This document shows positions 1 to 62,432 of a DNA stretch of 62,432 nt, in pieces. The stretch is from an uncultured Acidobacteriota bacterium. GTDB lineage: Bacteria; Acidobacteriota; Thermoanaerobaculia; UBA5066. Made by a program: the position numbers and the translations under genes. Position 1 is the first letter of the stretch, and each line of letters begins with the position of its first letter. Under the pieces are notes generated by a model. That model did not search any database, was not told the DNA's origin, and saw only the letters and a program-made list of their open reading frames with translations. The stretch is from contig CAIMWE010000044.1 of the NCBI GenBank assembly GCA_903845115.1, positions 1 through 62,432 of the forward strand. The letters run 5' to 3'.

Positions 1-299
1 ACAGTGACGTGCGCGCATGGCGCCTGCGAGGCGCTTTCAAGGCGCGCCGACGCAGGCTGGAGTTGGCTCTCCGCCGAGGAGGCGCAACGCAGAAATCGCC
101 CGCAGCCGCCTTGCGCCCTCTGGGTTCGGGCGGCGCGCGGCCATCTGCTTTGTTGTCGCTCCTCCGAGGTCGGACGGCCACGTTCGTCGCGACGCCGCGA
201 ACCTGGCCGCGCGGCGCTCCGAACGCACGTCATCGTATTTAGGGAGCGGGGTACTTAGCCACCGCCCGGAGCGGCTCCCCCTCGAGGTCGCTCGCCTCG
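1..299. other. Non-coding, stem-loop-rich window edge
   Basis: No open frame here looks like a gene. Three inverted repeats are visible. GCCTGCG at 22-28 pairs with CGCAGGC at 51-57, with GGCGC 30-34 and GCGCC 44-48 nested inside. GGCGCAA at 81-87 pairs with TTGCGCC at 111-117. CGCGCGGCC at 134-142 pairs with GGCCGCGCG at 205-213. The last pair encloses a less GC-rich block at 141-164 that stands out from its surroundings. GTATTTAG (235-242) and GTACTTAG (251-258) form an imperfect direct repeat with a 16-base period. On the minus strand the region lies just downstream of the zinc-ribbon gene, so it could be that operon's 3' end. It could also be a structured RNA or repeat continuing outside the window. 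Confidence 0.5.
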
Positions 300-1076
300 T
301 CATTTTCCCCGGAACAGTTCCCCCAGGAACGAGACCAGGTTCGCGATCGTCTCGAATCCGAGCGTTCCCCGGTCCGACGCGGAGGAGGGGAGCGAGCTCG
401 CCGTGTCGAAGCGCTTCCGGCTCTCGAGCGACGCGACCTCGTCCCGGAGACGCTCCCGCTCCCGTGCGCGGACCCGGTCCCATCCGCCGCCCTCCAGGAA
501 GTCGACGATGGCCGTCAGCTCCCCGCGGTCGAACCAGACTCCGTGCTCCTTGCAGGTGTCCACGATGACTCCCGATCCCCCGGCGTAGTTGATCCGGTTC
601 ATCAGCTCCCGGCAGGAGGGGCAGCGCCGGTACCGGACCGGAGGGAAGGGCGCCCCCTTCTCGAGGATCGTCGGGGGCTTCTCCAGCCGGACCTTCGCTC
701 GCGTGTCCGCGTCGCGCGTCGCGGCGTCGAAGGCCGCCGCCCCGAGGTGGAGCCCGCCGCACCGCGGGCATTCCGCGTAGCCGATCGCGCCGAACGCCCT
801 CGCGACGAGGTCGAGGCGGCAGTCGGGGCAGCGGCCGGGAGCGGGTGCCGCGGTCTCTTCACGAGGCAACAGCGCCCCGCACCGGGAGCAGCGCTCGGCG
901 GCCGCGGGGTTCAGGACGAAGCACTCGAGGCAGCGCCGGGTCGACAGGTGCGACTGGCAGTGCGGACAGGCCTCCGCGTCGGGCGCCACGGACGCGCCGC
1001 ACGACGGACACCGGAAGACCGGAGCCTCCGGCGGGTCGAAGGGCGGAGGGCCGCTACCGCTTCCGGCGCTTTTCAC
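300..1076 (-). CDS. Multi-zinc-ribbon protein with TFIIB-type zinc finger
   Basis: The product has 258 residues and is probably cytoplasmic, with no signal peptide or membrane segment. Seven CxxC knuckles lie at residues 23-26, 37-40, 49-52, 63-66, 83-86, 103-106 and 152-155. A CKEHG element at 175-179 follows, with the WFDRGEL stretch typical of bacterial zf-TFIIB domains. The first four knuckles resemble double zinc ribbons. The rest of the C-terminus is charged and helical. The start is GTG and overlaps the end of tadA by 23 bases, so it is the last gene of the operon that begins with the kinase. Zinc binding is a confident inference. The cellular role is unknown, although such ribbons often mediate protein or nucleic-acid contacts. 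Confidence 0.8.
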   Translation of the reverse strand: MKSAGSGSGPPPFDPPEAPVFRCPSCGASVAPDAEACPHCQSHLSTRRCLECFVLNPAAAERCSRCGALLPREETAAPAPGRCPDCRLDLVARAFGAIGYAECPRCGGLHLGAAAFDAATRDADTRAKVRLEKPPTILEKGAPFPPVRYRRCPSCRELMNRINYAGGSGVIVDTCKEHGVWFDRGELTAIVDFLEGGGWDRVRARERERLRDEVASLESRKRFDTASSLPSSASDRGTLGFETIANLVSFLGELFRGK

Positions 1077-1518
1077 GGAAGAACTCCTTCAGGATCTGGC
1101 CGCACTCCCCGGCGAGGAGCCCGGACTCGACCGCCACCCGGTGGTTCAGCCGGGAGTCCCGGCAGAGGTCGCCGAGCGACCCGGCGAACCCGGCCTTCGG
1201 GTCGTGCGCGCCGAAGACGAGCCGGGGGATGCGGGCGAGGACGATTCCGCCGGCGCACATCGCGCACGGCTCCAGCGTGACGTAGAGCGTGCAGCCGTCG
1301 AGCCGCCACGAGGAGAGCTTCCGCGCCGCCCTCCGGATCGCGATCAGCTCGGCGTGTCCGACGGGGTCGGCGTCCGCCTCGCGCCGGTTGTGCGCCCTTG
1401 CGATCACCTCGCCGTGGCGCACCACGACGGCGCCCACCGGCACGTCGCGATGGGCCGGGGCGCGCCGCGCGGCCCGCAACGCTTCGCGCATGAACCCGAG
1501 GTCGGCCTCGCCCGTCAT
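1054..1518 (-). CDS. tadA: tRNA-specific adenosine deaminase TadA
   Basis: This 154-residue cytidine/deoxycytidylate-deaminase-fold enzyme matches TadA, which converts A34 to inosine in tRNA-Arg(ACG) and is usually essential in bacteria. The zinc site is complete: His55 and the proton-shuttling Glu57 lie in GHAEL, and Cys85 and Cys88 lie in the PCAMC motif. The N-terminal MREALRAARRA helix and the family length (about 150-170 residues) fit. Its ATG overlaps the stop of the upstream VCBS gene in an ATGA junction, and its 3' end overlaps the zinc-ribbon gene. Embedding in an operon of secreted beta-propeller proteins is unexpected for a tRNA-modification gene and may only reflect shared transcription. 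Confidence 0.93.
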   Translation of the reverse strand: MTGEADLGFMREALRAARRAPAHRDVPVGAVVVRHGEVIARAHNRREADADPVGHAELIAIRRAARKLSSWRLDGCTLYVTLEPCAMCAGGIVLARIPRLVFGAHDPKAGFAGSLGDLCRDSRLNHRVAVESGLLAGECGQILKEFFREKRRKR

Positions 1519-3290
1519 CTCCCGCCCGCCGTCCGCAGCGGAGCGAGCGGCTCGCCCTTCCGCAGCCTCCAGGCTCCCGCCCCGACCTCGCCCAGCTCCT
1601 CCACCGACCCGTCGGGCCAGCGGACCGACACGGCGGCGGAGGACTTCGCCCCGATTCCGAAGTGGAGCGGCGTCCACGAACCGCTCGCGTAGGAAGGGAC
1701 GACGTAGAAGTCCTTCGCCCCCCCGTCGACGGTCACCCGCGTTCCGAGCACGGTCTTTCGGTCCTTGCCGGCCACCGGGAGGATCTCCAGCGACTTCCCG
1801 CCCAGCGCCCGGTTCCTCAGGACGATCGCGGGCCGGTCGATCGGGTTGAAGACGAGGTCCAGCCGGCCGTCGCCGTCCAGGTCCCCGGCCGACAGCCCCC
1901 GGCCGACGACGACGAGGCGCCCCAGGTCCCCCGCCTCGGCCGACACGTCGCGGAACCGGATCGACCCCGGGGTGCTCTCGTTCCGGAAGAGGAACTGCCG
2001 CTGCGCGTAGCTCTTCTCGCCGACGCCGAAGTTCTTCGCGATCGGGTTGAACCACTGGGAGACGACCGTCCAGAGCCGCGAGAGGATCTGCCCTCCGGAG
2101 ATCGCCAGGTCGTCGCGGCCGTCGTCGTCGTAGTCGATCGCCACGATCCCCCACTTCGGGACGGGCAGCGTCGGGTCCTCGGCCCCGCCGAAGACCTGCC
2201 GGTCGGCCTGCTCGAAGACCGTCCCCTCGACGTTCCGGTAGAAGGTGTTCGGCTCGGTCGCGAAGTTCGTGACGACGAGGTCGGGCCGGCCGTCGCCGTC
2301 CAGGTCCTGCGCCACGAGCCCCATGCCGCTCCGGGTCCGGCGCCCGAACGCGGTGGGACCGTCCTGCGGGTAGCCGGTGCCGGTCTCGTCGGAGACGTCG
2401 CGGAACTTCCCGTTCCCCTCGTTGTGGAAGAGCGTGTTCCGCCACTGGTCGTTCGAGATGTAGAGGTCCGGCCAGCCGTCGCCGTCGTAATCGAACGCGA
2501 CCGCGCCGATCGTCTTCGACCCGGGGTCGGCGGCGGCGCTGTCGGCGGTCCTGTCCTCGAAACGGAGCCCTCCCGGACCGCCGACGCCGCGGAAGAGGAA
2601 GTTGTCCTGCCCCTTGTACTGGTCGGGAGTCATGAACGCCTGAGGAGGCGTCTTCGACTCCCGGTCCGGGTCGGAATCGACGTAGTTGCCGACATACACG
2701 TCCGCGACCCCGTCCCGGTCGTAATCGAGCGCCGCCAGCCCCACGGTGAACCGTCCCCCCTCGAGACCCGACTCCTTGACGAGGGTGAAGGTCCCGTCGC
2801 CGTTGTTCTTCCAGAGGGTGTTCGGCTCGCCGGAGTTTCCGATGACGAGGTCGGGGTAGCCGTCCGCGTCCAGGTCGGCCCACATCGCGACGATTCCCCA
2901 GCCGCAGGCCCGGAGCCCCGACCGGTCCGTCACGTCCTCGAACGTCCCGTCCCGGCGGTTCCGGAAGAGGCGCGTGCAGTGCTCGAGCGGCTGGGTGCGG
3001 CCGCTCTTCCTGTAGCTCTTGGCGCTCTTCACCTGCTGGACGAGGACCAGGTCGAGCCACCCGTCCCCGTCGAAGTCGGCGAGCGCCGCACCCGCCCCCA
3101 TCGTCGGGATCAGCTTCCCGTCCATGAAGTCGCCCTTGAACCGGAAGTCGACCCGGGACTCCTTCGTCACGTCGACGAAGAGGTCGCCCGTGACTCCGTG
3201 CCGCGCCGGGTCGTCCCCCTTGAAGAGGATCTGCCACGCGATCGCCCCGGCGACGAGGAGCACGAGGAAAGCGATGGCGGCGCCCTTCAT
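1515..3290 (-). CDS. Membrane-anchored VCBS/FG-GAP repeat protein with ASPIC/UnbV domain (CRTAC1 family)
   Basis: The product has 591 residues. A single hydrophobic segment at about residues 4-22 acts as an uncleaved anchor or signal. About seven VCBS/FG-GAP blades follow, each carrying a calcium-binding DxDxDG motif such as DFDGDGW or DLDADGY. They are expected to form a beta-propeller outside the cytoplasmic membrane. The last 100 or so residues (TVLGTRVTVDGG, then SYASGSWTPLHFGIG) are an ASPIC/UnbV domain, which occurs in cartilage-acidic-protein-like bacterial proteins. The ATG overlaps the stop of the upstream paralogue (ATGA), and the 3' end overlaps tadA. The function of CRTAC-type bacterial proteins is not established; adhesion or ligand binding is only a guess. 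Confidence 0.85.
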   Translation of the reverse strand: MKGAAIAFLVLLVAGAIAWQILFKGDDPARHGVTGDLFVDVTKESRVDFRFKGDFMDGKLIPTMGAGAALADFDGDGWLDLVLVQQVKSAKSYRKSGRTQPLEHCTRLFRNRRDGTFEDVTDRSGLRACGWGIVAMWADLDADGYPDLVIGNSGEPNTLWKNNGDGTFTLVKESGLEGGRFTVGLAALDYDRDGVADVYVGNYVDSDPDRESKTPPQAFMTPDQYKGQDNFLFRGVGGPGGLRFEDRTADSAAADPGSKTIGAVAFDYDGDGWPDLYISNDQWRNTLFHNEGNGKFRDVSDETGTGYPQDGPTAFGRRTRSGMGLVAQDLDGDGRPDLVVTNFATEPNTFYRNVEGTVFEQADRQVFGGAEDPTLPVPKWGIVAIDYDDDGRDDLAISGGQILSRLWTVVSQWFNPIAKNFGVGEKSYAQRQFLFRNESTPGSIRFRDVSAEAGDLGRLVVVGRGLSAGDLDGDGRLDLVFNPIDRPAIVLRNRALGGKSLEILPVAGKDRKTVLGTRVTVDGGAKDFYVVPSYASGSWTPLHFGIGAKSSAAVSVRWPDGSVEELGEVGAGAWRLRKGEPLAPLRTAGGR

Positions 3291-5020
3291 CTCGTCGTCT
3301 CCTTCCTGGCTTCCCTCTGGAGGACGAGCTCCCCCTCCCGGAGGAGATAGAGCCGGTCCGCGAACACGTTCTCGAACACCGAGGAGGGTTCGGTGGCTCC
3401 CGGGCGGATCACTTCCACCCGGTCGACCAGCGCCTTCGGTCCCAGGCCGAAATGGAGGGGCACCCACGACCCCGACGCATACGAGGGCCGGAGGAGGAAC
3501 TCCTGGACCTGGCGCCGGCCGCCGGAGGTCACGATCACCTTCGTCCCCAGGACCGTCCGGCGGTCCGAGCCGGCCACGGGCAGGATCTCGAGGAAGTGAC
3601 CGGCTCCCTCGGTCCGGTTCCGGAAGAGGCGATTCCCGCCGGAGACCGCCGCGACGGCCACGTCGACCAGGCCGTCTCCGTCGAGGTCTCCCGCCGCCAG
3701 GCCTCTTCCCGCGATCTTCGTCCTCCCGTAATCGCCCGCCCCTTCGGTCACGTCGTCGAACCGGCCGTCGCCCCGGTTGCGCCACACTTTCATCGGCTGA
3801 CGGTAGCTCTGGTTCCCTAGGTCGTAGAGGCCCCGGCCGCCTCCCCGGGCGAGCCGTCCGATGAAAAGGAAGATCCGGGGGACGAGGTGCCCGGAGGTGG
3901 CGACGAGGTCCAGGGCCCCGTCGTTGTCGAGGTCGACGAAGTCGGTGCCGAACTCGACCCACGGGAGCTTCCCGGGCGTGACGTTCGAGGCGTCGGTCCA
4001 GTCGTCGAAGAGGGCCCCCTCGACGTTCCGGTAGACGGTGCTGGGCTCGCCGCCGAAGTTCGTGACGAGGAGGTCCGGAAAGCCGTCGCCGTCGATGTCG
4101 CCGACGGCGATCCCCATGCCGGCCCTCGGCGACTTCTGGTCGCGCGCTCCCGCTCCGGTCTCGACGGTCACGTCCTCGAACGTCCCGTCGCCTCTTCCGC
4201 GGTAGAGGACGTTCGGCGTGCGGTCGTTCGTGATGTAGAGATCCGTCTTCCCGTCGCCGTTGTAGTCGAAGAAGACGCCGCCCAGCCCCTTCCCGTCGTG
4301 GTTGAGCGCCGCCGCGGCCGCGGCCCGCTCCTCGAAGGTCCCGTCCTCTCTCTGGACGTAGAGCATGGCGTCCTGCCCGGCGTAGTCGTCGGGCATTCGA
4401 AGCTGGAACGTGTGGTAGGACATTTCCCGTTCCACGTCCGAATCGAGGTAGTTCACGATGTAGAGGTCGACGCGCCCGTCGCCGTTCACGTCCCCGGCCG
4501 CGAGACCGACGGCGAACTTCGTGGCGTCGATCCCGCGGGCTTCCGTCACGTCACGGAAGGTCCCGTCGCCGCAGTTCTTCCAGATGGCGGTCCGGCCCAG
4601 TCCCGTGACCACGAGGTCCAGCCGCCCCTCGGAATCGAGGTCGACCCACGAGGCCCCCATCGCCCACCCGCAGGAGCGGATCCCCGAACGGGCGGTCACG
4701 TCCTCGAACGTGCCGTCGCCCCGGTTGTGGAAGAGCGCCCCGCAGGGGCCGGCGTCGGGGTTCGTCCACTTCGCGACCGATCCCGTGAGGAAGAGGTCGA
4801 GGAAGCCGTCGCCGTCGTAGTCGCCCATCGGGGCGGCTCCGCCCATCGTCGCGACCAGGCGGCCGTGCTGCAGGTCGGTCGCGAACTTGAAGCGGACCCC
4901 CGCGCGCTTCGTCACGTCGTCGAAGCGGATCTCGGGGGGGGACGCCCGGAGCGGTCCGGCGGCCAGAACGACGGCCAGGGCGAGGCCCGCACCGGTCCCG
5001 AGGGGCCGGAAGGAGGTCAA
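3287..5020 (-). CDS. Secreted VCBS/FG-GAP repeat protein with ASPIC/UnbV domain (CRTAC1 family)
   Basis: The product has 577 residues and is read from a TTG start that forms a TTGA overlap with the stop of the upstream TPR gene. No ATG fits the signal peptide better. Residues 1-27 are a Sec signal peptide ending in RASPP. Repeated DYDGDGF, DVNGDGR, DIDGDGF and DLDGDGL motifs mark calcium-binding propeller blades. The ASPIC/UnbV domain occupies about the last 105 residues (VLGTKVIVTSGG, then HFGLG). It is clearly paralogous to the next gene: the blade spacing matches, and phrases such as CGWAMGA/CGWGIVA and SYASGSW are shared. An upstream extension of this frame lies wholly inside the preceding gene and is a shadow. 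The ligand is unknown. Confidence 0.85.
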   Translation of the reverse strand: MTSFRPLGTGAGLALAVVLAAGPLRASPPEIRFDDVTKRAGVRFKFATDLQHGRLVATMGGAAPMGDYDGDGFLDLFLTGSVAKWTNPDAGPCGALFHNRGDGTFEDVTARSGIRSCGWAMGASWVDLDSEGRLDLVVTGLGRTAIWKNCGDGTFRDVTEARGIDATKFAVGLAAGDVNGDGRVDLYIVNYLDSDVEREMSYHTFQLRMPDDYAGQDAMLYVQREDGTFEERAAAAAALNHDGKGLGGVFFDYNGDGKTDLYITNDRTPNVLYRGRGDGTFEDVTVETGAGARDQKSPRAGMGIAVGDIDGDGFPDLLVTNFGGEPSTVYRNVEGALFDDWTDASNVTPGKLPWVEFGTDFVDLDNDGALDLVATSGHLVPRIFLFIGRLARGGGRGLYDLGNQSYRQPMKVWRNRGDGRFDDVTEGAGDYGRTKIAGRGLAAGDLDGDGLVDVAVAAVSGGNRLFRNRTEGAGHFLEILPVAGSDRRTVLGTKVIVTSGGRRQVQEFLLRPSYASGSWVPLHFGLGPKALVDRVEVIRPGATEPSSVFENVFADRLYLLREGELVLQREARKETTR

Positions 5021-8000
5021 TTCGGACGCCCTTCCCGGAGCACCCGGCGGAACGCCTCCGACCCCGTCGGCCGAGTCAGCCACTCGCGGAGGAACGCCGG
5101 GTCCGGGTGCGCCTCTCCGGCGGGCGGCGGATAGGCCGACATCCCGTGGAACGGCCACGGCTCCACGGACTGCCCCGTCACCGTGTTCCGGTCGAAGTCC
5201 TTGTCCCACCCGTCGGAGATCAGGACCCAGTCCCGCCTCCAGCCCGGCGGCAAGGGGGGGAGCGCCGACGCGTCGTACTCCAGGCGGATGGCGTCCCCTC
5301 CCTGGAAGGCGACCCACCGGTCGTCCGCCTTCCCGAGCAGCTCGGTCACCTCTCCGAGGCGCGTCAGCCTTCCCGGGATGTCCTCCCAGAGCGGTCCGGG
5401 GGTGACGTCCGCGTGGTCGAAGAGGTGCGGGCCGTCCGGCGTCTCGCGGTAGCGGCGCGAGAATCCGCGCACGGAGAGCGTCGCCTTCGCCGGGGAGAGG
5501 GAGGTCGTGACGAGCGGGACCGCCGGGTCGTCCACGGTGAGGAACGCCTCGTCCCAGTAGATCGCGAGGCTCGTCCGGATCCGGACGCGCGGGTCGGCCG
5601 GGTCGACGATCCCGGTCAGGTCGACCGGCATCGTCTTGGTCTTCCCCGCCGGGAACCCGAACGACTCCAGGGCCGTCCTCCAGCCGCCCCGTCCGTCCGG
5701 GACCTCCAGGATCGGCGCGAGCGGCCGGAGGTCGGCGCGCTGCGAGATCGACACGTTGATCGACGTGTCGGTGTAGAAGATCCAGCCGGTGATGAAGAGG
5801 ACGACGCGGGCCCCCACGGGGACCTCGCCGAGGTCGAGGACGAGGGAGTGCTCGCCCCGGATCCCCTGGTAGTACGTCTCGGGTCCGGGGTCGACGTAGA
5901 CCCCGTCCCGGTGCCGGAGCGCCGGGGCCGCGTCCACCGCGGCGCCGTCGGCCTCCGATACGGCGCCCCTCAGCTCGCGGCGGTTCGCCACCGTCCACAG
6001 CTTCTTCGGGAGCGCGAACGGGACCATCCGCTCGTTCGGCACGATCCCGGTCCCTGCGGGGTGGTCGACCGCCATCAGCGTGGCCTCGTCGAGGAAGGCG
6101 ACCTCCCAGAGCTCCTCCGTGTAGTCGAGGAGGAGCTTCCGGCCGGGCGTCTCCCTGAGGAGCGATCCGTCGACGAAGAGCCACTCCCTGGGGACCGCCC
6201 CCGCCGTATGGACGCCGTCGAAGAGGAGCCCGAGCGGGGCGTTCCCGAGCGAATCGCTGACGAAGCTCCAGGTCCCGGCTTCCCCGTCGTACGCGTAGAC
6301 GAACGGGCACGAGCCTTTCAGCTGCTGGATCTCGCGGACGGTGCTCCGCGCCTTCTGGTCGAACGAGTTCTGCGGGACGCCGTTCGTGAAGAGGACCCTG
6401 ACGACCTCCGCCTTCGTCCGTGTGCCGAGGCCGAAGTGGGTCGGGAGGACGCCCACGGTCTTCGCGACGTAGAGGTCTCCCGCCTTCACCTCGACCTGCG
6501 AGCCGACGCCCGCCCGGTTCACCTTCCCCGAGCCGGTCGGGAGCCCTTCGAGGACGACCTCCAGCCACCCGTTCGCGTTGCCGCCGTCGTTCTGGAGGAC
6601 GATGGTCTTCGCGCCTGACTGGAGGACGAGGTCGAGATCCCCGTCCCGGTCGACGTCGAGGGCGATCATCCTCGATGCGGCCGGAATTCCTCCCGGGAGG
6701 ATCGGCCAGGACCGGAAGGCGGAGGGCCCCGTACGGCGGAACGCCGCCATTCCCTTCTCGCCCGAGACGACGAGGTCGGGAAAGCCGTCGTTGTCGAGGT
6801 CGGCGAGGAGGAGGGTCCGCGGGACGAGGTCGACGACCCGGGCGAGGTCGGCGTTCTCCTCGCGGGCGAACGTGCCGTCTCCTTTGTTGATCAGGACCAC
6901 CACGCCCTCCTTCGTCAGGACGACGAGGTCCGTCGCCCCGTCGGCGTTGAGGTCGTCGGCAGCCAGCGCGAGCGCGCCCTTCACGCCGAGGACGATCGTC
7001 CGGAAGCGTCCCTGCCTCAGGTTCGACCGGAGGACGACGTCACCCCTGGCGTCGATCGCGGCGAGGTCGAGGTCCCCGTCCCGGTCGAAGTCGCCCACGA
7101 CCGCCTCGCGGGAGGCGAATTCGGGGTCTCCCGTCCCCTGCGTCACGTCGGTCCACGTCCCGTCCAGATTGTTCCGGAGGAGGCGGTCCGCCCGCCCCCC
7201 GCCGTAGAGATAGACGTCGAGGTCTCCGTCCAGGTCGAAGTCGAAGAATGCCGCGCCGGTGAAGGGCGCCGGGATCGCGTAGACCTCGGCCTTGCCGCCG
7301 TTCTTCAGGTCGACCCGCCGGAGCGTGACCGAGGGGTCCTCGACGGCCAGGGACGACGGCCTGAACGCCACCGCGACCGCCGCGCTCCCCTGGGGACGGA
7401 GCGCGCTCTCCAGGCCCGGAGCGAACCAGGCCATCGGCATCCCGACGACGTTCGTCTGGAGCTCGGCGAGCGACTGCTGGTAGCGAGGGGTGACGCGGAG
7501 GAGGTTCTCGACGATCCGGGCCTTGAGCGCCCCTTGCTTCAGGTCGCCCTTCTCCACCAGCGCCAACGCCTCGGCGAGGACCTGCTTCACCTTCGGGTCC
7601 GCATCCTCCAGGAGGGCCCGGACCTCGGCCAGCTCCTTCCGGACCGAGGCGACGTCTCCCGCCTCGAGTCCCGAAAGGAGCAGCTTCAGCCGGGCCGGGA
7701 GGTTCGCGGGAGAGGCGGCCGAGATCTCCCCGAGGGCCTTCCGGCGGGCGTCCTTCTGCTGGGGCGTCTGGGCCGGAAGCGTCTCGATCGACCGGACGAG
7801 GCGCCACCTCGACTCGAGGTCCCTGGGATCCAGGGCCGCGGCCCGGGAGAGGGCGGCGCGCGCCTCGTCGGGACGGTTCCTCGCCTCCTCCAGCGCGGCG
7901 CGCAGGGCTTCCAGCTCCGCGCCGTTCCCTCCGGCCTTTCTCGCTCGTTCGAGCAGCTTCTCGGCGGCGGCGAAGTCGCCGTCCCGGAGCGCGGCGATCG

Positions 8001-8250
8001 CGCCGTTGGCCCACGGAAGGGGATCGTCCGGGACCAGCTCCGCGAGGCGGTCGAACGTCTTCCTGGCCTCCTTCGTCCTGCCTTCCTCGAGCTGCGCCAG
8101 CCCGAGGTTCCGGGCCGACAGGATTCGCACCGCCCGCTCCGGCGGGAGCGGCGCGGCCGGCGCCGACAGGACGGCGAGGAGCGGAAGGAGGACGAACGGG
8201 CTCGACCGACCGGGTCGGCGCGTCCAGTGGCGGTTCGCTTCTTCGGTCAC
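5017..8250 (-). CDS. Secreted TPR + VCBS/FG-GAP + ASPIC/UnbV protein with long unnamed C-terminal region
   Basis: The product has 1077 residues. I chose the GTG at 8250 because a GGAGGGGGA ribosome site sits just upstream and a signal peptide (about residues 14-34) follows. An ATG at 8331 would overlap the kinase gene and add an unconvincing tail. Residues 40-270 are alpha-helical TPR-like repeats. VCBS blades (DFDLDGDLD, DFDRDGDLD, DLDNDGF, DVDRDGDLD) span about 330-550. An ASPIC/UnbV segment covers about 575-640. The last 430 residues begin at a GSCPFVYAYDG motif and match no domain I can name. They are beta-rich and contain several Trp-Asp turns. This is the first and largest of three adjacent CRTAC-type genes. 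Confidence 0.82.
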   Translation of the reverse strand: MTEEANRHWTRRPGRSSPFVLLPLLAVLSAPAAPLPPERAVRILSARNLGLAQLEEGRTKEARKTFDRLAELVPDDPLPWANGAIAALRDGDFAAAEKLLERARKAGGNGAELEALRAALEEARNRPDEARAALSRAAALDPRDLESRWRLVRSIETLPAQTPQQKDARRKALGEISAASPANLPARLKLLLSGLEAGDVASVRKELAEVRALLEDADPKVKQVLAEALALVEKGDLKQGALKARIVENLLRVTPRYQQSLAELQTNVVGMPMAWFAPGLESALRPQGSAAVAVAFRPSSLAVEDPSVTLRRVDLKNGGKAEVYAIPAPFTGAAFFDFDLDGDLDVYLYGGGRADRLLRNNLDGTWTDVTQGTGDPEFASREAVVGDFDRDGDLDLAAIDARGDVVLRSNLRQGRFRTIVLGVKGALALAADDLNADGATDLVVLTKEGVVVLINKGDGTFAREENADLARVVDLVPRTLLLADLDNDGFPDLVVSGEKGMAAFRRTGPSAFRSWPILPGGIPAASRMIALDVDRDGDLDLVLQSGAKTIVLQNDGGNANGWLEVVLEGLPTGSGKVNRAGVGSQVEVKAGDLYVAKTVGVLPTHFGLGTRTKAEVVRVLFTNGVPQNSFDQKARSTVREIQQLKGSCPFVYAYDGEAGTWSFVSDSLGNAPLGLLFDGVHTAGAVPREWLFVDGSLLRETPGRKLLLDYTEELWEVAFLDEATLMAVDHPAGTGIVPNERMVPFALPKKLWTVANRRELRGAVSEADGAAVDAAPALRHRDGVYVDPGPETYYQGIRGEHSLVLDLGEVPVGARVVLFITGWIFYTDTSINVSISQRADLRPLAPILEVPDGRGGWRTALESFGFPAGKTKTMPVDLTGIVDPADPRVRIRTSLAIYWDEAFLTVDDPAVPLVTTSLSPAKATLSVRGFSRRYRETPDGPHLFDHADVTPGPLWEDIPGRLTRLGEVTELLGKADDRWVAFQGGDAIRLEYDASALPPLPPGWRRDWVLISDGWDKDFDRNTVTGQSVEPWPFHGMSAYPPPAGEAHPDPAFLREWLTRPTGSEAFRRVLREGRPN

Positions 8251-8305
8251 GGCCTGCTCCCCCTCCGTCCGGGCCTCGCGGGACAGCCCCCCGGATCGAC
8301 CTGGA

Positions 8306-9151
8306 TTATGAATCGGCGGACACCAGGGCATCGGCGAACGCGAGGGCCGTCCGGAACCGGTCCGCCGGCGCCTTGGCGAGGGCGCGGAGGACCGCGTCCC
8401 GGACGCTCTCCGGAAGGTCCGGGACAGCCGAGAGATCGTCGGGGACCCGTTCCGAGACGTGCTTCAGCGCCAGGGCCACCGGGTTGTCGGCGAGGAACGG
8501 CGGGTGCCCCGTGAAAGCCTCGAACGCGATCACGCCGAGGGAATAGACGTCGCTCTCCACCGAGGCCTTCTCCCCCCGCGAGACCTCCGGGGCCAGGTAC
8601 TGCGGAGAGCCCAGGATCTGCGAGTCGAGCGTGATTCCTGGTCCGCTCGTATCCCGCGCGAAACCGAGATCCAGGATCGAGACCGCGCCCGACTCCCGGA
8701 CCATCAGGTTCGACGGCTTCAGGTCGCGGTGGAGAATCCCCGCCTCGTGAGCCGCGTGGGTGCCGATGGACGCGCCTCTCACGATCCCGGCGGCGCACGC
8801 GGGCTCGAGCCCCATCGCCCCCTCCTCGTCGAGGATCGCCCGGAGCGTCCGGCCCGGGACGTACTCCATCTCGATGAAAGGGGCCGTTCCGACCGTTCCG
8901 AAGCCGTAGGCCCTGGCCACCGCGGGGTGGTCGATCTTCAGGTTGATGGCGACCTCCAGCCGGAAGCGGGCCAGCAGCTCTCCGTAGTCGGCTCCGGGCC
9001 TCGGGGCGAACACCTTGATCGCGAGGATGCGGCCGGTGTCGCGATCGAGAGCCTTGAAGACGGCTCCCGTCCTGCCTCGCCCCAGCGTCTCGACGTACCG
9101 GTACCGGGAAACTCCCTCGAAGAAGCGCTCCCTCAGGGCTTCGAGCTCCAT
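8306..9151 (-). CDS. Soluble Hanks-type serine/threonine protein kinase
   Basis: The 281 residues are almost entirely a protein kinase catalytic domain. They show the glycine loop GRGRTGAVF (24-32), the ATP-anchoring Lys46 in AIKVF, helix-C Glu66, the catalytic loop HRDLKPSN (141-148), a magnesium motif DLG (161-163, in place of DFG) and APE (187-189). There is no transmembrane segment or sensor domain, which is short for a bacterial PknB-type kinase. HRD marks it as an RD kinase likely activated by phosphorylation of the activation loop. The gene begins the minus-strand operon and lies 55 bases ahead of the TPR-VCBS gene. It is divergent from the epimerase across 159 bases. The substrate is unknown. 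Confidence 0.92.
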   Translation of the reverse strand: MELEALRERFFEGVSRYRYVETLGRGRTGAVFKALDRDTGRILAIKVFAPRPGADYGELLARFRLEVAINLKIDHPAVARAYGFGTVGTAPFIEMEYVPGRTLRAILDEEGAMGLEPACAAGIVRGASIGTHAAHEAGILHRDLKPSNLMVRESGAVSILDLGFARDTSGPGITLDSQILGSPQYLAPEVSRGEKASVESDVYSLGVIAFEAFTGHPPFLADNPVALALKHVSERVPDDLSAVPDLPESVRDAVLRALAKAPADRFRTALAFADALVSADS

Positions 9152-9310
9152 CGTCCTCCCCCGCCCGGCACGGGCGGCTCCAACCTTACCAGCGCCCGAC
9201 TCCGTCCGGCGGCCTCTCCTTCCCCCGGGACGGAAGGGCGAGGGCGCCCCCGCTCACGTCGTCCCCCCGGCCGGACCCGAATTTGCGTATCCTCTGGTGA
9301 AGGAGACGCC

Positions 9311-10240
9311 ATGAAGGTCTTCGTCACCGGGGCCACCGGATACATCGGAAGGGCCGTCCTGACCGCCATCCATCGCGCCGGGCACTCCGTCGTCGGGCTC
9401 GCTCGAGAGAAGGAGCGGGCCGTCGCGACGCCGGGACCCGGCCTCGAGTGGGTCATCGGGAACCTGCGCGATGCCAGGACGTACGCCTACGAGGCGTCGA
9501 GCTGCGACGCGATCGTTCACCTGGGCGCCGACATGAGCAGCTTCGCCACGGTGGACCGGATCTCCGTGGAGACGCTCCTCTCCGCCGCGGCGAAGGGGGA
9601 GACGAAGAAGGTCCTCGTCTACACCTCGGGGGTCTGGGTGTTCGGAGAGACCGGCGAGACGGCGGCTGACGAGGACTCCCCTCTCAACCCCCCGCCGCTG
9701 GTCGCCGCCCGCGCGCAGCACGAGGAGCTGGTCCTCGCGGCCGCGACCGGTCTGCTCACGACCGCGGTCGTCCGGTCCGGGATCGTCTACGGGGGGCGCG
9801 GCGGCATCGTCTCCGGCTTCTTCGCCGACGCCGTCTCGAAGGGCCGCCCGACCGTCGTGGGAGACGGGAACAACCGGTGGGCCGGCGTCTACCTCGGCGA
9901 CCTCTGCGACCTCTACGTCCGCCTGCTGGAGTCGGCCTTCTCCCCGGCGGTCCAGGAGCTCGCCCCCGGGGAACGGGTCTTCCATGCCGTCGCGGCCCCT
10001 GCCGAGACCGTCTCCTCGATCGCGCGCGCCGCGAGCCGGGCGGCCGGCCAGGAAGACACCGTGCACTACTGGTCGCTGGAGGAGGCCCGGGAGACGCTCG
10101 GGTCGTACGCCGACGCCCTCGCCCTCGACCAGGACGTCGTCTCGAAGCGGTCGGAGGCCGTGCTCGGCTGGAGACCCCGCATCAGGGGATTCGTTCCGAA
10201 CGCCCCGGACCTGTTCGAGGAGTGGAAGGCCGGGGCCTAG
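9311..10240 (+). CDS. NAD(P)-dependent epimerase/dehydratase family protein (atypical SDR)
   Basis: The product has 309 residues and a Rossmann nucleotide motif GATGYIG at 7-13. The usual extended-SDR layout follows, including a YTSGVWVFG strand and a VVRSGIVYGGRGG segment. An AAGGAG ribosome site lies seven bases before the ATG. The catalytic YxxxK expected near the middle is not evident: the corresponding stretch reads AARAQHEE. The protein may therefore be an atypical SDR (NmrA/epimerase-like) acting as a reductase, or mainly as a dinucleotide-binding protein. It stands alone on the plus strand, divergent from the kinase gene and about 130 bases ahead of argC. Nothing ties it to arginine synthesis beyond orientation. 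Confidence 0.8.
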   Translation: MKVFVTGATGYIGRAVLTAIHRAGHSVVGLAREKERAVATPGPGLEWVIGNLRDARTYAYEASSCDAIVHLGADMSSFATVDRISVETLLSAAAKGETKKVLVYTSGVWVFGETGETAADEDSPLNPPPLVAARAQHEELVLAAATGLLTTAVVRSGIVYGGRGGIVSGFFADAVSKGRPTVVGDGNNRWAGVYLGDLCDLYVRLLESAFSPAVQELAPGERVFHAVAAPAETVSSIARAASRAAGQEDTVHYWSLEEARETLGSYADALALDQDVVSKRSEAVLGWRPRIRGFVPNAPDLFEEWKAGA

Positions 10241-10374
10241 ACGCCGGCGGACGCCGCTCTCACCCGGCGCCTGACCGACATCCTCTCCCCATCGCGAACC
10301 TCGCGGCAGTCGCGGGAACGACGCGGCTGAAAGTTGGCGCGGGCTCGCCGCTCGCGCCGGAAGGACCAGTCCGG

Positions 10375-11397
10375 ATGAAGAAACGTGTCTCCATCGCAGG
10401 GGCGACCGGGTACTCGGGGGGAGAGCTGACCGCGCTTCTCTTCAAGCACCCTTCCGCCGAGATCGTGGGGGTCTTCTCGTCGGCCAGCGGGAAGGAGACC
10501 CCGTTCGGCCGGCTCCACCCCTCGCTCCGGAAGTCACAGGGCCCGCCCGTTCTCCCCCTGTCGGCCGAGGCGGTCCTCGGGGCTTCTCCCGACGCGGTCT
10601 TCCTCGCGACCCCGAACGAGGTCTCGGCCGAGATCGCCCCCGTTCTCCTCGAGGCCGGCGTCACCGTCATCGACCTCGCCGGCTCGTTCCGCCTCCGCGA
10701 CGCGGCCGCCTATCCCGGCTGGTACGGCTTCGCGCATCCCGCCCCCGCGCTTCTCGGGCAGGCGGTTTACGGCCTGACCGAATGGTGCGGCGAGGAGCTG
10801 CGGGGAGCCAGGCTCGTCGCGAACCCCGGGTGCTACCCGACCTCGGTCCTCCTGGCCCTGAAGCCGCTCCGCCCCTTTCTCGACCTGTCTCTCCCGCTCG
10901 TCTGCGACAGCAAGAGCGGCGTCTCGGGCGCCGGCAAGAAGAGCGACCTCGCCTTCTCCTTCACCGAGCTGGCCGGGAACTTCAAGGCGTACGGGGTGTC
11001 GGGGCACCGGCACGAGCCGGAGATGCGGCAGGAGCTGGGCGTCCCGGCGGACGCCCCGTTCAGCTTCGTCCCCCACCTCCTCCCGGTCGCCCGTGGGATC
11101 CTCTCCACCATGCACGTCACCTTCGCCCGCGCGGTGACGGGAGCGGAGGTCTCGGCCCTGTTCGACGCCTCCTACTCCTCCGCACCGTTCGTCTCCGTCC
11201 TCCCGGAAGGAAGCCTCCCCGAGCTGGCCGACGTCGTCCAGACTCCCCGGGCCGCGATCGGGTTCGTCCTGAAGGGGGGCGGGCGGCGCGCCGTGGTGGT
11301 CTCGGTGATCGACAATCTCCTGAAGGGGGCTGCCTCGCAGGCGGTCCAGAACTTCAACCGCGTCTTCTCGTTCGACGAGAAGGAGGGGCTTTCATGA
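10375..11397 (+). CDS. argC: N-acetyl-gamma-glutamyl-phosphate reductase
   Basis: This 340-residue enzyme catalyses the third step of arginine synthesis, the NADPH-dependent reduction of N-acetylglutamyl phosphate to the semialdehyde. The N-terminal GATGYSGGEL motif (9-18) binds the cofactor. The catalytic Cys153 lies in the family signature NPGCYPTS. The conserved GHRHEPEM segment is present, and the length is typical of the short ArgC form. The ATG at 10375 directly begins the conserved strand. ArgC opens the argCBDGHJ operon and overlaps argB by ATGA. I found no convincing ArgR box in the 134 bases upstream. Confidence 0.96.
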   Translation: MKKRVSIAGATGYSGGELTALLFKHPSAEIVGVFSSASGKETPFGRLHPSLRKSQGPPVLPLSAEAVLGASPDAVFLATPNEVSAEIAPVLLEAGVTVIDLAGSFRLRDAAAYPGWYGFAHPAPALLGQAVYGLTEWCGEELRGARLVANPGCYPTSVLLALKPLRPFLDLSLPLVCDSKSGVSGAGKKSDLAFSFTELAGNFKAYGVSGHRHEPEMRQELGVPADAPFSFVPHLLPVARGILSTMHVTFARAVTGAEVSALFDASYSSAPFVSVLPEGSLPELADVVQTPRAAIGFVLKGGGRRAVVVSVIDNLLKGAASQAVQNFNRVFSFDEKEGLS

Positions 11398-12185
11398 ACG
11401 CGTCCGCGCCGCTCAGCGTCGTCAAGCTGGGGGGAAGCCTCCTCGAGGACGCCACGATGCGCGGCCAGGCGCTGGAGGCGATCGCGACCGCTTTCACCTC
11501 CGGCGAGCGGCTCGTGATGGTCCACGGAGGAGGCAAGGAGATCGACCGGAACCTGGCCGTCCTGGGGATCCCGAAACGGACCCAGGGGGGACTCCGGATC
11601 ACCGACCCGGCCACCCTCGACGTGGTCGTCTCGGTCCTCTCCGGGACGGTCAACAAGGGGCTGGTCGGCCAGCTCCAGGAGCGCGGCGTCGTGGCGGCCG
11701 GCCTGTCGGGAGCCGACGGCGGGACGCTCTTCGCCGAGTTCCACCCGCCGGTGGAAGGGGTCGACCTCGGCTTCGTCGGCCGCGTCGTCTCGTGCAGCCC
11801 GGCGCTCGTCGAGGCGATCCTCGGGGCGGGGCTCCTCCCCGCCGTCGCCTCGATCGCCCTGGGGCGCGACGGTGTCCTCCTGAACGTCAACGCCGACTCG
11901 GCGGCGTCGGCCCTCGCCGGCGCCCTGAAGGCGCACCGGCTCGTCTTCCTGACCGACGTCGAGGGGGTGAAGGACGCCTCCGGCAACGTCCTCGACCGCC
12001 TCACCGCCGCGGAGATCCGCTACCTTCTCGGCTCGTCGGTGATCACCGGGGGGATGCGCCCCAAGCTGCAGGCCTGCCTCGAGGCCCTCGAGGCGGGCGT
12101 CGGCGAGGTGATCATCGCCGGGCCCGCACGCCACACCACCGTCCTCGTCGACGGAAAGGGAGGGACCCACCTTGTCGCTGCCTGA
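11394..12185 (+). CDS. argB: Acetylglutamate kinase
   Basis: This 263-residue amino-acid kinase phosphorylates N-acetylglutamate, the second step of arginine synthesis. It shows the KLGGSLLED start, the VHGGGKEID phosphate-binding loop (about 43-51), the GLSGADGG stretch, and the NVNADSAA and FLTDVEGVKD nucleotide-site elements. The C-terminal GGMRPKLQACLEAL region is typical. The N-terminal helix associated with arginine-inhibited hexameric enzymes is short here, so feedback inhibition cannot be inferred. The ATG overlaps the argC stop (ATGA), and the end overlaps argD by 14 bases. Confidence 0.96.
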   Translation: MNASAPLSVVKLGGSLLEDATMRGQALEAIATAFTSGERLVMVHGGGKEIDRNLAVLGIPKRTQGGLRITDPATLDVVVSVLSGTVNKGLVGQLQERGVVAAGLSGADGGTLFAEFHPPVEGVDLGFVGRVVSCSPALVEAILGAGLLPAVASIALGRDGVLLNVNADSAASALAGALKAHRLVFLTDVEGVKDASGNVLDRLTAAEIRYLLGSSVITGGMRPKLQACLEALEAGVGEVIIAGPARHTTVLVDGKGGTHLVAA

Positions 12186-13368
12186 GCTGACGCCGCAGGA
12201 GGTCGAGTCGAAGGACTCGGCGTTCATCCTCGGAACCTACGCTCGCACCTCGTTCCACCCGCGCCGCGGGAAGGGAGCCCAGCTCGTCGACGCGGACGGG
12301 AAGGTCTACTGGGACCTCCTCGCCGGCATCGCGGTCAACGCGCTCGGCTACTCCCACCCCCGTCTCGTCCGCGCGATGAAGGAGGAGGCGTCGGGCCTCA
12401 CCCACGTCTCGAACCTCTACTACCAGCGGGCGCAGGTCCTCCTCGCCGAGAAGCTGATCGCCGCCTCCGGGATGGCGAAGGTCTTCTTCTGCAACAGCGG
12501 AACCGAGGCGATCGAGGCGTCGCTGAAGTTCGCGCGGCTCGCTACCCCCGGCCGTCACGGGGTCGTGGCGTTCACCGGGAGCTTCCACGGCCGGACCTTC
12601 GGCGCCCTCTCGATGACCGGCAACGAGGGGTACCGGACCCCGTTCGAGCCGCTCGTCCCGGGAGCCTGCTTCATCGCCCCCGGCGACGTCGCCGCCCTCG
12701 AGGCCGCCGTGGACGAGACGACGTCGGCGATCGTCATGGAGCCGATCCAGGGCGAGGGGGGGATCGTCCCCTTTTCCGACGCCTTCCTGCAGGCGGCGCG
12801 GGCCGCCGCCGACCGCGTCGGCGCGGCGCTGGTCCTGGACGAGATCCAGTCGGGCCTCGGGCGCACCGGCTCGCTCTTCGTCTTCCAGCAGAAGGGCATC
12901 GTCCCCGACATGGTGACGCTCGCGAAGCCGCTCGGAGGCGGACTCCCGCTCGGCGCGGTCCTCGTCACCGAGCGGATCGCCTCCTTCCTCAAGCCGGGAC
13001 ACCACGGGACGACGTTCGGCGGCAACCCGGTCGCCTGCCGGCTCGGCTACGAGCTCTTCTCGGAGCTCCAGGAGAAGGACTACCCCGCGAAGGTGGCCGC
13101 GCTCGGAGCCTGGTTCGGGCGGCGCCTCGGGAAGCTGAAGAAGTCCGCGCCCGGCATCGTCGACGTCCGCGGCACCGGGCTGATCTGGGGAATCGAGCTG
13201 GACCGGGAAGCCGGCCCCGTCGCCAGGGCCCTCCTCCAGAAGGGCTTCGTCGTCGGGACGGCGCGGAAGAACGTCCTCAGGCTCCTCCCCCCGTACGTCG
13301 TGCCGAAGAAGGCCCTCGCCGCCTTCGTGGACGCCCTCGAAGTCACCCTGAAGGAGGAAGTGAAGTGA
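12172..13368 (+). CDS. argD: Acetylornithine aminotransferase
   Basis: This 398-residue class-III PLP aminotransferase converts N-acetylglutamate semialdehyde to N-acetylornithine and may also serve lysine/DAP synthesis as a succinyl-DAP aminotransferase. The PLP lysine is Lys252 in TLAKPLGGG. The cofactor-phosphate motif NSGTEA (108-113) and the [12 protein letters not shown] stretch (222-233) are complete. The TTG at 12172 is the best start: it precedes the conserved N-terminus, has a purine-rich GGGAGGG site upstream and overlaps argB by 14 bases. The stop forms a GTGA junction with argG. Confidence 0.95.
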
Positions 13369-14609
13369 ACGCGGAAAAGAAGAAGAGCGCGAAGAAGGTC
13401 GCCCTCGCCTACTCGGGAGGGCTCGACACGTCGGTCATCATCCCCTGGCTGAAGGAGAACTACGGCTGCGAGGTCGTGGCCGTCGCGGTCGACGTCGGGC
13501 AGGCCGAGGAGACCGACGGCCTCGAGGCCAAGGCGCGGAAGACCGGCGCCGTCGACTTCCACCTGATCGACGCCCGCGAGGAGTTCGCCCGCGACTTCGT
13601 CTTCCCGGTCCTGAAGGCGGGGGCGATCTACGAGCGGGACTACCTCCTCGGGACCGCCATCGCCCGCCCGCTGATCGCGCACAAGCAGGTCGAGATCGCC
13701 CTGGCGACGGGATGCGACGCCCTCTCCCACGGCTGCACCGGAAAGGGGAACGACCAGGTCCGGTTCGAGCTGGCCTACTCGACGCTCGCGCCCGAGCTCC
13801 GGATCATCGCCCCCTGGAGGGAGTGGACGATCCGCTCGCGCGAGGACGCGATCGACTACGCGAAGGCCCGCGGGATCCCGGTCCCGGTGACGAAGAAGGA
13901 CCTCTACTCCCGCGACCGGAACCTCTGGCACATCTCACACGAGGGGGGTCCTCTCGAGGAGCCCGGGTTCGAGCCCGAGGAGTCGATGTTCAAGCTGACG
14001 ACGGACCCGGAGAAGGCGCCCGACAAGCCGGAGCGGGTGACGATCGGCTTCGTCAAGGGGATCCCGGTCTCGGTGAACGGCGAGACGCTCTCGCCCGCCA
14101 CCCTGATCGAGAAGCTGAACGTCCTCGGCGGGCGGCACGGCGTCGGCCGCGTCGACGTCGTCGAGAACCGGCTGATCGGCATCAAGTCGCGCGGCGTCTA
14201 CGAGACCCCGGGAGGGACGATCCTGGTCCAGGCGGTCAAGGCGCTCGAGTCGCTGACCCTCGACCGCGACGCGATGCACGAGAAGGAGCGCCTCGCGATC
14301 CGGTACGCCGAGCTCGTCTACTACGGGCAGTGGTACTCGCCGCTGAAGGAGGCCCTCGACTCGTTCATGGACAAGCTCGCCGAGAACGTCACGGGCGAAG
14401 CCACGATCAAGCTCTTCAAGGGAACGGCGACGGTGATCGGCCGGACCTCTCCCTACGCGCTCTACTCGCACAAGCTCGCCTCCTTCGACATGACCGGCTA
14501 CACGCCGCAGGACGCGGAAGGGTTCATCCGGCTCTTCGGCCTCCCGACCATGGGGCGGAAGCGCCTGTCGGCCTCCCCGCTCCCGGCCGTCGTGGCAGGA
14601 GAGGGCTGA
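13365..14609 (+). CDS. argG: Argininosuccinate synthase
   Basis: This 414-residue ATP-dependent ligase joins citrulline and aspartate. The N-type ATP pyrophosphatase loop AYSGGLDTS lies at 14-22. The citrulline- and aspartate-binding signature [13 protein letters not shown] and the [10 protein letters not shown] segment are clear. The start is GTG in a GTGA overlap with argD, followed by a lysine-rich [11 protein letters not shown] leader. Length and motifs match bacterial ArgG. The next gene, argH, starts five bases after the stop, so the two last pathway enzymes are translated from adjacent cistrons. Confidence 0.97.
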
Positions 14610-14614
14610 CCCCG

Positions 14615-16021
14615 GTGTCGCCGTCGCTCTGGGGGGGCCGGTTCTCGGCCCCCCCCGCCGAGGTCCTGAAGCGGTTCAACGACTCCCTCTCGTTCGACCG
14701 TGCCCTCCTCGCGGAGGACGTGGCCGGCTCGGTCGCCTGGGCCCGGGCGCTCGAGAAGGCCGGGGCGCTCACCCCGGCCGAGACGAAGAAGCTCGTGCGC
14801 GGGCTGGAGACGATCGCGAGGAGGGCCGCGGAAGACCCCGAATCCGTCCCGCGGGGCGGGCACGAGGACGTCCACTCGTACGTCGAGACGACCCTCTTCG
14901 CCACGGTCGGCGAGGTCGCCGGCAAGCTCCATACGGGCCGCTCGCGGAACGACCAGGTGGCGACCGACCTCAGGCTCTGGCTGAAGGGGGCGATCGCGGA
15001 GGCGCGAGGCGACCTCCTCGGCCTCGCGGCGATGCTCGCGTCGAGGGCCGGGGAGGAGGCCGCGACGCCGCTGCCCGGGTACACGCACCTGAAGCGGGCC
15101 GAGCCCGTGACCTTCGGCCACTGGTGTCTCGCCTACGTCGAGATGCTCCTCCGGGACGCCGACCGGCTGGACGCGGCCCTGAAACGGGGGGACGAGTGCC
15201 CGCTCGGGGCCGGGGCGCTCTCGGGCACGCCCGTCGCCATCGACCGCGAGGCGCTCGCCCGCTCGCTCTCCTTCGCCCGGCCGACGGCGAACTCGCTCGA
15301 CGCGGTCTCCGACCGCGACCTGGGCGCCGACTACCTGTACGGCGCGGCGCTGCTGCTGGGGCACCTCTCCCGGATGGCCGAGGACCTGATCTTCTTCCAG
15401 ACCGACGAGTGCCGTTTCGTGGAGCTCCCCGACGCGCTCTCGACCGGCTCGTCCCGGATGCCCCAGAAGAAGAACCCCGACGTCCTGGAGCTGGTGCGCG
15501 GACACGCGGGGCGCGCGATCGGCGAGCTGACGGGGTTCCTCGCCCTGACGAAGGGGATCCCGCTGGCCTACGACAAGGACCTGCAGCTGGACAAGGAGCC
15601 GCTCTTCCGGACGCGCGAGACGCTCGCCCTCGCGCTCGCCGCGCTCTCGCCGCTGGTCGGCGGGCTGAAGCTCCACCGCGAGAGGATGGCGGAGGCGGCG
15701 GCGGACGAGCGGCTCCTCGCCACGGCGCTGGCCGACGCGCTGGCGAGGCGGGGCATCCCGTTCCGGACCGCCCACGAGATCGTCGGGAAGCGGTTCGCCG
15801 AGGCGGAGCGCGCCGGCCGGAGCCTCCGCGACCTGGGCCCGACGGACGAGATCACCGAGGAGGACCTCGACGCGGTCGACCTCGAGCGGGTCCTCGCGCG
15901 ACGGGACGTCGTCGGCGGGACGGCGCCCCGGCGCGTCGCCCGGGCGGCGCGGGCCGCCTCCGCCCGAATTGCCCGGCTGGCCCGGGAGACCGCCCCGGGT
16001 GGAAAGGGACGGAATCGATGA
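14615..16021 (+). CDS. argH: Argininosuccinate lyase
   Basis: This 468-residue fumarase/aspartase-superfamily enzyme splits argininosuccinate into arginine and fumarate. The GTG at 14615 gives the canonical N-terminus SPSLWGGRF. The helix with HTGRSRNDQ (107-114) and the GYTHLKRAEP stretch around His158 form part of the active site. The superfamily signature SSRMPQKKNPD covers 279-289, with the catalytic Ser in the flexible loop. Upstream frame sequence lies inside argG and is a shadow. The stop overlaps argJ by ATGA. Confidence 0.96.
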   Translation: MSPSLWGGRFSAPPAEVLKRFNDSLSFDRALLAEDVAGSVAWARALEKAGALTPAETKKLVRGLETIARRAAEDPESVPRGGHEDVHSYVETTLFATVGEVAGKLHTGRSRNDQVATDLRLWLKGAIAEARGDLLGLAAMLASRAGEEAATPLPGYTHLKRAEPVTFGHWCLAYVEMLLRDADRLDAALKRGDECPLGAGALSGTPVAIDREALARSLSFARPTANSLDAVSDRDLGADYLYGAALLLGHLSRMAEDLIFFQTDECRFVELPDALSTGSSRMPQKKNPDVLELVRGHAGRAIGELTGFLALTKGIPLAYDKDLQLDKEPLFRTRETLALALAALSPLVGGLKLHRERMAEAAADERLLATALADALARRGIPFRTAHEIVGKRFAEAERAGRSLRDLGPTDEITEEDLDAVDLERVLARRDVVGGTAPRRVARAARAASARIARLARETAPGGKGRNR

Positions 16022-17199
16022 AGCTCCCGAAGGGATTCACCGCGTCGGGGGTCGAGGCCGGCCTGAAGAAGGGCCGGCCCGACGTCGCGCTGATCGTGGC
16101 GGAGGAGGGCGCCAGCGCCGCCGCCCTCTTCACCCGGAACCTCTTCCTCGCGGCGCCGGTCGTCCTCTCGAAGGCCTCGTTGAAGAAGTCGCGCGGCCGG
16201 GTCCGGGGGGTCGTCGTCAACGCCGGCTGCGCGAACGCGGTCACCGGCGCCGAGGGGATGGCCGCCGCGAGCCGGGTCCAGGAGGCCGCCTCCGGGCTCC
16301 TCGGGTGCCGGCCGGAAGAGGTCTTCGTCGCCTCCACCGGTGTGATCGGAGTCGTTCTGCCGGACGAGCTGGTCCGGGGGGCGCTGCCCGGCGCGGTGGC
16401 CGGGCTCTCCGCCTCGGGGCTCGAGGCGGTCTCCCGCGCGATCCTGACGACCGACGTCGGTCCGAAGGTCGCGGAGGCCTCCTTCGCGTGGAACGGCAGG
16501 AAGGGGCGCGTCGTCGGCGTGGCGAAGGGGGCCGGGATGATCCACCCCAACATGGCCACGATGCTCGCGTTCCTGATGACCGACGCGCCGGCCTCCCCTC
16601 CGTTTCTCCGGGAGGTCCTCGCGGGGGCGACCGAGGAGAGCTTCAACGCGATCTCGGTCGACGGCGACACCTCGACGAACGACACGGTTCTCCTGCTCGC
16701 GTCGGGCCAGCTGGGCGGACCGGCGATGACCTCGCGCGCGGAGGCGCAGGGCTTCGTCCGGGCCGTCACGAAGGTCTGCCGGGACCTCGCCTGGATGATC
16801 GTCCGGGACGGCGAGGGGGCCGCCCGCGTGATGGAGATCGACGTCCGGGGCGCCAGGAGCGCCCGCGACGCAAAGCTCGCCGCCCACGCGGTAGCGACCT
16901 CCCCGCTCGTGAAGACGGCCCTCGCCGGGGGCGACCCGAACTGGGGCCGGATCCTCGCCGCGGTCGGACGGAGCGGGGCCCGCTTCTCCCCCTCGAGGAC
17001 CTCCCTCACCGCCGGCTGCCTGAAGCTGGTGGAACGGGGCATGCCGCTCCCCTACTCCGAGCGCGCGGCGGCCAGGATCTTCCTGGGGGAGCGCGTCCCG
17101 CTCTTGATCTCGCTCGGAAGCGGTCCGGGCCGCGCGAAGCTCCTCTCGTGCGACCTGGGGCACGCCTACGTCACGCTGAACGCCGACTACCGGTCCTGA
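16018..17199 (+). CDS. argJ: Bifunctional glutamate N-acetyltransferase / ornithine acetyltransferase
   Basis: This 393-residue precursor is expected to self-cleave at the NMATML motif. Thr181 then becomes the N-terminal nucleophile of the beta chain. An oxyanion-hole STGVIG (106-111) and the KGAGMIHPN lead-in are intact. ArgJ moves the acetyl group from acetylornithine to glutamate, giving a cyclic pathway, and may also use acetyl-CoA. With argJ present, argE and argA are not strictly needed. No ornithine carbamoyltransferase (argF) is in this operon. It is the last gene of the cluster and is followed by a 414-base non-coding gap. Confidence 0.95.
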   Translation: MKLPKGFTASGVEAGLKKGRPDVALIVAEEGASAAALFTRNLFLAAPVVLSKASLKKSRGRVRGVVVNAGCANAVTGAEGMAAASRVQEAASGLLGCRPEEVFVASTGVIGVVLPDELVRGALPGAVAGLSASGLEAVSRAILTTDVGPKVAEASFAWNGRKGRVVGVAKGAGMIHPNMATMLAFLMTDAPASPPFLREVLAGATEESFNAISVDGDTSTNDTVLLLASGQLGGPAMTSRAEAQGFVRAVTKVCRDLAWMIVRDGEGAARVMEIDVRGARSARDAKLAAHAVATSPLVKTALAGGDPNWGRILAAVGRSGARFSPSRTSLTAGCLKLVERGMPLPYSERAAARIFLGERVPLLISLGSGPGRAKLLSCDLGHAYVTLNADYRS

Positions 17200-17242
17200 A
17201 GCGAGGTCGCTTCGCGCCTCGCCGAGGGCGGCCAATATCGAT

Positions 17243-17268
17243 CGGGAAACCCGAGGCCGGGTTTCCCG
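17243..17268. repeat. Perfect 10-bp inverted repeat downstream of argJ
   Basis: CGGGAAACCC (17243-17252) and GGGTTTCCCG (17259-17268) are exact reverse complements around a 6-base loop. No U-run follows, so it is not a classical intrinsic terminator. A hairpin of similar composition (GAGGGGAACCC/GGGTTCCCCTC) occurs downstream of ftsZ. Confidence 0.6.
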
Positions 17269-17490
17269 CGGCCCCACGGGCCTCCCTTCCACGCCCAGGA
17301 AAGGGGCGCCCGGCACCGTTGAGAGGACCGCGTCGAATCGATCGGCTCCGCCCTTGAAAAGCGGGTGGCGGAGGACCCATATTGAGATGGGCCGCATGGC
17401 ATCGCCAGGCGACCCAGAGCATACCGAGGGCGCCTTTTCCCTCCGTACCCCAAATCCGCTCGAGCGGAGCGAGGCGCCCGAAACGGAAGG

Positions 17491-17516
17491 CCGGGCTCGG
17501 GGTTGCCCGGTCTTTT
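17491..17516 (+). terminator. Probable intrinsic terminator of the arg operon
   Basis: CCGGGC (17491-17496) pairs with GCCCGG (17505-17510) around an 8-base loop and is followed at once by TCTTTT. A second short stem, GGTC-TTC-GACC at 17517-17527, is followed by CTTTTT. The position, about 290 bases after argJ, is rather distant, so transcription may end earlier by another route. Confidence 0.45.
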
Positions 17517-17613
17517 GGTCTTCGACCCTTTTTCCCCTTTTTCCTCTTTTTCCCCCTGTCTCTCGCTCCGACCGGACGGGGCGCGGCGAGATCGACAGCG
17601 AAAGGAGAGCTCG

Positions 17614-18912
17614 ATGAGATCGAGGCCTCTCGGAGGCCGGCCGGTGATGGTGGTGGATGGCGCCAGGACTCCGTTCCTCAGGTCCCAGACCGGCTTCGAC
17701 GGTCTGATGGCTTACGAGCTGGGGGCCATGGCGGTCTCGGGTCTGCTCGCCAGGACCGGCCTCGACCCGGCGGTCGTCGACCGGCTCATCTTCGGGACCG
17801 TCATCGCCGACACGTCGACGTCGAACCTCGCGCGGGAGGTCGGCCTCGTCGCCGGGCTCCGGAAGGAAACCCCCGCCAACACGGTCACGGCCGCGTGCAT
17901 ATCCTCCAACGTCGCCATCTCGAACGGGGCGGAGGCGATCGCGGCCGGGAGCGTGGACGTCGTCGTCGCGGGCGGAGCGGAGACCCTCTCCGACGTCCCG
18001 ATCCGCTTTCGCAAGCCCGTCCGGAGGCGGCTGATCCAGAGCCAGAAGGCGAGAGGCCTCGGCGCCACCCTGAAGCTACTCCGGGGCCTCCGGCTCTCCG
18101 ACCTCCTCCCCGAGGTCCCGGCCCTGGCCGAATTCTCGACCGGCCTCTCCATGGGCCAGAACGGCGAGCGTCTCGCGAAGCGGCTGGGGATCGGCCGGGA
18201 GGAGCAGGATGCCTTCGCCCTCGCCTCCCACCACCGGGCGGCGAAGGCCGCGCTGGACGGCCTCCTCGCGAGCCAGATCGTCCCCGCCTCCGTGCCTCCG
18301 TCGTTCGTCCCCGTCGCCTCCGACAACGGGGTCCGGGGCGACACCACGCTCGAGAAGCTCTCGAAGCTCCCCGCCGCCTTCGACCGCCGCTTCGGCACGG
18401 TGACCGCGGGGAACAGCTCCTTCCTCACCGACGGGGCGGCGGCGTGTCTCCTGGCCGACGAGGAGAGCGCCCTCCGGCTCGGCCTGACTCCCCTAGCGCG
18501 GATCGTCGCGTTCTCGTACGTCGCGATGGACCCGCTGGAAGAGCTCCTCCTCGGTCCGGTCGTCTCGATCCCGCCCGTCCTCGACGCGGCCGGCCTCGCG
18601 CTCTCCGACATCGGGGTCTTCGAGATCCACGAGGCGTTCGCGGCGCCGGTCCTGGCGGTCCAGAAGCTCCTCGGGGACGAGACGTACTGCCGGACCCGCC
18701 TCGCGCGCTCCGGGGCGGTCGGTTCCATCCCCTCCGCGGCGCTCAACGCGTGGGGCGGCTCGCTCTCGATCGGGCACCCGTTCGGCGCGACCGGCGCCCG
18801 GCTGGTCACCACCTGCGCCCGGCGGCTCCACCACGAGAAGAAGCGGTACGGCCTCGTGACCGCGTGCGCCGCCGGCGCGCTCGGGCACGCGCTCGTCCTC
18901 GAGAGGGTGTGA
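17614..18912 (+). CDS. fadI: Acetyl-CoA C-acyltransferase (FadI-like beta-ketothiolase)
   Basis: This 432-residue thiolase performs the last step of beta-oxidation, cleaving 3-ketoacyl-CoA to acetyl-CoA. The acylated Cys95 is in TAACISSN. The HEAFA motif, with His in place of the Asn of biosynthetic thiolases, is typical of FadI and trifunctional-protein beta subunits. His388 in SIGHPFGATG and the base Cys418 in CAAGALGHA complete the site. The ATG at 17614 is chosen because AAAGGAG precedes it; longer frame sequence upstream is non-coding. FadJ begins three bases after the stop, which supports a two-subunit multienzyme complex. Confidence 0.93.
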   Translation: MRSRPLGGRPVMVVDGARTPFLRSQTGFDGLMAYELGAMAVSGLLARTGLDPAVVDRLIFGTVIADTSTSNLAREVGLVAGLRKETPANTVTAACISSNVAISNGAEAIAAGSVDVVVAGGAETLSDVPIRFRKPVRRRLIQSQKARGLGATLKLLRGLRLSDLLPEVPALAEFSTGLSMGQNGERLAKRLGIGREEQDAFALASHHRAAKAALDGLLASQIVPASVPPSFVPVASDNGVRGDTTLEKLSKLPAAFDRRFGTVTAGNSSFLTDGAAACLLADEESALRLGLTPLARIVAFSYVAMDPLEELLLGPVVSIPPVLDAAGLALSDIGVFEIHEAFAAPVLAVQKLLGDETYCRTRLARSGAVGSIPSAALNAWGGSLSIGHPFGATGARLVTTCARRLHHEKKRYGLVTACAAGALGHALVLERV

Positions 18913-18915
18913 GGC

Positions 18916-21051
18916 ATGGACCTCGACGCGAAGAAGTGCTTCTCTTTCGACCTCCGCCCCGACGGCGTCGCCGTCCTGACGTTCGACACCCCGGGCAGCC
19001 CGGTGAACATCCTGTCGCGGGAGGTCCTCTCCGAGGTCGCGGGGCTCATCGCGAGGGTGGAGTCCGACCCCTCCGTCCGGGCCGCCGTCCTGGCCAGCGG
19101 GAAGCGCGACAGCTTCGTGGCGGGCGCCGACCTCGGCCAGGTCCTCGCGATGGAGACGGCCGAGGAGGGGGCGGCGTTCTCCCGGGAGGGACACCGGATC
19201 CTCGACCGGATCGAGCGGAGCCCGAAGCCGATCGTCGCCGCGATCCACGGGCCGGCCCTGGGCGGCGGGCTCGAGGTGGCCCTCGCCTGCCGGTACCGGG
19301 TCGCCTCGGACCACCCGAAGACCGTCCTGGCGCTGCCCGAGGTGATGCTGGGTCTCCTCCCGGGCGGCGGCGGGACCGAACGCCTCCCCGGGCGGGTGGG
19401 CCTGCCGGCGGCGCTCCCGATGCTCCTGACCGGCCAGCGTCTCCGCGCGAGGCAGGCGCTGAAGGCCGGGCTCGTCGACCTGCTCACCTCCCCCGGCGGG
19501 ATCGTGGAGACCGCGGCGAAGGCCGCCCTCGCCCTCGCGGACGGGTCGCTGAAGCCGGGAGCGCGAAAGAGGGGGCTCCTCGAGCGGCTCGCCTCGGCAC
19601 CGATCTTCCGGGGGCTCGTCCTGGCGAAAGCGCGGAAAGAGGTCCTCCGGAAGACGCTGGGGCTCTACCCCGCTCCGCTGTCGATCCTCGAGGCGGTCGG
19701 CGCCGGGCTTTCCGGAAGCCGGTCGGAGGGGCAGGAGGCCGAGTCGGTCCTCTTCGGGCGGCTGGTCGCCGACCCCGGCTCGAAGAACCTGATCCGGCTG
19801 TTCGACTCGATGACCGCGCTCAAGAAGAGTCCGGGAGGGGCCTCGCCGCGGCCCGTGAGGCGGCTGGCGGTCCTCGGGGCCGGCCTGATGGGGGAGGGAA
19901 TCGCCGCCGTGTCGCTCCCTCTCGTGCCGGTCGTGCTGAAGGACGTCGCCGAGGGCTCCCTCGGACGCGCCGCGAAGAGCCTCCACCGAAGCCTCGGCAA
20001 GCGCGTCCGGTCGGGGGCCATCCCGCGCTCCGAGCGGGACCGTCAGTGGTTCGGCCTGACGCCGACGACCGACCCCTCGCTCGTCGGCCGTGCCGACCTC
20101 GTCATCGAGGCGGTCTTCGAGGAGCTCTCCCTCAAGAGGAAGGTCCTGGCCGAGTGCGAGACGTTCCTCTCTCCCTACGCGGTCTTCGCCTCGAACACCT
20201 CGGCCCTCCCGATCGGCTCCATCGCCGCCGGGGCGAAGCACCCGGAGCGGGTGCTGGGGATGCACTACTTCTCGCCCGTCCCGAAGATGCCGCTCCTGGA
20301 GATCGTCGTGGCCGAGCGGACCGCCCCGTGGGCCGTCGACACGGCGCGCGCCTTCGGCGTCGCCCAGGGAAAGACCGTCATCGTCGTGAAGGACTCGCCG
20401 GGCTTCTACACGACCCGGATCCTCGCCCCGCTCCTGAACGAGGCGATCGTCCTCCTCGACGAGGGGGCCGAGGTGGAGGCGCTCGACCGGGCCCTCCGGC
20501 AATTCGGCTTCCCCGTCGGCCCCGCGACGCTGATGGACGAGGTCGGCATCGACGTCGCCGCGCACGTCTCCCACGACCTCGGGGAGGCGTTCGGCGCGCG
20601 CTCTCTCTCGCCGTCGCCGACGCTCGCGAAGCTGGCGGAAGGCGGGTGGCACGGCAGGAAGAACGGGAAGGGGTTCTACCGGTACGGCGAGGCGGCCTCG
20701 AGGAGGAAGGAGGTCAACCCGGAGGTCTACTCGTTCTTCGGCGGCCCGTCCCGAAAGAAATTCGACCCCGCGGAGATGGCCGACCGGCTCGCCCTCCTGA
20801 TGCTCAACGAAGCGGTCTGGTGCCTGGGCGAGGGAGTCCTGGCCTCGGCACGGGACGGGGACGTCGGGGCGATCCTGGGCCTGGGCTTTCCCCCGCTGCG
20901 CGGCGGGCCGTTCCGGTACGCCGACTCGCTGGGTGCCCGCACGGTGACGGACCGGATGAAGGAGCTGGCCGACCGGCACGGGCCTCGGTTCTCTCCCGCC
21001 CCGCTCCTGGTCGAAATGGCAGGCTCGGGCGGTGCCCGCTTCCATCCGTAG
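18916..21051 (+). CDS. fadJ: Fatty acid oxidation multifunctional enzyme: enoyl-CoA hydratase / 3-hydroxyacyl-CoA dehydrogenase
   Basis: This 711-residue protein has an N-terminal crotonase domain (about 10-190). It has an oxyanion loop GPALGGGLE and the two expected glutamates, Glu120 and Glu142 (in PEVMLGLLPG). A linker leads to a 3-hydroxyacyl-CoA dehydrogenase with the NAD motif GAGLMG (321-326), catalytic His450 in GMHYFSPV, and SNTSALPI. The C-terminal dehydrogenase helical repeats follow. It hydrates enoyl-CoA and oxidises the resulting hydroxyacyl-CoA, passing product to the thiolase encoded just before. Length and order match FadJ/FadB alpha subunits; the pairing with a FadI-type thiolase favours FadJ. 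Confidence 0.93.
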   Translation: MDLDAKKCFSFDLRPDGVAVLTFDTPGSPVNILSREVLSEVAGLIARVESDPSVRAAVLASGKRDSFVAGADLGQVLAMETAEEGAAFSREGHRILDRIERSPKPIVAAIHGPALGGGLEVALACRYRVASDHPKTVLALPEVMLGLLPGGGGTERLPGRVGLPAALPMLLTGQRLRARQALKAGLVDLLTSPGGIVETAAKAALALADGSLKPGARKRGLLERLASAPIFRGLVLAKARKEVLRKTLGLYPAPLSILEAVGAGLSGSRSEGQEAESVLFGRLVADPGSKNLIRLFDSMTALKKSPGGASPRPVRRLAVLGAGLMGEGIAAVSLPLVPVVLKDVAEGSLGRAAKSLHRSLGKRVRSGAIPRSERDRQWFGLTPTTDPSLVGRADLVIEAVFEELSLKRKVLAECETFLSPYAVFASNTSALPIGSIAAGAKHPERVLGMHYFSPVPKMPLLEIVVAERTAPWAVDTARAFGVAQGKTVIVVKDSPGFYTTRILAPLLNEAIVLLDEGAEVEALDRALRQFGFPVGPATLMDEVGIDVAAHVSHDLGEAFGARSLSPSPTLAKLAEGGWHGRKNGKGFYRYGEAASRRKEVNPEVYSFFGGPSRKKFDPAEMADRLALLMLNEAVWCLGEGVLASARDGDVGAILGLGFPPLRGGPFRYADSLGARTVTDRMKELADRHGPRFSPAPLLVEMAGSGGARFHP

Positions 21052-21137
21052 GGGGCGAAGCTCGGGCGGCGCGGGATCGAGGCCTCGTGGCAGGACCTCC
21101 TCGAAGGAATGTACGCTCGGGGGGCGGAGGAGCAGGC

Positions 21138-22727
21138 ATGAAGTCGATCTACTTCGGCGAGGAGCACGAGCTCTTCCGCCAGACGGTCCGTCAGTTCGTC
21201 GAGAGCGAGGTGGCTCCCCACGCCGACGAATGGGAGGCCGCCCGGCGGATTCCCCGGTCGATCTGGCGGCGGATGGGCGAGGTGGGGTTCCTGGGAATCC
21301 TCTTCCCGGAGGCGCTGGGCGGGTCGGGGGCAGGCCTCTTCCACGCTCTGTCATTCCTCGAGGAGCTCCCGCGGTCGCGGATGGGCGGCTTCTGCGCGGC
21401 CGTCTCCGTCCAGCAGTTCATCGCCACCGGCGCCCTCTTCCGCCGTGGCACCGACGCCCTCCGGGAGCGCTACCTCGTCCCGTCGATCAGGGGAGAGAAG
21501 GTTGGCGCGATCGCCATCTCGGAGCCGGACGCCGGCTCGGACGTCGCGGCGATCCGGACTTCCGCCGTCCGGGACGGGGACGAGTGGGTGATCGACGGGG
21601 CCAAGACCTGGATCACGAACGGCGTGGAGGGCGATTTCTACGTCGTCGCCGTCAAGACCGACCGCGACGCGGGGACCGGCGGCATCAGCCTGATCGCGAT
21701 GGACTCCGACCTCCCGGGGATCCGGACCAACCGGCTCCAGAAGATGGGGTGGCACTCCTCCGACACGGCCGAGATCGTCTTCGAGGGGGTCCGCGTCCCG
21801 GCGGCGAACCTGATCGGCCGCGTGAACCGCGGCTTCTACTACATCATGGAGACGTTCGCCGTCGAACGGCTCGTGACGGCCGCGATCGGCATCGGGAGCT
21901 CGATCCTCGCGCTCGAGGAGACCCGCAGGTACATGGAGAGCCGGACGGCCTTCGGGCGCCCGCTGAATCGGTTCCAGGCGCTGCGCCACCGGCTCGCGGA
22001 CCTCGCGACCGAGCTGGAGGCGGCCCGGCAGCTCGTCTACCACACCGCGTGGCTCCTCGAGAACGGAGAGAGCGCCATCCGCGAGTCGGCCATGTCCAAG
22101 CTCCTCGCGACCGAGCTGAACAAGCGGCTCGTGGACGATTGCCTCCAGTTCTTCGGGGCCTGCGGCTACGTCGAGGAATACCCGATGGAGCGCTTCTACC
22201 GGGACGCGCGCGTCTCGACGATCGTGGCCGGGACGAGCGAGATCATGCGGGAGATCGTCGGGAAGACCGACCTCGACGGCGTCGTCTTCGGGCCCGTCGA
22301 GGACGAGGTCTCCCCTGCGCCCCCCCCTTCGCCGGGCGCGCCGGCCTTCCCTGCGGCCCCCGCCCTCCCGGCGCCTCTTCCGGCCCCGGACGGCCTCGCC
22401 GGCTTCTTCCGCTCTCTCCCGTCCCGGGTCCGCCCCGAGAAGACCGCCGGCTGGAAGAGCCGGTTCCACTTCCGGTTCAAGGGCTCGAGCCACCCGGAGT
22501 GGACCGTCGTGATCGACGGCCCGTCCGTGACCGTGGCGGAGGGGCTCGACGGCGCGGCCGACTGCGTCGTCCAGTCGTCGGAGAAGGTCTACCTCGGCAT
22601 CGAGAGCGGCAGTCAAAGCGCCGAGACGGCGTTCCTGATGGGCAAGGTGAAGGTCTCGAACCTGAGCGAGATGATGAAGTACGTGAAGGCCTTCCGGCCG
22701 GTGGCCGGGACGCCGGGAAGGCAGTGA
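21138..22727 (+). CDS. Acyl-CoA dehydrogenase fused to C-terminal SCP2 domain
   Basis: This 529-residue fusion has a complete acyl-CoA dehydrogenase at 1-380. FAD-binding stretches include AIAISEPDAGSD (124-135), WITNGVEG (158-165) and the QFFGACGYVEEYPMER region. A Pro/Ala-rich linker (about 391-417) then joins a roughly 100-residue SCP2-like sterol-carrier fold ending in AETAFLMGKVKVSNLSEMMKYVKAF. The usual catalytic Glu of the YEGT motif is Ala364 (VAGTSEI). Glu243 in AVERLV sits where isovaleryl- and long-chain-type enzymes carry their base. It likely starts beta-oxidation, with the SCP2 domain delivering hydrophobic acyl substrates. An 86-base gap precedes the gene, and the CaiB gene follows after 4 bases. 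Confidence 0.88.
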   Translation: MKSIYFGEEHELFRQTVRQFVESEVAPHADEWEAARRIPRSIWRRMGEVGFLGILFPEALGGSGAGLFHALSFLEELPRSRMGGFCAAVSVQQFIATGALFRRGTDALRERYLVPSIRGEKVGAIAISEPDAGSDVAAIRTSAVRDGDEWVIDGAKTWITNGVEGDFYVVAVKTDRDAGTGGISLIAMDSDLPGIRTNRLQKMGWHSSDTAEIVFEGVRVPAANLIGRVNRGFYYIMETFAVERLVTAAIGIGSSILALEETRRYMESRTAFGRPLNRFQALRHRLADLATELEAARQLVYHTAWLLENGESAIRESAMSKLLATELNKRLVDDCLQFFGACGYVEEYPMERFYRDARVSTIVAGTSEIMREIVGKTDLDGVVFGPVEDEVSPAPPPSPGAPAFPAAPALPAPLPAPDGLAGFFRSLPSRVRPEKTAGWKSRFHFRFKGSSHPEWTVVIDGPSVTVAEGLDGAADCVVQSSEKVYLGIESGSQSAETAFLMGKVKVSNLSEMMKYVKAFRPVAGTPGRQ

Positions 22728-22731
22728 CCAG

Positions 22732-23784
22732 ATGACCGCTCCGCTCCCACTCTCGGGGACCCTCGTCGTCGACGTCTCCAGGATGCTCCCCGGGGCCGTC
22801 CTCGTTCGCACCCTCCTCGACCTGGGCGCCCGGGTGATCAAGATCGAGGACCCCTCGGGCGGCGACTACATGCGTTCGACCCCTCCGCTCGTGGAGGGGG
22901 TCGGGGCGGGCTTCCACGCGTTCTTCTCCGGGGCCGAGTCGGTGACGCTCGACCTCCGGTCGCCGCACGGGACGTCGGCCCTCCGGACTCTCGCCCGGCA
23001 CGCGGACGTCCTCCTGGAGAGCTTCCGCCCCGGAACGCTCGAGAAGTGGGGGCTCGGGCTGGAAGCTCTTCGCGCCCGCCACCCGATGCTCGTCACCTGC
23101 TCCCTTCCGGGATTCCCGGCGGCCGGGAGCTGGAGAGACCGGGTCGGGCACGACCTGAACGTCGTGGCCGCCACGGGCCTGCTCGCCCGGCTTCCCGGCG
23201 CGGGCGTCCCCGGAGTCCAGGTGGCGGACGTCGGGACCGGCCTCCAGGCGGCCACCGCCGTCCTCGGGGCGCTCCTCCTGCGGGCGCGGACCGGCCGGGG
23301 TTCCCACGTGGAGCAGCCGCTCGTGACCGGGCCGCTCCCGTTCCTCACCTGGGCGATGGCCGACGCCCGCGCAGGGGGCGGCGGCGTCCTCGACGACGTC
23401 CTCGTCGGACGCTCCCCCTGCTACCGGCTCTACGGCTGCGCGGACGGCACCGCGCTGGCGGTGGGAACGCTCGAGCCGAAGTTCTGGGTGGGGTTCGTCG
23501 AGGCGATCGGTCTCCCTCACCTGGCGGGCGAAGGGCTCGACACCGGTCCCCGCGGCGAGGCGGCGACCGCCGAGGTGGCAGGAACGCTGCTCACCTTCCC
23601 GGCGGCTCACTGGGTGGAGATGGGCGCCCGGCTCGGCCTTCCGCTGAGCGAGGTCCTCGCGGTTTCGGCAGCGCTCCGGGAAGAGTGGATCCCGTCCGGC
23701 GCGGACCTCCGGGGCCCGGCCCTCGGCAGCGCCACCTCCCGGGTACTCGCGGAGTTCGGCGCCCCCGGAGACGCGGCCCGTTGA
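22732..23784 (+). CDS. CaiB/BaiF family CoA transferase, alpha-methylacyl-CoA racemase-like
   Basis: This 350-residue family-III CoA-transferase-fold protein carries the N-terminal VVDVSRMLPG strand, the IKIEDPSGGDYMR segment and the RVGHDLN motif with His140 and Asp141. The GHDLN-type motif, the YRLYGCADG stretch and the LEPKFW stretch resemble alpha-methylacyl-CoA racemases, which epimerise 2-methyl-branched acyl-CoAs before oxidation. That would suit its place after an acyl-CoA dehydrogenase. CoA transfer cannot be excluded. Translation appears coupled to the next gene through a TTGA overlap. Confidence 0.85.
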   Translation: MTAPLPLSGTLVVDVSRMLPGAVLVRTLLDLGARVIKIEDPSGGDYMRSTPPLVEGVGAGFHAFFSGAESVTLDLRSPHGTSALRTLARHADVLLESFRPGTLEKWGLGLEALRARHPMLVTCSLPGFPAAGSWRDRVGHDLNVVAATGLLARLPGAGVPGVQVADVGTGLQAATAVLGALLLRARTGRGSHVEQPLVTGPLPFLTWAMADARAGGGGVLDDVLVGRSPCYRLYGCADGTALAVGTLEPKFWVGFVEAIGLPHLAGEGLDTGPRGEAATAEVAGTLLTFPAAHWVEMGARLGLPLSEVLAVSAALREEWIPSGADLRGPALGSATSRVLAEFGAPGDAAR

Positions 23785-25799
23785 AGCTTAGCCGGACGTT
23801 CCGGTTCTCCGGGGTGCTGACCGTTCTCGCGATCGGTCTGCTCGTCGTCCTTCACGGCCCGTCGGGGCATGGGTTCCTCGGGGCCCTGGCCGTCGTCCTC
23901 GTCGTCCTCGCCGGACCCGTCTTCGCCGTGAGCGCCATGCGACACCTCGTCCGCGGTCTCCTCTGGCGCGTCGGGAGCCGGCTCCTCGTCTCGTACTTCC
24001 TGATCGGCGTCCTCCCGATCCCGTTCGTCCTCGGCTTCCTCTTCGGGGGAACGCTCGTCTTCTGCGGCCAGCTCGCGGGCCGGCGGGTCGACGCGGCGCT
24101 CCGGGGCGAAGCACGGGCTCTCTCCACCCTCGGCCGAGAGGCCGCGGCCTTCGGCAGCGGAGAGCGAAGAGCCCGTCTCGACGCGCTCAGGAAGGAGCGC
24201 GCCGCGGATCTGCCGGAATTCGAGTACGTCTTCGTCCCCGCCTCCGGCCCGGCCGAGTCCAGCTCGGCGCTCCCCGCCGGAAGACTCGCGATCACGCGCG
24301 GCAAGGAGGCCCCGCTCTCCCTCGCGCGGTGGAAGAAGACCGTCTACCTCGTCGCGGGGGCTCCGGTCGACGGGGGGCGGTTGATGCTGGGGCTCCCGCT
24401 CGGGTCCGCGCTGGCCGGTCGCCTGGAGGCGACGACCGGCGTCACGGTCGGCTTCTCGACAGCCGTTTCGACGCCGAAGCAGGGCGACGGGAAGCCCCCT
24501 CGCCAGCGGCAGGACGGCTCCGGCGAGGCTTTCATCACGGCGGGCGACGAGAACGTGACGTTCGAGCCGCTCGGGTCGGACGCCCCCCCCCAGGCCGCCT
24601 CTCCGGCCCGCCTCGTCGACCGCGAATGGGTCCACTGGATCTTCGCCGTCGACACGCCGATCCGGGACTGGGAGTCGGGAGAGACGATACCCGGCGGGCG
24701 GCTCGCCCTGACCCTCCGCTCGTCGATCGGCCGCGAGCTCCGCGCCCTCTTCGGGGACGCCCGGATCGGGGAGGGACGGGGATCCGAGACCGGGACGATC
24801 GTCCTCCAGGTGATGATGGCGATGGCCCTCTTCACCCTCGGGATCTACCTCGTCGCCCTCCTGATCGCCGGCCTCCTGGTCCTCCGGATCGCCCGCGCCA
24901 CCGGGCGCCTCTCGAAGGGATTCGCCGCAATCGACCGGGGCGACTTCGCCGCCCGCGTGTCGCTCCGGGGACGCGACCAGCTCGCGGAGCTGATGGAGAG
25001 CTTCAACCAGATGGCCTCGCACCTCCAGGCGAGCGTCTCGGAGAAGGCGTCCCACGAGGTGATCGAGCGGGAGCTGGAGACCGCCAGGACTCTCCAGCGC
25101 CGGCTGCTTCCGCCGCTCGATTTCTCGTTCCCCGGCCTGCAGATCTCCGTCGACTTCCGGCCCGCCTCCGCGATCGGCGGCGACTTCTACCACTTCCTCT
25201 CGGAGAGCCCCGATCGGCTGACCGTGGTGGTGGCCGACGTTTCGGGCCACGGGCTCTCCACCGGGATCGTCATGGCCTCGGCGAAGGCGTCTCTGTCCGC
25301 GTTCGCCACGACGAGCCGGGATTCGATCGCCGTCGTCTCCGCCCTCGACGAGGAGATCCGGCGGACGACCGACTCCCGGACCTTCGTCACGCTCGGACAC
25401 CTCCGCTTCCTCTTCGACGAGGAGGCGGTCGAGTTCACGAATGCCGGGCACCTCTACCCCTACCGCGTCGAGCCGCTCGGCTCCGTCAGCTCGCTGGAGA
25501 ACCCCTCTCTCCCTCTGGGCGTTCGCCTCCCCGGCACGTTCAGGACCGTCCGGGCACCGCTCGTCGCCGGCGACCTGTGGGTCCTCCTCTCGGACGGGAT
25601 CGTGGAGGCCCTCTCTCCGGCCGGAGAGGTCTTCGGCTTCCCCCGCCTCGAGTCGCTCCTGGCCAGGGGTGCCGGCGGGACGGCCGTGGAGACGCGCGAC
25701 CGGGTCCTCTCGGCCTGGAGGGAGTTCACCGGCGGAGACCTCCCGGCCGACGACCGGACGCTCCTCGTCCTGAAGGTGATCCGCAGGGACGAGGCATGA
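23781..25799 (+). CDS. Membrane sensor SpoIIE/PP2C-type serine phosphatase with HAMP domain
   Basis: The 672-residue protein starts at TTG in a TTGA overlap with the CoA-transferase gene. Three hydrophobic segments (about 9-25, 31-53, 68-95) precede a region of roughly 240 residues, likely extracytoplasmic. A membrane helix (about 338-370) follows, then HAMP (371-425), a short coiled coil ending in LETARTLQRRLLPP, and a PPM/SpoIIE phosphatase domain. Metal-site motifs GGDFY (466-470), DVSGHG (486-491) and SDGI (604-607) are present. Such proteins dephosphorylate anti-sigma-factor antagonists in response to external signals. No anti-sigma partner is encoded nearby, so the target is unknown. 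Confidence 0.9.
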   Translation: MKLSRTFRFSGVLTVLAIGLLVVLHGPSGHGFLGALAVVLVVLAGPVFAVSAMRHLVRGLLWRVGSRLLVSYFLIGVLPIPFVLGFLFGGTLVFCGQLAGRRVDAALRGEARALSTLGREAAAFGSGERRARLDALRKERAADLPEFEYVFVPASGPAESSSALPAGRLAITRGKEAPLSLARWKKTVYLVAGAPVDGGRLMLGLPLGSALAGRLEATTGVTVGFSTAVSTPKQGDGKPPRQRQDGSGEAFITAGDENVTFEPLGSDAPPQAASPARLVDREWVHWIFAVDTPIRDWESGETIPGGRLALTLRSSIGRELRALFGDARIGEGRGSETGTIVLQVMMAMALFTLGIYLVALLIAGLLVLRIARATGRLSKGFAAIDRGDFAARVSLRGRDQLAELMESFNQMASHLQASVSEKASHEVIERELETARTLQRRLLPPLDFSFPGLQISVDFRPASAIGGDFYHFLSESPDRLTVVVADVSGHGLSTGIVMASAKASLSAFATTSRDSIAVVSALDEEIRRTTDSRTFVTLGHLRFLFDEEAVEFTNAGHLYPYRVEPLGSVSSLENPSLPLGVRLPGTFRTVRAPLVAGDLWVLLSDGIVEALSPAGEVFGFPRLESLLARGAGGTAVETRDRVLSAWREFTGGDLPADDRTLLVLKVIRRDEA

Positions 25800-27058
25800 C
25801 CGTCTCCCCCGGACTCTCCGTCCGCGCGAAACGGACCGTCACGGCGCTCCTCCTCGCTTTCGCCTGCACGCACGGTCTCTATCAGGCCGCCCGCGCCTTC
25901 TTCCACCCCAAGCAGGGCCTCGACCTCGCCCCCTCGTACCTGGCGGGGAGGATGGTCCGCGAGGGCTCCCGGGCCTTCTACGACGACCGCGCGATCGGGG
26001 CGCTCGGGACGGCGCTCGGGATGCGCGGTCCCGAAGGGGGAAGCGCACCGGTCCTCAACTTCATCTATCCCCCGTGGGTCCCCGCCGTCTACGCCCCGGT
26101 CTCCCTTCTCCCGTGGGACGCGGCCCGGCGGGCCTGGTTCGCCCTCTCCTTCCTCTGCTTCGTCGCGGCCCTCCTCGCGGTGGTCCTGGCGGCGGTGCCC
26201 GAGTCCCGCAGGAGGGCCGCCGTGGTGCCGGTCCTCGCCGCGGCCTGCTTCTACTTTCCTTTCTCCTACGGCCTCATGACGGGCCAGGCGAACGACCTGC
26301 TGCTCCTCCTGGCGGCCGGGGCGCTCCTCCTCCTGGTCCGCCGCCAGCCGCTCCTGGCCGGCGCGATCCTCGCCCCGGCGATCCTATGGAAGCCGTTCCT
26401 CCTGGCGGTCGTCCCCTTCCTCGTCTTCCGGAGAGAGTGGAAGGCGCTCGCCGGGCTGGCGGCCGGCGGCGTCTCCCTCGCGGCGATCTCCGCCCAGGCG
26501 GGAAACGAGGGAGGCTGGGCCGACTGGCTGCGGCAGATCTCCTCGCACAACGCGCTGACGGCGGCGGAACCCCGGAACCACTCCCTGGCGGCCGCGGTCC
26601 TCGCCTCCGGCCTCCCTCCGGCATGGGTCCTCCCGGTGACGAGGGCGGCGCAGGCCCTGACCGTCTTCGCTGCGGGGGCCCTCGTCGTCCCGGAGACCCG
26701 GCCCGGGGAGCCGCGCTACGCGCTGCAGTTCGGGGGAACGCTGGTGGCGGCGCTCCTCCTGACGCCGAAGGCCTGGGAGCACTACGGCGTCTTCCTCCTT
26801 CCCGCGTTCATCGCGGCCGCCGCCGTCGCGATCGAGGAGGAACGCCCGCAGATCTCCGCCTGCCTCGGAGCGTCGTTCGCCGTCTGGGGGCTCCTGCTCC
26901 AGGGCCGGGAAGAGTACCGTGCCCTGGCCGACGCGGGTCTCGCGTTCCTGGCGCCGGTCAAGAGCGCCGCGGCGGTCGCTCTCCTCCTCGTCTCGATCCG
27001 CCTCGTCTGGAGGCGGGGGAGTCAGTCGGTCAGGCCGGTGGAGCGCCCGAGCCGGTAG
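25796..27058 (+). CDS. GT87-family polytopic membrane glycosyltransferase (DUF2029-type)
   Basis: The 420-residue protein has about ten hydrophobic helices and the family features of GT87/DUF2029 GT-C-fold mannosyltransferase-like proteins. These include an early acidic loop (RAFYDDRAIG), an NFIYPPWVPAVYAP segment, GLMTGQANDLLLLL and WKPFLLAVVPF. It probably transfers sugar from a polyprenyl-phosphate donor on the outer face of the membrane; the acceptor is unknown. The ATG overlaps the phosphatase stop (ATGA). The 3' end overlaps the opposing Hsp70-like gene by 37 bases, so the two transcripts converge inside coding sequence. Confidence 0.82.
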   Translation: MTVSPGLSVRAKRTVTALLLAFACTHGLYQAARAFFHPKQGLDLAPSYLAGRMVREGSRAFYDDRAIGALGTALGMRGPEGGSAPVLNFIYPPWVPAVYAPVSLLPWDAARRAWFALSFLCFVAALLAVVLAAVPESRRRAAVVPVLAAACFYFPFSYGLMTGQANDLLLLLAAGALLLLVRRQPLLAGAILAPAILWKPFLLAVVPFLVFRREWKALAGLAAGGVSLAAISAQAGNEGGWADWLRQISSHNALTAAEPRNHSLAAAVLASGLPPAWVLPVTRAAQALTVFAAGALVVPETRPGEPRYALQFGGTLVAALLLTPKAWEHYGVFLLPAFIAAAAVAIEEERPQISACLGASFAVWGLLLQGREEYRALADAGLAFLAPVKSAAAVALLLVSIRLVWRRGSQSVRPVERPSR

Positions 27059-28548
27059 GTCTTCGAGAACCCGTCCGACAGGTCGGTCAGCGTCACCTCG
27101 ACGATCCCGTCGGCCGCGCACGAGAAGCGCTCCTCCACCTCGCGGCCGGTCCCGGGCATCCGGACGATCGGCGCCTTCTTGAGGCTCTTCAGTCCCCGGA
27201 GCGCGGGATCGAAGGGGAAGCGGATCGTGTCCCAGGGGGCGATGTCCCCTTCCGGCCGTCCCTTCGAGACGCGGCTGCACTCCACGAAGCGGAAGTGCCC
27301 CACGTTGTGGACGGCGGCGTACCGGCGGGTGGTCGTGAGGGGCGGCTCGCCCGGGGCCGGGAGCATCGTGTCGTTTCCGAAGATCGGGTCGAAGGTCACT
27401 CCCTCGCCCGACGACAGCTCGCGGAAGACCCCGAACGTCCGGTTCAGACGGTCGGTCACGGTGTACCCCGCCTCGCGGTCGAGGAGGATCGCGAGACCGA
27501 TGGCCGTCGCCGCGAACGGGTGGGGCGAACGCTTGACGCGCCGCTCGCCGTACTTCTCGCGGAGGCAGCGGGGGATCAGGGGAAAGGCCCCCGCGCCGCC
27601 GACGATGTAGATGCCCGCCAGCTCGGCCCAGTCGACCGCCACGTCGCCCGGCCTCTGGGGGTCGACGAAGACCGGCCCCATCGCCTCCATCGTCCTCTCG
27701 ACGAGGCGGTGGCACGCGGTGTAGATCTCCTCGATCGGGATCGAGACCGGGCCTGCTCCCACGGGCGAGAGGTCGAGGACGAGCCGGCGGGTGTTCGGGT
27801 TGATCGCCTCCTTCTGCCGGGTGCACTCCTCGAGGAGGAGGGATCGTGCGGTGGCGTCGGCCGCCGGGCTGCCGACCTTGGCCAGGACGGCGCCCAGGAT
27901 CACCTCGTCGAAGTCGTCCCCGCCGAGGCGCTGGACCCCCTCGGACGTGACGACCTCGCTCGCCCTCCCCGTCATCTTCAGGAGGGAGGCGTCGAAGGTT
28001 CCGCCGCCGAGGTCGTAGATGGCGACGTACTCGCGGTGCGAGGTGATCGTCGACCGGTAGCGGTGCGCGTACTCGATCCCGGCGGCGGACGGCTCGTTGA
28101 GGAACGCCGTCACCTTGAAGCCGACCCGCTGGAAGGCGTCGAGGGTGAGGAACCTCTGGGCGCTGCTGGAGTTCGCCGGCACGCCGATCGCCACCTCCAG
28201 CGGCTCCCGCGGACCGATCCCCGCGTTCGACTTCTCGACGAGCTCCTCGCGGAGCCGGGCCAGGAAGTTCACGAAGAGGTCGGTGAGGAGATAGGGGCGC
28301 CCGGCCAGCTCCACGCGGGAGAGGGGCCCGGCGTCCGAGAGGAGGCGCTTGAAGGACCGGAGGAGCTCCCACCCTGGCTTCCCGCGGACCTCCAGGGCGT
28401 CGGTCCCGAAGCGGACCTCTCCCCTGGCGTTGGCAGCCACCACCGACGGGAAGGAGTCGGCCCCCTCGAACGAGACGACCGGGTAATTTCCCCGGTCCAC
28501 GAGTGCGACGACCGTGTGGGTCGTCCCGAAGTCGATTCCGAGACGCAT
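27022..28548 (-). CDS. Hsp70/DnaK-family ATPase, truncated C-terminal region
   Basis: The 508-residue protein opens with the actin-like phosphate-1 loop GIDFGTTHTVV (4-14). It carries YDLGGGTFDASL (178-189), the EGVQRLGGDDFD segment, and a second phosphate/adenosine loop IVGGAGAFPLIP near 317. About 120 residues follow the ATPase core, and the helical lid and DnaK C-terminal tail are missing. Full DnaK has roughly 600-640 residues. No grpE or dnaJ lies nearby, so it is a specialised Hsp70-like protein rather than the housekeeping chaperone. It overlaps the convergent GT87 gene by 37 bases and is divergent from the exonuclease across 44 bases. Confidence 0.87.
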   Translation of the reverse strand: MRLGIDFGTTHTVVALVDRGNYPVVSFEGADSFPSVVAANARGEVRFGTDALEVRGKPGWELLRSFKRLLSDAGPLSRVELAGRPYLLTDLFVNFLARLREELVEKSNAGIGPREPLEVAIGVPANSSSAQRFLTLDAFQRVGFKVTAFLNEPSAAGIEYAHRYRSTITSHREYVAIYDLGGGTFDASLLKMTGRASEVVTSEGVQRLGGDDFDEVILGAVLAKVGSPAADATARSLLLEECTRQKEAINPNTRRLVLDLSPVGAGPVSIPIEEIYTACHRLVERTMEAMGPVFVDPQRPGDVAVDWAELAGIYIVGGAGAFPLIPRCLREKYGERRVKRSPHPFAATAIGLAILLDREAGYTVTDRLNRTFGVFRELSSGEGVTFDPIFGNDTMLPAPGEPPLTTTRRYAAVHNVGHFRFVECSRVSKGRPEGDIAPWDTIRFPFDPALRGLKSLKKAPIVRMPGTGREVEERFSCAADGIVEVTLTDLSDGFSKTYRLGRSTGLTD

Positions 28549-28592
28549 GGCCCGAGTTTCCGCTATCCTGTCCGCCCGTCAAGGGGACAGTG

Positions 28593-29417
28593 ATGAGCCA
28601 TTCCCTCCCCGACCTCCCCGCAGCCGCCCGCAAAGCCCTCGTCGCCCTGTGCGACGGGCGTCCCCTCGCGATCTTCGACCTCGAGACCACCGGCACCGAC
28701 CGGCTGAGCGACCGGATCGTCGAGGTCGCCGTCCTCCGGATCCACCCGGGCGGGGAGATCGCCTCGCTCGACAAGCGGGTGAACCCCGGCATCCGGATCC
28801 CCCGGGAAGCCTCGGGGATCCACGGGATCACCGATGCGGACGTCGAGTCCGCTCCGACCTTTGCCGCCATCGCGGCGGACCTCGTCGCGTTCCTCGACGG
28901 GGCCGACCTCGCCGGGTACAACATCCGCGGCTTCGACCTCCCTCTGCTCGCCAAGGAGTTCGAGAGGGTCCGGCAGCCTTTCTCGATGGAGGGCCGCCGG
29001 GTCGTCGACGCGCAGACCATCTTCTTCAAGAAAGAGCCCCGCGACCTGGCCGCCGCCGTCCGGCTCTTCGCAGGCAGGGAGCACGCCCGCGCTCACAACG
29101 CGCTCGCGGACGTCGTGGCCACCGCCGAGGTGCTGGCCGGAGAGCTCGGCCGCTATCCGGACCTTCCGAGGACCATGACGGGCCTGCACGAGTTCTCGTC
29201 CCCCGCCGAGGGACGATTCGTCGACCCGGACAAGCGGTTCATGTGGCGGGACGGCGCGGCCGTCTTCGCCTTCGGAGAGCACCGGGGAAGGCCCCTGGCG
29301 GACGTGGCCCGCACCCACCCCGCCTACCTGGAGTGGATCGCTCGGGCCGACTTCCCCGCCGAGGCGAAGAAGATCGTCACCGCCGCCCTCTCCGGCACCT
29401 TCCCGTCGAAGGGGTAG
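28593..29417 (+). CDS. DEDDh 3'-5' exonuclease with ExoX-like C-terminal domain
   Basis: The 274-residue protein has a DnaQ-fold exonuclease at 24-185. Exo I is FDLETT with Asp29 and Glu31, Exo II has Asp115 in RGFDLPLL, and Exo III has His168 and Asp173 in AHNALAD, which marks the DEDDh subclass. Residues 222-265 (FAFGEHRGRPLADV, then YLEWI) resemble the small C-terminal domain of exodeoxyribonuclease X. The ATG follows AAGGGGA. It probably degrades single-stranded or mismatched DNA ends. It is not the replicative epsilon subunit with confidence, because the polymerase-binding tail is absent. Confidence 0.88.
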   Translation: MSHSLPDLPAAARKALVALCDGRPLAIFDLETTGTDRLSDRIVEVAVLRIHPGGEIASLDKRVNPGIRIPREASGIHGITDADVESAPTFAAIAADLVAFLDGADLAGYNIRGFDLPLLAKEFERVRQPFSMEGRRVVDAQTIFFKKEPRDLAAAVRLFAGREHARAHNALADVVATAEVLAGELGRYPDLPRTMTGLHEFSSPAEGRFVDPDKRFMWRDGAAVFAFGEHRGRPLADVARTHPAYLEWIARADFPAEAKKIVTAALSGTFPSKG

Positions 29418-29770
29418 CCGCGACGCTCGGGCCGGCGAACCGCCGTGGGGGTGCGCCGCGATGGTCCTGCGCGCGCGCCACACCTGAACCGGCTGCAGTG
29501 GATCAGGGGAGACCGGACGCCGCCGGCCTCCCCTGCGGCCCTCCGGGCCTACCCCTCCGGGACGGGTGCCCGGCCCGTGCTCGAAGACCTTCGCGACGCG
29601 CCCCCGCGGCTCCCGCCCTCCATCCGAATTCTGCTGCGGGAACCGGAAAACGGGGACTCCGAAACCCTCGCCCTCCCGGGGCGCGGAGGGGAGGGGAGCG
29701 AAGCGACGAGGGGAACCCGCGCCAGGGTTCCCCTCTCTAACGGACAGCCGCTCCCGTGGCAAATGGACTT
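29418..29770. other. Intergenic region between convergent exonuclease gene and ftsZ
   Basis: No credible gene is present; a 109-codon plus-strand frame has no domain and runs into the ftsZ end. The stretch contains two strong inverted repeats (29708-29735 and 29758-29784) and several GC palindromes such as GGCCC-TCC-GGGCC. It most likely serves as the transcription end point for both converging units. Confidence 0.6.
29708..29735. repeat. Perfect 11-bp inverted repeat downstream of ftsZ
   Basis: GAGGGGAACCC (29708-29718) and GGGTTCCCCTC (29725-29735) are exact reverse complements around a 6-base loop. It has no U-run on either strand. It resembles the hairpin after argJ in stem length, loop size and the GGAAACCC/GGGGAACCC core. 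Confidence 0.6.
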
Positions 29771-29784
29771 CTAGTCCATTTGCC
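29758..29784 (-). terminator. 12-bp perfect palindrome spanning the ftsZ stop codon
   Basis: GGCAAATGGACT (29758-29769) and AGTCCATTTGCC (29773-29784) are exact reverse complements with a 3-base loop. The ftsZ TAG stop (29771-29773) lies at the loop edge, so the last four sense codons form one arm. With the hairpin at 29708-29735 it makes a tandem structure at the 3' end of the dcw transcript. Neither is followed by a U-run; termination or 3'-end protection is inferred. Confidence 0.5.
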
Positions 29785-30949
29785 TCCTCAGGAACGTCGG
29801 GATATCCAGGACGTCGTCCCGGGAGTCCTTCTGGAAGATCAGGTTCGGCGGGCCGAACCCGGATTCATCCTGCGCCATCAGGTCCGGTAGCGGCTTCAGG
29901 TCGCCCACCCGGATCGGCTGCGTCACCATCGCTCTGGCGGCCGCGCGAGAGGCGATCGCCGCCGGCGCGTCGAACCCGGTGGCGATGACGCTGATCTTCA
30001 CCTGGTCCTTCATCTCCTTGTCCTGGACCAGGCCGAAGATGACGTTGGCGTCCTCGTCCGCCGCCTGCTGGATGATCGCGCACGCCTCGTTGACCTCGGC
30101 GAGCGTCAGGTCCTCGCCGCCCGTCACGTTGATCAGGATCGCGCGCGCCCCCTGGATCGACTGCTCCTCGAGGAGCGGGTTGGAGATGGCTTTCTGCGCG
30201 GCCTCCACCGCGCGGTGCTCGCCCGACGCGGTCCCGGTCCCCATCAGCGCCATCCCCATGCTCTTCATCACCGTCTTCACGTCGGCGAAGTCGAGGTTGA
30301 CGACCCCCGGCACCGTGATGAGGTCGCTGATCCCCTGGACCGCCTGACGGAGGACGTCGTCGGCGATCCGGAACGCCTCCCACGTCGTCACGTTCCGGTC
30401 CACGAAGCTGTAGAGCCGCTCGTTCGGGATCGTGATCAGCGTGTCGACGTACTCCCGCAGCTCCGCGATCCCCTCCTCGGCGAGCCGGAGTTTCCGGCGC
30501 CCCTCGAAGGCGAACGGCTTCGAGACGATCGCCACGACGAGGGCCCCCGTCTCGGAGGCGATCCGGGCGACGACCGGGGCCGCGCCGGTGCCGGTCCCGC
30601 CGCCCATCCCCGCCGTCACGAAGACCATGTCGGCCCCCGTCAGGACCTCCGCGATCCGGTCGGCCTCCTCCATCGCGGCTTCCCGCCCGACGTTCGGGTT
30701 CGCTCCGGCCCCCATCCCCCGGGCTGTGTTCAGCCCGAGCTGGAGCTTGGTCGCCGCCCGGTTCACCCGGAGGACCTGGAGGTCGGTGTTGGCGGCCACG
30801 AACTCGACCCCGCGGATGCCCGCGGCGATCATCCGGTTCACGGCGTTTCCACCCCCTCCGCCCACTCCGACGACACGGATCCGGGCCGGCGGCACCTCGT
30901 CGTTCAGCATGATTTGCAGCACGGGCTGCTCCTCCTCGAACAGGATCAT
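29771..30949 (-). CDS. ftsZ: Cell division protein FtsZ
   Basis: This 392-residue tubulin homologue polymerises with GTP into the cytokinetic ring. The glycine-rich GVGGGGGNAVNRM start, the tubulin signature GGGTGTG (116-122), the NTDLQ motif and the NLDFADVKTVM catalytic T7 loop are all present. The C-terminal peptide DVLDIPTFLRRQ is the conserved site that binds FtsA. The linker before it is short, about 50 residues. The ATG at 30949 follows GAGGACAAAGA. It is the last gene of the dcw cluster, 19 bases after ftsA, and its stop codon lies within a perfect palindrome. Confidence 0.98.
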   Translation of the reverse strand: MILFEEEQPVLQIMLNDEVPPARIRVVGVGGGGGNAVNRMIAAGIRGVEFVAANTDLQVLRVNRAATKLQLGLNTARGMGAGANPNVGREAAMEEADRIAEVLTGADMVFVTAGMGGGTGTGAAPVVARIASETGALVVAIVSKPFAFEGRRKLRLAEEGIAELREYVDTLITIPNERLYSFVDRNVTTWEAFRIADDVLRQAVQGISDLITVPGVVNLDFADVKTVMKSMGMALMGTGTASGEHRAVEAAQKAISNPLLEEQSIQGARAILINVTGGEDLTLAEVNEACAIIQQAADEDANVIFGLVQDKEMKDQVKISVIATGFDAPAAIASRAAARAMVTQPIRVGDLKPLPDLMAQDESGFGPPNLIFQKDSRDDVLDIPTFLRRQMD

Positions 30950-30968
30950 TCTTTGTCCTCCATCATAG

Positions 30969-32213
30969 TCAAGCCGCCGACGCGGGGAACAGTCCTTTTA
31001 GAGAATTCTTGATGCGGGTGAGGATGGAGCGCGGGGCCGCCGGACGGTTCCGGGTGGCCGCGCCCGAGCCCCGCCCGTGGACGAGGAGGCCCGCGGCGCA
31101 GGCCCATTCCGGCCCCGCCAAGAGGTCGGTGAGCCCTCCGAAGTCGCGGGGCACCCCGAGGCGGACGCCCGAGGCTCCCAGCAAGTTCTCGGCTACCTCC
31201 AGGATCCCGTCCAGGGAGGCTCCGCCTCCCGTCAGGACGAGGCCGGCGCGGAGCTCCTGCGCCGGATTGTCGCGCGTCGCCTCTTCCCAGAGCATCGTCA
31301 GCAGCTCTTCCGCCCGGGGCTGGAGGATCTCCGCGATCCGTCGGCGGGCCACGGGCTGCACGCCGCGGCCCCCCATGAGCGGCACGTCGATCGTCTCGTC
31401 CTCGCCGACGAGGGCGGCGAGCGCCGCCCCGTACTTCTTCTTGATCCGCTCCGCGTCGGGCACCGGCGTCTTGAGCACCACGGCCAGGTCGTTCGTGAAG
31501 TGGTCGCCCCCGATGCCGAGGACCGAGGTGTGGACGAGCGCCCCCTGCCTCCAGACCGCGACCTCCGTCGTCCCGCCTCCGATGTCCGCGAGGACGACGC
31601 CGAGCTCCTTCTCGTCCGGAGTCAGGACGGCGGCCCCGGCCGCCAGGGGCTCGAGGACCATCTCGATCACCTCGATCCCCGCGCGGTTGATGCAGTTCAG
31701 GAGGTTCTGGGTCGTCGCGACCGGGAGGGTGATCACGTGGACGTCGGCCTCCAGCCGGCTCCCGACCATCCCGAGCGGGTCGGCGACGCCGTCCTGTCCG
31801 TCCACGACGAACTCGCGCGGGAGGACGTGGAGGATCTCGAACTCCGACGGGATCGGGACGGAGCGCGCCGCGTCGAGGGCCCGCGCGATGTCCTCCCGGG
31901 AGATCTCCCGGTTCTTCGCGGAGACCGCCACCACCTGCCGGCTGTTGAAGGACTTCACGGAAGGGCCCGCGACCCCGACGACGGCCCGTCCGACCTGGAC
32001 GCCCGCCATCAGCTCGGCCTCCTCGGTCGCGCGCTTGATCGCCTCGACGGTCGCGGGGACGTCGATGATCGCCCCCTTCCGGGCGCCCTTGTGCCCGGCG
32101 GTCCCCTTGCCGACGATCTCGACGCGTCCGTCCTCCTTCGTCTCCGCGATGAGGGCGCAGACCTTCGTCGATCCGATGTCCAGGCTCACGAGATACGGCG
32201 TGTTTTTCGGCAC
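30969..32213 (-). CDS. ftsA: Cell division protein FtsA
   Basis: This 414-residue actin-like ATPase tethers FtsZ to the membrane. Residues 8-16 (LVSLDIGST) form the first phosphate loop. The family-specific 1C domain contains SREDIARALDAA, and DIGGGTTEVAVW is the second phosphate motif. LVLTGGGASLDG binds adenosine. The C-terminal ILTRIKNSLKGLF is a good amphipathic membrane-targeting helix. I chose the GTG at 32213: AGAGG lies seven bases upstream and the protein then starts MPKNTPYLVSLDIG. FtsQ ends 11 bases before it. Confidence 0.96.
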   Translation of the reverse strand: MPKNTPYLVSLDIGSTKVCALIAETKEDGRVEIVGKGTAGHKGARKGAIIDVPATVEAIKRATEEAELMAGVQVGRAVVGVAGPSVKSFNSRQVVAVSAKNREISREDIARALDAARSVPIPSEFEILHVLPREFVVDGQDGVADPLGMVGSRLEADVHVITLPVATTQNLLNCINRAGIEVIEMVLEPLAAGAAVLTPDEKELGVVLADIGGGTTEVAVWRQGALVHTSVLGIGGDHFTNDLAVVLKTPVPDAERIKKKYGAALAALVGEDETIDVPLMGGRGVQPVARRRIAEILQPRAEELLTMLWEEATRDNPAQELRAGLVLTGGGASLDGILEVAENLLGASGVRLGVPRDFGGLTDLLAGPEWACAAGLLVHGRGSGAATRNRPAAPRSILTRIKNSLKGLFPASAA

Positions 32214-32224
32214 GGCAATGCCTC

Positions 32225-33037
32225 TCAGGTCTTCCCGCGCACCGCGTCCGACGCGGGCGCTTTCAGGATGATCCGGTCGTTGAATCGTAGGTCGGCCTCG
32301 TTCCGGAGGAGGGCGTGGCGGTCGAGCTCGGGTCGGAGCGTCAGGTAGACCCGCCAGAGGGCCGAGGCCCTGCCCGGCGAGAGCGCGTCGGGCCCGAAGA
32401 GGAGCCGCGTGCGGCTCTCCCGGTCCACCGCCGCGAACCCTTCCCCCTGGACGGAGACCTCCGAGAGCCGGTCGAAGAGGGCCGGATCGTCCTCGCGGAT
32501 CCGCGCCACGAAGGCCGCGCCCCTCCCCAGGGCCTTCGGTCCGCCGGCCTCCGCGTCGATCACGACGAAGTCGGCGGCCGCGGAGAGCCCCTTCCCCGCG
32601 TGGGGGCCGAGGAGGGTCCCCGCCGCGTCGACGGCCCAGAGCTCGCCTTCTTTCCGCGCCAGGGCGATGGGCGGCCGCGCCGTCACGGTGACCTGAATGG
32701 TCCCCGGGACGACCCGCCGGGCGATCGCCCTCTCCACCCACGGGAACGACGAGAGGGCGGCGACGGGTCCGTCGAGGTCGACGAAGAGGAGGGGCTGGCC
32801 GATGCAGCGGTCCGTGGCGGTCTCGGCCTCCGCGCGGCGGGCCTCGGGGACTCCCTCGAGGACGACGCGGGTCACGGTGAACTTCGGGTGGAATCGCAGG
32901 ACCAGGAGGAGAATCGCCAGGCCGGCGCCGGCCCCGGCCGCGAGAGCGGCGGCGAGCGCGGCGGTGCGGATCCTCGCGGCCAGGCGGCGGGCCGGGCGGG
33001 CCGCGGGGGCCGGGGGCCGGTAGAACGTCTCGGCCAT
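32225..33037 (-). CDS. ftsQ: Cell division protein FtsQ/DivIB
   Basis: The 270-residue bitopic protein has a basic cytoplasmic tail, a membrane helix at about 25-48 and a POTRA domain (about 52-120, with FTVTRVVLEGV and LFVDLDGPVAALSSFPWVERA). A FtsQ beta domain follows. It links early divisome proteins to the FtsL/FtsB pair and septal synthase. The ATG at 33037 lies two bases after the murC stop. A GTG at 33067 would add ten residues and overlap murC; I prefer the ATG. In many species murB and ddl sit between murC and ftsQ, but here they are absent. Confidence 0.93.
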   Translation of the reverse strand: MAETFYRPPAPAARPARRLAARIRTAALAAALAAGAGAGLAILLLVLRFHPKFTVTRVVLEGVPEARRAEAETATDRCIGQPLLFVDLDGPVAALSSFPWVERAIARRVVPGTIQVTVTARPPIALARKEGELWAVDAAGTLLGPHAGKGLSAAADFVVIDAEAGGPKALGRGAAFVARIREDDPALFDRLSEVSVQGEGFAAVDRESRTRLLFGPDALSPGRASALWRVYLTLRPELDRHALLRNEADLRFNDRIILKAPASDAVRGKT

Positions 33038-33039
33038 GC

Positions 33040-34422
33040 TCAGCGGTCCCCGTTCCCCGCGAGCCACTCCTCGCCGAGCTGGACGACGTCGCCCGCTCCC
33101 ATCGTGATCAGGACGTCTCCAGGCCGGAGCGCCTGGTCGAGGGCCGGCAGGATCTCTTCTCTCGAGGCGAGGAACCGGACGTTGCGGTGGCCGCGCGCCG
33201 CGGCCGCCCCGGCCACGAGCTGGCCGGTCACGCCCTCGATCGGCGCCTCCCGGGAGCCGTAGATGGGCGCGACGAAGAGGACGTCGCTGGCCAGGAACGC
33301 GGCGCCGAATTCCTGCTGGAAGTCCCGGGTCCGCGAGTAGAGGTGGGGCTGGAAGAGGACGGCGATGCGGCGGTCGGGGAAGGACTGCCGCGCCGCCGCG
33401 AGCGTGGCCGTCACCTCGGTCGGGTGATGGGCGTAGTCGTCGATCACGATCACGTCGCGGCGCTCCCCCTTCCGCTCGAAGCGGCGGATGACGCCGCCGA
33501 AGCCCGAGAGGGCCTTCGCCACGACCGGGAACGGGATCTCCAGCTCCAGCGAGACCGCGATCGCCGCGAGCGCGTTCTTGACGTTGTGGAGCCCCGAGAG
33601 CGGCAGCTCGATCCGGCCGAGCGCCTCGCCCCCGGCCACCGCCACGAACCGGGAGACCCCCCGGTCGAGCGCGAGATCGCGGGCGGTGACGTCCGCCTGG
33701 GGCGTCAGCCCGAACGTGACGACGCGGCGCTCGATCAGCGGGCGGATCTCCTGCACGTTCGGGTCGTCGAGCCCGAGGAGGGCGGCGCCGAAGAACGGAA
33801 CGGTCCGGGCGAAGCGCGCGAAGGAGGCCTTGAGGTCCTCGATGTCCTTGTAGGTGTCGAGGTGCTCGCGGTCGATGTTGTTCACCACCGCGAGGATCGG
33901 GCGGAGCTCCAGGAACGAGCGGTCGAACTCGTCCGCCTCGGCGACCAGGAGATCCCCCCGGCCCAGCCGGGCGCTCGTCCCCATCTGGCGGACGCGGCCC
34001 CCGACGATGATCGTAGGGTCGAGGCCGGCGGCGACGAGGATGGCCCCGGTCATCGAGGTCGTCGTCGTCTTCCCGTGGGTGCCGGCGATGGCGATCCCCT
34101 GCCGGACCCGCATCACCTCCGCGAGCATCTCGGCGCGCTTGATCACCGGGAGCCCCGCCGCGCGGGCGGCGCTGACCTCGGGGTTGTCCTCCATCACGGC
34201 GGACGAGTAGACGACCACGTCGGCGCCCGAGACCTGCTCCGCGCGGTGGCCCGCGGCGAAGACGGGGATCCCGAGCTCCCGGAGACGGGCCGTGGCGTCG
34301 CTCTCCCTGAGGTCGGAGCCCGTCACCGTCAGACCGACGCTCTTGAGGAGCTCGGCGAGGCCGGACATTCCGATGCCCCCGATCCCCACGAAATGCAGCC
34401 GCTTCACTCGAAGGAAATTCAC
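33040..34422 (-). CDS. murC: UDP-N-acetylmuramate--L-alanine ligase
   Basis: This 460-residue Mur ligase adds L-Ala to UDP-MurNAc, the first cytoplasmic peptide step. The N-terminal Rossmann motif GIGGIGMSG (13-21) binds the UDP sugar. GTHGKTTTT (114-122) is the ATP loop, and DDYAHHPTEV belongs to the C-terminal domain. The GTG at 34422 forms a GTGA overlap with the murG stop; a second GTG at 34407 is a weaker alternative. Length is typical for MurC. Confidence 0.96.
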   Translation of the reverse strand: MNFLRVKRLHFVGIGGIGMSGLAELLKSVGLTVTGSDLRESDATARLRELGIPVFAAGHRAEQVSGADVVVYSSAVMEDNPEVSAARAAGLPVIKRAEMLAEVMRVRQGIAIAGTHGKTTTTSMTGAILVAAGLDPTIIVGGRVRQMGTSARLGRGDLLVAEADEFDRSFLELRPILAVVNNIDREHLDTYKDIEDLKASFARFARTVPFFGAALLGLDDPNVQEIRPLIERRVVTFGLTPQADVTARDLALDRGVSRFVAVAGGEALGRIELPLSGLHNVKNALAAIAVSLELEIPFPVVAKALSGFGGVIRRFERKGERRDVIVIDDYAHHPTEVTATLAAARQSFPDRRIAVLFQPHLYSRTRDFQQEFGAAFLASDVLFVAPIYGSREAPIEGVTGQLVAGAAAARGHRNVRFLASREEILPALDQALRPGDVLITMGAGDVVQLGEEWLAGNGDR

Positions 34423-35549
34423 CGCTCCGCCTCCCGCTCCGCCTCGAGGACGAGGTTGCAGACCCTGGCCGCCGCGTCCGGCTTCGCCAGCGCCCTGGCC
34501 GCCCGTCCCATCGCCGCGAGGCGCATCGGGTCCGACAGGAGCTCCAGCAGAACCGGCGCCAGCCTCCCCGCCTCGGCCTCGCCTTCGGTGAGCACTGCCG
34601 CCGCCGCCGCCCGCTCGAGGGCGCGGGCGTTGGCCTCCTGGTGACCGTGCGTCGCGAGGCGGAACGGGACGAAGAGAGCGGGCCTTCCGGCCGCCGCGAT
34701 CTCGGCGACCGTCATCGCCCCGGAGCGGCAGACCACGAGGTCGGCCGAGGCCAGCTCGGCCGCCAGGTCGTGGAGGAACCCGACGACCGTGGCCCCGGCC
34801 AGCCCTTCCTCGCGGTAGAGGGTGCGGACGCCCCCGGGCTCGTCGGCCGCCCCGATCGCCCGGCGGCCGCACTGGTGGACGACCTCGAGGGAAACCCCTC
34901 TCCTGGCGAGCTCGCCCAGCGCTCCGGGGACGAGGCGGTTCAGGATGACGGCCCCCTGGCTCCCTCCGACGACGACGACGCGAAGGCGCCTCGAGGCGGG
35001 CCTGCCGTCGAGGGCGGGAATCGAGAAGAACTCCTCGCGAACCGGGTTCCCCGTGACCACCGCTCCCGGCAGGGCCCGGCGGGCCTCCTCGCCGCCCACC
35101 GCCACCCGCCCCGCGATCCCCGCCAGCAGCCGGTTCGTCAGGCCAGGGACGGCGTTCGACTCGTGGACGACGGTCGGGATCCGGCGGGCCCACGCGGCCG
35201 CCACGACCGGGCCCGCCGCGTAGCCCCCGACGCCCAGGACCGCCGAGGGGCGGTGCCGCGTCACCAGGCGCCACGAGTCGACGAGCCCGAGCGGGAGGGA
35301 AAGCGCCCCCTGGAGCCGCGCCCAGGCCGACTTCCCGACGAGCCCCCGGGCCCGGATCAGCTCGAGCGGGTACCCGGCGCGGGGAACGAGGTCGGTCTCG
35401 ATCCCCCGGGCGGTCCCGACGAAGACGATCGGCGCCTCCGGGCGCCGCCGGCGAAGCTCGCCGGCCAGGGCCAGCGCCGGGAACACGTGGCCCCCCGTGC
35501 CGCCCCCTGCGATCAGGTACCCGCCGTGAAGAGAGCTCGGTCCCGTCAT
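34419..35549 (-). CDS. murG: UDP-N-acetylglucosamine--lipid I GlcNAc transferase
   Basis: This 376-residue GT28 enzyme converts lipid I to lipid II at the inner membrane surface. GGGTGGHVFPAL (15-26) is the first glycine-rich loop, VHESNAVPGLTNRLL is a strongly conserved region, and VVGGSQGA is the second loop. CRSGAMTVAEIAAAGRPALFVPF forms the UDP-GlcNAc site. The ATG overlaps the ftsW stop by ATGA, matching the coupled layout of the cluster. The downstream junction with murC is GTGA. Confidence 0.96.
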   Translation of the reverse strand: MTGPSSLHGGYLIAGGGTGGHVFPALALAGELRRRRPEAPIVFVGTARGIETDLVPRAGYPLELIRARGLVGKSAWARLQGALSLPLGLVDSWRLVTRHRPSAVLGVGGYAAGPVVAAAWARRIPTVVHESNAVPGLTNRLLAGIAGRVAVGGEEARRALPGAVVTGNPVREEFFSIPALDGRPASRRLRVVVVGGSQGAVILNRLVPGALGELARRGVSLEVVHQCGRRAIGAADEPGGVRTLYREEGLAGATVVGFLHDLAAELASADLVVCRSGAMTVAEIAAAGRPALFVPFRLATHGHQEANARALERAAAAAVLTEGEAEAGRLAPVLLELLSDPMRLAAMGRAARALAKPDAAARVCNLVLEAEREAER

Positions 35550-36649
35550 GGCGCGTGCTGCGAGAGGTTGAGGAGGATTCCCACCGCCAGGAGGTCGGCC
35601 CAGAGCGCCGACCCGCCGTACGAGAGGAACGGAAGGGGAATCCCCTTGGTGGGAACGAGCGCCAGGACGACCGAGATGTTCACGAGGGCCTGGACGACGA
35701 TCATCACCGACAGCCCGACACCCAGGAGCCGCCCGAAGGAATCGGGAGCGTTCTCCGCGGCCCGGAGACCCCGCGCGAAGACGAGGCCGAAGAGGCCGAG
35801 GACGAACGAGCAGCCGATCAGCCCCAGCTCCTCGCCGACGATAGCGTAGATGAAGTCGGTGTACGGGTAGGGGAGGAAGAAGAGCTTCTGCTTCCCGTGC
35901 CCGATGCCGAGCCCGGTGAGCCCTCCGGTGCCGACCGCGATGAGGGACTGGATCGTCTGGAATCCCTTCCCGAGCGGGTCCGCTTCCGGATGGAGGAAGG
36001 TCAGGATGCGGTCCCGCCGGTACGCGGCGTGCCAGACGTACGCCGTGATGGACGGGAGGGCCAGGAGGGAGGCTCCGACGAACCAGCGGAATCGCAGCCC
36101 CGCGAAGAAGAGCATCGCGGCCGCCACGCCGAAATAGGAGAGAGCCGTCCCGAAGTCGGGCTGCGCCAGGACGAGGCCCCCGAAGAGGGCGAGCAGACCG
36201 GCCACCGGGAGGAGCGTCTGCTTGAAGTCCTCCACGCGCCCTTCCCGCCTGGACAGGAGCGCCGCCAGCGCCACGACGAGGCCGACCTTCGCGAACTCCG
36301 AGGGCTGGACGGACATGACCTTCAGGTCGATCCAGCGCCGGGTGCCGTTGATCGGCGCGCGGAAGAGGACAACGGTCAGGGCGATCGCGAGGAGGGAGAG
36401 CGCGATCCCGATGCCCCTGGGGTCGTTCCAGCGCCGGTAGTCGATCGACATCGCGGCCCACGCCATGCCCGCCCCCAGGAAGACCGCCGCCGCCTGCTTG
36501 AGGACGAAGAAATAGGCGTGCGAGGGACCGCCGGCCGCGGGAAGGTAGATCTGCATCGCCGAGGCGCTGTAGATCATCACGAGGCCGGTTCCGATCAGGA
36601 GGACGACCGACGCGAAGAGGATGCGGTCCAGGACCAGCTTGCGCGCCAT
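35546..36649 (-). CDS. ftsW: Septal peptidoglycan polymerase FtsW (SEDS family)
   Basis: This 367-residue integral membrane protein has about ten helices. It shows SEDS landmarks: GTRRWIDLKVMSVQPSEFAK, AQPDFGTALSY, GKGFQTIQSLIAVGTGGL and the C-terminal VPTKGIPLPFLSYGGSAL. FtsW polymerises glycan from lipid II and works with the PBP3-type transpeptidase encoded in the same cluster. Its position between murD and murG is standard and separates it from RodA. The ATG abuts the murD stop with no intervening base. Confidence 0.95.
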   Translation of the reverse strand: MARKLVLDRILFASVVLLIGTGLVMIYSASAMQIYLPAAGGPSHAYFFVLKQAAAVFLGAGMAWAAMSIDYRRWNDPRGIGIALSLLAIALTVVLFRAPINGTRRWIDLKVMSVQPSEFAKVGLVVALAALLSRREGRVEDFKQTLLPVAGLLALFGGLVLAQPDFGTALSYFGVAAAMLFFAGLRFRWFVGASLLALPSITAYVWHAAYRRDRILTFLHPEADPLGKGFQTIQSLIAVGTGGLTGLGIGHGKQKLFFLPYPYTDFIYAIVGEELGLIGCSFVLGLFGLVFARGLRAAENAPDSFGRLLGVGLSVMIVVQALVNISVVLALVPTKGIPLPFLSYGGSALWADLLAVGILLNLSQHAP

Positions 36650-38050
36650 TCAGCTCCCCTCCGGTCCGGCGGGAGGGAGGGCCAGGACGAGCGCCTCGAA
36701 GACGTCGCCCCGGTGCTCGAAGTCGCGGAACTGGTCGAAGGAGGCGCACGCCGGGCTGAGGAGGACGACGTCCCCCGGTACCGCGTCGCGCGCCGCCTCG
36801 GCGACGGCGGCTTCCACGGTTCCGGCCCTGGAGGTCGGGACCTCGGCAGCGAGGGCCGCCTCGACCGCCCCGGCCGCCTTCCCGATGGCGAGGACCCTCC
36901 GCGCCTTCCTCTTCACGAGAGGGAGGAGCCGGCCGAAGTCGTCCCCCTTGTCCTTCCCGCCGAGGACCAGGAAGACGCGGGAGTCCGGAAACCCCTCGAG
37001 ACTCTTCAGCGTGGCGTCGATGTTCGTTCCCTTGGAGTCGTTGTACCAGGAAACGCCGCCCCTGACCCGGACAAGCTCCGTCCGGTGGCGAAGCCCCTTG
37101 AACGCCCGGAGCGTCCTGGCGGCGCTCTCGAGCGGAACCCCGAGGGGAAGCACCGCGGCGAGCGCCGCCAGGGCGTTCTCCAGGTTGTGGGCCCCCTGCA
37201 GGGAGATCTCCTCGCGCCGGAGGACGCGGCTCGGTCCCGAGCCGGCGATGTCGGCCACGACGTCGTCCCGCTCCAGCCACGCTCCGAGCCTCGCTGTCCG
37301 GCGCCTCGAGAACTCGAAGCGCCTCGCGCGCGGCGCGATCCTCGCGACCAGCGGGTCGTCCGCGTTGAGGACCGCGATCTGCGCCTCCTGCTGGTTCTCG
37401 AAGACCCGGGCCTTCGCGGCGCCGTAGTCGTCGAGCGAGCGGTACCGGTCGAGGTGGTCCGGCGTCAGGTTCAGGTGGACCGCGACGTCGGGAGCGAACC
37501 GGCGGACCGTCTCCAGCTGGAAGGACGACAGCTCCACGACCCAGACCCGCGTGGGGGAGAAGGGCGCGTCGGCAGGGCTCCTGGGAAGGGCGGCCGCCGC
37601 GATCCAGGGGGTGCCCAGGTTCCCGCAGGCCACCGCCTCGATCCCCGCGTCGTTCAACAGGCCGGCCGCGAGGGCGGTCGTCGTGGACTTCCCGTTCGTC
37701 CCGGTGATCCCGACGACGATTCCCGGGAGAAGCCGGGAGGCGAGCTCGATCTCCGACACGACCGGGATCGCGCGGGCGAGCGCCGCGTCGACGATCGGAG
37801 CCGTCCGCGGGATTCCCGGCGAGAGGACGACGAGCTGAACGCCTTCGAGGAGCGTCTCCGGGTGCCCTCCGAGGACCGCGGTCACCCCGTCGCGGGCGCC
37901 GAGGCCGTCGACCGCCGCCCGGAGGTCGGACGCCACCACCTCCACGCCGCGCGCGAGGAGGGCGTCCACGGCGGCCAGTCCCGAGCGTGCGAGCCCCAGG
38001 ACCGCGACGCGGGCGAGCTCCGGAAGGTCGGCGCCGACGGAAAGGCTCAT
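36650..38050 (-). CDS. murD: UDP-N-acetylmuramoylalanine--D-glutamate ligase
   Basis: This 466-residue Mur ligase adds D-Glu. VAVLGLARSGLAA lies in the UDP-binding N-terminal domain, and GTNGKST (117-123) is the ATP loop. DHLDRYRSLDDYGAAKARVF holds the position of the carbamylated lysine. HRTELV and NDSKGTN are MurD-specific. The ATG at 38050 overlaps the mraY stop by ATGA. Length is near the family norm (440-470). Confidence 0.95.
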   Translation of the reverse strand: MSLSVGADLPELARVAVLGLARSGLAAVDALLARGVEVVASDLRAAVDGLGARDGVTAVLGGHPETLLEGVQLVVLSPGIPRTAPIVDAALARAIPVVSEIELASRLLPGIVVGITGTNGKSTTTALAAGLLNDAGIEAVACGNLGTPWIAAAALPRSPADAPFSPTRVWVVELSSFQLETVRRFAPDVAVHLNLTPDHLDRYRSLDDYGAAKARVFENQQEAQIAVLNADDPLVARIAPRARRFEFSRRRTARLGAWLERDDVVADIAGSGPSRVLRREEISLQGAHNLENALAALAAVLPLGVPLESAARTLRAFKGLRHRTELVRVRGGVSWYNDSKGTNIDATLKSLEGFPDSRVFLVLGGKDKGDDFGRLLPLVKRKARRVLAIGKAAGAVEAALAAEVPTSRAGTVEAAVAEAARDAVPGDVVLLSPACASFDQFRDFEHRGDVFEALVLALPPAGPEGS

Positions 38051-39132
38051 CGCAGCTTCAACGTCGAGAGGGAGAAGAGCGCGAACAGGATCGCCACGAT
38101 CCAGAAGCGCGTGATCACCTTCGACTCGGCCCAGCCGGCGAGCTCGAAGTGGTGGTGGATGGGGGCCATCCTGAAGATCCGCTTCCCCGTCAGCTTGAAC
38201 GAGCCGACCTGGAGGATGACGGAGACCGCCTCGACGACGAAGAGCCCTCCGACGAAGACGAGCAGGACCTCCTGCTTGATCAGGACGGCCACGGTGCCGA
38301 GCGCGGCCCCGAGCGCGAGAGAGCCCGTGTCGCCCATGAACACCTCGGCCGGGTGGCAGTTGAACCAGAGGAAGCCGAGAGACGCCCCCACGATCGCCGC
38401 GCAGAAGACCGCGAGCTCTCCCGACCCCGGGACCGACGGGACGAAGAGGTACGACGCGACCTTCGCGTGCCCGGCGATGTAGGCCAGGATCGCGAGGGTG
38501 GTGGAGGCGATCAGCGTCGCTCCGATGGCTAGCCCGTCCAGGCCGTCGGTGAGGTTCACGGCGTTCGACGAACCGACGACGACGACGGCCGCGAAGACGA
38601 CGTACGCGATCCCCAGCTCGAGATGGACGTTCTTCAGGAAGGGGAACGAGACGCCGGTGGGGTCGGGCCTCCGGTCGAAGAAGAGCAGCGAGGCCACGCC
38701 GACGCCGGCCCCGACGAGGGTCTGCAGGAGGAGCTTCTGGCGGCCGGTCAGCCCGCGGTTGTGCCCCCGCGAGACCTTCCGCCAGTCGTCGCCCAGCCCG
38801 ATCAGCATCGCGAGGAGGGTGGCCCCGAGGGCCACCCAGACGTAGCGGCTCTCGATGTCGGCGAAGAGGAACGTCGGGAGGGCGATCGCGAGATTGATCA
38901 GGACGCCGCCCATCGTCGGAGTGCCGGCTTTCGCCTGGTGCGCCTTCGGTCCCTCCTCGCGGATCGTCTGGCCGATCTGTCGGCTCCGGAGCCAGCGGAT
39001 CAGGACCGGCCCGAGCAGGATCGAGAGGACGAGGGCCGTCAGGGCGGCGCACGCGGCCCGGAACGTGATGTACCGGAAGACGTTCAGGGCCGGAAGACGC
39101 TCGTGCAGGGGGAAGAGGAACCGGTAGATCAC
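38047..39132 (-). CDS. mraY: Phospho-N-acetylmuramoyl-pentapeptide-transferase
   Basis: This 361-residue polytopic enzyme forms lipid I by moving phospho-MurNAc-pentapeptide to undecaprenyl phosphate. Signatures include GTPTMGGVLI, GLGDDWRKVSRGHNRGLTGRQK, the active-site NLTDGLDGLA, FNCHPAEVFMGDTGSLALG and MAPIHHHFEL. About ten membrane helices are visible. The start is GTG in a GTGA overlap with murF. The motifs leave no ambiguity with WecA-type relatives. Confidence 0.97.
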   Translation of the reverse strand: MIYRFLFPLHERLPALNVFRYITFRAACAALTALVLSILLGPVLIRWLRSRQIGQTIREEGPKAHQAKAGTPTMGGVLINLAIALPTFLFADIESRYVWVALGATLLAMLIGLGDDWRKVSRGHNRGLTGRQKLLLQTLVGAGVGVASLLFFDRRPDPTGVSFPFLKNVHLELGIAYVVFAAVVVVGSSNAVNLTDGLDGLAIGATLIASTTLAILAYIAGHAKVASYLFVPSVPGSGELAVFCAAIVGASLGFLWFNCHPAEVFMGDTGSLALGAALGTVAVLIKQEVLLVFVGGLFVVEAVSVILQVGSFKLTGKRIFRMAPIHHHFELAGWAESKVITRFWIVAILFALFSLSTLKLR

Positions 39133-40523
39133 CGGCGGCCTCCCTGGCCCCTGGCCGCGATCGCCTCGACCAGCCGGTCGAGGCCGACCCCCCGGGATCC
39201 CTTGACGAAGAGCGCGTCCCCGGGCGCCAGGAGGCCGGCCACGACCGCCTCCGCCTCCGCGGCGTCCACGGCGAAGACGACCGTCCCCGCTCCGGCGCTT
39301 CCCGTCAGCGCCCCGTCGGCCAGGGCGGCCGCGTCCCCGCGCACGGCCACCAGGACGTCGAAACGCCCCCCGAGGTCCCGGCCCGCCTCGAAGTGGAAGT
39401 CGCGGCTCTTCCGGCCCAGCTCCAGCATCTCCCCGATCACCGCGACCTTCCGACGGGAGCCGGCGGTCCCCAGGAATGCGGACCACGCCGCCCGGAGGGC
39501 CGCAGGGCTCGAGTTGTACGAGTCGTCGTAGAGGAGGAGGTCGCCGTCGAGGCGCCGCACCTCGCCGCGATGCCGGGCGGCGCGGAGCGCGGGGGCCGCG
39601 GCGGCTGCCTCCTCCGCCGTCACGGAGAGGGCGGAGGCGGCTGCGGCGGCAGCGAGGAAGTTCGAGACGTTGTGGCGGCCCGGGAGCGGGAGCGAGACGT
39701 CCGCGCTCCGGCCCCGGAGCTCGAGAAGGAAGCGGGTTCCCCCCGGCTCTTCGGCCAGGTTCCGCGCCGACGCGTCGAGCCCCGGCTCGCCGGTCAGGCC
39801 GTAGCGGAGGACCGGGCCGCGGTGGCGGCGGCCGATGGCGAGGGACCGGGGGTCGTCGGCGTTCGCGACGAAGACCGACTCCGCCGACATGCCGGAGAGG
39901 ATCTCGCCCTTCGCGTGCTCGATGCCGTCCATCGAATGGAAGCTCCCGAAGTGCGCCGCCGTGACGGCCGTCACGACGCCCACCGCCGGGCGGACGAGGT
40001 CCGAGAGGAGGCGGATCTCGCCCGGGGTGGACATCCCCAGCTCCAGGACGGCGATCTCCGTCCCCTCGCCGATCCTCGCCACCTCGAGCGGCAGGCCGAT
40101 CCCGTTGTTCCGGTTTCCGGTCGTCCGCGCGACGGAGAACCGGCGGGCCAGGATCCCGGCGGCCAGCTCCTTCGTCGTGGTCTTGCCGACGCTGCCGGTG
40201 ATCGCCACGACCTTCGGCCGCACGCAGTCGAGGACGTACCTGGCCCAGACCCGGAGCGCGGCGAGCGTGTCGGCGACGCGGACGACGCACTTCCCTTCGG
40301 GAATCGCCCCGCCGGGGACCGCGCGAGAGACGAGCGCCCCGTTCGCGACGGCCAGCGCCTGCGCGAGGAAGTCGTGGCCGTCGTGGTTCGGACCCGGGAT
40401 CGCGACGAAGAGGTCCCCCGCACGGACGGCGCGCGAGTCGATCGACAGCCCGGAGAAGAAGGAGACCGGGCCCTGGACCGTGCCGCCCGTGACGGCGGCC
40501 AGGGTGACGCTGTCGGTCTTCAT
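39129..40523 (-). CDS. murF: UDP-N-acetylmuramoyl-tripeptide--D-alanyl-D-alanine ligase
   Basis: This 464-residue Mur ligase adds D-Ala-D-Ala to complete the pentapeptide. SIDSRAVRAGDLFVAIPG is the N-terminal substrate domain, GSVGKTTTK (110-118) is the ATP loop, and TTGNRNNGIGLPL is MurF-specific. YDDSYNSSPAA and VAVIGEMLELG are typical C-terminal elements. The ATG overlaps the murE stop by ATGA. No ddl lies in this window, so the dipeptide must be supplied from elsewhere. Confidence 0.96.
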   Translation of the reverse strand: MKTDSVTLAAVTGGTVQGPVSFFSGLSIDSRAVRAGDLFVAIPGPNHDGHDFLAQALAVANGALVSRAVPGGAIPEGKCVVRVADTLAALRVWARYVLDCVRPKVVAITGSVGKTTTKELAAGILARRFSVARTTGNRNNGIGLPLEVARIGEGTEIAVLELGMSTPGEIRLLSDLVRPAVGVVTAVTAAHFGSFHSMDGIEHAKGEILSGMSAESVFVANADDPRSLAIGRRHRGPVLRYGLTGEPGLDASARNLAEEPGGTRFLLELRGRSADVSLPLPGRHNVSNFLAAAAAASALSVTAEEAAAAAPALRAARHRGEVRRLDGDLLLYDDSYNSSPAALRAAWSAFLGTAGSRRKVAVIGEMLELGRKSRDFHFEAGRDLGGRFDVLVAVRGDAAALADGALTGSAGAGTVVFAVDAAEAEAVVAGLLAPGDALFVKGSRGVGLDRLVEAIAARGQGGRR

Positions 40524-42031
40524 CGTCCCCCCCCGTCCCCGGCGGCCTCGGCCACCAGCTCCCGGGCGACGATGCGGTCGTCGAACGGCTCCTTGCGCCC
40601 CGCGGTCTCCTGATAGGTCTCATGCCCCTTCCCGGCGATGACGACGACGTCGCCCGGGCGGGCGAGACGGATCGCCGCCGCGATCGCCTGCCGGCGGTCC
40701 GGCACCGCCGTGGCCGGCTTCCCGGTCCGCTCGTAGCCGGCCCGGATCTCGTCCAGGATGACGAGCGGATCCTCGGAACGGGGGTTGTCGGACGTGAGGA
40801 CCGTCTCGTCGGCCAGCTCCGCGGCGATCTTCCCCATCTCCGGGCGCTTGCCCCGGTCCCGGTCGCCTCCGCAGCCGAACACGACGATCACCCGCCCTCC
40901 CGGCCCGCCCGAGAGGGACCGCGCCGTCCTGAGGACTCCCTCGAGCGCCCCGGGCTTGTGGGCGTAGTCGACGAGGATCGTGCAGCCGAACGGGTTCGGG
41001 ACCGGTTCGAGGCGCCCCGGCACGCTCCTCATCGTGGCCAGGGCCTTCGCCGCCGCGGCCCCGGGGATCCCCAGGGAGAGCGCGGCGGCAGCTGCCGCGA
41101 GCAGGTTCTCGGCGTTCGGCCGGCCGAGCAGAGGGGAGACGACCTCGAACTCCTCGCCGGTCGCCCTCGCCAGGACCCGGAGGCGGATCCCCCCGGAAGG
41201 CGGGAGCGGGAGGAGCGTTCCGGTCACGTCCGCGCCGGCCTCGCCCGCCAGGGAGAAGCCGAGCACCCTCGCCCGCGGCAGCCGCTCGATCAGCCGCCGC
41301 CCCCACGGGTCGTCGGCGTTGACGACGGCCTTGCCCGCTGGCTTGAGCAGGCCGAAGAGCCGCGCTTTCGCCTCGAAGTAGTCCTCGAGGTCGCGGTGGA
41401 AGTCGAGGTGATCCCGCGTGAGGTTCAGGAACAGGGCTGCGTCGAACGCGCAGCCCGCCAGCCTTTCGAGCGCGAGGGCGTGCGAGGAGCACTCCAGGAC
41501 GGCCGCGGTCCCTCCGTCGCCGACGAGGCCGGCCAGGAGGGGCTGCAGGTCGGTCCCCTCGGGCGTGGTCCGCGGGGCGACCAGCGCCGCGGCGTCCCCG
41601 CCCGCTCCCCGGTAGACCAGCGTGCCGAAGAGCCCGGTCCGGGGGTGGACCGCGGAGAGCACGCGGTCGACCAGGAGGGCCGTCGTCGTCTTCCCGCTCG
41701 TCCCGGTGACCCCGACCATGACGAGGTGGGACGACGGCTCCCCGGCCAGGCGCGCGGCCAGGAGGCCCGCCGTCCGGCGCGGGTCGTCCACCTCGAGATA
41801 CGGGATGGTCAGCGGCATCGGCGCCGGCGCCGCCCCGAGCGCCGCCACCGCACCCTTCGCCACCGCCTGCTCCAGGAACTCCCGCCCGTCGTGGCTCAGG
41901 CCCGGAAAGGCGGCGAAGAGCGTCCCCGGGGCGGCCGAGCGGGAATCGTGCGTCACGCGGACGACGTCCGGGTCGAGCGACGGCCCCCGGCGAGAGTGGG
42001 GCTGGTGCTCGATCAGCTCCGAGAGCCTCAT
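40520..42031 (-). CDS. murE: UDP-MurNAc-L-Ala-D-Glu--meso-2,6-diaminopimelate ligase
   Basis: This 503-residue Mur ligase adds the third stem residue. THDSRSAAPGTLFAAFPG is the UDP-binding domain, and GTSGKTTT (110-117) is the ATP loop. DYFEAKARLF holds the carbamylated lysine. The motif DNPRSEDP is the form that recognises meso-DAP; lysine enzymes differ there. DYAHKPGALEGVL and AGKGHETYQ complete the family pattern. The ATG overlaps the ftsI stop by ATGA. Confidence 0.96.
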   Translation of the reverse strand: MRLSELIEHQPHSRRGPSLDPDVVRVTHDSRSAAPGTLFAAFPGLSHDGREFLEQAVAKGAVAALGAAPAPMPLTIPYLEVDDPRRTAGLLAARLAGEPSSHLVMVGVTGTSGKTTTALLVDRVLSAVHPRTGLFGTLVYRGAGGDAAALVAPRTTPEGTDLQPLLAGLVGDGGTAAVLECSSHALALERLAGCAFDAALFLNLTRDHLDFHRDLEDYFEAKARLFGLLKPAGKAVVNADDPWGRRLIERLPRARVLGFSLAGEAGADVTGTLLPLPPSGGIRLRVLARATGEEFEVVSPLLGRPNAENLLAAAAAALSLGIPGAAAAKALATMRSVPGRLEPVPNPFGCTILVDYAHKPGALEGVLRTARSLSGGPGGRVIVVFGCGGDRDRGKRPEMGKIAAELADETVLTSDNPRSEDPLVILDEIRAGYERTGKPATAVPDRRQAIAAAIRLARPGDVVVIAGKGHETYQETAGRKEPFDDRIVARELVAEAAGDGGGR

Positions 42032-44091
42032 GGCTCGACCTCTTCCCGGGCGGGGGGCGGCTCGATCGAAAGGGCGACCGAGCAAACGGTTCCCGGCTCC
42101 GCGGGGACCCGGGGAAGCGGGCTCTGCGAGACGACGAAGCCGCTGCCGGTCAGGTGCGCCCCGAGGCCCGCCCGCGCGAGGCTGCGGACGGCGTCGCGGC
42201 CGCTCAGCCCCGAGAGGTCCGGGACCTCCCCGACCACCTCCCGGCGGGGAGCGGCTTCCCCTGGAGGCGTCCAGCCCCGGAGGGAAGCCAGGACGACGTT
42301 CGCACCCAGGACCGGGCCGATCGTGGCCTGCCGGAGCGAGGAGAGATCGGCGCTGAGGAAGGTGGGAGTCCGGCGGCCGGAGACGTCGTGCGCCTCCTCG
42401 CGGAGGATCCGGAGCGTCTCGGCGCCGAGGGCCGAGAAGACGGGCGCCGCGACGTCGCCGCCGTAGATCTTTCCCCTCGGCTCGTCGATCACCACCGCGA
42501 TGACGACCCGGGGAGATTCGGCGGGGACGAACCCGATGAACGAGCCGACGAACCGGTCGCGGGAGTATCCGCCGCCGGGGGCCGCCTTCTGGGCCGTCCC
42601 CGTCTTCCCCGCCACGCTGAAGCCGGGGATCGCCGACAGCTTGCCCGTGCCGCTCTCGACGACCCGCGTCAGGAAGGAGCGGAGGATTCCGGCGGTCCGC
42701 TCCGTGAGGACCCGCTTGCCCGGGGCCGGGCCTCTCCGCTCCACGCGGCCGTCGGCCCGGCGGATCGCCGAGACGAGGTGCGGGGTCGGGAGGATCCCGC
42801 CGCTGGCGATCGCCGCGTAGGCCCTGGCCATCTGCAGGACGGTGACCCCGACCTCCTGTCCGAACGCCATCGTCGGCAGCGTCAGGGCGCTCCACGAGGA
42901 GACGTCCCGAAGCAGCCCGTTGCTCTCCCCTTCCAGGTCGACGCCGCTCTTCTGTCCGAACCCCAGCGATCGGATGGTCCGGAAGTACGGGGCCTTCCCG
43001 AGGCCGAGGGCGACGTGGGCGATCCCGATGTTGGAGGAGTGCGCGATGACGTCCGCGAGAGGGAGGACCCCCCAGCGGTTCTTGCCGTGCTCGTGGATGG
43101 TCGTGGACCCGATCGTCAGGATTCCGCCTCCGCAGTCGATCAGGTCGTCCGGCCCGACGGTCCCCGCCTCCAGCGCGGCGCCAGCGGTGAAGATCTTGAA
43201 CGTGGACCCCGGCTCGTACAGGTCGGCGATCGGGTGGTTCCGCCGCGCCTCCGGCTCGGAGTCCCCGTAGCGGTTCGGGTTGAATCCCGGCGCGGAGGCG
43301 AGCGCGAGGACGGCGCCGTCGGAGGGGTCGAGGACGATGACCGAGCCGCCCTTGGCCCGCCACGTCGAGACCGCGGCCTGGAGCTCCTGCTCCGCCACGT
43401 GCTGGATCGAGGCGTCCAGAGTCAGGAGGAGGCTCTCGCCCTCGACCTCCTCCCCCAGCTCGGCCCGCCAGCGTCCGCGGCCAGGGGTCGCGTACGACCG
43501 CTGGGCGGCGTCGCGGAGGAACGTGACGCGGGCGGGGCGCCCCCGGATCTCCCGGTCGTACCGGTACTCGAGCCCGGCCAGCCCCTGGTTGTCGGTTCCC
43601 ACGTACCCGAGGAGCGCGGCGCCGAGCGGACCCTGCGGGTATTTCCGCGTCGATTCCTGGAGCAGCCGGATCCCGGGGAGCCGGCGGTCCTTCACCTGCC
43701 GGGCCACCGCCTCGGGGACCCGACGGGCGAGCCAGACGAAGTCGCGGTCGGCATCGCTCAGCTTCTTCGCCAGGTCGCGGGCCGGGATGCCGAGGATCGG
43801 CGAGAGCGCCCGCGCGATCGGCTCGGGCTCCTCCAGCTCCGACGGGATCGCGAAGACCGAGTCCACCGCCGCCGTCACCGCGAGAGGGCGCCCTTCCCGG
43901 TCGAGGATCGCGCCCCGCCGGGGCGGGAGCTCCACCGTCCGCTCCTGCTGGCGCCTGGCCCGCTTGGCGAAGTCGTCCTTGCGGAGCACCTGGAGGTCGA
44001 CGAGGCGTGCGAAGAGACACACCATCCAGATGCCCACCACCGTGATCAGGACGAGGGCCCGCCGGTGCGCGGCAGCAGGGGCGAGGCTCAG
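42028..44091 (-). CDS. ftsI: Septal transpeptidase FtsI (PBP3-type) with C-terminal PASTA domain; probable CTG start
   Basis: This is a class-B penicillin-binding protein, about 687 residues if started at CTG 44091. That start forms a CTGA overlap with ftsL, has GGAGGAGGG just upstream and restores a complete N-terminal membrane helix (RRALVLITVVGIWMVCLFARL). The next usable start, GTG at 44040, would cut that helix and has no ribosome site. The dimerisation domain has RRGAILDREGRPLA. The catalytic Ser (about residue 296) is in GSTFK, SSN is in AHSSNIGIAH, and KTGTA is present. The last 65 or so residues (GEVPDLSGLSGRDAVRSL) are a PASTA domain. It cross-links septal peptidoglycan with FtsW. 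Confidence 0.92.
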   Translation of the reverse strand: MSLAPAAAHRRALVLITVVGIWMVCLFARLVDLQVLRKDDFAKRARRQQERTVELPPRRGAILDREGRPLAVTAAVDSVFAIPSELEEPEPIARALSPILGIPARDLAKKLSDADRDFVWLARRVPEAVARQVKDRRLPGIRLLQESTRKYPQGPLGAALLGYVGTDNQGLAGLEYRYDREIRGRPARVTFLRDAAQRSYATPGRGRWRAELGEEVEGESLLLTLDASIQHVAEQELQAAVSTWRAKGGSVIVLDPSDGAVLALASAPGFNPNRYGDSEPEARRNHPIADLYEPGSTFKIFTAGAALEAGTVGPDDLIDCGGGILTIGSTTIHEHGKNRWGVLPLADVIAHSSNIGIAHVALGLGKAPYFRTIRSLGFGQKSGVDLEGESNGLLRDVSSWSALTLPTMAFGQEVGVTVLQMARAYAAIASGGILPTPHLVSAIRRADGRVERRGPAPGKRVLTERTAGILRSFLTRVVESGTGKLSAIPGFSVAGKTGTAQKAAPGGGYSRDRFVGSFIGFVPAESPRVVIAVVIDEPRGKIYGGDVAAPVFSALGAETLRILREEAHDVSGRRTPTFLSADLSSLRQATIGPVLGANVVLASLRGWTPPGEAAPRREVVGEVPDLSGLSGRDAVRSLARAGLGAHLTGSGFVVSQSPLPRVPAEPGTVCSVALSIEPPPAREEVEP

Positions 44092-44513
44092 AAGCCCTCC
44101 TCCGTCGAGTCTGGCGCCGGCGGCCCGACGAGGTCCGGCCGGACGGCCTTCGGCAGGGCCGGCCGCGCCGCCGCGGGGACGGCCACGTCGCGGATGACGA
44201 CGAGCTGGTCGGGCCGCGCCGGGAGGAGCCCGAGCGCGCTCCGCGAGATCTTCTCGATCCGGACGAGCGAGGAGGCCTCGGCGCGGTCGATCAGGAGGTG
44301 GCGCCGTCTCTCGACGAGGCGCTCCTGCTGCTTTTCCAGGTGGCCGATCTGGTAGCCCACCTCGTACGTCTTCAGGTTCGCCCAGACCACCGCGAAAAGG
44401 ACGGCGAGGAGCGGCAGCGCCGCGAGCACCAGCGCGAGAAGCTCCGCCGTCTTCCGCCGGTCCCGTTCCCGGACCAGGTAGACGTTCGCGACGCGGCGGC
44501 GGACGGCGTACAT
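44088..44513 (-). CDS. ftsL: FtsL-like cell division protein
   Basis: The 141-residue bitopic protein has a basic N-terminus, one membrane helix (about 24-46) and a heptad-like coiled coil (YQIGHLEKQQERLVERRRHLL). The short RIEKISRSALGL motif is common in FtsL and FtsB families. A Pro/Ala-rich tail follows. FtsL pairs with FtsB and binds FtsQ to activate septal synthesis. Sequence identity in this family is low, so the call rests on topology and on its place between rsmH and ftsI. RsmH ends seven bases before its ATG. Confidence 0.85.
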   Translation of the reverse strand: MYAVRRRVANVYLVRERDRRKTAELLALVLAALPLLAVLFAVVWANLKTYEVGYQIGHLEKQQERLVERRRHLLIDRAEASSLVRIEKISRSALGLLPARPDQLVVIRDVAVPAAARPALPKAVRPDLVGPPAPDSTEEGF

Positions 44514-44520
44514 CGATCCC

Positions 44521-45483
44521 CTAACGTTCCGGCGAGGGCGTCGGCAGGTCCTTCTCCAGCCGCTCCACCGCGCGCATCCGGGCCGAGCGGGACCGCGGGT
44601 TCTCCCGCAGCTCGGTGAGCGAGGGGCGAATCGGCCTGCGCGTCACCAGCGCCATGACGCGGCGCCGGGAGCAGACGCAGGCCGGGAAGGACGGAGGACA
44701 GGTGCAGCTGGTGGCCTGGCGCACGAAAGTCTGCTTGACGATCCGGTCCTCGAGCGAGTGGTACGCCAGGACGGTCAGCCGCGCCCCGAGGGCGAGCCGG
44801 GAGATCGCGTCGTCCAGGAACCGCTCCAGGTCCTCCAGCTCGCGGTTGGTCGCGATCCGGAGCGCCTGGAACACGCGCGTGGCCGGGTCGATCTTCTCCT
44901 CCCGCCGCCGGCCCGTGGCCGAGATCACCACGTCCCGGAACTGGGTCGTCGTCAGGATCGGCGCGGTGCGCCGGCTGGTCACGATCGCGCGGGCGATGCG
45001 TCCTGCCATCCGTTCCTCCCCGTATTCCCGGAAGATCCGGGCCAACTCGTACTCTTCGAGAGTCGCGACGAGGTCCGCGGCGGTCTCGCCGCCGCCGCCC
45101 ATCCGCATGTCGAGCGGTCCCTCGCGCCGGAACGAGAAGCCGCGGGAGGGGTCGTCCAGCTGCATCGAGGAGACGCCGAGATCCGCCAGGACGCCGGCGA
45201 CCTCCCGCAGCCCGAGGCGCTCGAGGTGCGCGGCGATCTCCTCGTGCCGTCCTTCCACGGGCACGAAGCGGTCCCCGAAGCGCTCCAGGCGCCGTCTCGC
45301 GTGGGCCAGGGCCTCCGGGTCGCGGTCGATCCCCACCACGCGCACCTCGTCCGAGGCGGCGAGAAGCGCCTCCGCGTGACCTCCGAGGCCGACCGTGGCA
45401 TCCACATAGACTCCTCCCAGCTCGGGGCGAAGGATCGCGACCACCTCCCGGAGGAGAACGGAAACGTGCTCCGGTCGATCCAC
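44521..45483 (-). CDS. rsmH: 16S rRNA (cytosine(1402)-N4)-methyltransferase
   Basis: The 320-residue SAM-dependent enzyme methylates C1402 in the ribosomal P site. It has the N-terminal HVSVLLREVV, the SAM loop DATVGLGGHAE (28-38), Asp53 in GIDRDPEAL, and the specific ADLGVSSMQLDDPSRGFSFR and YHSLEDRIVK segments. A cysteine cluster (CTCPPSFPACVC) near residue 265 might bind metal. The start is GTG, 12 bases after the mraZ stop. This second place in the dcw cluster is nearly universal for the gene. Confidence 0.97.
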   Translation of the reverse strand: MDRPEHVSVLLREVVAILRPELGGVYVDATVGLGGHAEALLAASDEVRVVGIDRDPEALAHARRRLERFGDRFVPVEGRHEEIAAHLERLGLREVAGVLADLGVSSMQLDDPSRGFSFRREGPLDMRMGGGGETAADLVATLEEYELARIFREYGEERMAGRIARAIVTSRRTAPILTTTQFRDVVISATGRRREEKIDPATRVFQALRIATNRELEDLERFLDDAISRLALGARLTVLAYHSLEDRIVKQTFVRQATSCTCPPSFPACVCSRRRVMALVTRRPIRPSLTELRENPRSRSARMRAVERLEKDLPTPSPER

Positions 45484-45495
45484 GGCCGCCGGCTC

Positions 45496-45942
45496 CTAGA
45501 CCAGATGACGCGAGAGCTCGTCGTAATCCTCGTCGGTGATCGTCGACGCCTTCAGCGACTTCAGGTGCTTTGCCCGGTCCACGAGCTTCAGGAAGTCGGT
45601 CTGGCCGAGGACGAGGGCGTCGCCGGCGATTCCCGACAGATCGCGCAGGAGCGAGGGGATCAGCAGACGCCCCTGCGCGTCCATCCGGCACACCTGGCCG
45701 AACGTGTTGAACCGTTCCTGGAACTTCATCTTCGCCCGATTGACCGTCGGAAGCGCGGCCAGCTTCTCCTCGAAGACGTTCCACACCGGCATCGGGTAGA
45801 TCAGCACGTCGACGCCGGTGATGGACGTGATGAAGAACTCGGGGCCGAAGGTCGACTCGATCGGCTCGCGGAAGAGAACCGGGACCTTGAACCGGCCCTT
45901 CTCGTCCACGGTCGTTTCAGCGCTACCCCGAAGGCGTTCCAT
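45496..45942 (-). CDS. mraZ: Transcriptional regulator MraZ
   Basis: The 148-residue protein has two AbrB/SpoVT-like swapped-hairpin halves. They are marked by DEKGRFKVP near 13-21 and DAQGRLLIP near 88-96, which carry the DxxxR DNA-contact motifs. MraZ forms a ring and represses its own promoter by binding short direct repeats. Four GTGG repeats with an exact 10-base period lie upstream (45992-46025), just after a recognisable promoter. It is the first gene of the dcw cluster. The ATG at 45942 follows a weak GGGAAGAG site. Confidence 0.96.
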   Translation of the reverse strand: MERLRGSAETTVDEKGRFKVPVLFREPIESTFGPEFFITSITGVDVLIYPMPVWNVFEEKLAALPTVNRAKMKFQERFNTFGQVCRMDAQGRLLIPSLLRDLSGIAGDALVLGQTDFLKLVDRAKHLKSLKASTITDEDYDELSRHLV

Positions 45943-45991
45943 ACTCTCTTCCCAAAGAGGCCATCACAATTCCCGTATGGACCGGTTTGGT

Positions 45992-46025
45992 CCACGTTCA
46001 ACCACTGATAGCCACTTTTTTCCAC
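45992..46025 (-). promoter_or_regulatory. MraZ operator: four GTGG repeats at 10-bp period
   Basis: Read on the minus strand, GTGG occurs at 46025-46022, 46015-46012, 46005-46002 and 45995-45992, exactly ten bases apart. Known MraZ sites are tandem TGGG- or GTGG-type boxes with five-base spacers, so the match is strong. The array starts four bases after the proposed -10 element and covers the expected transcript start. Bound MraZ would therefore block initiation of the whole dcw operon. Confidence 0.85.
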
Positions 46026-46029
46026 CGGA

Positions 46030-46059
46030 AGTATCGAACCCGCCTTCCACGCGAGTCAA
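46030..46059 (-). promoter_or_regulatory. Sigma70-type promoter of the dcw cluster
   Basis: On the minus strand, TTGACT (46059-46054) and GATACT (46035-46030) are separated by 18 bases. They match the -35 and -10 consensus at five and four of six positions. An A/T-rich run lies just upstream of the -35 box. The predicted transcript start falls near 46023 inside the GTGG array, leaving a leader of about 80 bases before mraZ. Confidence 0.75.
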
Positions 46060-46084
46060 GAAAAAATCTGTTGCCGTGCGGCCC

Positions 46085-46146
46085 AGGAGCCTGTCCGGGT
46101 AAGCGGAGGGGTCGCGCGGCCCCTCCCATTACCCGGACACGCTCCT
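46085..46146. repeat. 62-bp near-perfect inverted repeat between mraZ and rnd
   Basis: Three stacked arms are visible. AGGAGC 46085-46090 pairs with GCTCCT 46141-46146. TGTCCGGGTAA 46092-46102 pairs with TTACCCGGACA 46129-46139. GGAGGGG 46105-46111 pairs with CCCCTCC 46120-46126. That is 24 base pairs, broken by one C/C mismatch and one 2x2 internal loop, with an 8-base tip. It lies 26 bases upstream of the dcw -35 box and 22 bases before the rnd start. A terminator is unlikely in a divergent gap; a REP/MITE-like element or protein site is possible. Confidence 0.75.
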
Positions 46147-46167
46147 AGTGCTACCCTCACCGCGCCC

Positions 46168-47358
46168 GTGACCGCTTCCTCGTACGAGCCCTCCTCCCCA
46201 CAGACTCACGTCGCCGTTGCGCCCGTCCGGATCGACCCGGCCCGGATCCTCTTCGTCGACACGGCCCCGGCTCTCGGCGTCCTGCTGGCGGCTCTGGACG
46301 AGTCCGAAGCCGAGGAGATCCCCCTCGACACCGAGGCCGATTCGTTCCACCACTACTTCGAGAAGGTCTGCCTCCTCCAGATCGGGGTCGGCGATCGGGC
46401 CTTCCTCGTCGACCCTCTGGCGGAAGGGACCGACCTCTCGCCGCTCCTCGAGCGCCTGGGACGCCGGTTTCTCCTCCTGCACGGGGCGGACTACGACATC
46501 CGCCTCCTCCACCGGGGATACGCCTTCGCGGCGGCGGCGATCTTCGACACGATGATCGCGGCCCAGATCCTCGGCGAGAAGGAGATCGGGCTCGCCGCCC
46601 TCCTCGGGCGACGGGTTGGCGTCGCCCTGGACAAGACGAATCAGCGGGACGACTGGAGCGCGCGGCCCCTCTCTCCGGCGCAGACCGTCTACGCGGCCGC
46701 CGACGTCGTCTTCCTGCCGGCGCTCGTCTCCTCGCTGCGCGCGGACCTCGACCGGTCCGGCCGGCTCGAGTGGCACCGGGAAGAATGCGAGCGCCTGCTC
46801 CGCTCCCCCCTCGACGGGCGGGAGAGGGACCCGGAGAACGACTGGCGGATCAAGGGGACCAACGCGATCACGAGCCGCGAGCGGGCCTTCGTGCGCGCGC
46901 TCTGGGAGGTCCGCGAGGCGCGGGCCCGCGAGCTCGACCGTCCTCCCTTCCGCGTCCTGACGAACGAACGCCTCCTCTTCGCGGCCCGCGCGGCCGCCCG
47001 GGGAGAGACCGCGGCGGACGCCCTCTTCCCGGGCCGGCCTCTTCCGGGCGCTCTCGCGCACGCCCTCGACGCGGCCGTCCGGACCGCCGCCCCCCTCCCC
47101 GCACCGTCCTGGCCCGGCCCCAGGCGCGGGGAGGTGTTCGCCCACGAACCCGCGCTCGAGAAGGAGGTCTCGCGGCTCAAGGCCCGGCGCGACGCGCTCG
47201 CGACCTCCCTCGCCCTCGACCCCGGCTTCCTGGCGAGCCGCGCGCTCCTGACCGCCGCCGCCCGCCTCGTGCTGAAGACCGGCCAGATGGAACGGGAGGC
47301 CCTCGTCTCCGAGGCAGGCTTCTCGGGGTGGCGCGCCGACCTCCTGACCGCCGGCTGA
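46168..47358 (+). CDS. rnd: Ribonuclease D-like 3'-5' exoribonuclease
   Basis: The 396-residue protein has a DEDDy exonuclease domain with Asp54 and Glu56 in LDTEADSF, Asp110 in HGADYDIRLL, and Tyr175 and Asp179 in YAAADVVFL. A helical HRDC-like domain (about 225-305, with SRERAFVRALWEVREARA) follows, and then a second, weaker helical region. RNase D trims tRNA and other stable RNA 3' ends. The GTG at 46168 has no visible ribosome site; an in-frame GTG at 46210 is possible. It is divergent from mraZ. Confidence 0.88.
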   Translation: MTASSYEPSSPQTHVAVAPVRIDPARILFVDTAPALGVLLAALDESEAEEIPLDTEADSFHHYFEKVCLLQIGVGDRAFLVDPLAEGTDLSPLLERLGRRFLLLHGADYDIRLLHRGYAFAAAAIFDTMIAAQILGEKEIGLAALLGRRVGVALDKTNQRDDWSARPLSPAQTVYAAADVVFLPALVSSLRADLDRSGRLEWHREECERLLRSPLDGRERDPENDWRIKGTNAITSRERAFVRALWEVREARARELDRPPFRVLTNERLLFAARAAARGETAADALFPGRPLPGALAHALDAAVRTAAPLPAPSWPGPRRGEVFAHEPALEKEVSRLKARRDALATSLALDPGFLASRALLTAAARLVLKTGQMEREALVSEAGFSGWRADLLTAG

Positions 47359-47381
47359 CCGCGCCACCCCGGCTCCGCCCG

Positions 47382-47396
47382 GCTCGCCTCGCGAGC
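47382..47396 (+). terminator. Short hairpin between convergent rnd and PPIase genes
   Basis: GCTCGC (47382-47387) pairs with GCGAGC (47391-47396) around a 3-base loop and is followed by GCTTT. A 12-base palindrome CCCCGGCCGGGG lies at 47402-47413. Either may help end the two converging transcripts; the U-run is too short for confidence. Confidence 0.3.
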
Positions 47397-47430
47397 GCTT
47401 TCCCCGGCCGGGGGGGGAGGCGCGGAGGGT

Positions 47431-48492
47431 TCACTTCGGCCAGGCGGCGGGCCGGTCGGGAGGTGCGGGGGCCTTCATCTCGGCGGGCGGCGGAGCGGTC
47501 TTCTCGGGGGCCGTGTAGTACGCGGCCGCCTCGGCCGAGACCTCGATCGTGGCGTCCTGCTTCAACCGGCCGAGGTACTCGCCGAGCCTCTTCGGGAACC
47601 GGGCGTCCTGCTCCTTCCTGAGGATCTCCGCCCTGACCTCCGGGAAGGACCTGTCGGCCGCCGGCCGCCTGTCGAGGACCTTCACGATGTGCCAGCCGAA
47701 ACTCGTGCCGATCGGGGAGGAGACCGCTCCGACTGGAAGCGAGAAGACGACCTTCTCGATCCCGGGATTCAGCTCCCCCTTCGAGACGAACCCGAGGGCC
47801 CCGGCCCGGTCCCGGGTCCCGTCCGAGGAATGGAGCGGAACGAGCTCCTCGAAGGTCGCCCCGACTTCCAGCTTCTGCAGCACCTCCCGCGCCCTCGCCT
47901 CGCCGGCGCCGCCCTCGCCCCGGGGGATCAGGATTTCCGAGATCCGCACCTGCTCCGGGACCCTCCAGGTCTCCTTCTCCCTCTCGTACACGAGCCGCAG
48001 GACGTCGTCGCCGAGGTCGATCTTCGAGTAGACCTCGCGCCCGACGACCCGCTGGATCGTCAGCGAGTGGCGGAGCTGTTCGCGGAGCCCGTCCACCGTC
48101 AGGCCGTTCCCGGCCAGCGCCAGGGCGAACTCCTCGTCCGTCTTCACATGGTTCTGCTCCCTGAGCTTCCTGACGTGGACCTCCACCTCGACGTCGGTGG
48201 CCGCGAGGTCGAGCTCCCGGGCCCGGTCCTCGAGGAGGGTCTGGTTCACGAGCTCCTCCATCACCGTCCTCTTCACCTCGGCGGTCTGCTCTTCGGAGAG
48301 CGGCTTCCCGAGTTCCCGGACGGCCTGGAGGACCCGTTCGTCGAAGGCAGTCTGCGTGACGACGCGCGAGTTGACCCGGACGAGGATCCGGTCGATCACC
48401 TCGCCCCCCGGGGCCGGCGCCGCGGCGCCGAGGGCGGCGACGCCGACGGCGAGAGCGAGCGAAACGGACCGGGACCGGAGCGAGGGGATCAG
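47431..48492 (-). CDS. Secreted SurA/parvulin-type peptidyl-prolyl isomerase; probable CTG start
   Basis: The product is about 353 residues if started at CTG 48492. That start makes a CTGA overlap with the upstream paralogue and places a signal peptide (SVSLALAVGVAALGAAAPA) at the N-terminus, as in the paralogue. The only upstream alternative, GTG 48570, adds 26 unlikely residues. A SurA-like chaperone domain follows, then a parvulin domain with RISEILIPRGEG, GFVSKGEL and FGWHIVKVLDRRP. The mature part is roughly 70% identical by eye to the N-terminal portion of the preceding gene product but ends after a Pro-rich tail and has no barrel. It likely helps fold envelope proteins. Confidence 0.85.
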   Translation of the reverse strand: MIPSLRSRSVSLALAVGVAALGAAAPAPGGEVIDRILVRVNSRVVTQTAFDERVLQAVRELGKPLSEEQTAEVKRTVMEELVNQTLLEDRARELDLAATDVEVEVHVRKLREQNHVKTDEEFALALAGNGLTVDGLREQLRHSLTIQRVVGREVYSKIDLGDDVLRLVYEREKETWRVPEQVRISEILIPRGEGGAGEARAREVLQKLEVGATFEELVPLHSSDGTRDRAGALGFVSKGELNPGIEKVVFSLPVGAVSSPIGTSFGWHIVKVLDRRPAADRSFPEVRAEILRKEQDARFPKRLGEYLGRLKQDATIEVSAEAAAYYTAPEKTAPPPAEMKAPAPPDRPAAWPK

Positions 48493-50123
48493 AACCGGAA
48501 GGTCAGACCGAGGGAGAAGTCGGTCTGGTAGAGGTAGTTCCCGTTCCAGTAGGTGTAGCAGCCGTACCACGGGTCGCAGTAGGCGTAACCGCTGTTCGAC
48601 GAGGCGATGTAGATCGGCATGAAGCGGAGCCCGGCCTTCGCCCCGATGGCGTCGCTGATCCGGAACTTCGCCCCTCCGCCGATGCTCGCCGAGAAGCGGG
48701 TCAGCGCCGAGAACTCGGGGGACGGCGTGAGGACGGTGACGCCGAGCAGGAAGTCGAGATAGCCCCGGACCGGGGCGCCCGGCCGGCCCGACTGCCAGAG
48801 CCCGCCGATCTGGAACGTGTCGATGTTCAGGTGCGAGAGCTTGTCGGAGTAGCCGTCCGGCGGCGTCGTTACCCAGTTCACCGTCAGCTGCGAGTCCTGG
48901 TGGCTCCAGAGGAACTCGAGCGAGGCCACCGGGCCGATGACCAGCTCGGCGGTCAAGCCGAAGCTCAGGCTGTTGGGCACCTTCACGGAGTCGATGTAGG
49001 TCGTGCTGTAGGTGGACGACGTCCCGCCGAAGCGGTAGCCGACCAGCGGGGTGACCTCGAACCCGCGCTCCCGGGCGGGTTCGAAAGCCGGGTGCGCGAC
49101 CGGGGAACCGGAGGCGGTCGTGGTTTCGAAGGGGGGCGGCGCCATCCGGACCGGCGCCGTGTAGTAGGAGGAGGCCTCGTCCGAGACCTTGATCACGGCT
49201 TCCCGCTTCAGCTTGTCGAGGTACTCGGCGAGCTTCTTCGGGAACTGGGTGTCCTGCTCCTTCTTGAGGATCTCCGCCTTCACGTCCGCGAACGGCTTGT
49301 ACGCGACCGGACGCTTGTCGACCACCTTCACGATGTGCCAGCCGAACTTCGTGCCGATCGGGTCGGAGACCGCCCCGACCGGAAGCGAGAAGACGACCTT
49401 GTCGATCTCCGGGTTCAGCTCCCCCTTCGAGACGAACCCCAGGTCGCCGGCCCGGCTCCGGGTCGTGCCCGAGGAGTAGAGCGAGACCAGGTCCTCGAAC
49501 TTCGCCCCGGCCTTGAGCTTCTGCGTCGCCTCGAGCGCCTTCGCCTCTCCCGCGGCGCCTTCGCCCCGCGGGATCAGGATCTCCGAGATCCGGACCTGCT
49601 CCGGGATCCGCCAGGTTTCCTTCTCCCGCTCGTAGGCGAGCCGCAGGGCGTCGTCCCCGAGGTCGATCTTGGAGTGGACCTCTCGCCCGACGACCCGCTG
49701 GACCGAGAGCGAGTGGCGGAGCTGCTCGCGGAGCTTGTCCACCGTGAGCCCGGTCGCGGCCAGCGCCTTCACGAACTCCTCGTCCGTCGCGACCTGGTTC
49801 TGCTCCTTGAGCTTCTTGATGTAGTCCTCCACCTCCGCGTCGGTGGTCACGAGGTCGAGATCCCGGGCCCGGTCCTCGAGAAGCGATTCGTTGACGAGCT
49901 CCTCCATCACGGTCTTCTTCGTCTCGACGACCTGCTTGTCCGAGGGCGTCTTCCCGCTTTCCCGGATGTTCTGGAGGACACGCTGGTCGAAGGCGGTCTG
50001 CGTGATGACGCGCGAGTTGACCCGGACGAGGATCCGGTCGATCAGCTCGGCCGACACGAGACCCGGGCCGAGGACCAGAGCCACCACCAACGGGAGGAAC
50101 GGGCGGAAACGGGTACGCTTCAC
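48489..50123 (-). CDS. SurA/parvulin-type PPIase fused to predicted outer-membrane beta-barrel
   Basis: The 544-residue protein has a signal peptide (1-25), a SurA-like helical chaperone region (26-172), a parvulin domain (about 175-272, with ISEILIPRGEG and FGWHIVKVVDKRP), and a helical return (280-315). A Pro-rich linker leads to 190 residues (354-544) of alternating strands rich in Tyr, Gly and Phe. The end is FSLGLTFRF, the terminal-aromatic signature of outer-membrane barrels. Eight or so strands could form a small barrel. SurA proteins normally deliver barrels rather than carry one. The ATG is plain, and the gene lies 24 bases after the third PPIase gene. Confidence 0.83.
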   Translation of the reverse strand: MKRTRFRPFLPLVVALVLGPGLVSAELIDRILVRVNSRVITQTAFDQRVLQNIRESGKTPSDKQVVETKKTVMEELVNESLLEDRARDLDLVTTDAEVEDYIKKLKEQNQVATDEEFVKALAATGLTVDKLREQLRHSLSVQRVVGREVHSKIDLGDDALRLAYEREKETWRIPEQVRISEILIPRGEGAAGEAKALEATQKLKAGAKFEDLVSLYSSGTTRSRAGDLGFVSKGELNPEIDKVVFSLPVGAVSDPIGTKFGWHIVKVVDKRPVAYKPFADVKAEILKKEQDTQFPKKLAEYLDKLKREAVIKVSDEASSYYTAPVRMAPPPFETTTASGSPVAHPAFEPARERGFEVTPLVGYRFGGTSSTYSTTYIDSVKVPNSLSFGLTAELVIGPVASLEFLWSHQDSQLTVNWVTTPPDGYSDKLSHLNIDTFQIGGLWQSGRPGAPVRGYLDFLLGVTVLTPSPEFSALTRFSASIGGGAKFRISDAIGAKAGLRFMPIYIASSNSGYAYCDPWYGCYTYWNGNYLYQTDFSLGLTFRF

Positions 50124-50147
50124 GCGCCGGAGTCTAACGAATCGGAC

Positions 50148-51020
50148 TCAGCGCCTCCCCTCCGGCTTCGGAAACGCCCCCACGTAGGGGAACGGGAGGT
50201 GCTCCTCCAGCACCGAGACCGGGTGCTTCTCTCGCGCCTCGGTCAGGATCGCCTCGACCGCCGCGCTGCTCCTCTCCTCGCCGAGGGTGAGCCGGAGGGC
50301 CGGGGCTTCCTCCTCGAACGTCCCCTGCCTCGGCTCCCGGCGCTCCTCCACCCGGAAGATGTGGAACCCGTGCGGGGTCGAGAGGACCGGCGTGACGGCG
50401 CCGGCCGCGAGGCCCCAGACCGCCTTCTCGAACTTCGGGGGGAGGTCGGCCTGGGCCAGAAAGCCCAGCGACCCGCCCGTCGCCGAGTTCGGGGCGATGC
50501 TCAGGGCGCGGGAGACGTCGATCCAGGGCTGGCCCCGCTCCAGGCGCCGGCGCCCCTCCTCGGCCTGGTCCTTCGCCGGGAAGATGAGCTGGGAGACTCG
50601 GAGGAGGGGAGCTCCCTGGTCCTTCGCCCGCCGCGCCGCCCACTCCTTGCGAAGGAGCGCCTCGTCGATCTCCGAAAGCCGCGCCCGCCGGCCGATGAGA
50701 TCCCCCCGACGGTCCGCCGCCGTCGGGCCACCCGCCTTCGGCACCGCCTCCTCGACGGCGCGCTCGATCAGCTTCTCCTCGAGGAACTGGTCGAGAAGGC
50801 TGGAGGCGACTTTCGGGGAGACGCGCTTGGCGTCGTCCCCCGCCGCCTGCCGGATGTACGCGGCGGCCTCCGGCCACTCGACCGGCCGGTCCCCGACCAG
50901 GGCGACCACCGAGCCGCCCATCGCCGTCCCCGCCTTCCCTCGTCCGCACCCCCCGGCCGCCAGGAGGAGCGCGACCGCGGGGACGAGGAGCCCGGCCGCA
51001 CGGCGAGCGGGCCCGGTCAC
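50148..51020 (-). CDS. Peptidyl-prolyl isomerase lipoprotein (PrsA/SurA-like)
   Basis: The 290-residue product starts at GTG 51020 in a GTGA overlap with mfd. A hydrophobic signal ends in LLLAAGGC; Cys25 is the likely lipidation site, though the lipobox is imperfect. A SurA_N-like helical region (about 40-125, SSLLDQFLEEKLIERAVEEAV) leads to a parvulin domain (about 140-235) with RVSQLIFPAKDQAEEG, GGSLGFLAQADLP and TPHGFHIFRVEER. It resembles anchored folding factors that act at the periplasmic face. It is more divergent from the two following PPIases than they are from each other. Confidence 0.86.
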   Translation of the reverse strand: MTGPARRAAGLLVPAVALLLAAGGCGRGKAGTAMGGSVVALVGDRPVEWPEAAAYIRQAAGDDAKRVSPKVASSLLDQFLEEKLIERAVEEAVPKAGGPTAADRRGDLIGRRARLSEIDEALLRKEWAARRAKDQGAPLLRVSQLIFPAKDQAEEGRRRLERGQPWIDVSRALSIAPNSATGGSLGFLAQADLPPKFEKAVWGLAAGAVTPVLSTPHGFHIFRVEERREPRQGTFEEEAPALRLTLGEERSSAAVEAILTEAREKHPVSVLEEHLPFPYVGAFPKPEGRR

Positions 51021-54000
51021 GGAAGCGCTCCCGCCCTCGCGATCGACGCCAGGAACGCTTCGGCGCGCCCCGGAATCGACGCGAGGTCCTCGCGGGGGCT
51101 CTCGAAGGCCTTCGGGACCCGGAAGGAATCGGGCCCCGACGCGGACAGCTCCCCCTTGCGGAGGGCCGAGAGGATCTTCTCCGGGTCGATGCGGTGCTCC
51201 TTCTCGAGGGTCGCCGCCAGCTCGTCCCCGCGCCGGTGGAGCGCCTTCACTCCGAGCCGTTGCGCGGCGAGCCGGAGGCGCGCGACGGCCAGGAGACGCG
51301 CGAACTCGGGAGGAGCCTGGCCGTACCGGTCCTCTGCCTCGCGCGCCACCCGCACGAGCGCGTCCGCGTCGGAGGCGCCGGCGACCTTCTTGTAGAGGGC
51401 CATCCGGAGGTTCTCCTCCCCGATCCACGCCGGCGGCAGGCCCAGGGGGATCCCGAGCTGGATCGTCACCTCGCGCGTCTCGGGAATCGGCTCCCCCTTC
51501 ATCTCCGCGATCGCCTCCTCGAGAAGCTGGACGTAGGTCTCGTACCCCACGGCGCCGATCTCCCCCGACTGCTCGCCGCCGAGGAGGTTCCCCGCTCCCC
51601 GGATCTCCAGGTCCTTGGCCGCGATCCGGAACCCGGCGCCGAGGTCCGAGAACTCCTGGATCGCCTTCAGCCGGCGCCGCGCCTCGTCCGTCAGCGGCAT
51701 CCCCGGCGGGACCAGCAGCCAGCACGACGCCGGCTTGTCGCTCCGGCCCACCCTTCCCCGGAGCTGATAGAGCTGCGAGAGGCCGTAGAGGTCGGCCCGG
51801 TCGATCAGCATCGTGTTCGCGGACGGGATGTCGAGGCCGTTCTCGACGATCGTGGTGGCGAGGAGGAGGTCGGCCGCCCGCGTCGTGAAGGCGCGCATCG
51901 CCCGCTCCAGCTCCATCTCCCCCATCTGGCCGTGGCCGGCGACGACCCGGACGTCCGGGACCAGCTCCGCCAGCTTTTCCCGCCACGCCCCGAGCGACTC
52001 GACGCGGTTGTGGACGAAGTAGACCTGCCCCCCCCGGTCGATCTCCGCGCGGATCGCCTCGCGGATCACGTCGTCGCTCGTCGCCACGACGTGCGTCGCG
52101 ATCGCGAGCCGGTCCTTCGGGGGGGTCTCGATCACGGAGAGGTCCCGGATCCCGGCCAGGGAGAGGTTCAGCGTCCGGGGAATGGGCGTCGCCGACATCG
52201 CGAGGACGTCCACCGCGGCCCGCCACTCCTTGATCCGCTCCTTCTGGGCGACCCCGAACCGCTGCTCCTCGTCGATCACGAGGAGGCCGAGGTCCCGGAA
52301 CTTCACGTCCTTGGAGAGGAGCCGGTGGGTGGCGATGACGACGTCGAGGGTCCCCTCGGCCAGCCGGCGGGCCACCTCCTTCCGCTCCTCCGGCCCCCGG
52401 AAGCGCGAGAGCAGGTCGATCGTCACGGGGAACGCCGCGAAGCGCCGCTTCAGGGTGCGGAAGTGCTGGTCGGCCAGGATCGTCGTCGGGCAGAGGAGAG
52501 CCGCCTGCTTGCCGTCCAGGACGCTCTTGAAGATCGCCCGCATCGCGACCTCGGTCTTCCCGTATCCGACGTCGCCGCACAGGAGCCGGTCCATCGGCCG
52601 TTCCGACTCCATGTCCCGCTTGACGTCGCGAATCGCGGCGACCTGGTCCGGCGTCTCGGTGAACTCGAACGCCTCCTCGAACTCCTTCTGCCACGGCGAG
52701 TCCTTCGAGAAGGCGTGGCCCTCCGCGGTCGCGCGCTTGGCGTACAGCTTCAGGAGCTGGTCGGCGATGTCCTTCACCGCCTTCCGGACGGAGGCCTTCC
52801 GCTTCGCCCACCCGGCGCCGCCGAGGCGGTCCAGGGGCGGGGTAGAGGTGTCGCCCGCGCTCGCGTACTTCTGGATCAGGTCGAGGCCCTCGACCGGGAC
52901 GAGGAGCTTGGCGTCGTCCGCGTACCGGAGGTCGACCATCTCCCGGATCGCCTCCCCGTCCGGGATCTGCGCCAGGCCGGCGAAGCGGCCGAGGCCGTAG
53001 TCGCGGTGGACCACGATGTCGCCCGCCTTCAGGTCGCGGAGGTCCGAGAGGAACGCCTCCGAGGCCGCCTTCCGGCGCGGCGGCGGGACCCGCGGCTCCC
53101 CGAACACGTCGGCCGCCGTCAGGACGTAGAGGCCGGCCCCCCTCCAGAGGAAACCGTGCTCCGTCCCCCCGTCCACGAGGCGGCAGGCCCCCGGGGCGAG
53201 CGGCGAGCGGGACTCCGCGGCGACGTGGTCGATCTCGTATTCGGCGAGAAGCCGCTCGAAGTGCTCCCGCTCTCCCTTCCGGGCCGCCGTCAGGACGACC
53301 GCGAGCCCCTCCTTCCGGCTCCGCGTCAGCTCCTTGGGAAAGGCCGGGAGCTGGTCCTCGAACGAAGGGGCGCTCTCGGCCCCCACCGCGAGCGTGTCGC
53401 CTCCCGGCACGGCGGGATAGAGAGCGAGGACCGTCCGGCGGCCGAGCTCCCCCTCGAGGCGGTCCGGGTCGCCCGCGAGCCGGATCGGGTCCGGGACGAC
53501 CCGTCCCGCCCTCCGGACCTTCTCGTAGTCGAGCCGCAGGACGTCCGCCGCGCGGACCAGCTCTTCCCTCACGGCGTCCAGGTCGTCCACCGCCAGGACG
53601 AAGGCTCCCGCGTGGTCGAGGACCGACGACGCCGGCCCGCCCCCGGCGAGGAGCGGGAGGAGCTCCTCCAGCCCGTCGTTCTTCCGGGGGGCGGACGGGT
53701 CCCGAGGCACCGGCGGGTCGTCGTCCGGCGTCCGGCAGGAATCCAGGACCCTCCGGGCCTGCTCGCGGGTCGCCGCCGTATCGGCCGTCGTGGCCATCGG
53801 CGGAACGAGGACCTCCGTCCGCTCGCCTGTCGACCGCTGCGTGTCGGGGTCGAAAGTCCGGATCGACTCCACCGTGTCGAAATCGAACTCGACCCGGATC
53901 GGCTCCGGGAAGTTGGGCGGGAAGAGGTCGAGGAGACCGCCACGCACGGCGATGTCCCCGCACTCCGTGACGAGATCGGTCCGCGAGTACCCCTCGTCGA

Positions 54001-54496
54001 GGAGGGCGGCGACGATCCGGAGCGGCGCCGTCTCGTCTCCCCGCTTGACCAGGAGGGAGCGGTTCCGGAACGCCCCCGGCTCCGGGAGGATCCGGAGGAG
54101 GGCGCGGGCGGGGATGGCGAGGGCGTCGAGGGACCCCGACGCGAGCCGCGCGAGCGTCCCGAACTCGTCGCGCCTCACCTTCAGCGACGGGGCGACGCCC
54201 TGGTATGGAGTGAGGGAGGGGGACGGGAAGAGCGCGGCCCGCTCCGCCCCGAAGACCGCCGCCGCGTCGCGGGCGAAGACGGCCGCGTCCCTCTCGTGAG
54301 CGAAGACGACCGCCCACCTCAGGCCGAGGGCCCGGGAGGCGGCCGAGAGGAGCCACGGGGCCAGCCCTTGAGGCAGCCCGACCAGAGCCGTCGCGGGCGC
54401 ACCCCCTGCCACGGACGACTCGATTCTCCGGACGAGCTCCGCCGTCCGGGGGTCGGCGGAAACCCTCTCCAGGATCGGTCCGATGACGCCGCTCAC
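51017..54496 (-). CDS. mfd: Transcription-repair coupling factor Mfd
   Basis: The 1159-residue ATP-dependent DNA translocase removes RNA polymerase stalled at lesions and recruits UvrA. The N-terminal UvrB-like region has LFPSPSLTPYQGV and GGLLDLFPPNFPEPIRVEFDFDTVESIR. The polymerase-interaction domain contains GDIVVHRDYGLGRFAGL. The motor shows Walker A GDVGYGKTEVAMRA, the DEEQRFGVAQKE motif and SATPIPRTLNLSL. The C-terminal TRCF domain completes it. The start is GTG at 54496. The gene heads an operon with three PPIases and is divergent from the DUF4337 gene. Confidence 0.97.
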   Translation of the reverse strand: MSGVIGPILERVSADPRTAELVRRIESSVAGGAPATALVGLPQGLAPWLLSAASRALGLRWAVVFAHERDAAVFARDAAAVFGAERAALFPSPSLTPYQGVAPSLKVRRDEFGTLARLASGSLDALAIPARALLRILPEPGAFRNRSLLVKRGDETAPLRIVAALLDEGYSRTDLVTECGDIAVRGGLLDLFPPNFPEPIRVEFDFDTVESIRTFDPDTQRSTGERTEVLVPPMATTADTAATREQARRVLDSCRTPDDDPPVPRDPSAPRKNDGLEELLPLLAGGGPASSVLDHAGAFVLAVDDLDAVREELVRAADVLRLDYEKVRRAGRVVPDPIRLAGDPDRLEGELGRRTVLALYPAVPGGDTLAVGAESAPSFEDQLPAFPKELTRSRKEGLAVVLTAARKGEREHFERLLAEYEIDHVAAESRSPLAPGACRLVDGGTEHGFLWRGAGLYVLTAADVFGEPRVPPPRRKAASEAFLSDLRDLKAGDIVVHRDYGLGRFAGLAQIPDGEAIREMVDLRYADDAKLLVPVEGLDLIQKYASAGDTSTPPLDRLGGAGWAKRKASVRKAVKDIADQLLKLYAKRATAEGHAFSKDSPWQKEFEEAFEFTETPDQVAAIRDVKRDMESERPMDRLLCGDVGYGKTEVAMRAIFKSVLDGKQAALLCPTTILADQHFRTLKRRFAAFPVTIDLLSRFRGPEERKEVARRLAEGTLDVVIATHRLLSKDVKFRDLGLLVIDEEQRFGVAQKERIKEWRAAVDVLAMSATPIPRTLNLSLAGIRDLSVIETPPKDRLAIATHVVATSDDVIREAIRAEIDRGGQVYFVHNRVESLGAWREKLAELVPDVRVVAGHGQMGEMELERAMRAFTTRAADLLLATTIVENGLDIPSANTMLIDRADLYGLSQLYQLRGRVGRSDKPASCWLLVPPGMPLTDEARRRLKAIQEFSDLGAGFRIAAKDLEIRGAGNLLGGEQSGEIGAVGYETYVQLLEEAIAEMKGEPIPETREVTIQLGIPLGLPPAWIGEENLRMALYKKVAGASDADALVRVAREAEDRYGQAPPEFARLLAVARLRLAAQRLGVKALHRRGDELAATLEKEHRIDPEKILSALRKGELSASGPDSFRVPKAFESPREDLASIPGRAEAFLASIARAGALP

Positions 54497-54551
54497 CCTT
54501 TCATTATTGCGGACCGCTTAAAATCGCCCGGTTCACGACGAGGAGGAGCCC

Positions 54552-55133
54552 ATGCCCGAAGGACCAGAGGTCGAAACGGAGAACCTGCGCGAGGCGATCA
54601 AGGAGGAGATGGAGCACTCCGGCGGGAGCTTCCTGAAGGCCATCGCCGCGACCACGGCGATCCTGGCCGCCTTCGCCGCCGTCGCGGCCCTTCGAGCCGG
54701 CGCCACCGTGAACGAGGCGCTCGTCCTGAAGACCGAGGCGGCCCGCCTCCAGGCCGAGGCGTCGGATCAGTGGGCCTACTACCAGGCGAAGGGGCTGAAA
54801 GCCGCGGTCCAGGAGGCCTCCCAGACCGCCTGGCAGGCTGCCGGCAAGGATGCGCCCGCCCAGTTTGCCGAGAACCAGAAGCGCTACAAGGAAGAGCAGG
54901 TCGAGATCCAGAAGAAGGCCCGGGAGCTGGAGGAGAAGCGCAACGAGAAGTCGAAGGAGGCGGACCACCTCCTGCACCACCATCACGGCTTCGCGAACTC
55001 GGTCGCCCTGTTCCAGGTCTCGATCGCCCTCGGAGCGCTCGCGGCCCTGACGCGGAACAGGCCCCTCTGGTACGCCTCGATGGCGGTCGGCCTGGCCGGC
55101 ATCGGCCTCTTCGCAACGACGTTCCTGAAGTAG
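54552..55133 (+). CDS. DUF4337 membrane protein
   Basis: The 193-residue protein has a short acidic N-terminus, a membrane helix (about 27-47) and a long coiled-coil region with Gln, Lys and Glu (about 55-145, ending in a histidine run HHHH). Two C-terminal membrane helices follow (about 150-166 and 171-190). This layout matches the DUF4337 family, which has no established function. AGGAGGAG immediately precedes the ATG, one of the best ribosome sites in the window. A TAAAAT element at 54518-54523 could be its -10 box. Confidence 0.85.
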   Translation: MPEGPEVETENLREAIKEEMEHSGGSFLKAIAATTAILAAFAAVAALRAGATVNEALVLKTEAARLQAEASDQWAYYQAKGLKAAVQEASQTAWQAAGKDAPAQFAENQKRYKEEQVEIQKKARELEEKRNEKSKEADHLLHHHHGFANSVALFQVSIALGALAALTRNRPLWYASMAVGLAGIGLFATTFLK

Positions 55134-55154
55134 AGGCGATCGGAGGAGTCGGGG

Positions 55155-56318
55155 TCAGCGGGAAACCACCCTCAGCTTCCGCACGGCGGCGGCCACCTGC
55201 GCCGCGGCCGCGTCGACCTCGGTCGCCGTCGTGAAGCGGCCGAGCGAGAACCGGATCGACGCCCGGGCCAGCGCGGGCGAACGCCCCAGCGCCAGGAGGA
55301 CGTGGCTAGGCTCCAGGCTGTCCGAGCTGCACGCGGCTCCCGGAGAGACCGCGAGGCCCGAAAGCTCCAGGAAGAGCTGGTCACCGTCGACTCCCGGGAA
55401 CGCGAGGTTCAGTGTCCCGGGCAAACGCTCCGCCGGGTGGCCGTTCAGGAGGGCATCGGGAACGGCCTCCAGGATGGCCGCCTGGAGCCTGTCGCGAAGG
55501 AAGGCCACGCGGCGCGACTCCTCCACGCGGCTCTCGAGGGCCAGCCGCGCCGCGGTGGCGAACCCGACGATCGCCGGCACGTTCAGCGTCCCCGAGCGAA
55601 GGCCCCGCTCGTGCCCGCCCCCGTGGATCAGCGGAGCGAGGCGGACGCGGGGCGCGCCGGACCGGACCCAGAGCGCGCCGATTCCCTTCGGGCCGCAGAC
55701 CTTGTGCGCGGAGATCGAGACCAGGTCGACCGGAAAGGAGCCGACGTCGAACGGCACCTTCCCGAAGGCCTGGACGGCATCGGTGTGGAAGAGGACGTTC
55801 CGCTCCCGGCACACCCGGCCGATCTCCGCGACCGGGTTCAGCGTCCCCGTCTCGTTGTTGGCCGTCATCACCGAGACGAGGAACGTCTCCGCGCCGATCG
55901 CCTCGGCCACGGAAGCCGCGCCCGGGACCCCGTCGGCGCCGGGCGGGAGGGTGGTCACCCGGAACCCCTCCCGCTCCAGCTGCCGCGCGGAGTCCAGGAC
56001 CGCGCTGTGCTCCAGCTGCGACGTGACCACGTGCGTCTTCCCGGGCCCCGCCGCGTGAGCCGCGCCGAGCAGCGCGAGGTTGTCCGACTCCGTCGCCCCA
56101 GACGTGAAGACGATCTCCCTCGCCTCTCCCCCGAGCGCACGGGCCAAGGTCTCGCGGGCGTCCTTCACGAGCGCCTCGGCCCTCCAGCCGTACGCGTGCG
56201 AGCGGGACGCGGCATTCCCGAAATCGCCGGTGAGGGCGGGAAGCATCGCCTCGAGCACCCGCGGGTCGAGGGGCGTCGTCGCCGCGTAATCGAGGTAGAT
56301 CGGGAGTCCCCGCACCAT
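55155..56318 (-). CDS. Cysteine desulfurase (NifS/IscS family)
   Basis: This 387-residue class-V PLP aminotransferase releases sulfur from cysteine for Fe-S clusters or tRNA thiolation. YLDYAATTPLD opens the domain. His104 in EHSAV stacks on PLP, Lys206 in SISAHKVCGPKG binds it, and Cys330 in SPGAACSSDSLEPSH is the persulfide-bearing residue. The short SGAACSS loop spacing is of the group-I (IscS/NifS) type. The ATG at 56318 is preferred; a GTG six bases earlier is possible. No iscU, iscR or mnmA lies next to it. Confidence 0.93.
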   Translation of the reverse strand: MVRGLPIYLDYAATTPLDPRVLEAMLPALTGDFGNAASRSHAYGWRAEALVKDARETLARALGGEAREIVFTSGATESDNLALLGAAHAAGPGKTHVVTSQLEHSAVLDSARQLEREGFRVTTLPPGADGVPGAASVAEAIGAETFLVSVMTANNETGTLNPVAEIGRVCRERNVLFHTDAVQAFGKVPFDVGSFPVDLVSISAHKVCGPKGIGALWVRSGAPRVRLAPLIHGGGHERGLRSGTLNVPAIVGFATAARLALESRVEESRRVAFLRDRLQAAILEAVPDALLNGHPAERLPGTLNLAFPGVDGDQLFLELSGLAVSPGAACSSDSLEPSHVLLALGRSPALARASIRFSLGRFTTATEVDAAAAQVAAAVRKLRVVSR

Positions 56319-56355
56319 CGACACGAGGATACCCGCCGACGCTAGACTCCCCTCG

Positions 56356-57957
56356 TTGAGCAGCGCCGCGTTCCTCTCCCCCCCGCCCGAGGTGACCCTC
56401 GTGAACGCCTTCGCCCGGCCTTTCGACGGTGCGGTGGCGGCCGCGAGGACCTGCTACAGCCCGAAAGGGATCGTCACGCCGGAGGAGGTCGCTGGCGACG
56501 GAGCGCCCGAGGCGGAGCGAGACCGGCGGCTCGCGCGGCGCGACTCCCTCGCCAGGGACGTCTACGCCGCCGGCCATCACACGACCTACCAGCACGCCCA
56601 CTTCCAGTTCGCGCTCCGGAACGTCTCGCGGCAGCTGATCTGGAGCTTCCTCCACGCGCACCCCTGGTACAACTCGGAGCAGACCTCCCAGCGCTACGTC
56701 GAGGTGAAGCCCGGGACCTTCGCCGTCCCCCCCCTCCAGGGGCGGGCCCTCGACGTCTACCGCGCGGCCGCCGGGAGGCAGCTCGAGGCGTACCGCGAGC
56801 TGGGGCGGCTCCTCCGGCCCGCGGCCGCCCGCGCCTTCTTCGACACCTTCCGCGGACGCGAGAGCCAGCCGGAACGGTGGGAGAAGGCGATCGGGAGGCG
56901 CGCGATGGAGGTGGCCCGGTACGTCCTCCCGGTCGCCACCTTCTCGACGCTCTACCACACCATCTCGGCCGTCACCCTCTTCCGGTACCGCCGCCTCGCC
57001 CTCTCCTTCGACGCTCCCTTCGAGCAGCGCCTGGTCGTCGACGCGATGGTCGGAGAGGTTCTCCGCCACGACCCGGGTTACGCCGCCGTCCTCGAGGAGC
57101 CGCTGCCGTTCGAGGAGATGCCCGAAGCGAGGGCCCTCGGACGGCTCGGCGCCTGCTTCAGGCGCGACTCTTCCTCCTCGGCGAAGTTCCGTTCCGAGTT
57201 CGACGCCTCGCTGGGCGGCTACGTTTCGCGTCTCGTCGACCGGAAGGGAAGGAACGAGGAGCTCCTCGCCGCCTCCGTCCGCGAGCTCCTGGGCGTGCCG
57301 GCCGGGGTCGTCTCCGACGACGACGCCATCGCGCTCGCCCTCGACCCGGCCTCGAACCGCCTCCTGGGCGAGGCGCTCGACCTGACGGACCACTCGAAGC
57401 TCTCGCGCGTCCTCCACCACCCTTCCTACACCTTCCGCAAGAGGCTCTCGCACACCGCCGACAGCCAGGACCAGCGGCACCGGATGACTCCCGCCTCGCG
57501 TCCCGTCCTCGGCGCCTACCTGACCGACGCGCCCGACTACGTGACGCCGAAGCTCCTCCTCGGCACCGGCGCCGCCGAGTCCCTCTATCTGACGACGATG
57601 GTCCGGACGTGGGAGGCGATCGGCGAGCTCCGCTCCCTGGGCGTCCCCGACGAGTTCCAGGCCTACCTCCTTCCGAACGCGGTGGCCCTCCGGTTCACCG
57701 AGTCGGCCGACCTCGCGGCCCTCCGCCACAAGCACGCGATGCGCCTCTGCTTCAACGCACAGGAGGAGATCTGGCAGGCCTCCGTCGACGAGGCGCTCCA
57801 GATCCGCGAGGCCGAGCCCCGGATCGGGAGATGGCTCCTCCCGCCCTGCGGCCACCGCGCGCGTGCAGGCGCGAAGCCGGTCTGCCCCGAGGGCGAGCGG
57901 TTCTGCGGCGTCGTCGTCTGGCGGCAGGACGTCGCCGCCTACAGACGGCTCTTCTAG
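56356..57957 (+). CDS. Two-domain ThyX-like flavin-dependent thymidylate synthase family protein
   Basis: The 533-residue protein is about twice the usual ThyX length. The N-terminal half has NAFARPFDGAVAAARTCYSP, HHTTYQHAHFQFALRNVSRQ and NSEQTSQRY, the SxRY end of the ThyX motif. The C-terminal half has HPSYTFRKRLSHTADSQDQRHR and ALRHKHAMRLCFNAQEEIW, holding the RHR element. The motif halves are thus split between two related domains. ThyX makes dTMP from dUMP using methylenetetrahydrofolate and FAD. Activity of this form is inferred. Start TTG 56356 lacks a ribosome site; GTG 56392 is possible. It converges with the CAP gene. Confidence 0.82.
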   Translation: MSSAAFLSPPPEVTLVNAFARPFDGAVAAARTCYSPKGIVTPEEVAGDGAPEAERDRRLARRDSLARDVYAAGHHTTYQHAHFQFALRNVSRQLIWSFLHAHPWYNSEQTSQRYVEVKPGTFAVPPLQGRALDVYRAAAGRQLEAYRELGRLLRPAAARAFFDTFRGRESQPERWEKAIGRRAMEVARYVLPVATFSTLYHTISAVTLFRYRRLALSFDAPFEQRLVVDAMVGEVLRHDPGYAAVLEEPLPFEEMPEARALGRLGACFRRDSSSSAKFRSEFDASLGGYVSRLVDRKGRNEELLAASVRELLGVPAGVVSDDDAIALALDPASNRLLGEALDLTDHSKLSRVLHHPSYTFRKRLSHTADSQDQRHRMTPASRPVLGAYLTDAPDYVTPKLLLGTGAAESLYLTTMVRTWEAIGELRSLGVPDEFQAYLLPNAVALRFTESADLAALRHKHAMRLCFNAQEEIWQASVDEALQIREAEPRIGRWLLPPCGHRARAGAKPVCPEGERFCGVVVWRQDVAAYRRLF

Positions 57958-57958
57958 G

Positions 57959-61728
<3,770 letters not shown>

Positions 61729-61767
61729 CCAGAGGACGGATCGAAGGAAAAGAGGGATCATCAGCAG

Positions 61768-62289
61768 GTGAGATTCGAACGAATCCAGGGTCCGAGGCGT
61801 GGCGGCGTCCGTCGATCGCCGGCGGCCCACCCTCGCCCGGCCCCACCGGAGATCACGACTCCCACCGACCGGCGACCGGTCCAGGAACCGGCCGCCCGGC
61901 GGCAGCCCAAGGCCCTCTCCGCCTGGTCCTTCCTCGCGGGGTCGCTCGTCGTCTCGGCCCTCCTCTTCGGTCTCTTCCTCCTCGGGGACCGCGGCCTGTG
62001 GGACCTGCGGCGTCAGAGGCAGCGGCTCGCGAATCTCCAGACCGAGGTCTCGGCGCTGGCGGCGGAGAACAGTCGCCTGGAGGAGGAGGTCGGCCGCCTC
62101 CGGGACGACCCGGCCGCGTCCGAGAAGATCGCCCGCGAGGAGCTGAACTTCGTCCACCCGGGCGACGTCGTCCTCGTCCTCCCGAAGGGATGGACCGAGA
62201 AGGCCGCCGCCGAACAGGTGGCGAAGAGGTCCCAGGCCAGCGCCGGGCCGGAGAAGCAGCACGAAAAGAAAGAGGCCGAACGCCCTTGA
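61768..62289 (+). CDS. FtsB/DivIC-like septum formation initiator protein
   Basis: The 173-residue bitopic protein has a Pro/Arg-rich cytoplasmic tail (1-50), a membrane helix (51-72) and a leucine-zipper coiled coil (about 78-113). The motif EKIAREELNFVHPGDVVLVLP (119-139) is typical of FtsB/DivIC proteins. A charged tail follows. FtsB-type proteins bind FtsL and FtsQ at the septum, and both partners are encoded in the dcw cluster of this window. The GTG start at 61768 has a weak AGCAGG site. The N-terminal tail is longer than in E. coli FtsB (about 103 residues in total). Confidence 0.87.
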   Translation: MRFERIQGPRRGGVRRSPAAHPRPAPPEITTPTDRRPVQEPAARRQPKALSAWSFLAGSLVVSALLFGLFLLGDRGLWDLRRQRQRLANLQTEVSALAAENSRLEEEVGRLRDDPAASEKIAREELNFVHPGDVVLVLPKGWTEKAAAEQVAKRSQASAGPEKQHEKKEAERP

Positions 62290-62325
62290 CGAAACACGCC
62301 TTCGCGGCTATGTTTCACGGCCCGA

Positions 62326-62402
<77 letters not shown>

Positions 62403-62432
62403 TACATAAATCCCCGAGATGCAAGGGGTTAC

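Follow-up and report, generated by a model that had tools for sequence, protein, structure and literature searches.

In the window, a stretch of 62,432 nucleotides, a single gene encodes a SurA-like chaperone that continues, in the same reading frame, into a predicted eight-stranded outer-membrane beta-barrel (Table 1). SurA escorts unfolded outer-membrane barrels to BAM and is itself normally free and soluble. We consider it fairly probable that the barrel of the fused protein keeps its SurA part at the outer membrane, on the periplasmic side, where it would chaperone clients to BAM, and this is the most economical and best-supported of the readings considered. A limited literature search found no natural SurA with an outer-membrane barrel of its own; as far as that search shows, this would be the first case of a transmembrane barrel anchoring SurA in the outer membrane.

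Table 1. Coordinates of the fused gene, its parts and the neighbouring genes in the window.
Feature	Residues	Positions	Strand	Basis and remarks
surA-barrel fused gene	1-544	48489..50123, stop codon included	-	544 aa, GTG start; full-length homologues in G004, G006, G008, G013
Signal peptide, ...LVSA|E	1-25	50049..50123	-	by inspection; low pLDDT in model
SurA N-terminal domain	28-144	49692..50042	-	Pfam SurA_N_3 8.9e-16, SurA_N 2.6e-10
Single parvulin domain	173-271	49311..49607	-	Pfam Rotamase_3 3.8e-19
C-terminal helix of SurA core	278-308	49200..49292	-	predicted structure; SurA/PrsA alignment through residue ~316
Pro/Ala/Thr-rich linker	319-351	49071..49169	-	composition; pLDDT <50 at 327-351
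Eight-stranded outer-membrane beta-barrel (predicted)	352-544	48492..49070	-	structure model, structural matches, topology
Second surA copy without barrel, Pro-rich tail		47431..48495	-	about 354 aa; shares 70-73% identity with the SurA half of the fused protein; start codon uncertain
Upstream PPIase, same gene row		50148..51023	-	lipobox-like LLLAAGGC; start approximate

The sequence-only reading had described one 544-residue reading frame with a signal peptide and SurA-like and parvulin parts, and ORF calls, Pfam searches and inspection confirmed it. The protein begins with the signal peptide, followed by a SurA-type N-domain, a single parvulin domain, a C-terminal helix, the linker and a beta domain of 193 residues. 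A sequencing frameshift, named in that reading as a possible refutation, was excluded, because four other genomes of one Acidobacteriota family that includes the window genome (G004, G006, G008 and G013), each of a different genus, have this fusion in frame at the corresponding locus and because codon constraint was found in both halves; a misassembly joining two genes was ruled out by the same four genomes. Their proteins share 57-65% identity with the window protein, in the SurA part as well as in the barrel part. Codon position 2 was the least variable in the SurA part (0.188 vs 0.360 at position 3) as well as in the barrel part (0.212 vs 0.325), a pattern that indicates protein-level constraint on the two alike, and GC3 was 0.92-1.0 in both parts and 0.85-1.0 in the linker. 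Searches of 100 relatives and of 396 genomes from the phylum gave no full-length match outside the family. Long SurA reading frames from other parts of the phylum were also considered as barrel fusions; the 10 loci read showed short or Lys/Ala/Pro-rich low-complexity tails and no barrel. In SurA proteins of some other Acidobacteriota (L097-L100), a Lys/Ala/Pro-rich low-complexity tail of roughly 250-290 residues occupies the place of the barrel.

Pfam matches in the SurA part were all above their cut-offs: SurA_N_3 spanned residues 19-144 with 58.6 bits (cut-off 27.2), SurA_N gave 40.9 bits (cut-off 30.8) and Rotamase_3 gave 69.8 bits (cut-off 22.5). E. coli SurA was the first PDB match of a profile of the five fused proteins (5.7e-26) and was matched by the predicted full-length model in Foldseek with an E-value of 3e-15. 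The best structural E-values went to BAM-bound SurA and to a SurA fragment lacking the second parvulin domain, and the shorter SurA-like proteins HP0175 and PEB4/Cj1289 were among the structural matches. E. coli SurA (PDB 1m5y, 2pv3, 8pz1, 9hg5) has the same succession of N-domain, parvulin domain and C-terminal helix, but it carries two parvulin domains, whereas Pfam and the predicted structure revealed one here and no second; the window protein also differs in two changed active-site positions and in its C-terminal membrane barrel. The NCBIfam SurA equivalog NF008038 was not reached by the fused protein (69.2 bits vs a cut-off of 394), so the safe name is "SurA-like with one parvulin domain" and not the proteobacterial equivalog.

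The parvulin active site was assessed against the canonical criterion of His59, Cys113 or Asp, and His157 of Pin1, which are the reference positions for parvulins (PMC6468809). In the window protein, Glu181 occupies the His59 site and Gly219 the Cys113 site, while the third residue, His263, is kept. With two positions altered, the reading as an active isomerase was rejected and isomerase activity of this domain is doubtful; the earlier suggestion that the protein places isomerase activity next to incoming clients was thus not sustained, and the fused protein probably acts by chaperoning rather than by isomerising prolines. Glu was found at the first position in 14/14 SurA copies examined in the family, fused or not, and Gly at the Cys113 position in 12 of the 14. 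The same Glu occurs in SurA of other Acidobacteriota classes and is therefore no peculiarity of the fusion. In the window genome, the PpiD-like protein (L004:586-2709, + strand) carries a membrane helix at its N-terminus and has the parvulin residues in their canonical form (HARHIL, ESDD, GFH). Canonical residues kept in the PpiD-like protein and lost from the SurA proteins are the reverse of the situation in E. coli, where PpiD and one SurA parvulin domain are inactive (PMC6468809).

Structure prediction of the C-terminus, which the sequence-only reading had proposed as a check on its claim that some 190 Tyr/Gly-rich residues ending in FRF form a barrel, gave a membrane barrel. Modelled with seven sequences, residues 352-544 formed eight long strands (mean pLDDT 82.7, pTM 0.78). 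The leading matches among solved structures were membrane barrels (NspA, the OmpA transmembrane domain, OmpW, OprF and OprG; Z 17-20), and a soluble beta-sandwich was accordingly not supported. By VIA-align, NspA scored Z 19.1, OmpW 18.6 and the OmpA transmembrane domain 17.9; these three share the predicted eight-stranded fold at Z about 18-19, but they are only 11-15% identical to the window barrel and have no chaperone fused to them. Pfam OMP_b-brl stayed under its cut-off of 28.7 over the beta domain (18.2 bits; E 0.003 with the domain alone, 0.018 with the whole protein), and the family is therefore a fold-level relative only. Hydrophobic/polar alternation was clear in six of the eight strands and weak in strands 3 and 4, and alternate residues of the last strand averaged 2.99 and -2.23; the protein ends in GLTFRF. 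Across nine aligned barrel sequences, Phe was always the last residue and the last outer loop had two invariant Cys.

The loops measured 19, 4, 17, 7, 8, 4 and 26 residues in order, so that long and short alternate, with would-be outward loops of 8-26 residues vs periplasmic turns of 4-7. Since the strand number is even, both termini would lie on one side, and the loop/turn pattern fits ends in the periplasm; the model thus supports a topology with SurA on the periplasmic side. Export of the SurA part in the manner of an autotransporter was judged unlikely, the predicted barrel being narrow and eight-stranded. The whole-protein model reached a pTM of 0.40, as expected if the SurA and barrel halves are not fixed to each other. 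The idea of a chaperone tethered by its own barrel therefore gained from the predicted membrane barrel and from a topology with SurA in the periplasm, and lost its isomerase role.

The Pro-rich linker of the sequence-only reading was recovered from the sequence and from low pLDDT. It is rich in Pro, Ala, Ser and Thr, mostly predicted disordered, and 33 residues long in the window protein (33-43 across the five fused proteins), with no conservation of sequence. We propose that the protein would be exported by Sec and its barrel then inserted by BAM via the C-terminal beta-signal, and that the flexible linker of 33-43 residues would keep the SurA core at the periplasmic face of the outer membrane. 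There the core would bind unfolded outer-membrane proteins and pass them to BAM, with the barrel acting as an anchor that may raise the local chaperone concentration at the membrane. BamA-type Omp85 proteins and Skp were present in 6/6 genomes tested. A disordered, unconserved linker would also be an easy target for a protease, and after export the protein might be cut there, releasing SurA in soluble form from the barrel, so that the fusion would merely make both from one gene; free forms of both halves do occur elsewhere. The linkers of the five fused proteins show no conserved cleavage motif, however, and their length stays within the range of 33-43 residues; we regard such processing as improbable.

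Artificial fusions in E. coli provide the closest comparison for an anchored SurA: SurA-OmpX and SurA-EspP (PDB 8qpv, 8qp5) both engage BAM, the former, without a linker, being caught on BAM with its folding not completed and the latter, with a linker of 76 residues, having a fully folded EspP barrel (PMC11366764). They share with the window protein a single chain in which an outer-membrane barrel comes after SurA, but they were man-made to trap BAM intermediates, and the 33-43 residues of the natural linkers fall between theirs (none or 76 residues). The natural linker is about half as long as that of SurA-EspP, and full insertion with SurA still on BAM is therefore not assured.

The gene order is mfd, PPIase and surA, with rnd and mraZ on the far side, and is kept in much of the family where contigs reach. 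At that locus, surA without a barrel was found in G001, which belongs to the same genus as the window genome, and in G002, G003, G005, G009, G010, G011 and G012. The barrel is thus an optional add-on within the family, and since close relatives have this gene without it, SurA function as such does not depend on it. Two nearly complete genomes, G004 (96% complete) and G008 (99%), had just two SurA_N_3 proteins each, the fused one and one of PpiD size; with no other SurA there, the fused form must do the SurA work in these two species. We tentatively extend this to the proposal, which we rate a little below an even chance, that a naturally evolved, outer-membrane-anchored SurA serves as a general chaperone resident at BAM and replaces soluble SurA in some species.

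The distribution also bears on the converse arrangement, in which the barrel is the working part, OmpW/OmpA-like, and the attached SurA mainly escorts that one client to BAM. Engineered SurA-OMP fusions do take the attached barrel to BAM (PMC11366764), and free-standing barrel relatives with their own signal peptides in the same genomes indicate that the barrel family also has an independent role. These OMP_b-brl-like relatives (L003, L048, L049) are 42-56% identical to the fused barrels and share the loop Cys, but they differ in having no SurA part and cope without an attached chaperone. The fused gene moreover lies at the surA locus and is the sole SurA in G004 and G008, and it is the barrel that is absent in relatives while the SurA part is kept. 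We therefore consider a SurA devoted to its own barrel unlikely. An Omp85 protein lies about 1 kb from the free-standing barrel of G003, on the same contig and strand.

In the barrel tree, the fused barrels formed one clade (99/95) nested in the family of free-standing outer-membrane barrels, and the SurA tree followed genera, with barrel presence needing five state changes. Because of the single clade and the genus-wise SurA tree, it is most likely that the barrel joined once and was lost several times. In several barrel-less copies the Pro-rich tail is retained and includes YYT(A/P)P or something close to it, as though the linker had been left over. The barrel tree conflicted with the mfd tree (AU p 0.003 and 0.023), placing the fused barrels off the species tree, and this conflict possibly reflects barrel exchange or a tree artefact on 193 columns.

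The window genome is alone among the genomes read in having a tandem barrel-less surA, directly downstream of the fused gene. No ATG, GTG or TTG lies close to its signal peptide; the candidate starts are a CTG that overlaps the fused gene's stop (CTGA) and a GTG at 48570 within the fused gene. The free SurA from this adjoining gene may act beside the tethered one. L040, the single surA of G001, resembles the fused copy over its first 320 or so residues and has a short tail like that of the tandem copy, which suggests a hybrid in which recombination between tandem copies removed the barrel. Such a removal, together with the patchy presence of the barrel and the five state changes, is what would be expected if the barrel gene had joined surA once and were now being lost with little effect. 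The barrel is nevertheless constrained in frame, with codon position 2 least variable, and has been kept in five genera, which makes a near-neutral fusion very improbable.

The way in which SurA reaches BAM and remains there is under active study, and the artificial fusions had to be made to catch the intermediates (PMC11366764). An anchored SurA would be a natural counterpart of these laboratory BAM-trapping fusions, supplying an evolved linker length and geometry, and its barrel, if the proposal is true, would keep the chaperone at the assembly site as a standing partner. A ready comparison is offered by relatives that have or lack the barrel at one and the same locus. Membrane tethers are known for other parvulin chaperones: PrsA, the Gram-positive lipoprotein foldase, is membrane-tethered. 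PpiD is anchored in the inner membrane (PMC2956729). Both resemble the window protein in being parvulin chaperones tethered to a membrane, but their tether is a lipid or an N-terminal helix and leads to the cytoplasmic membrane. With the lipobox-like motif of the upstream PPIase, the gene row of the window may encode two differently membrane-tethered parvulin proteins and one free one.
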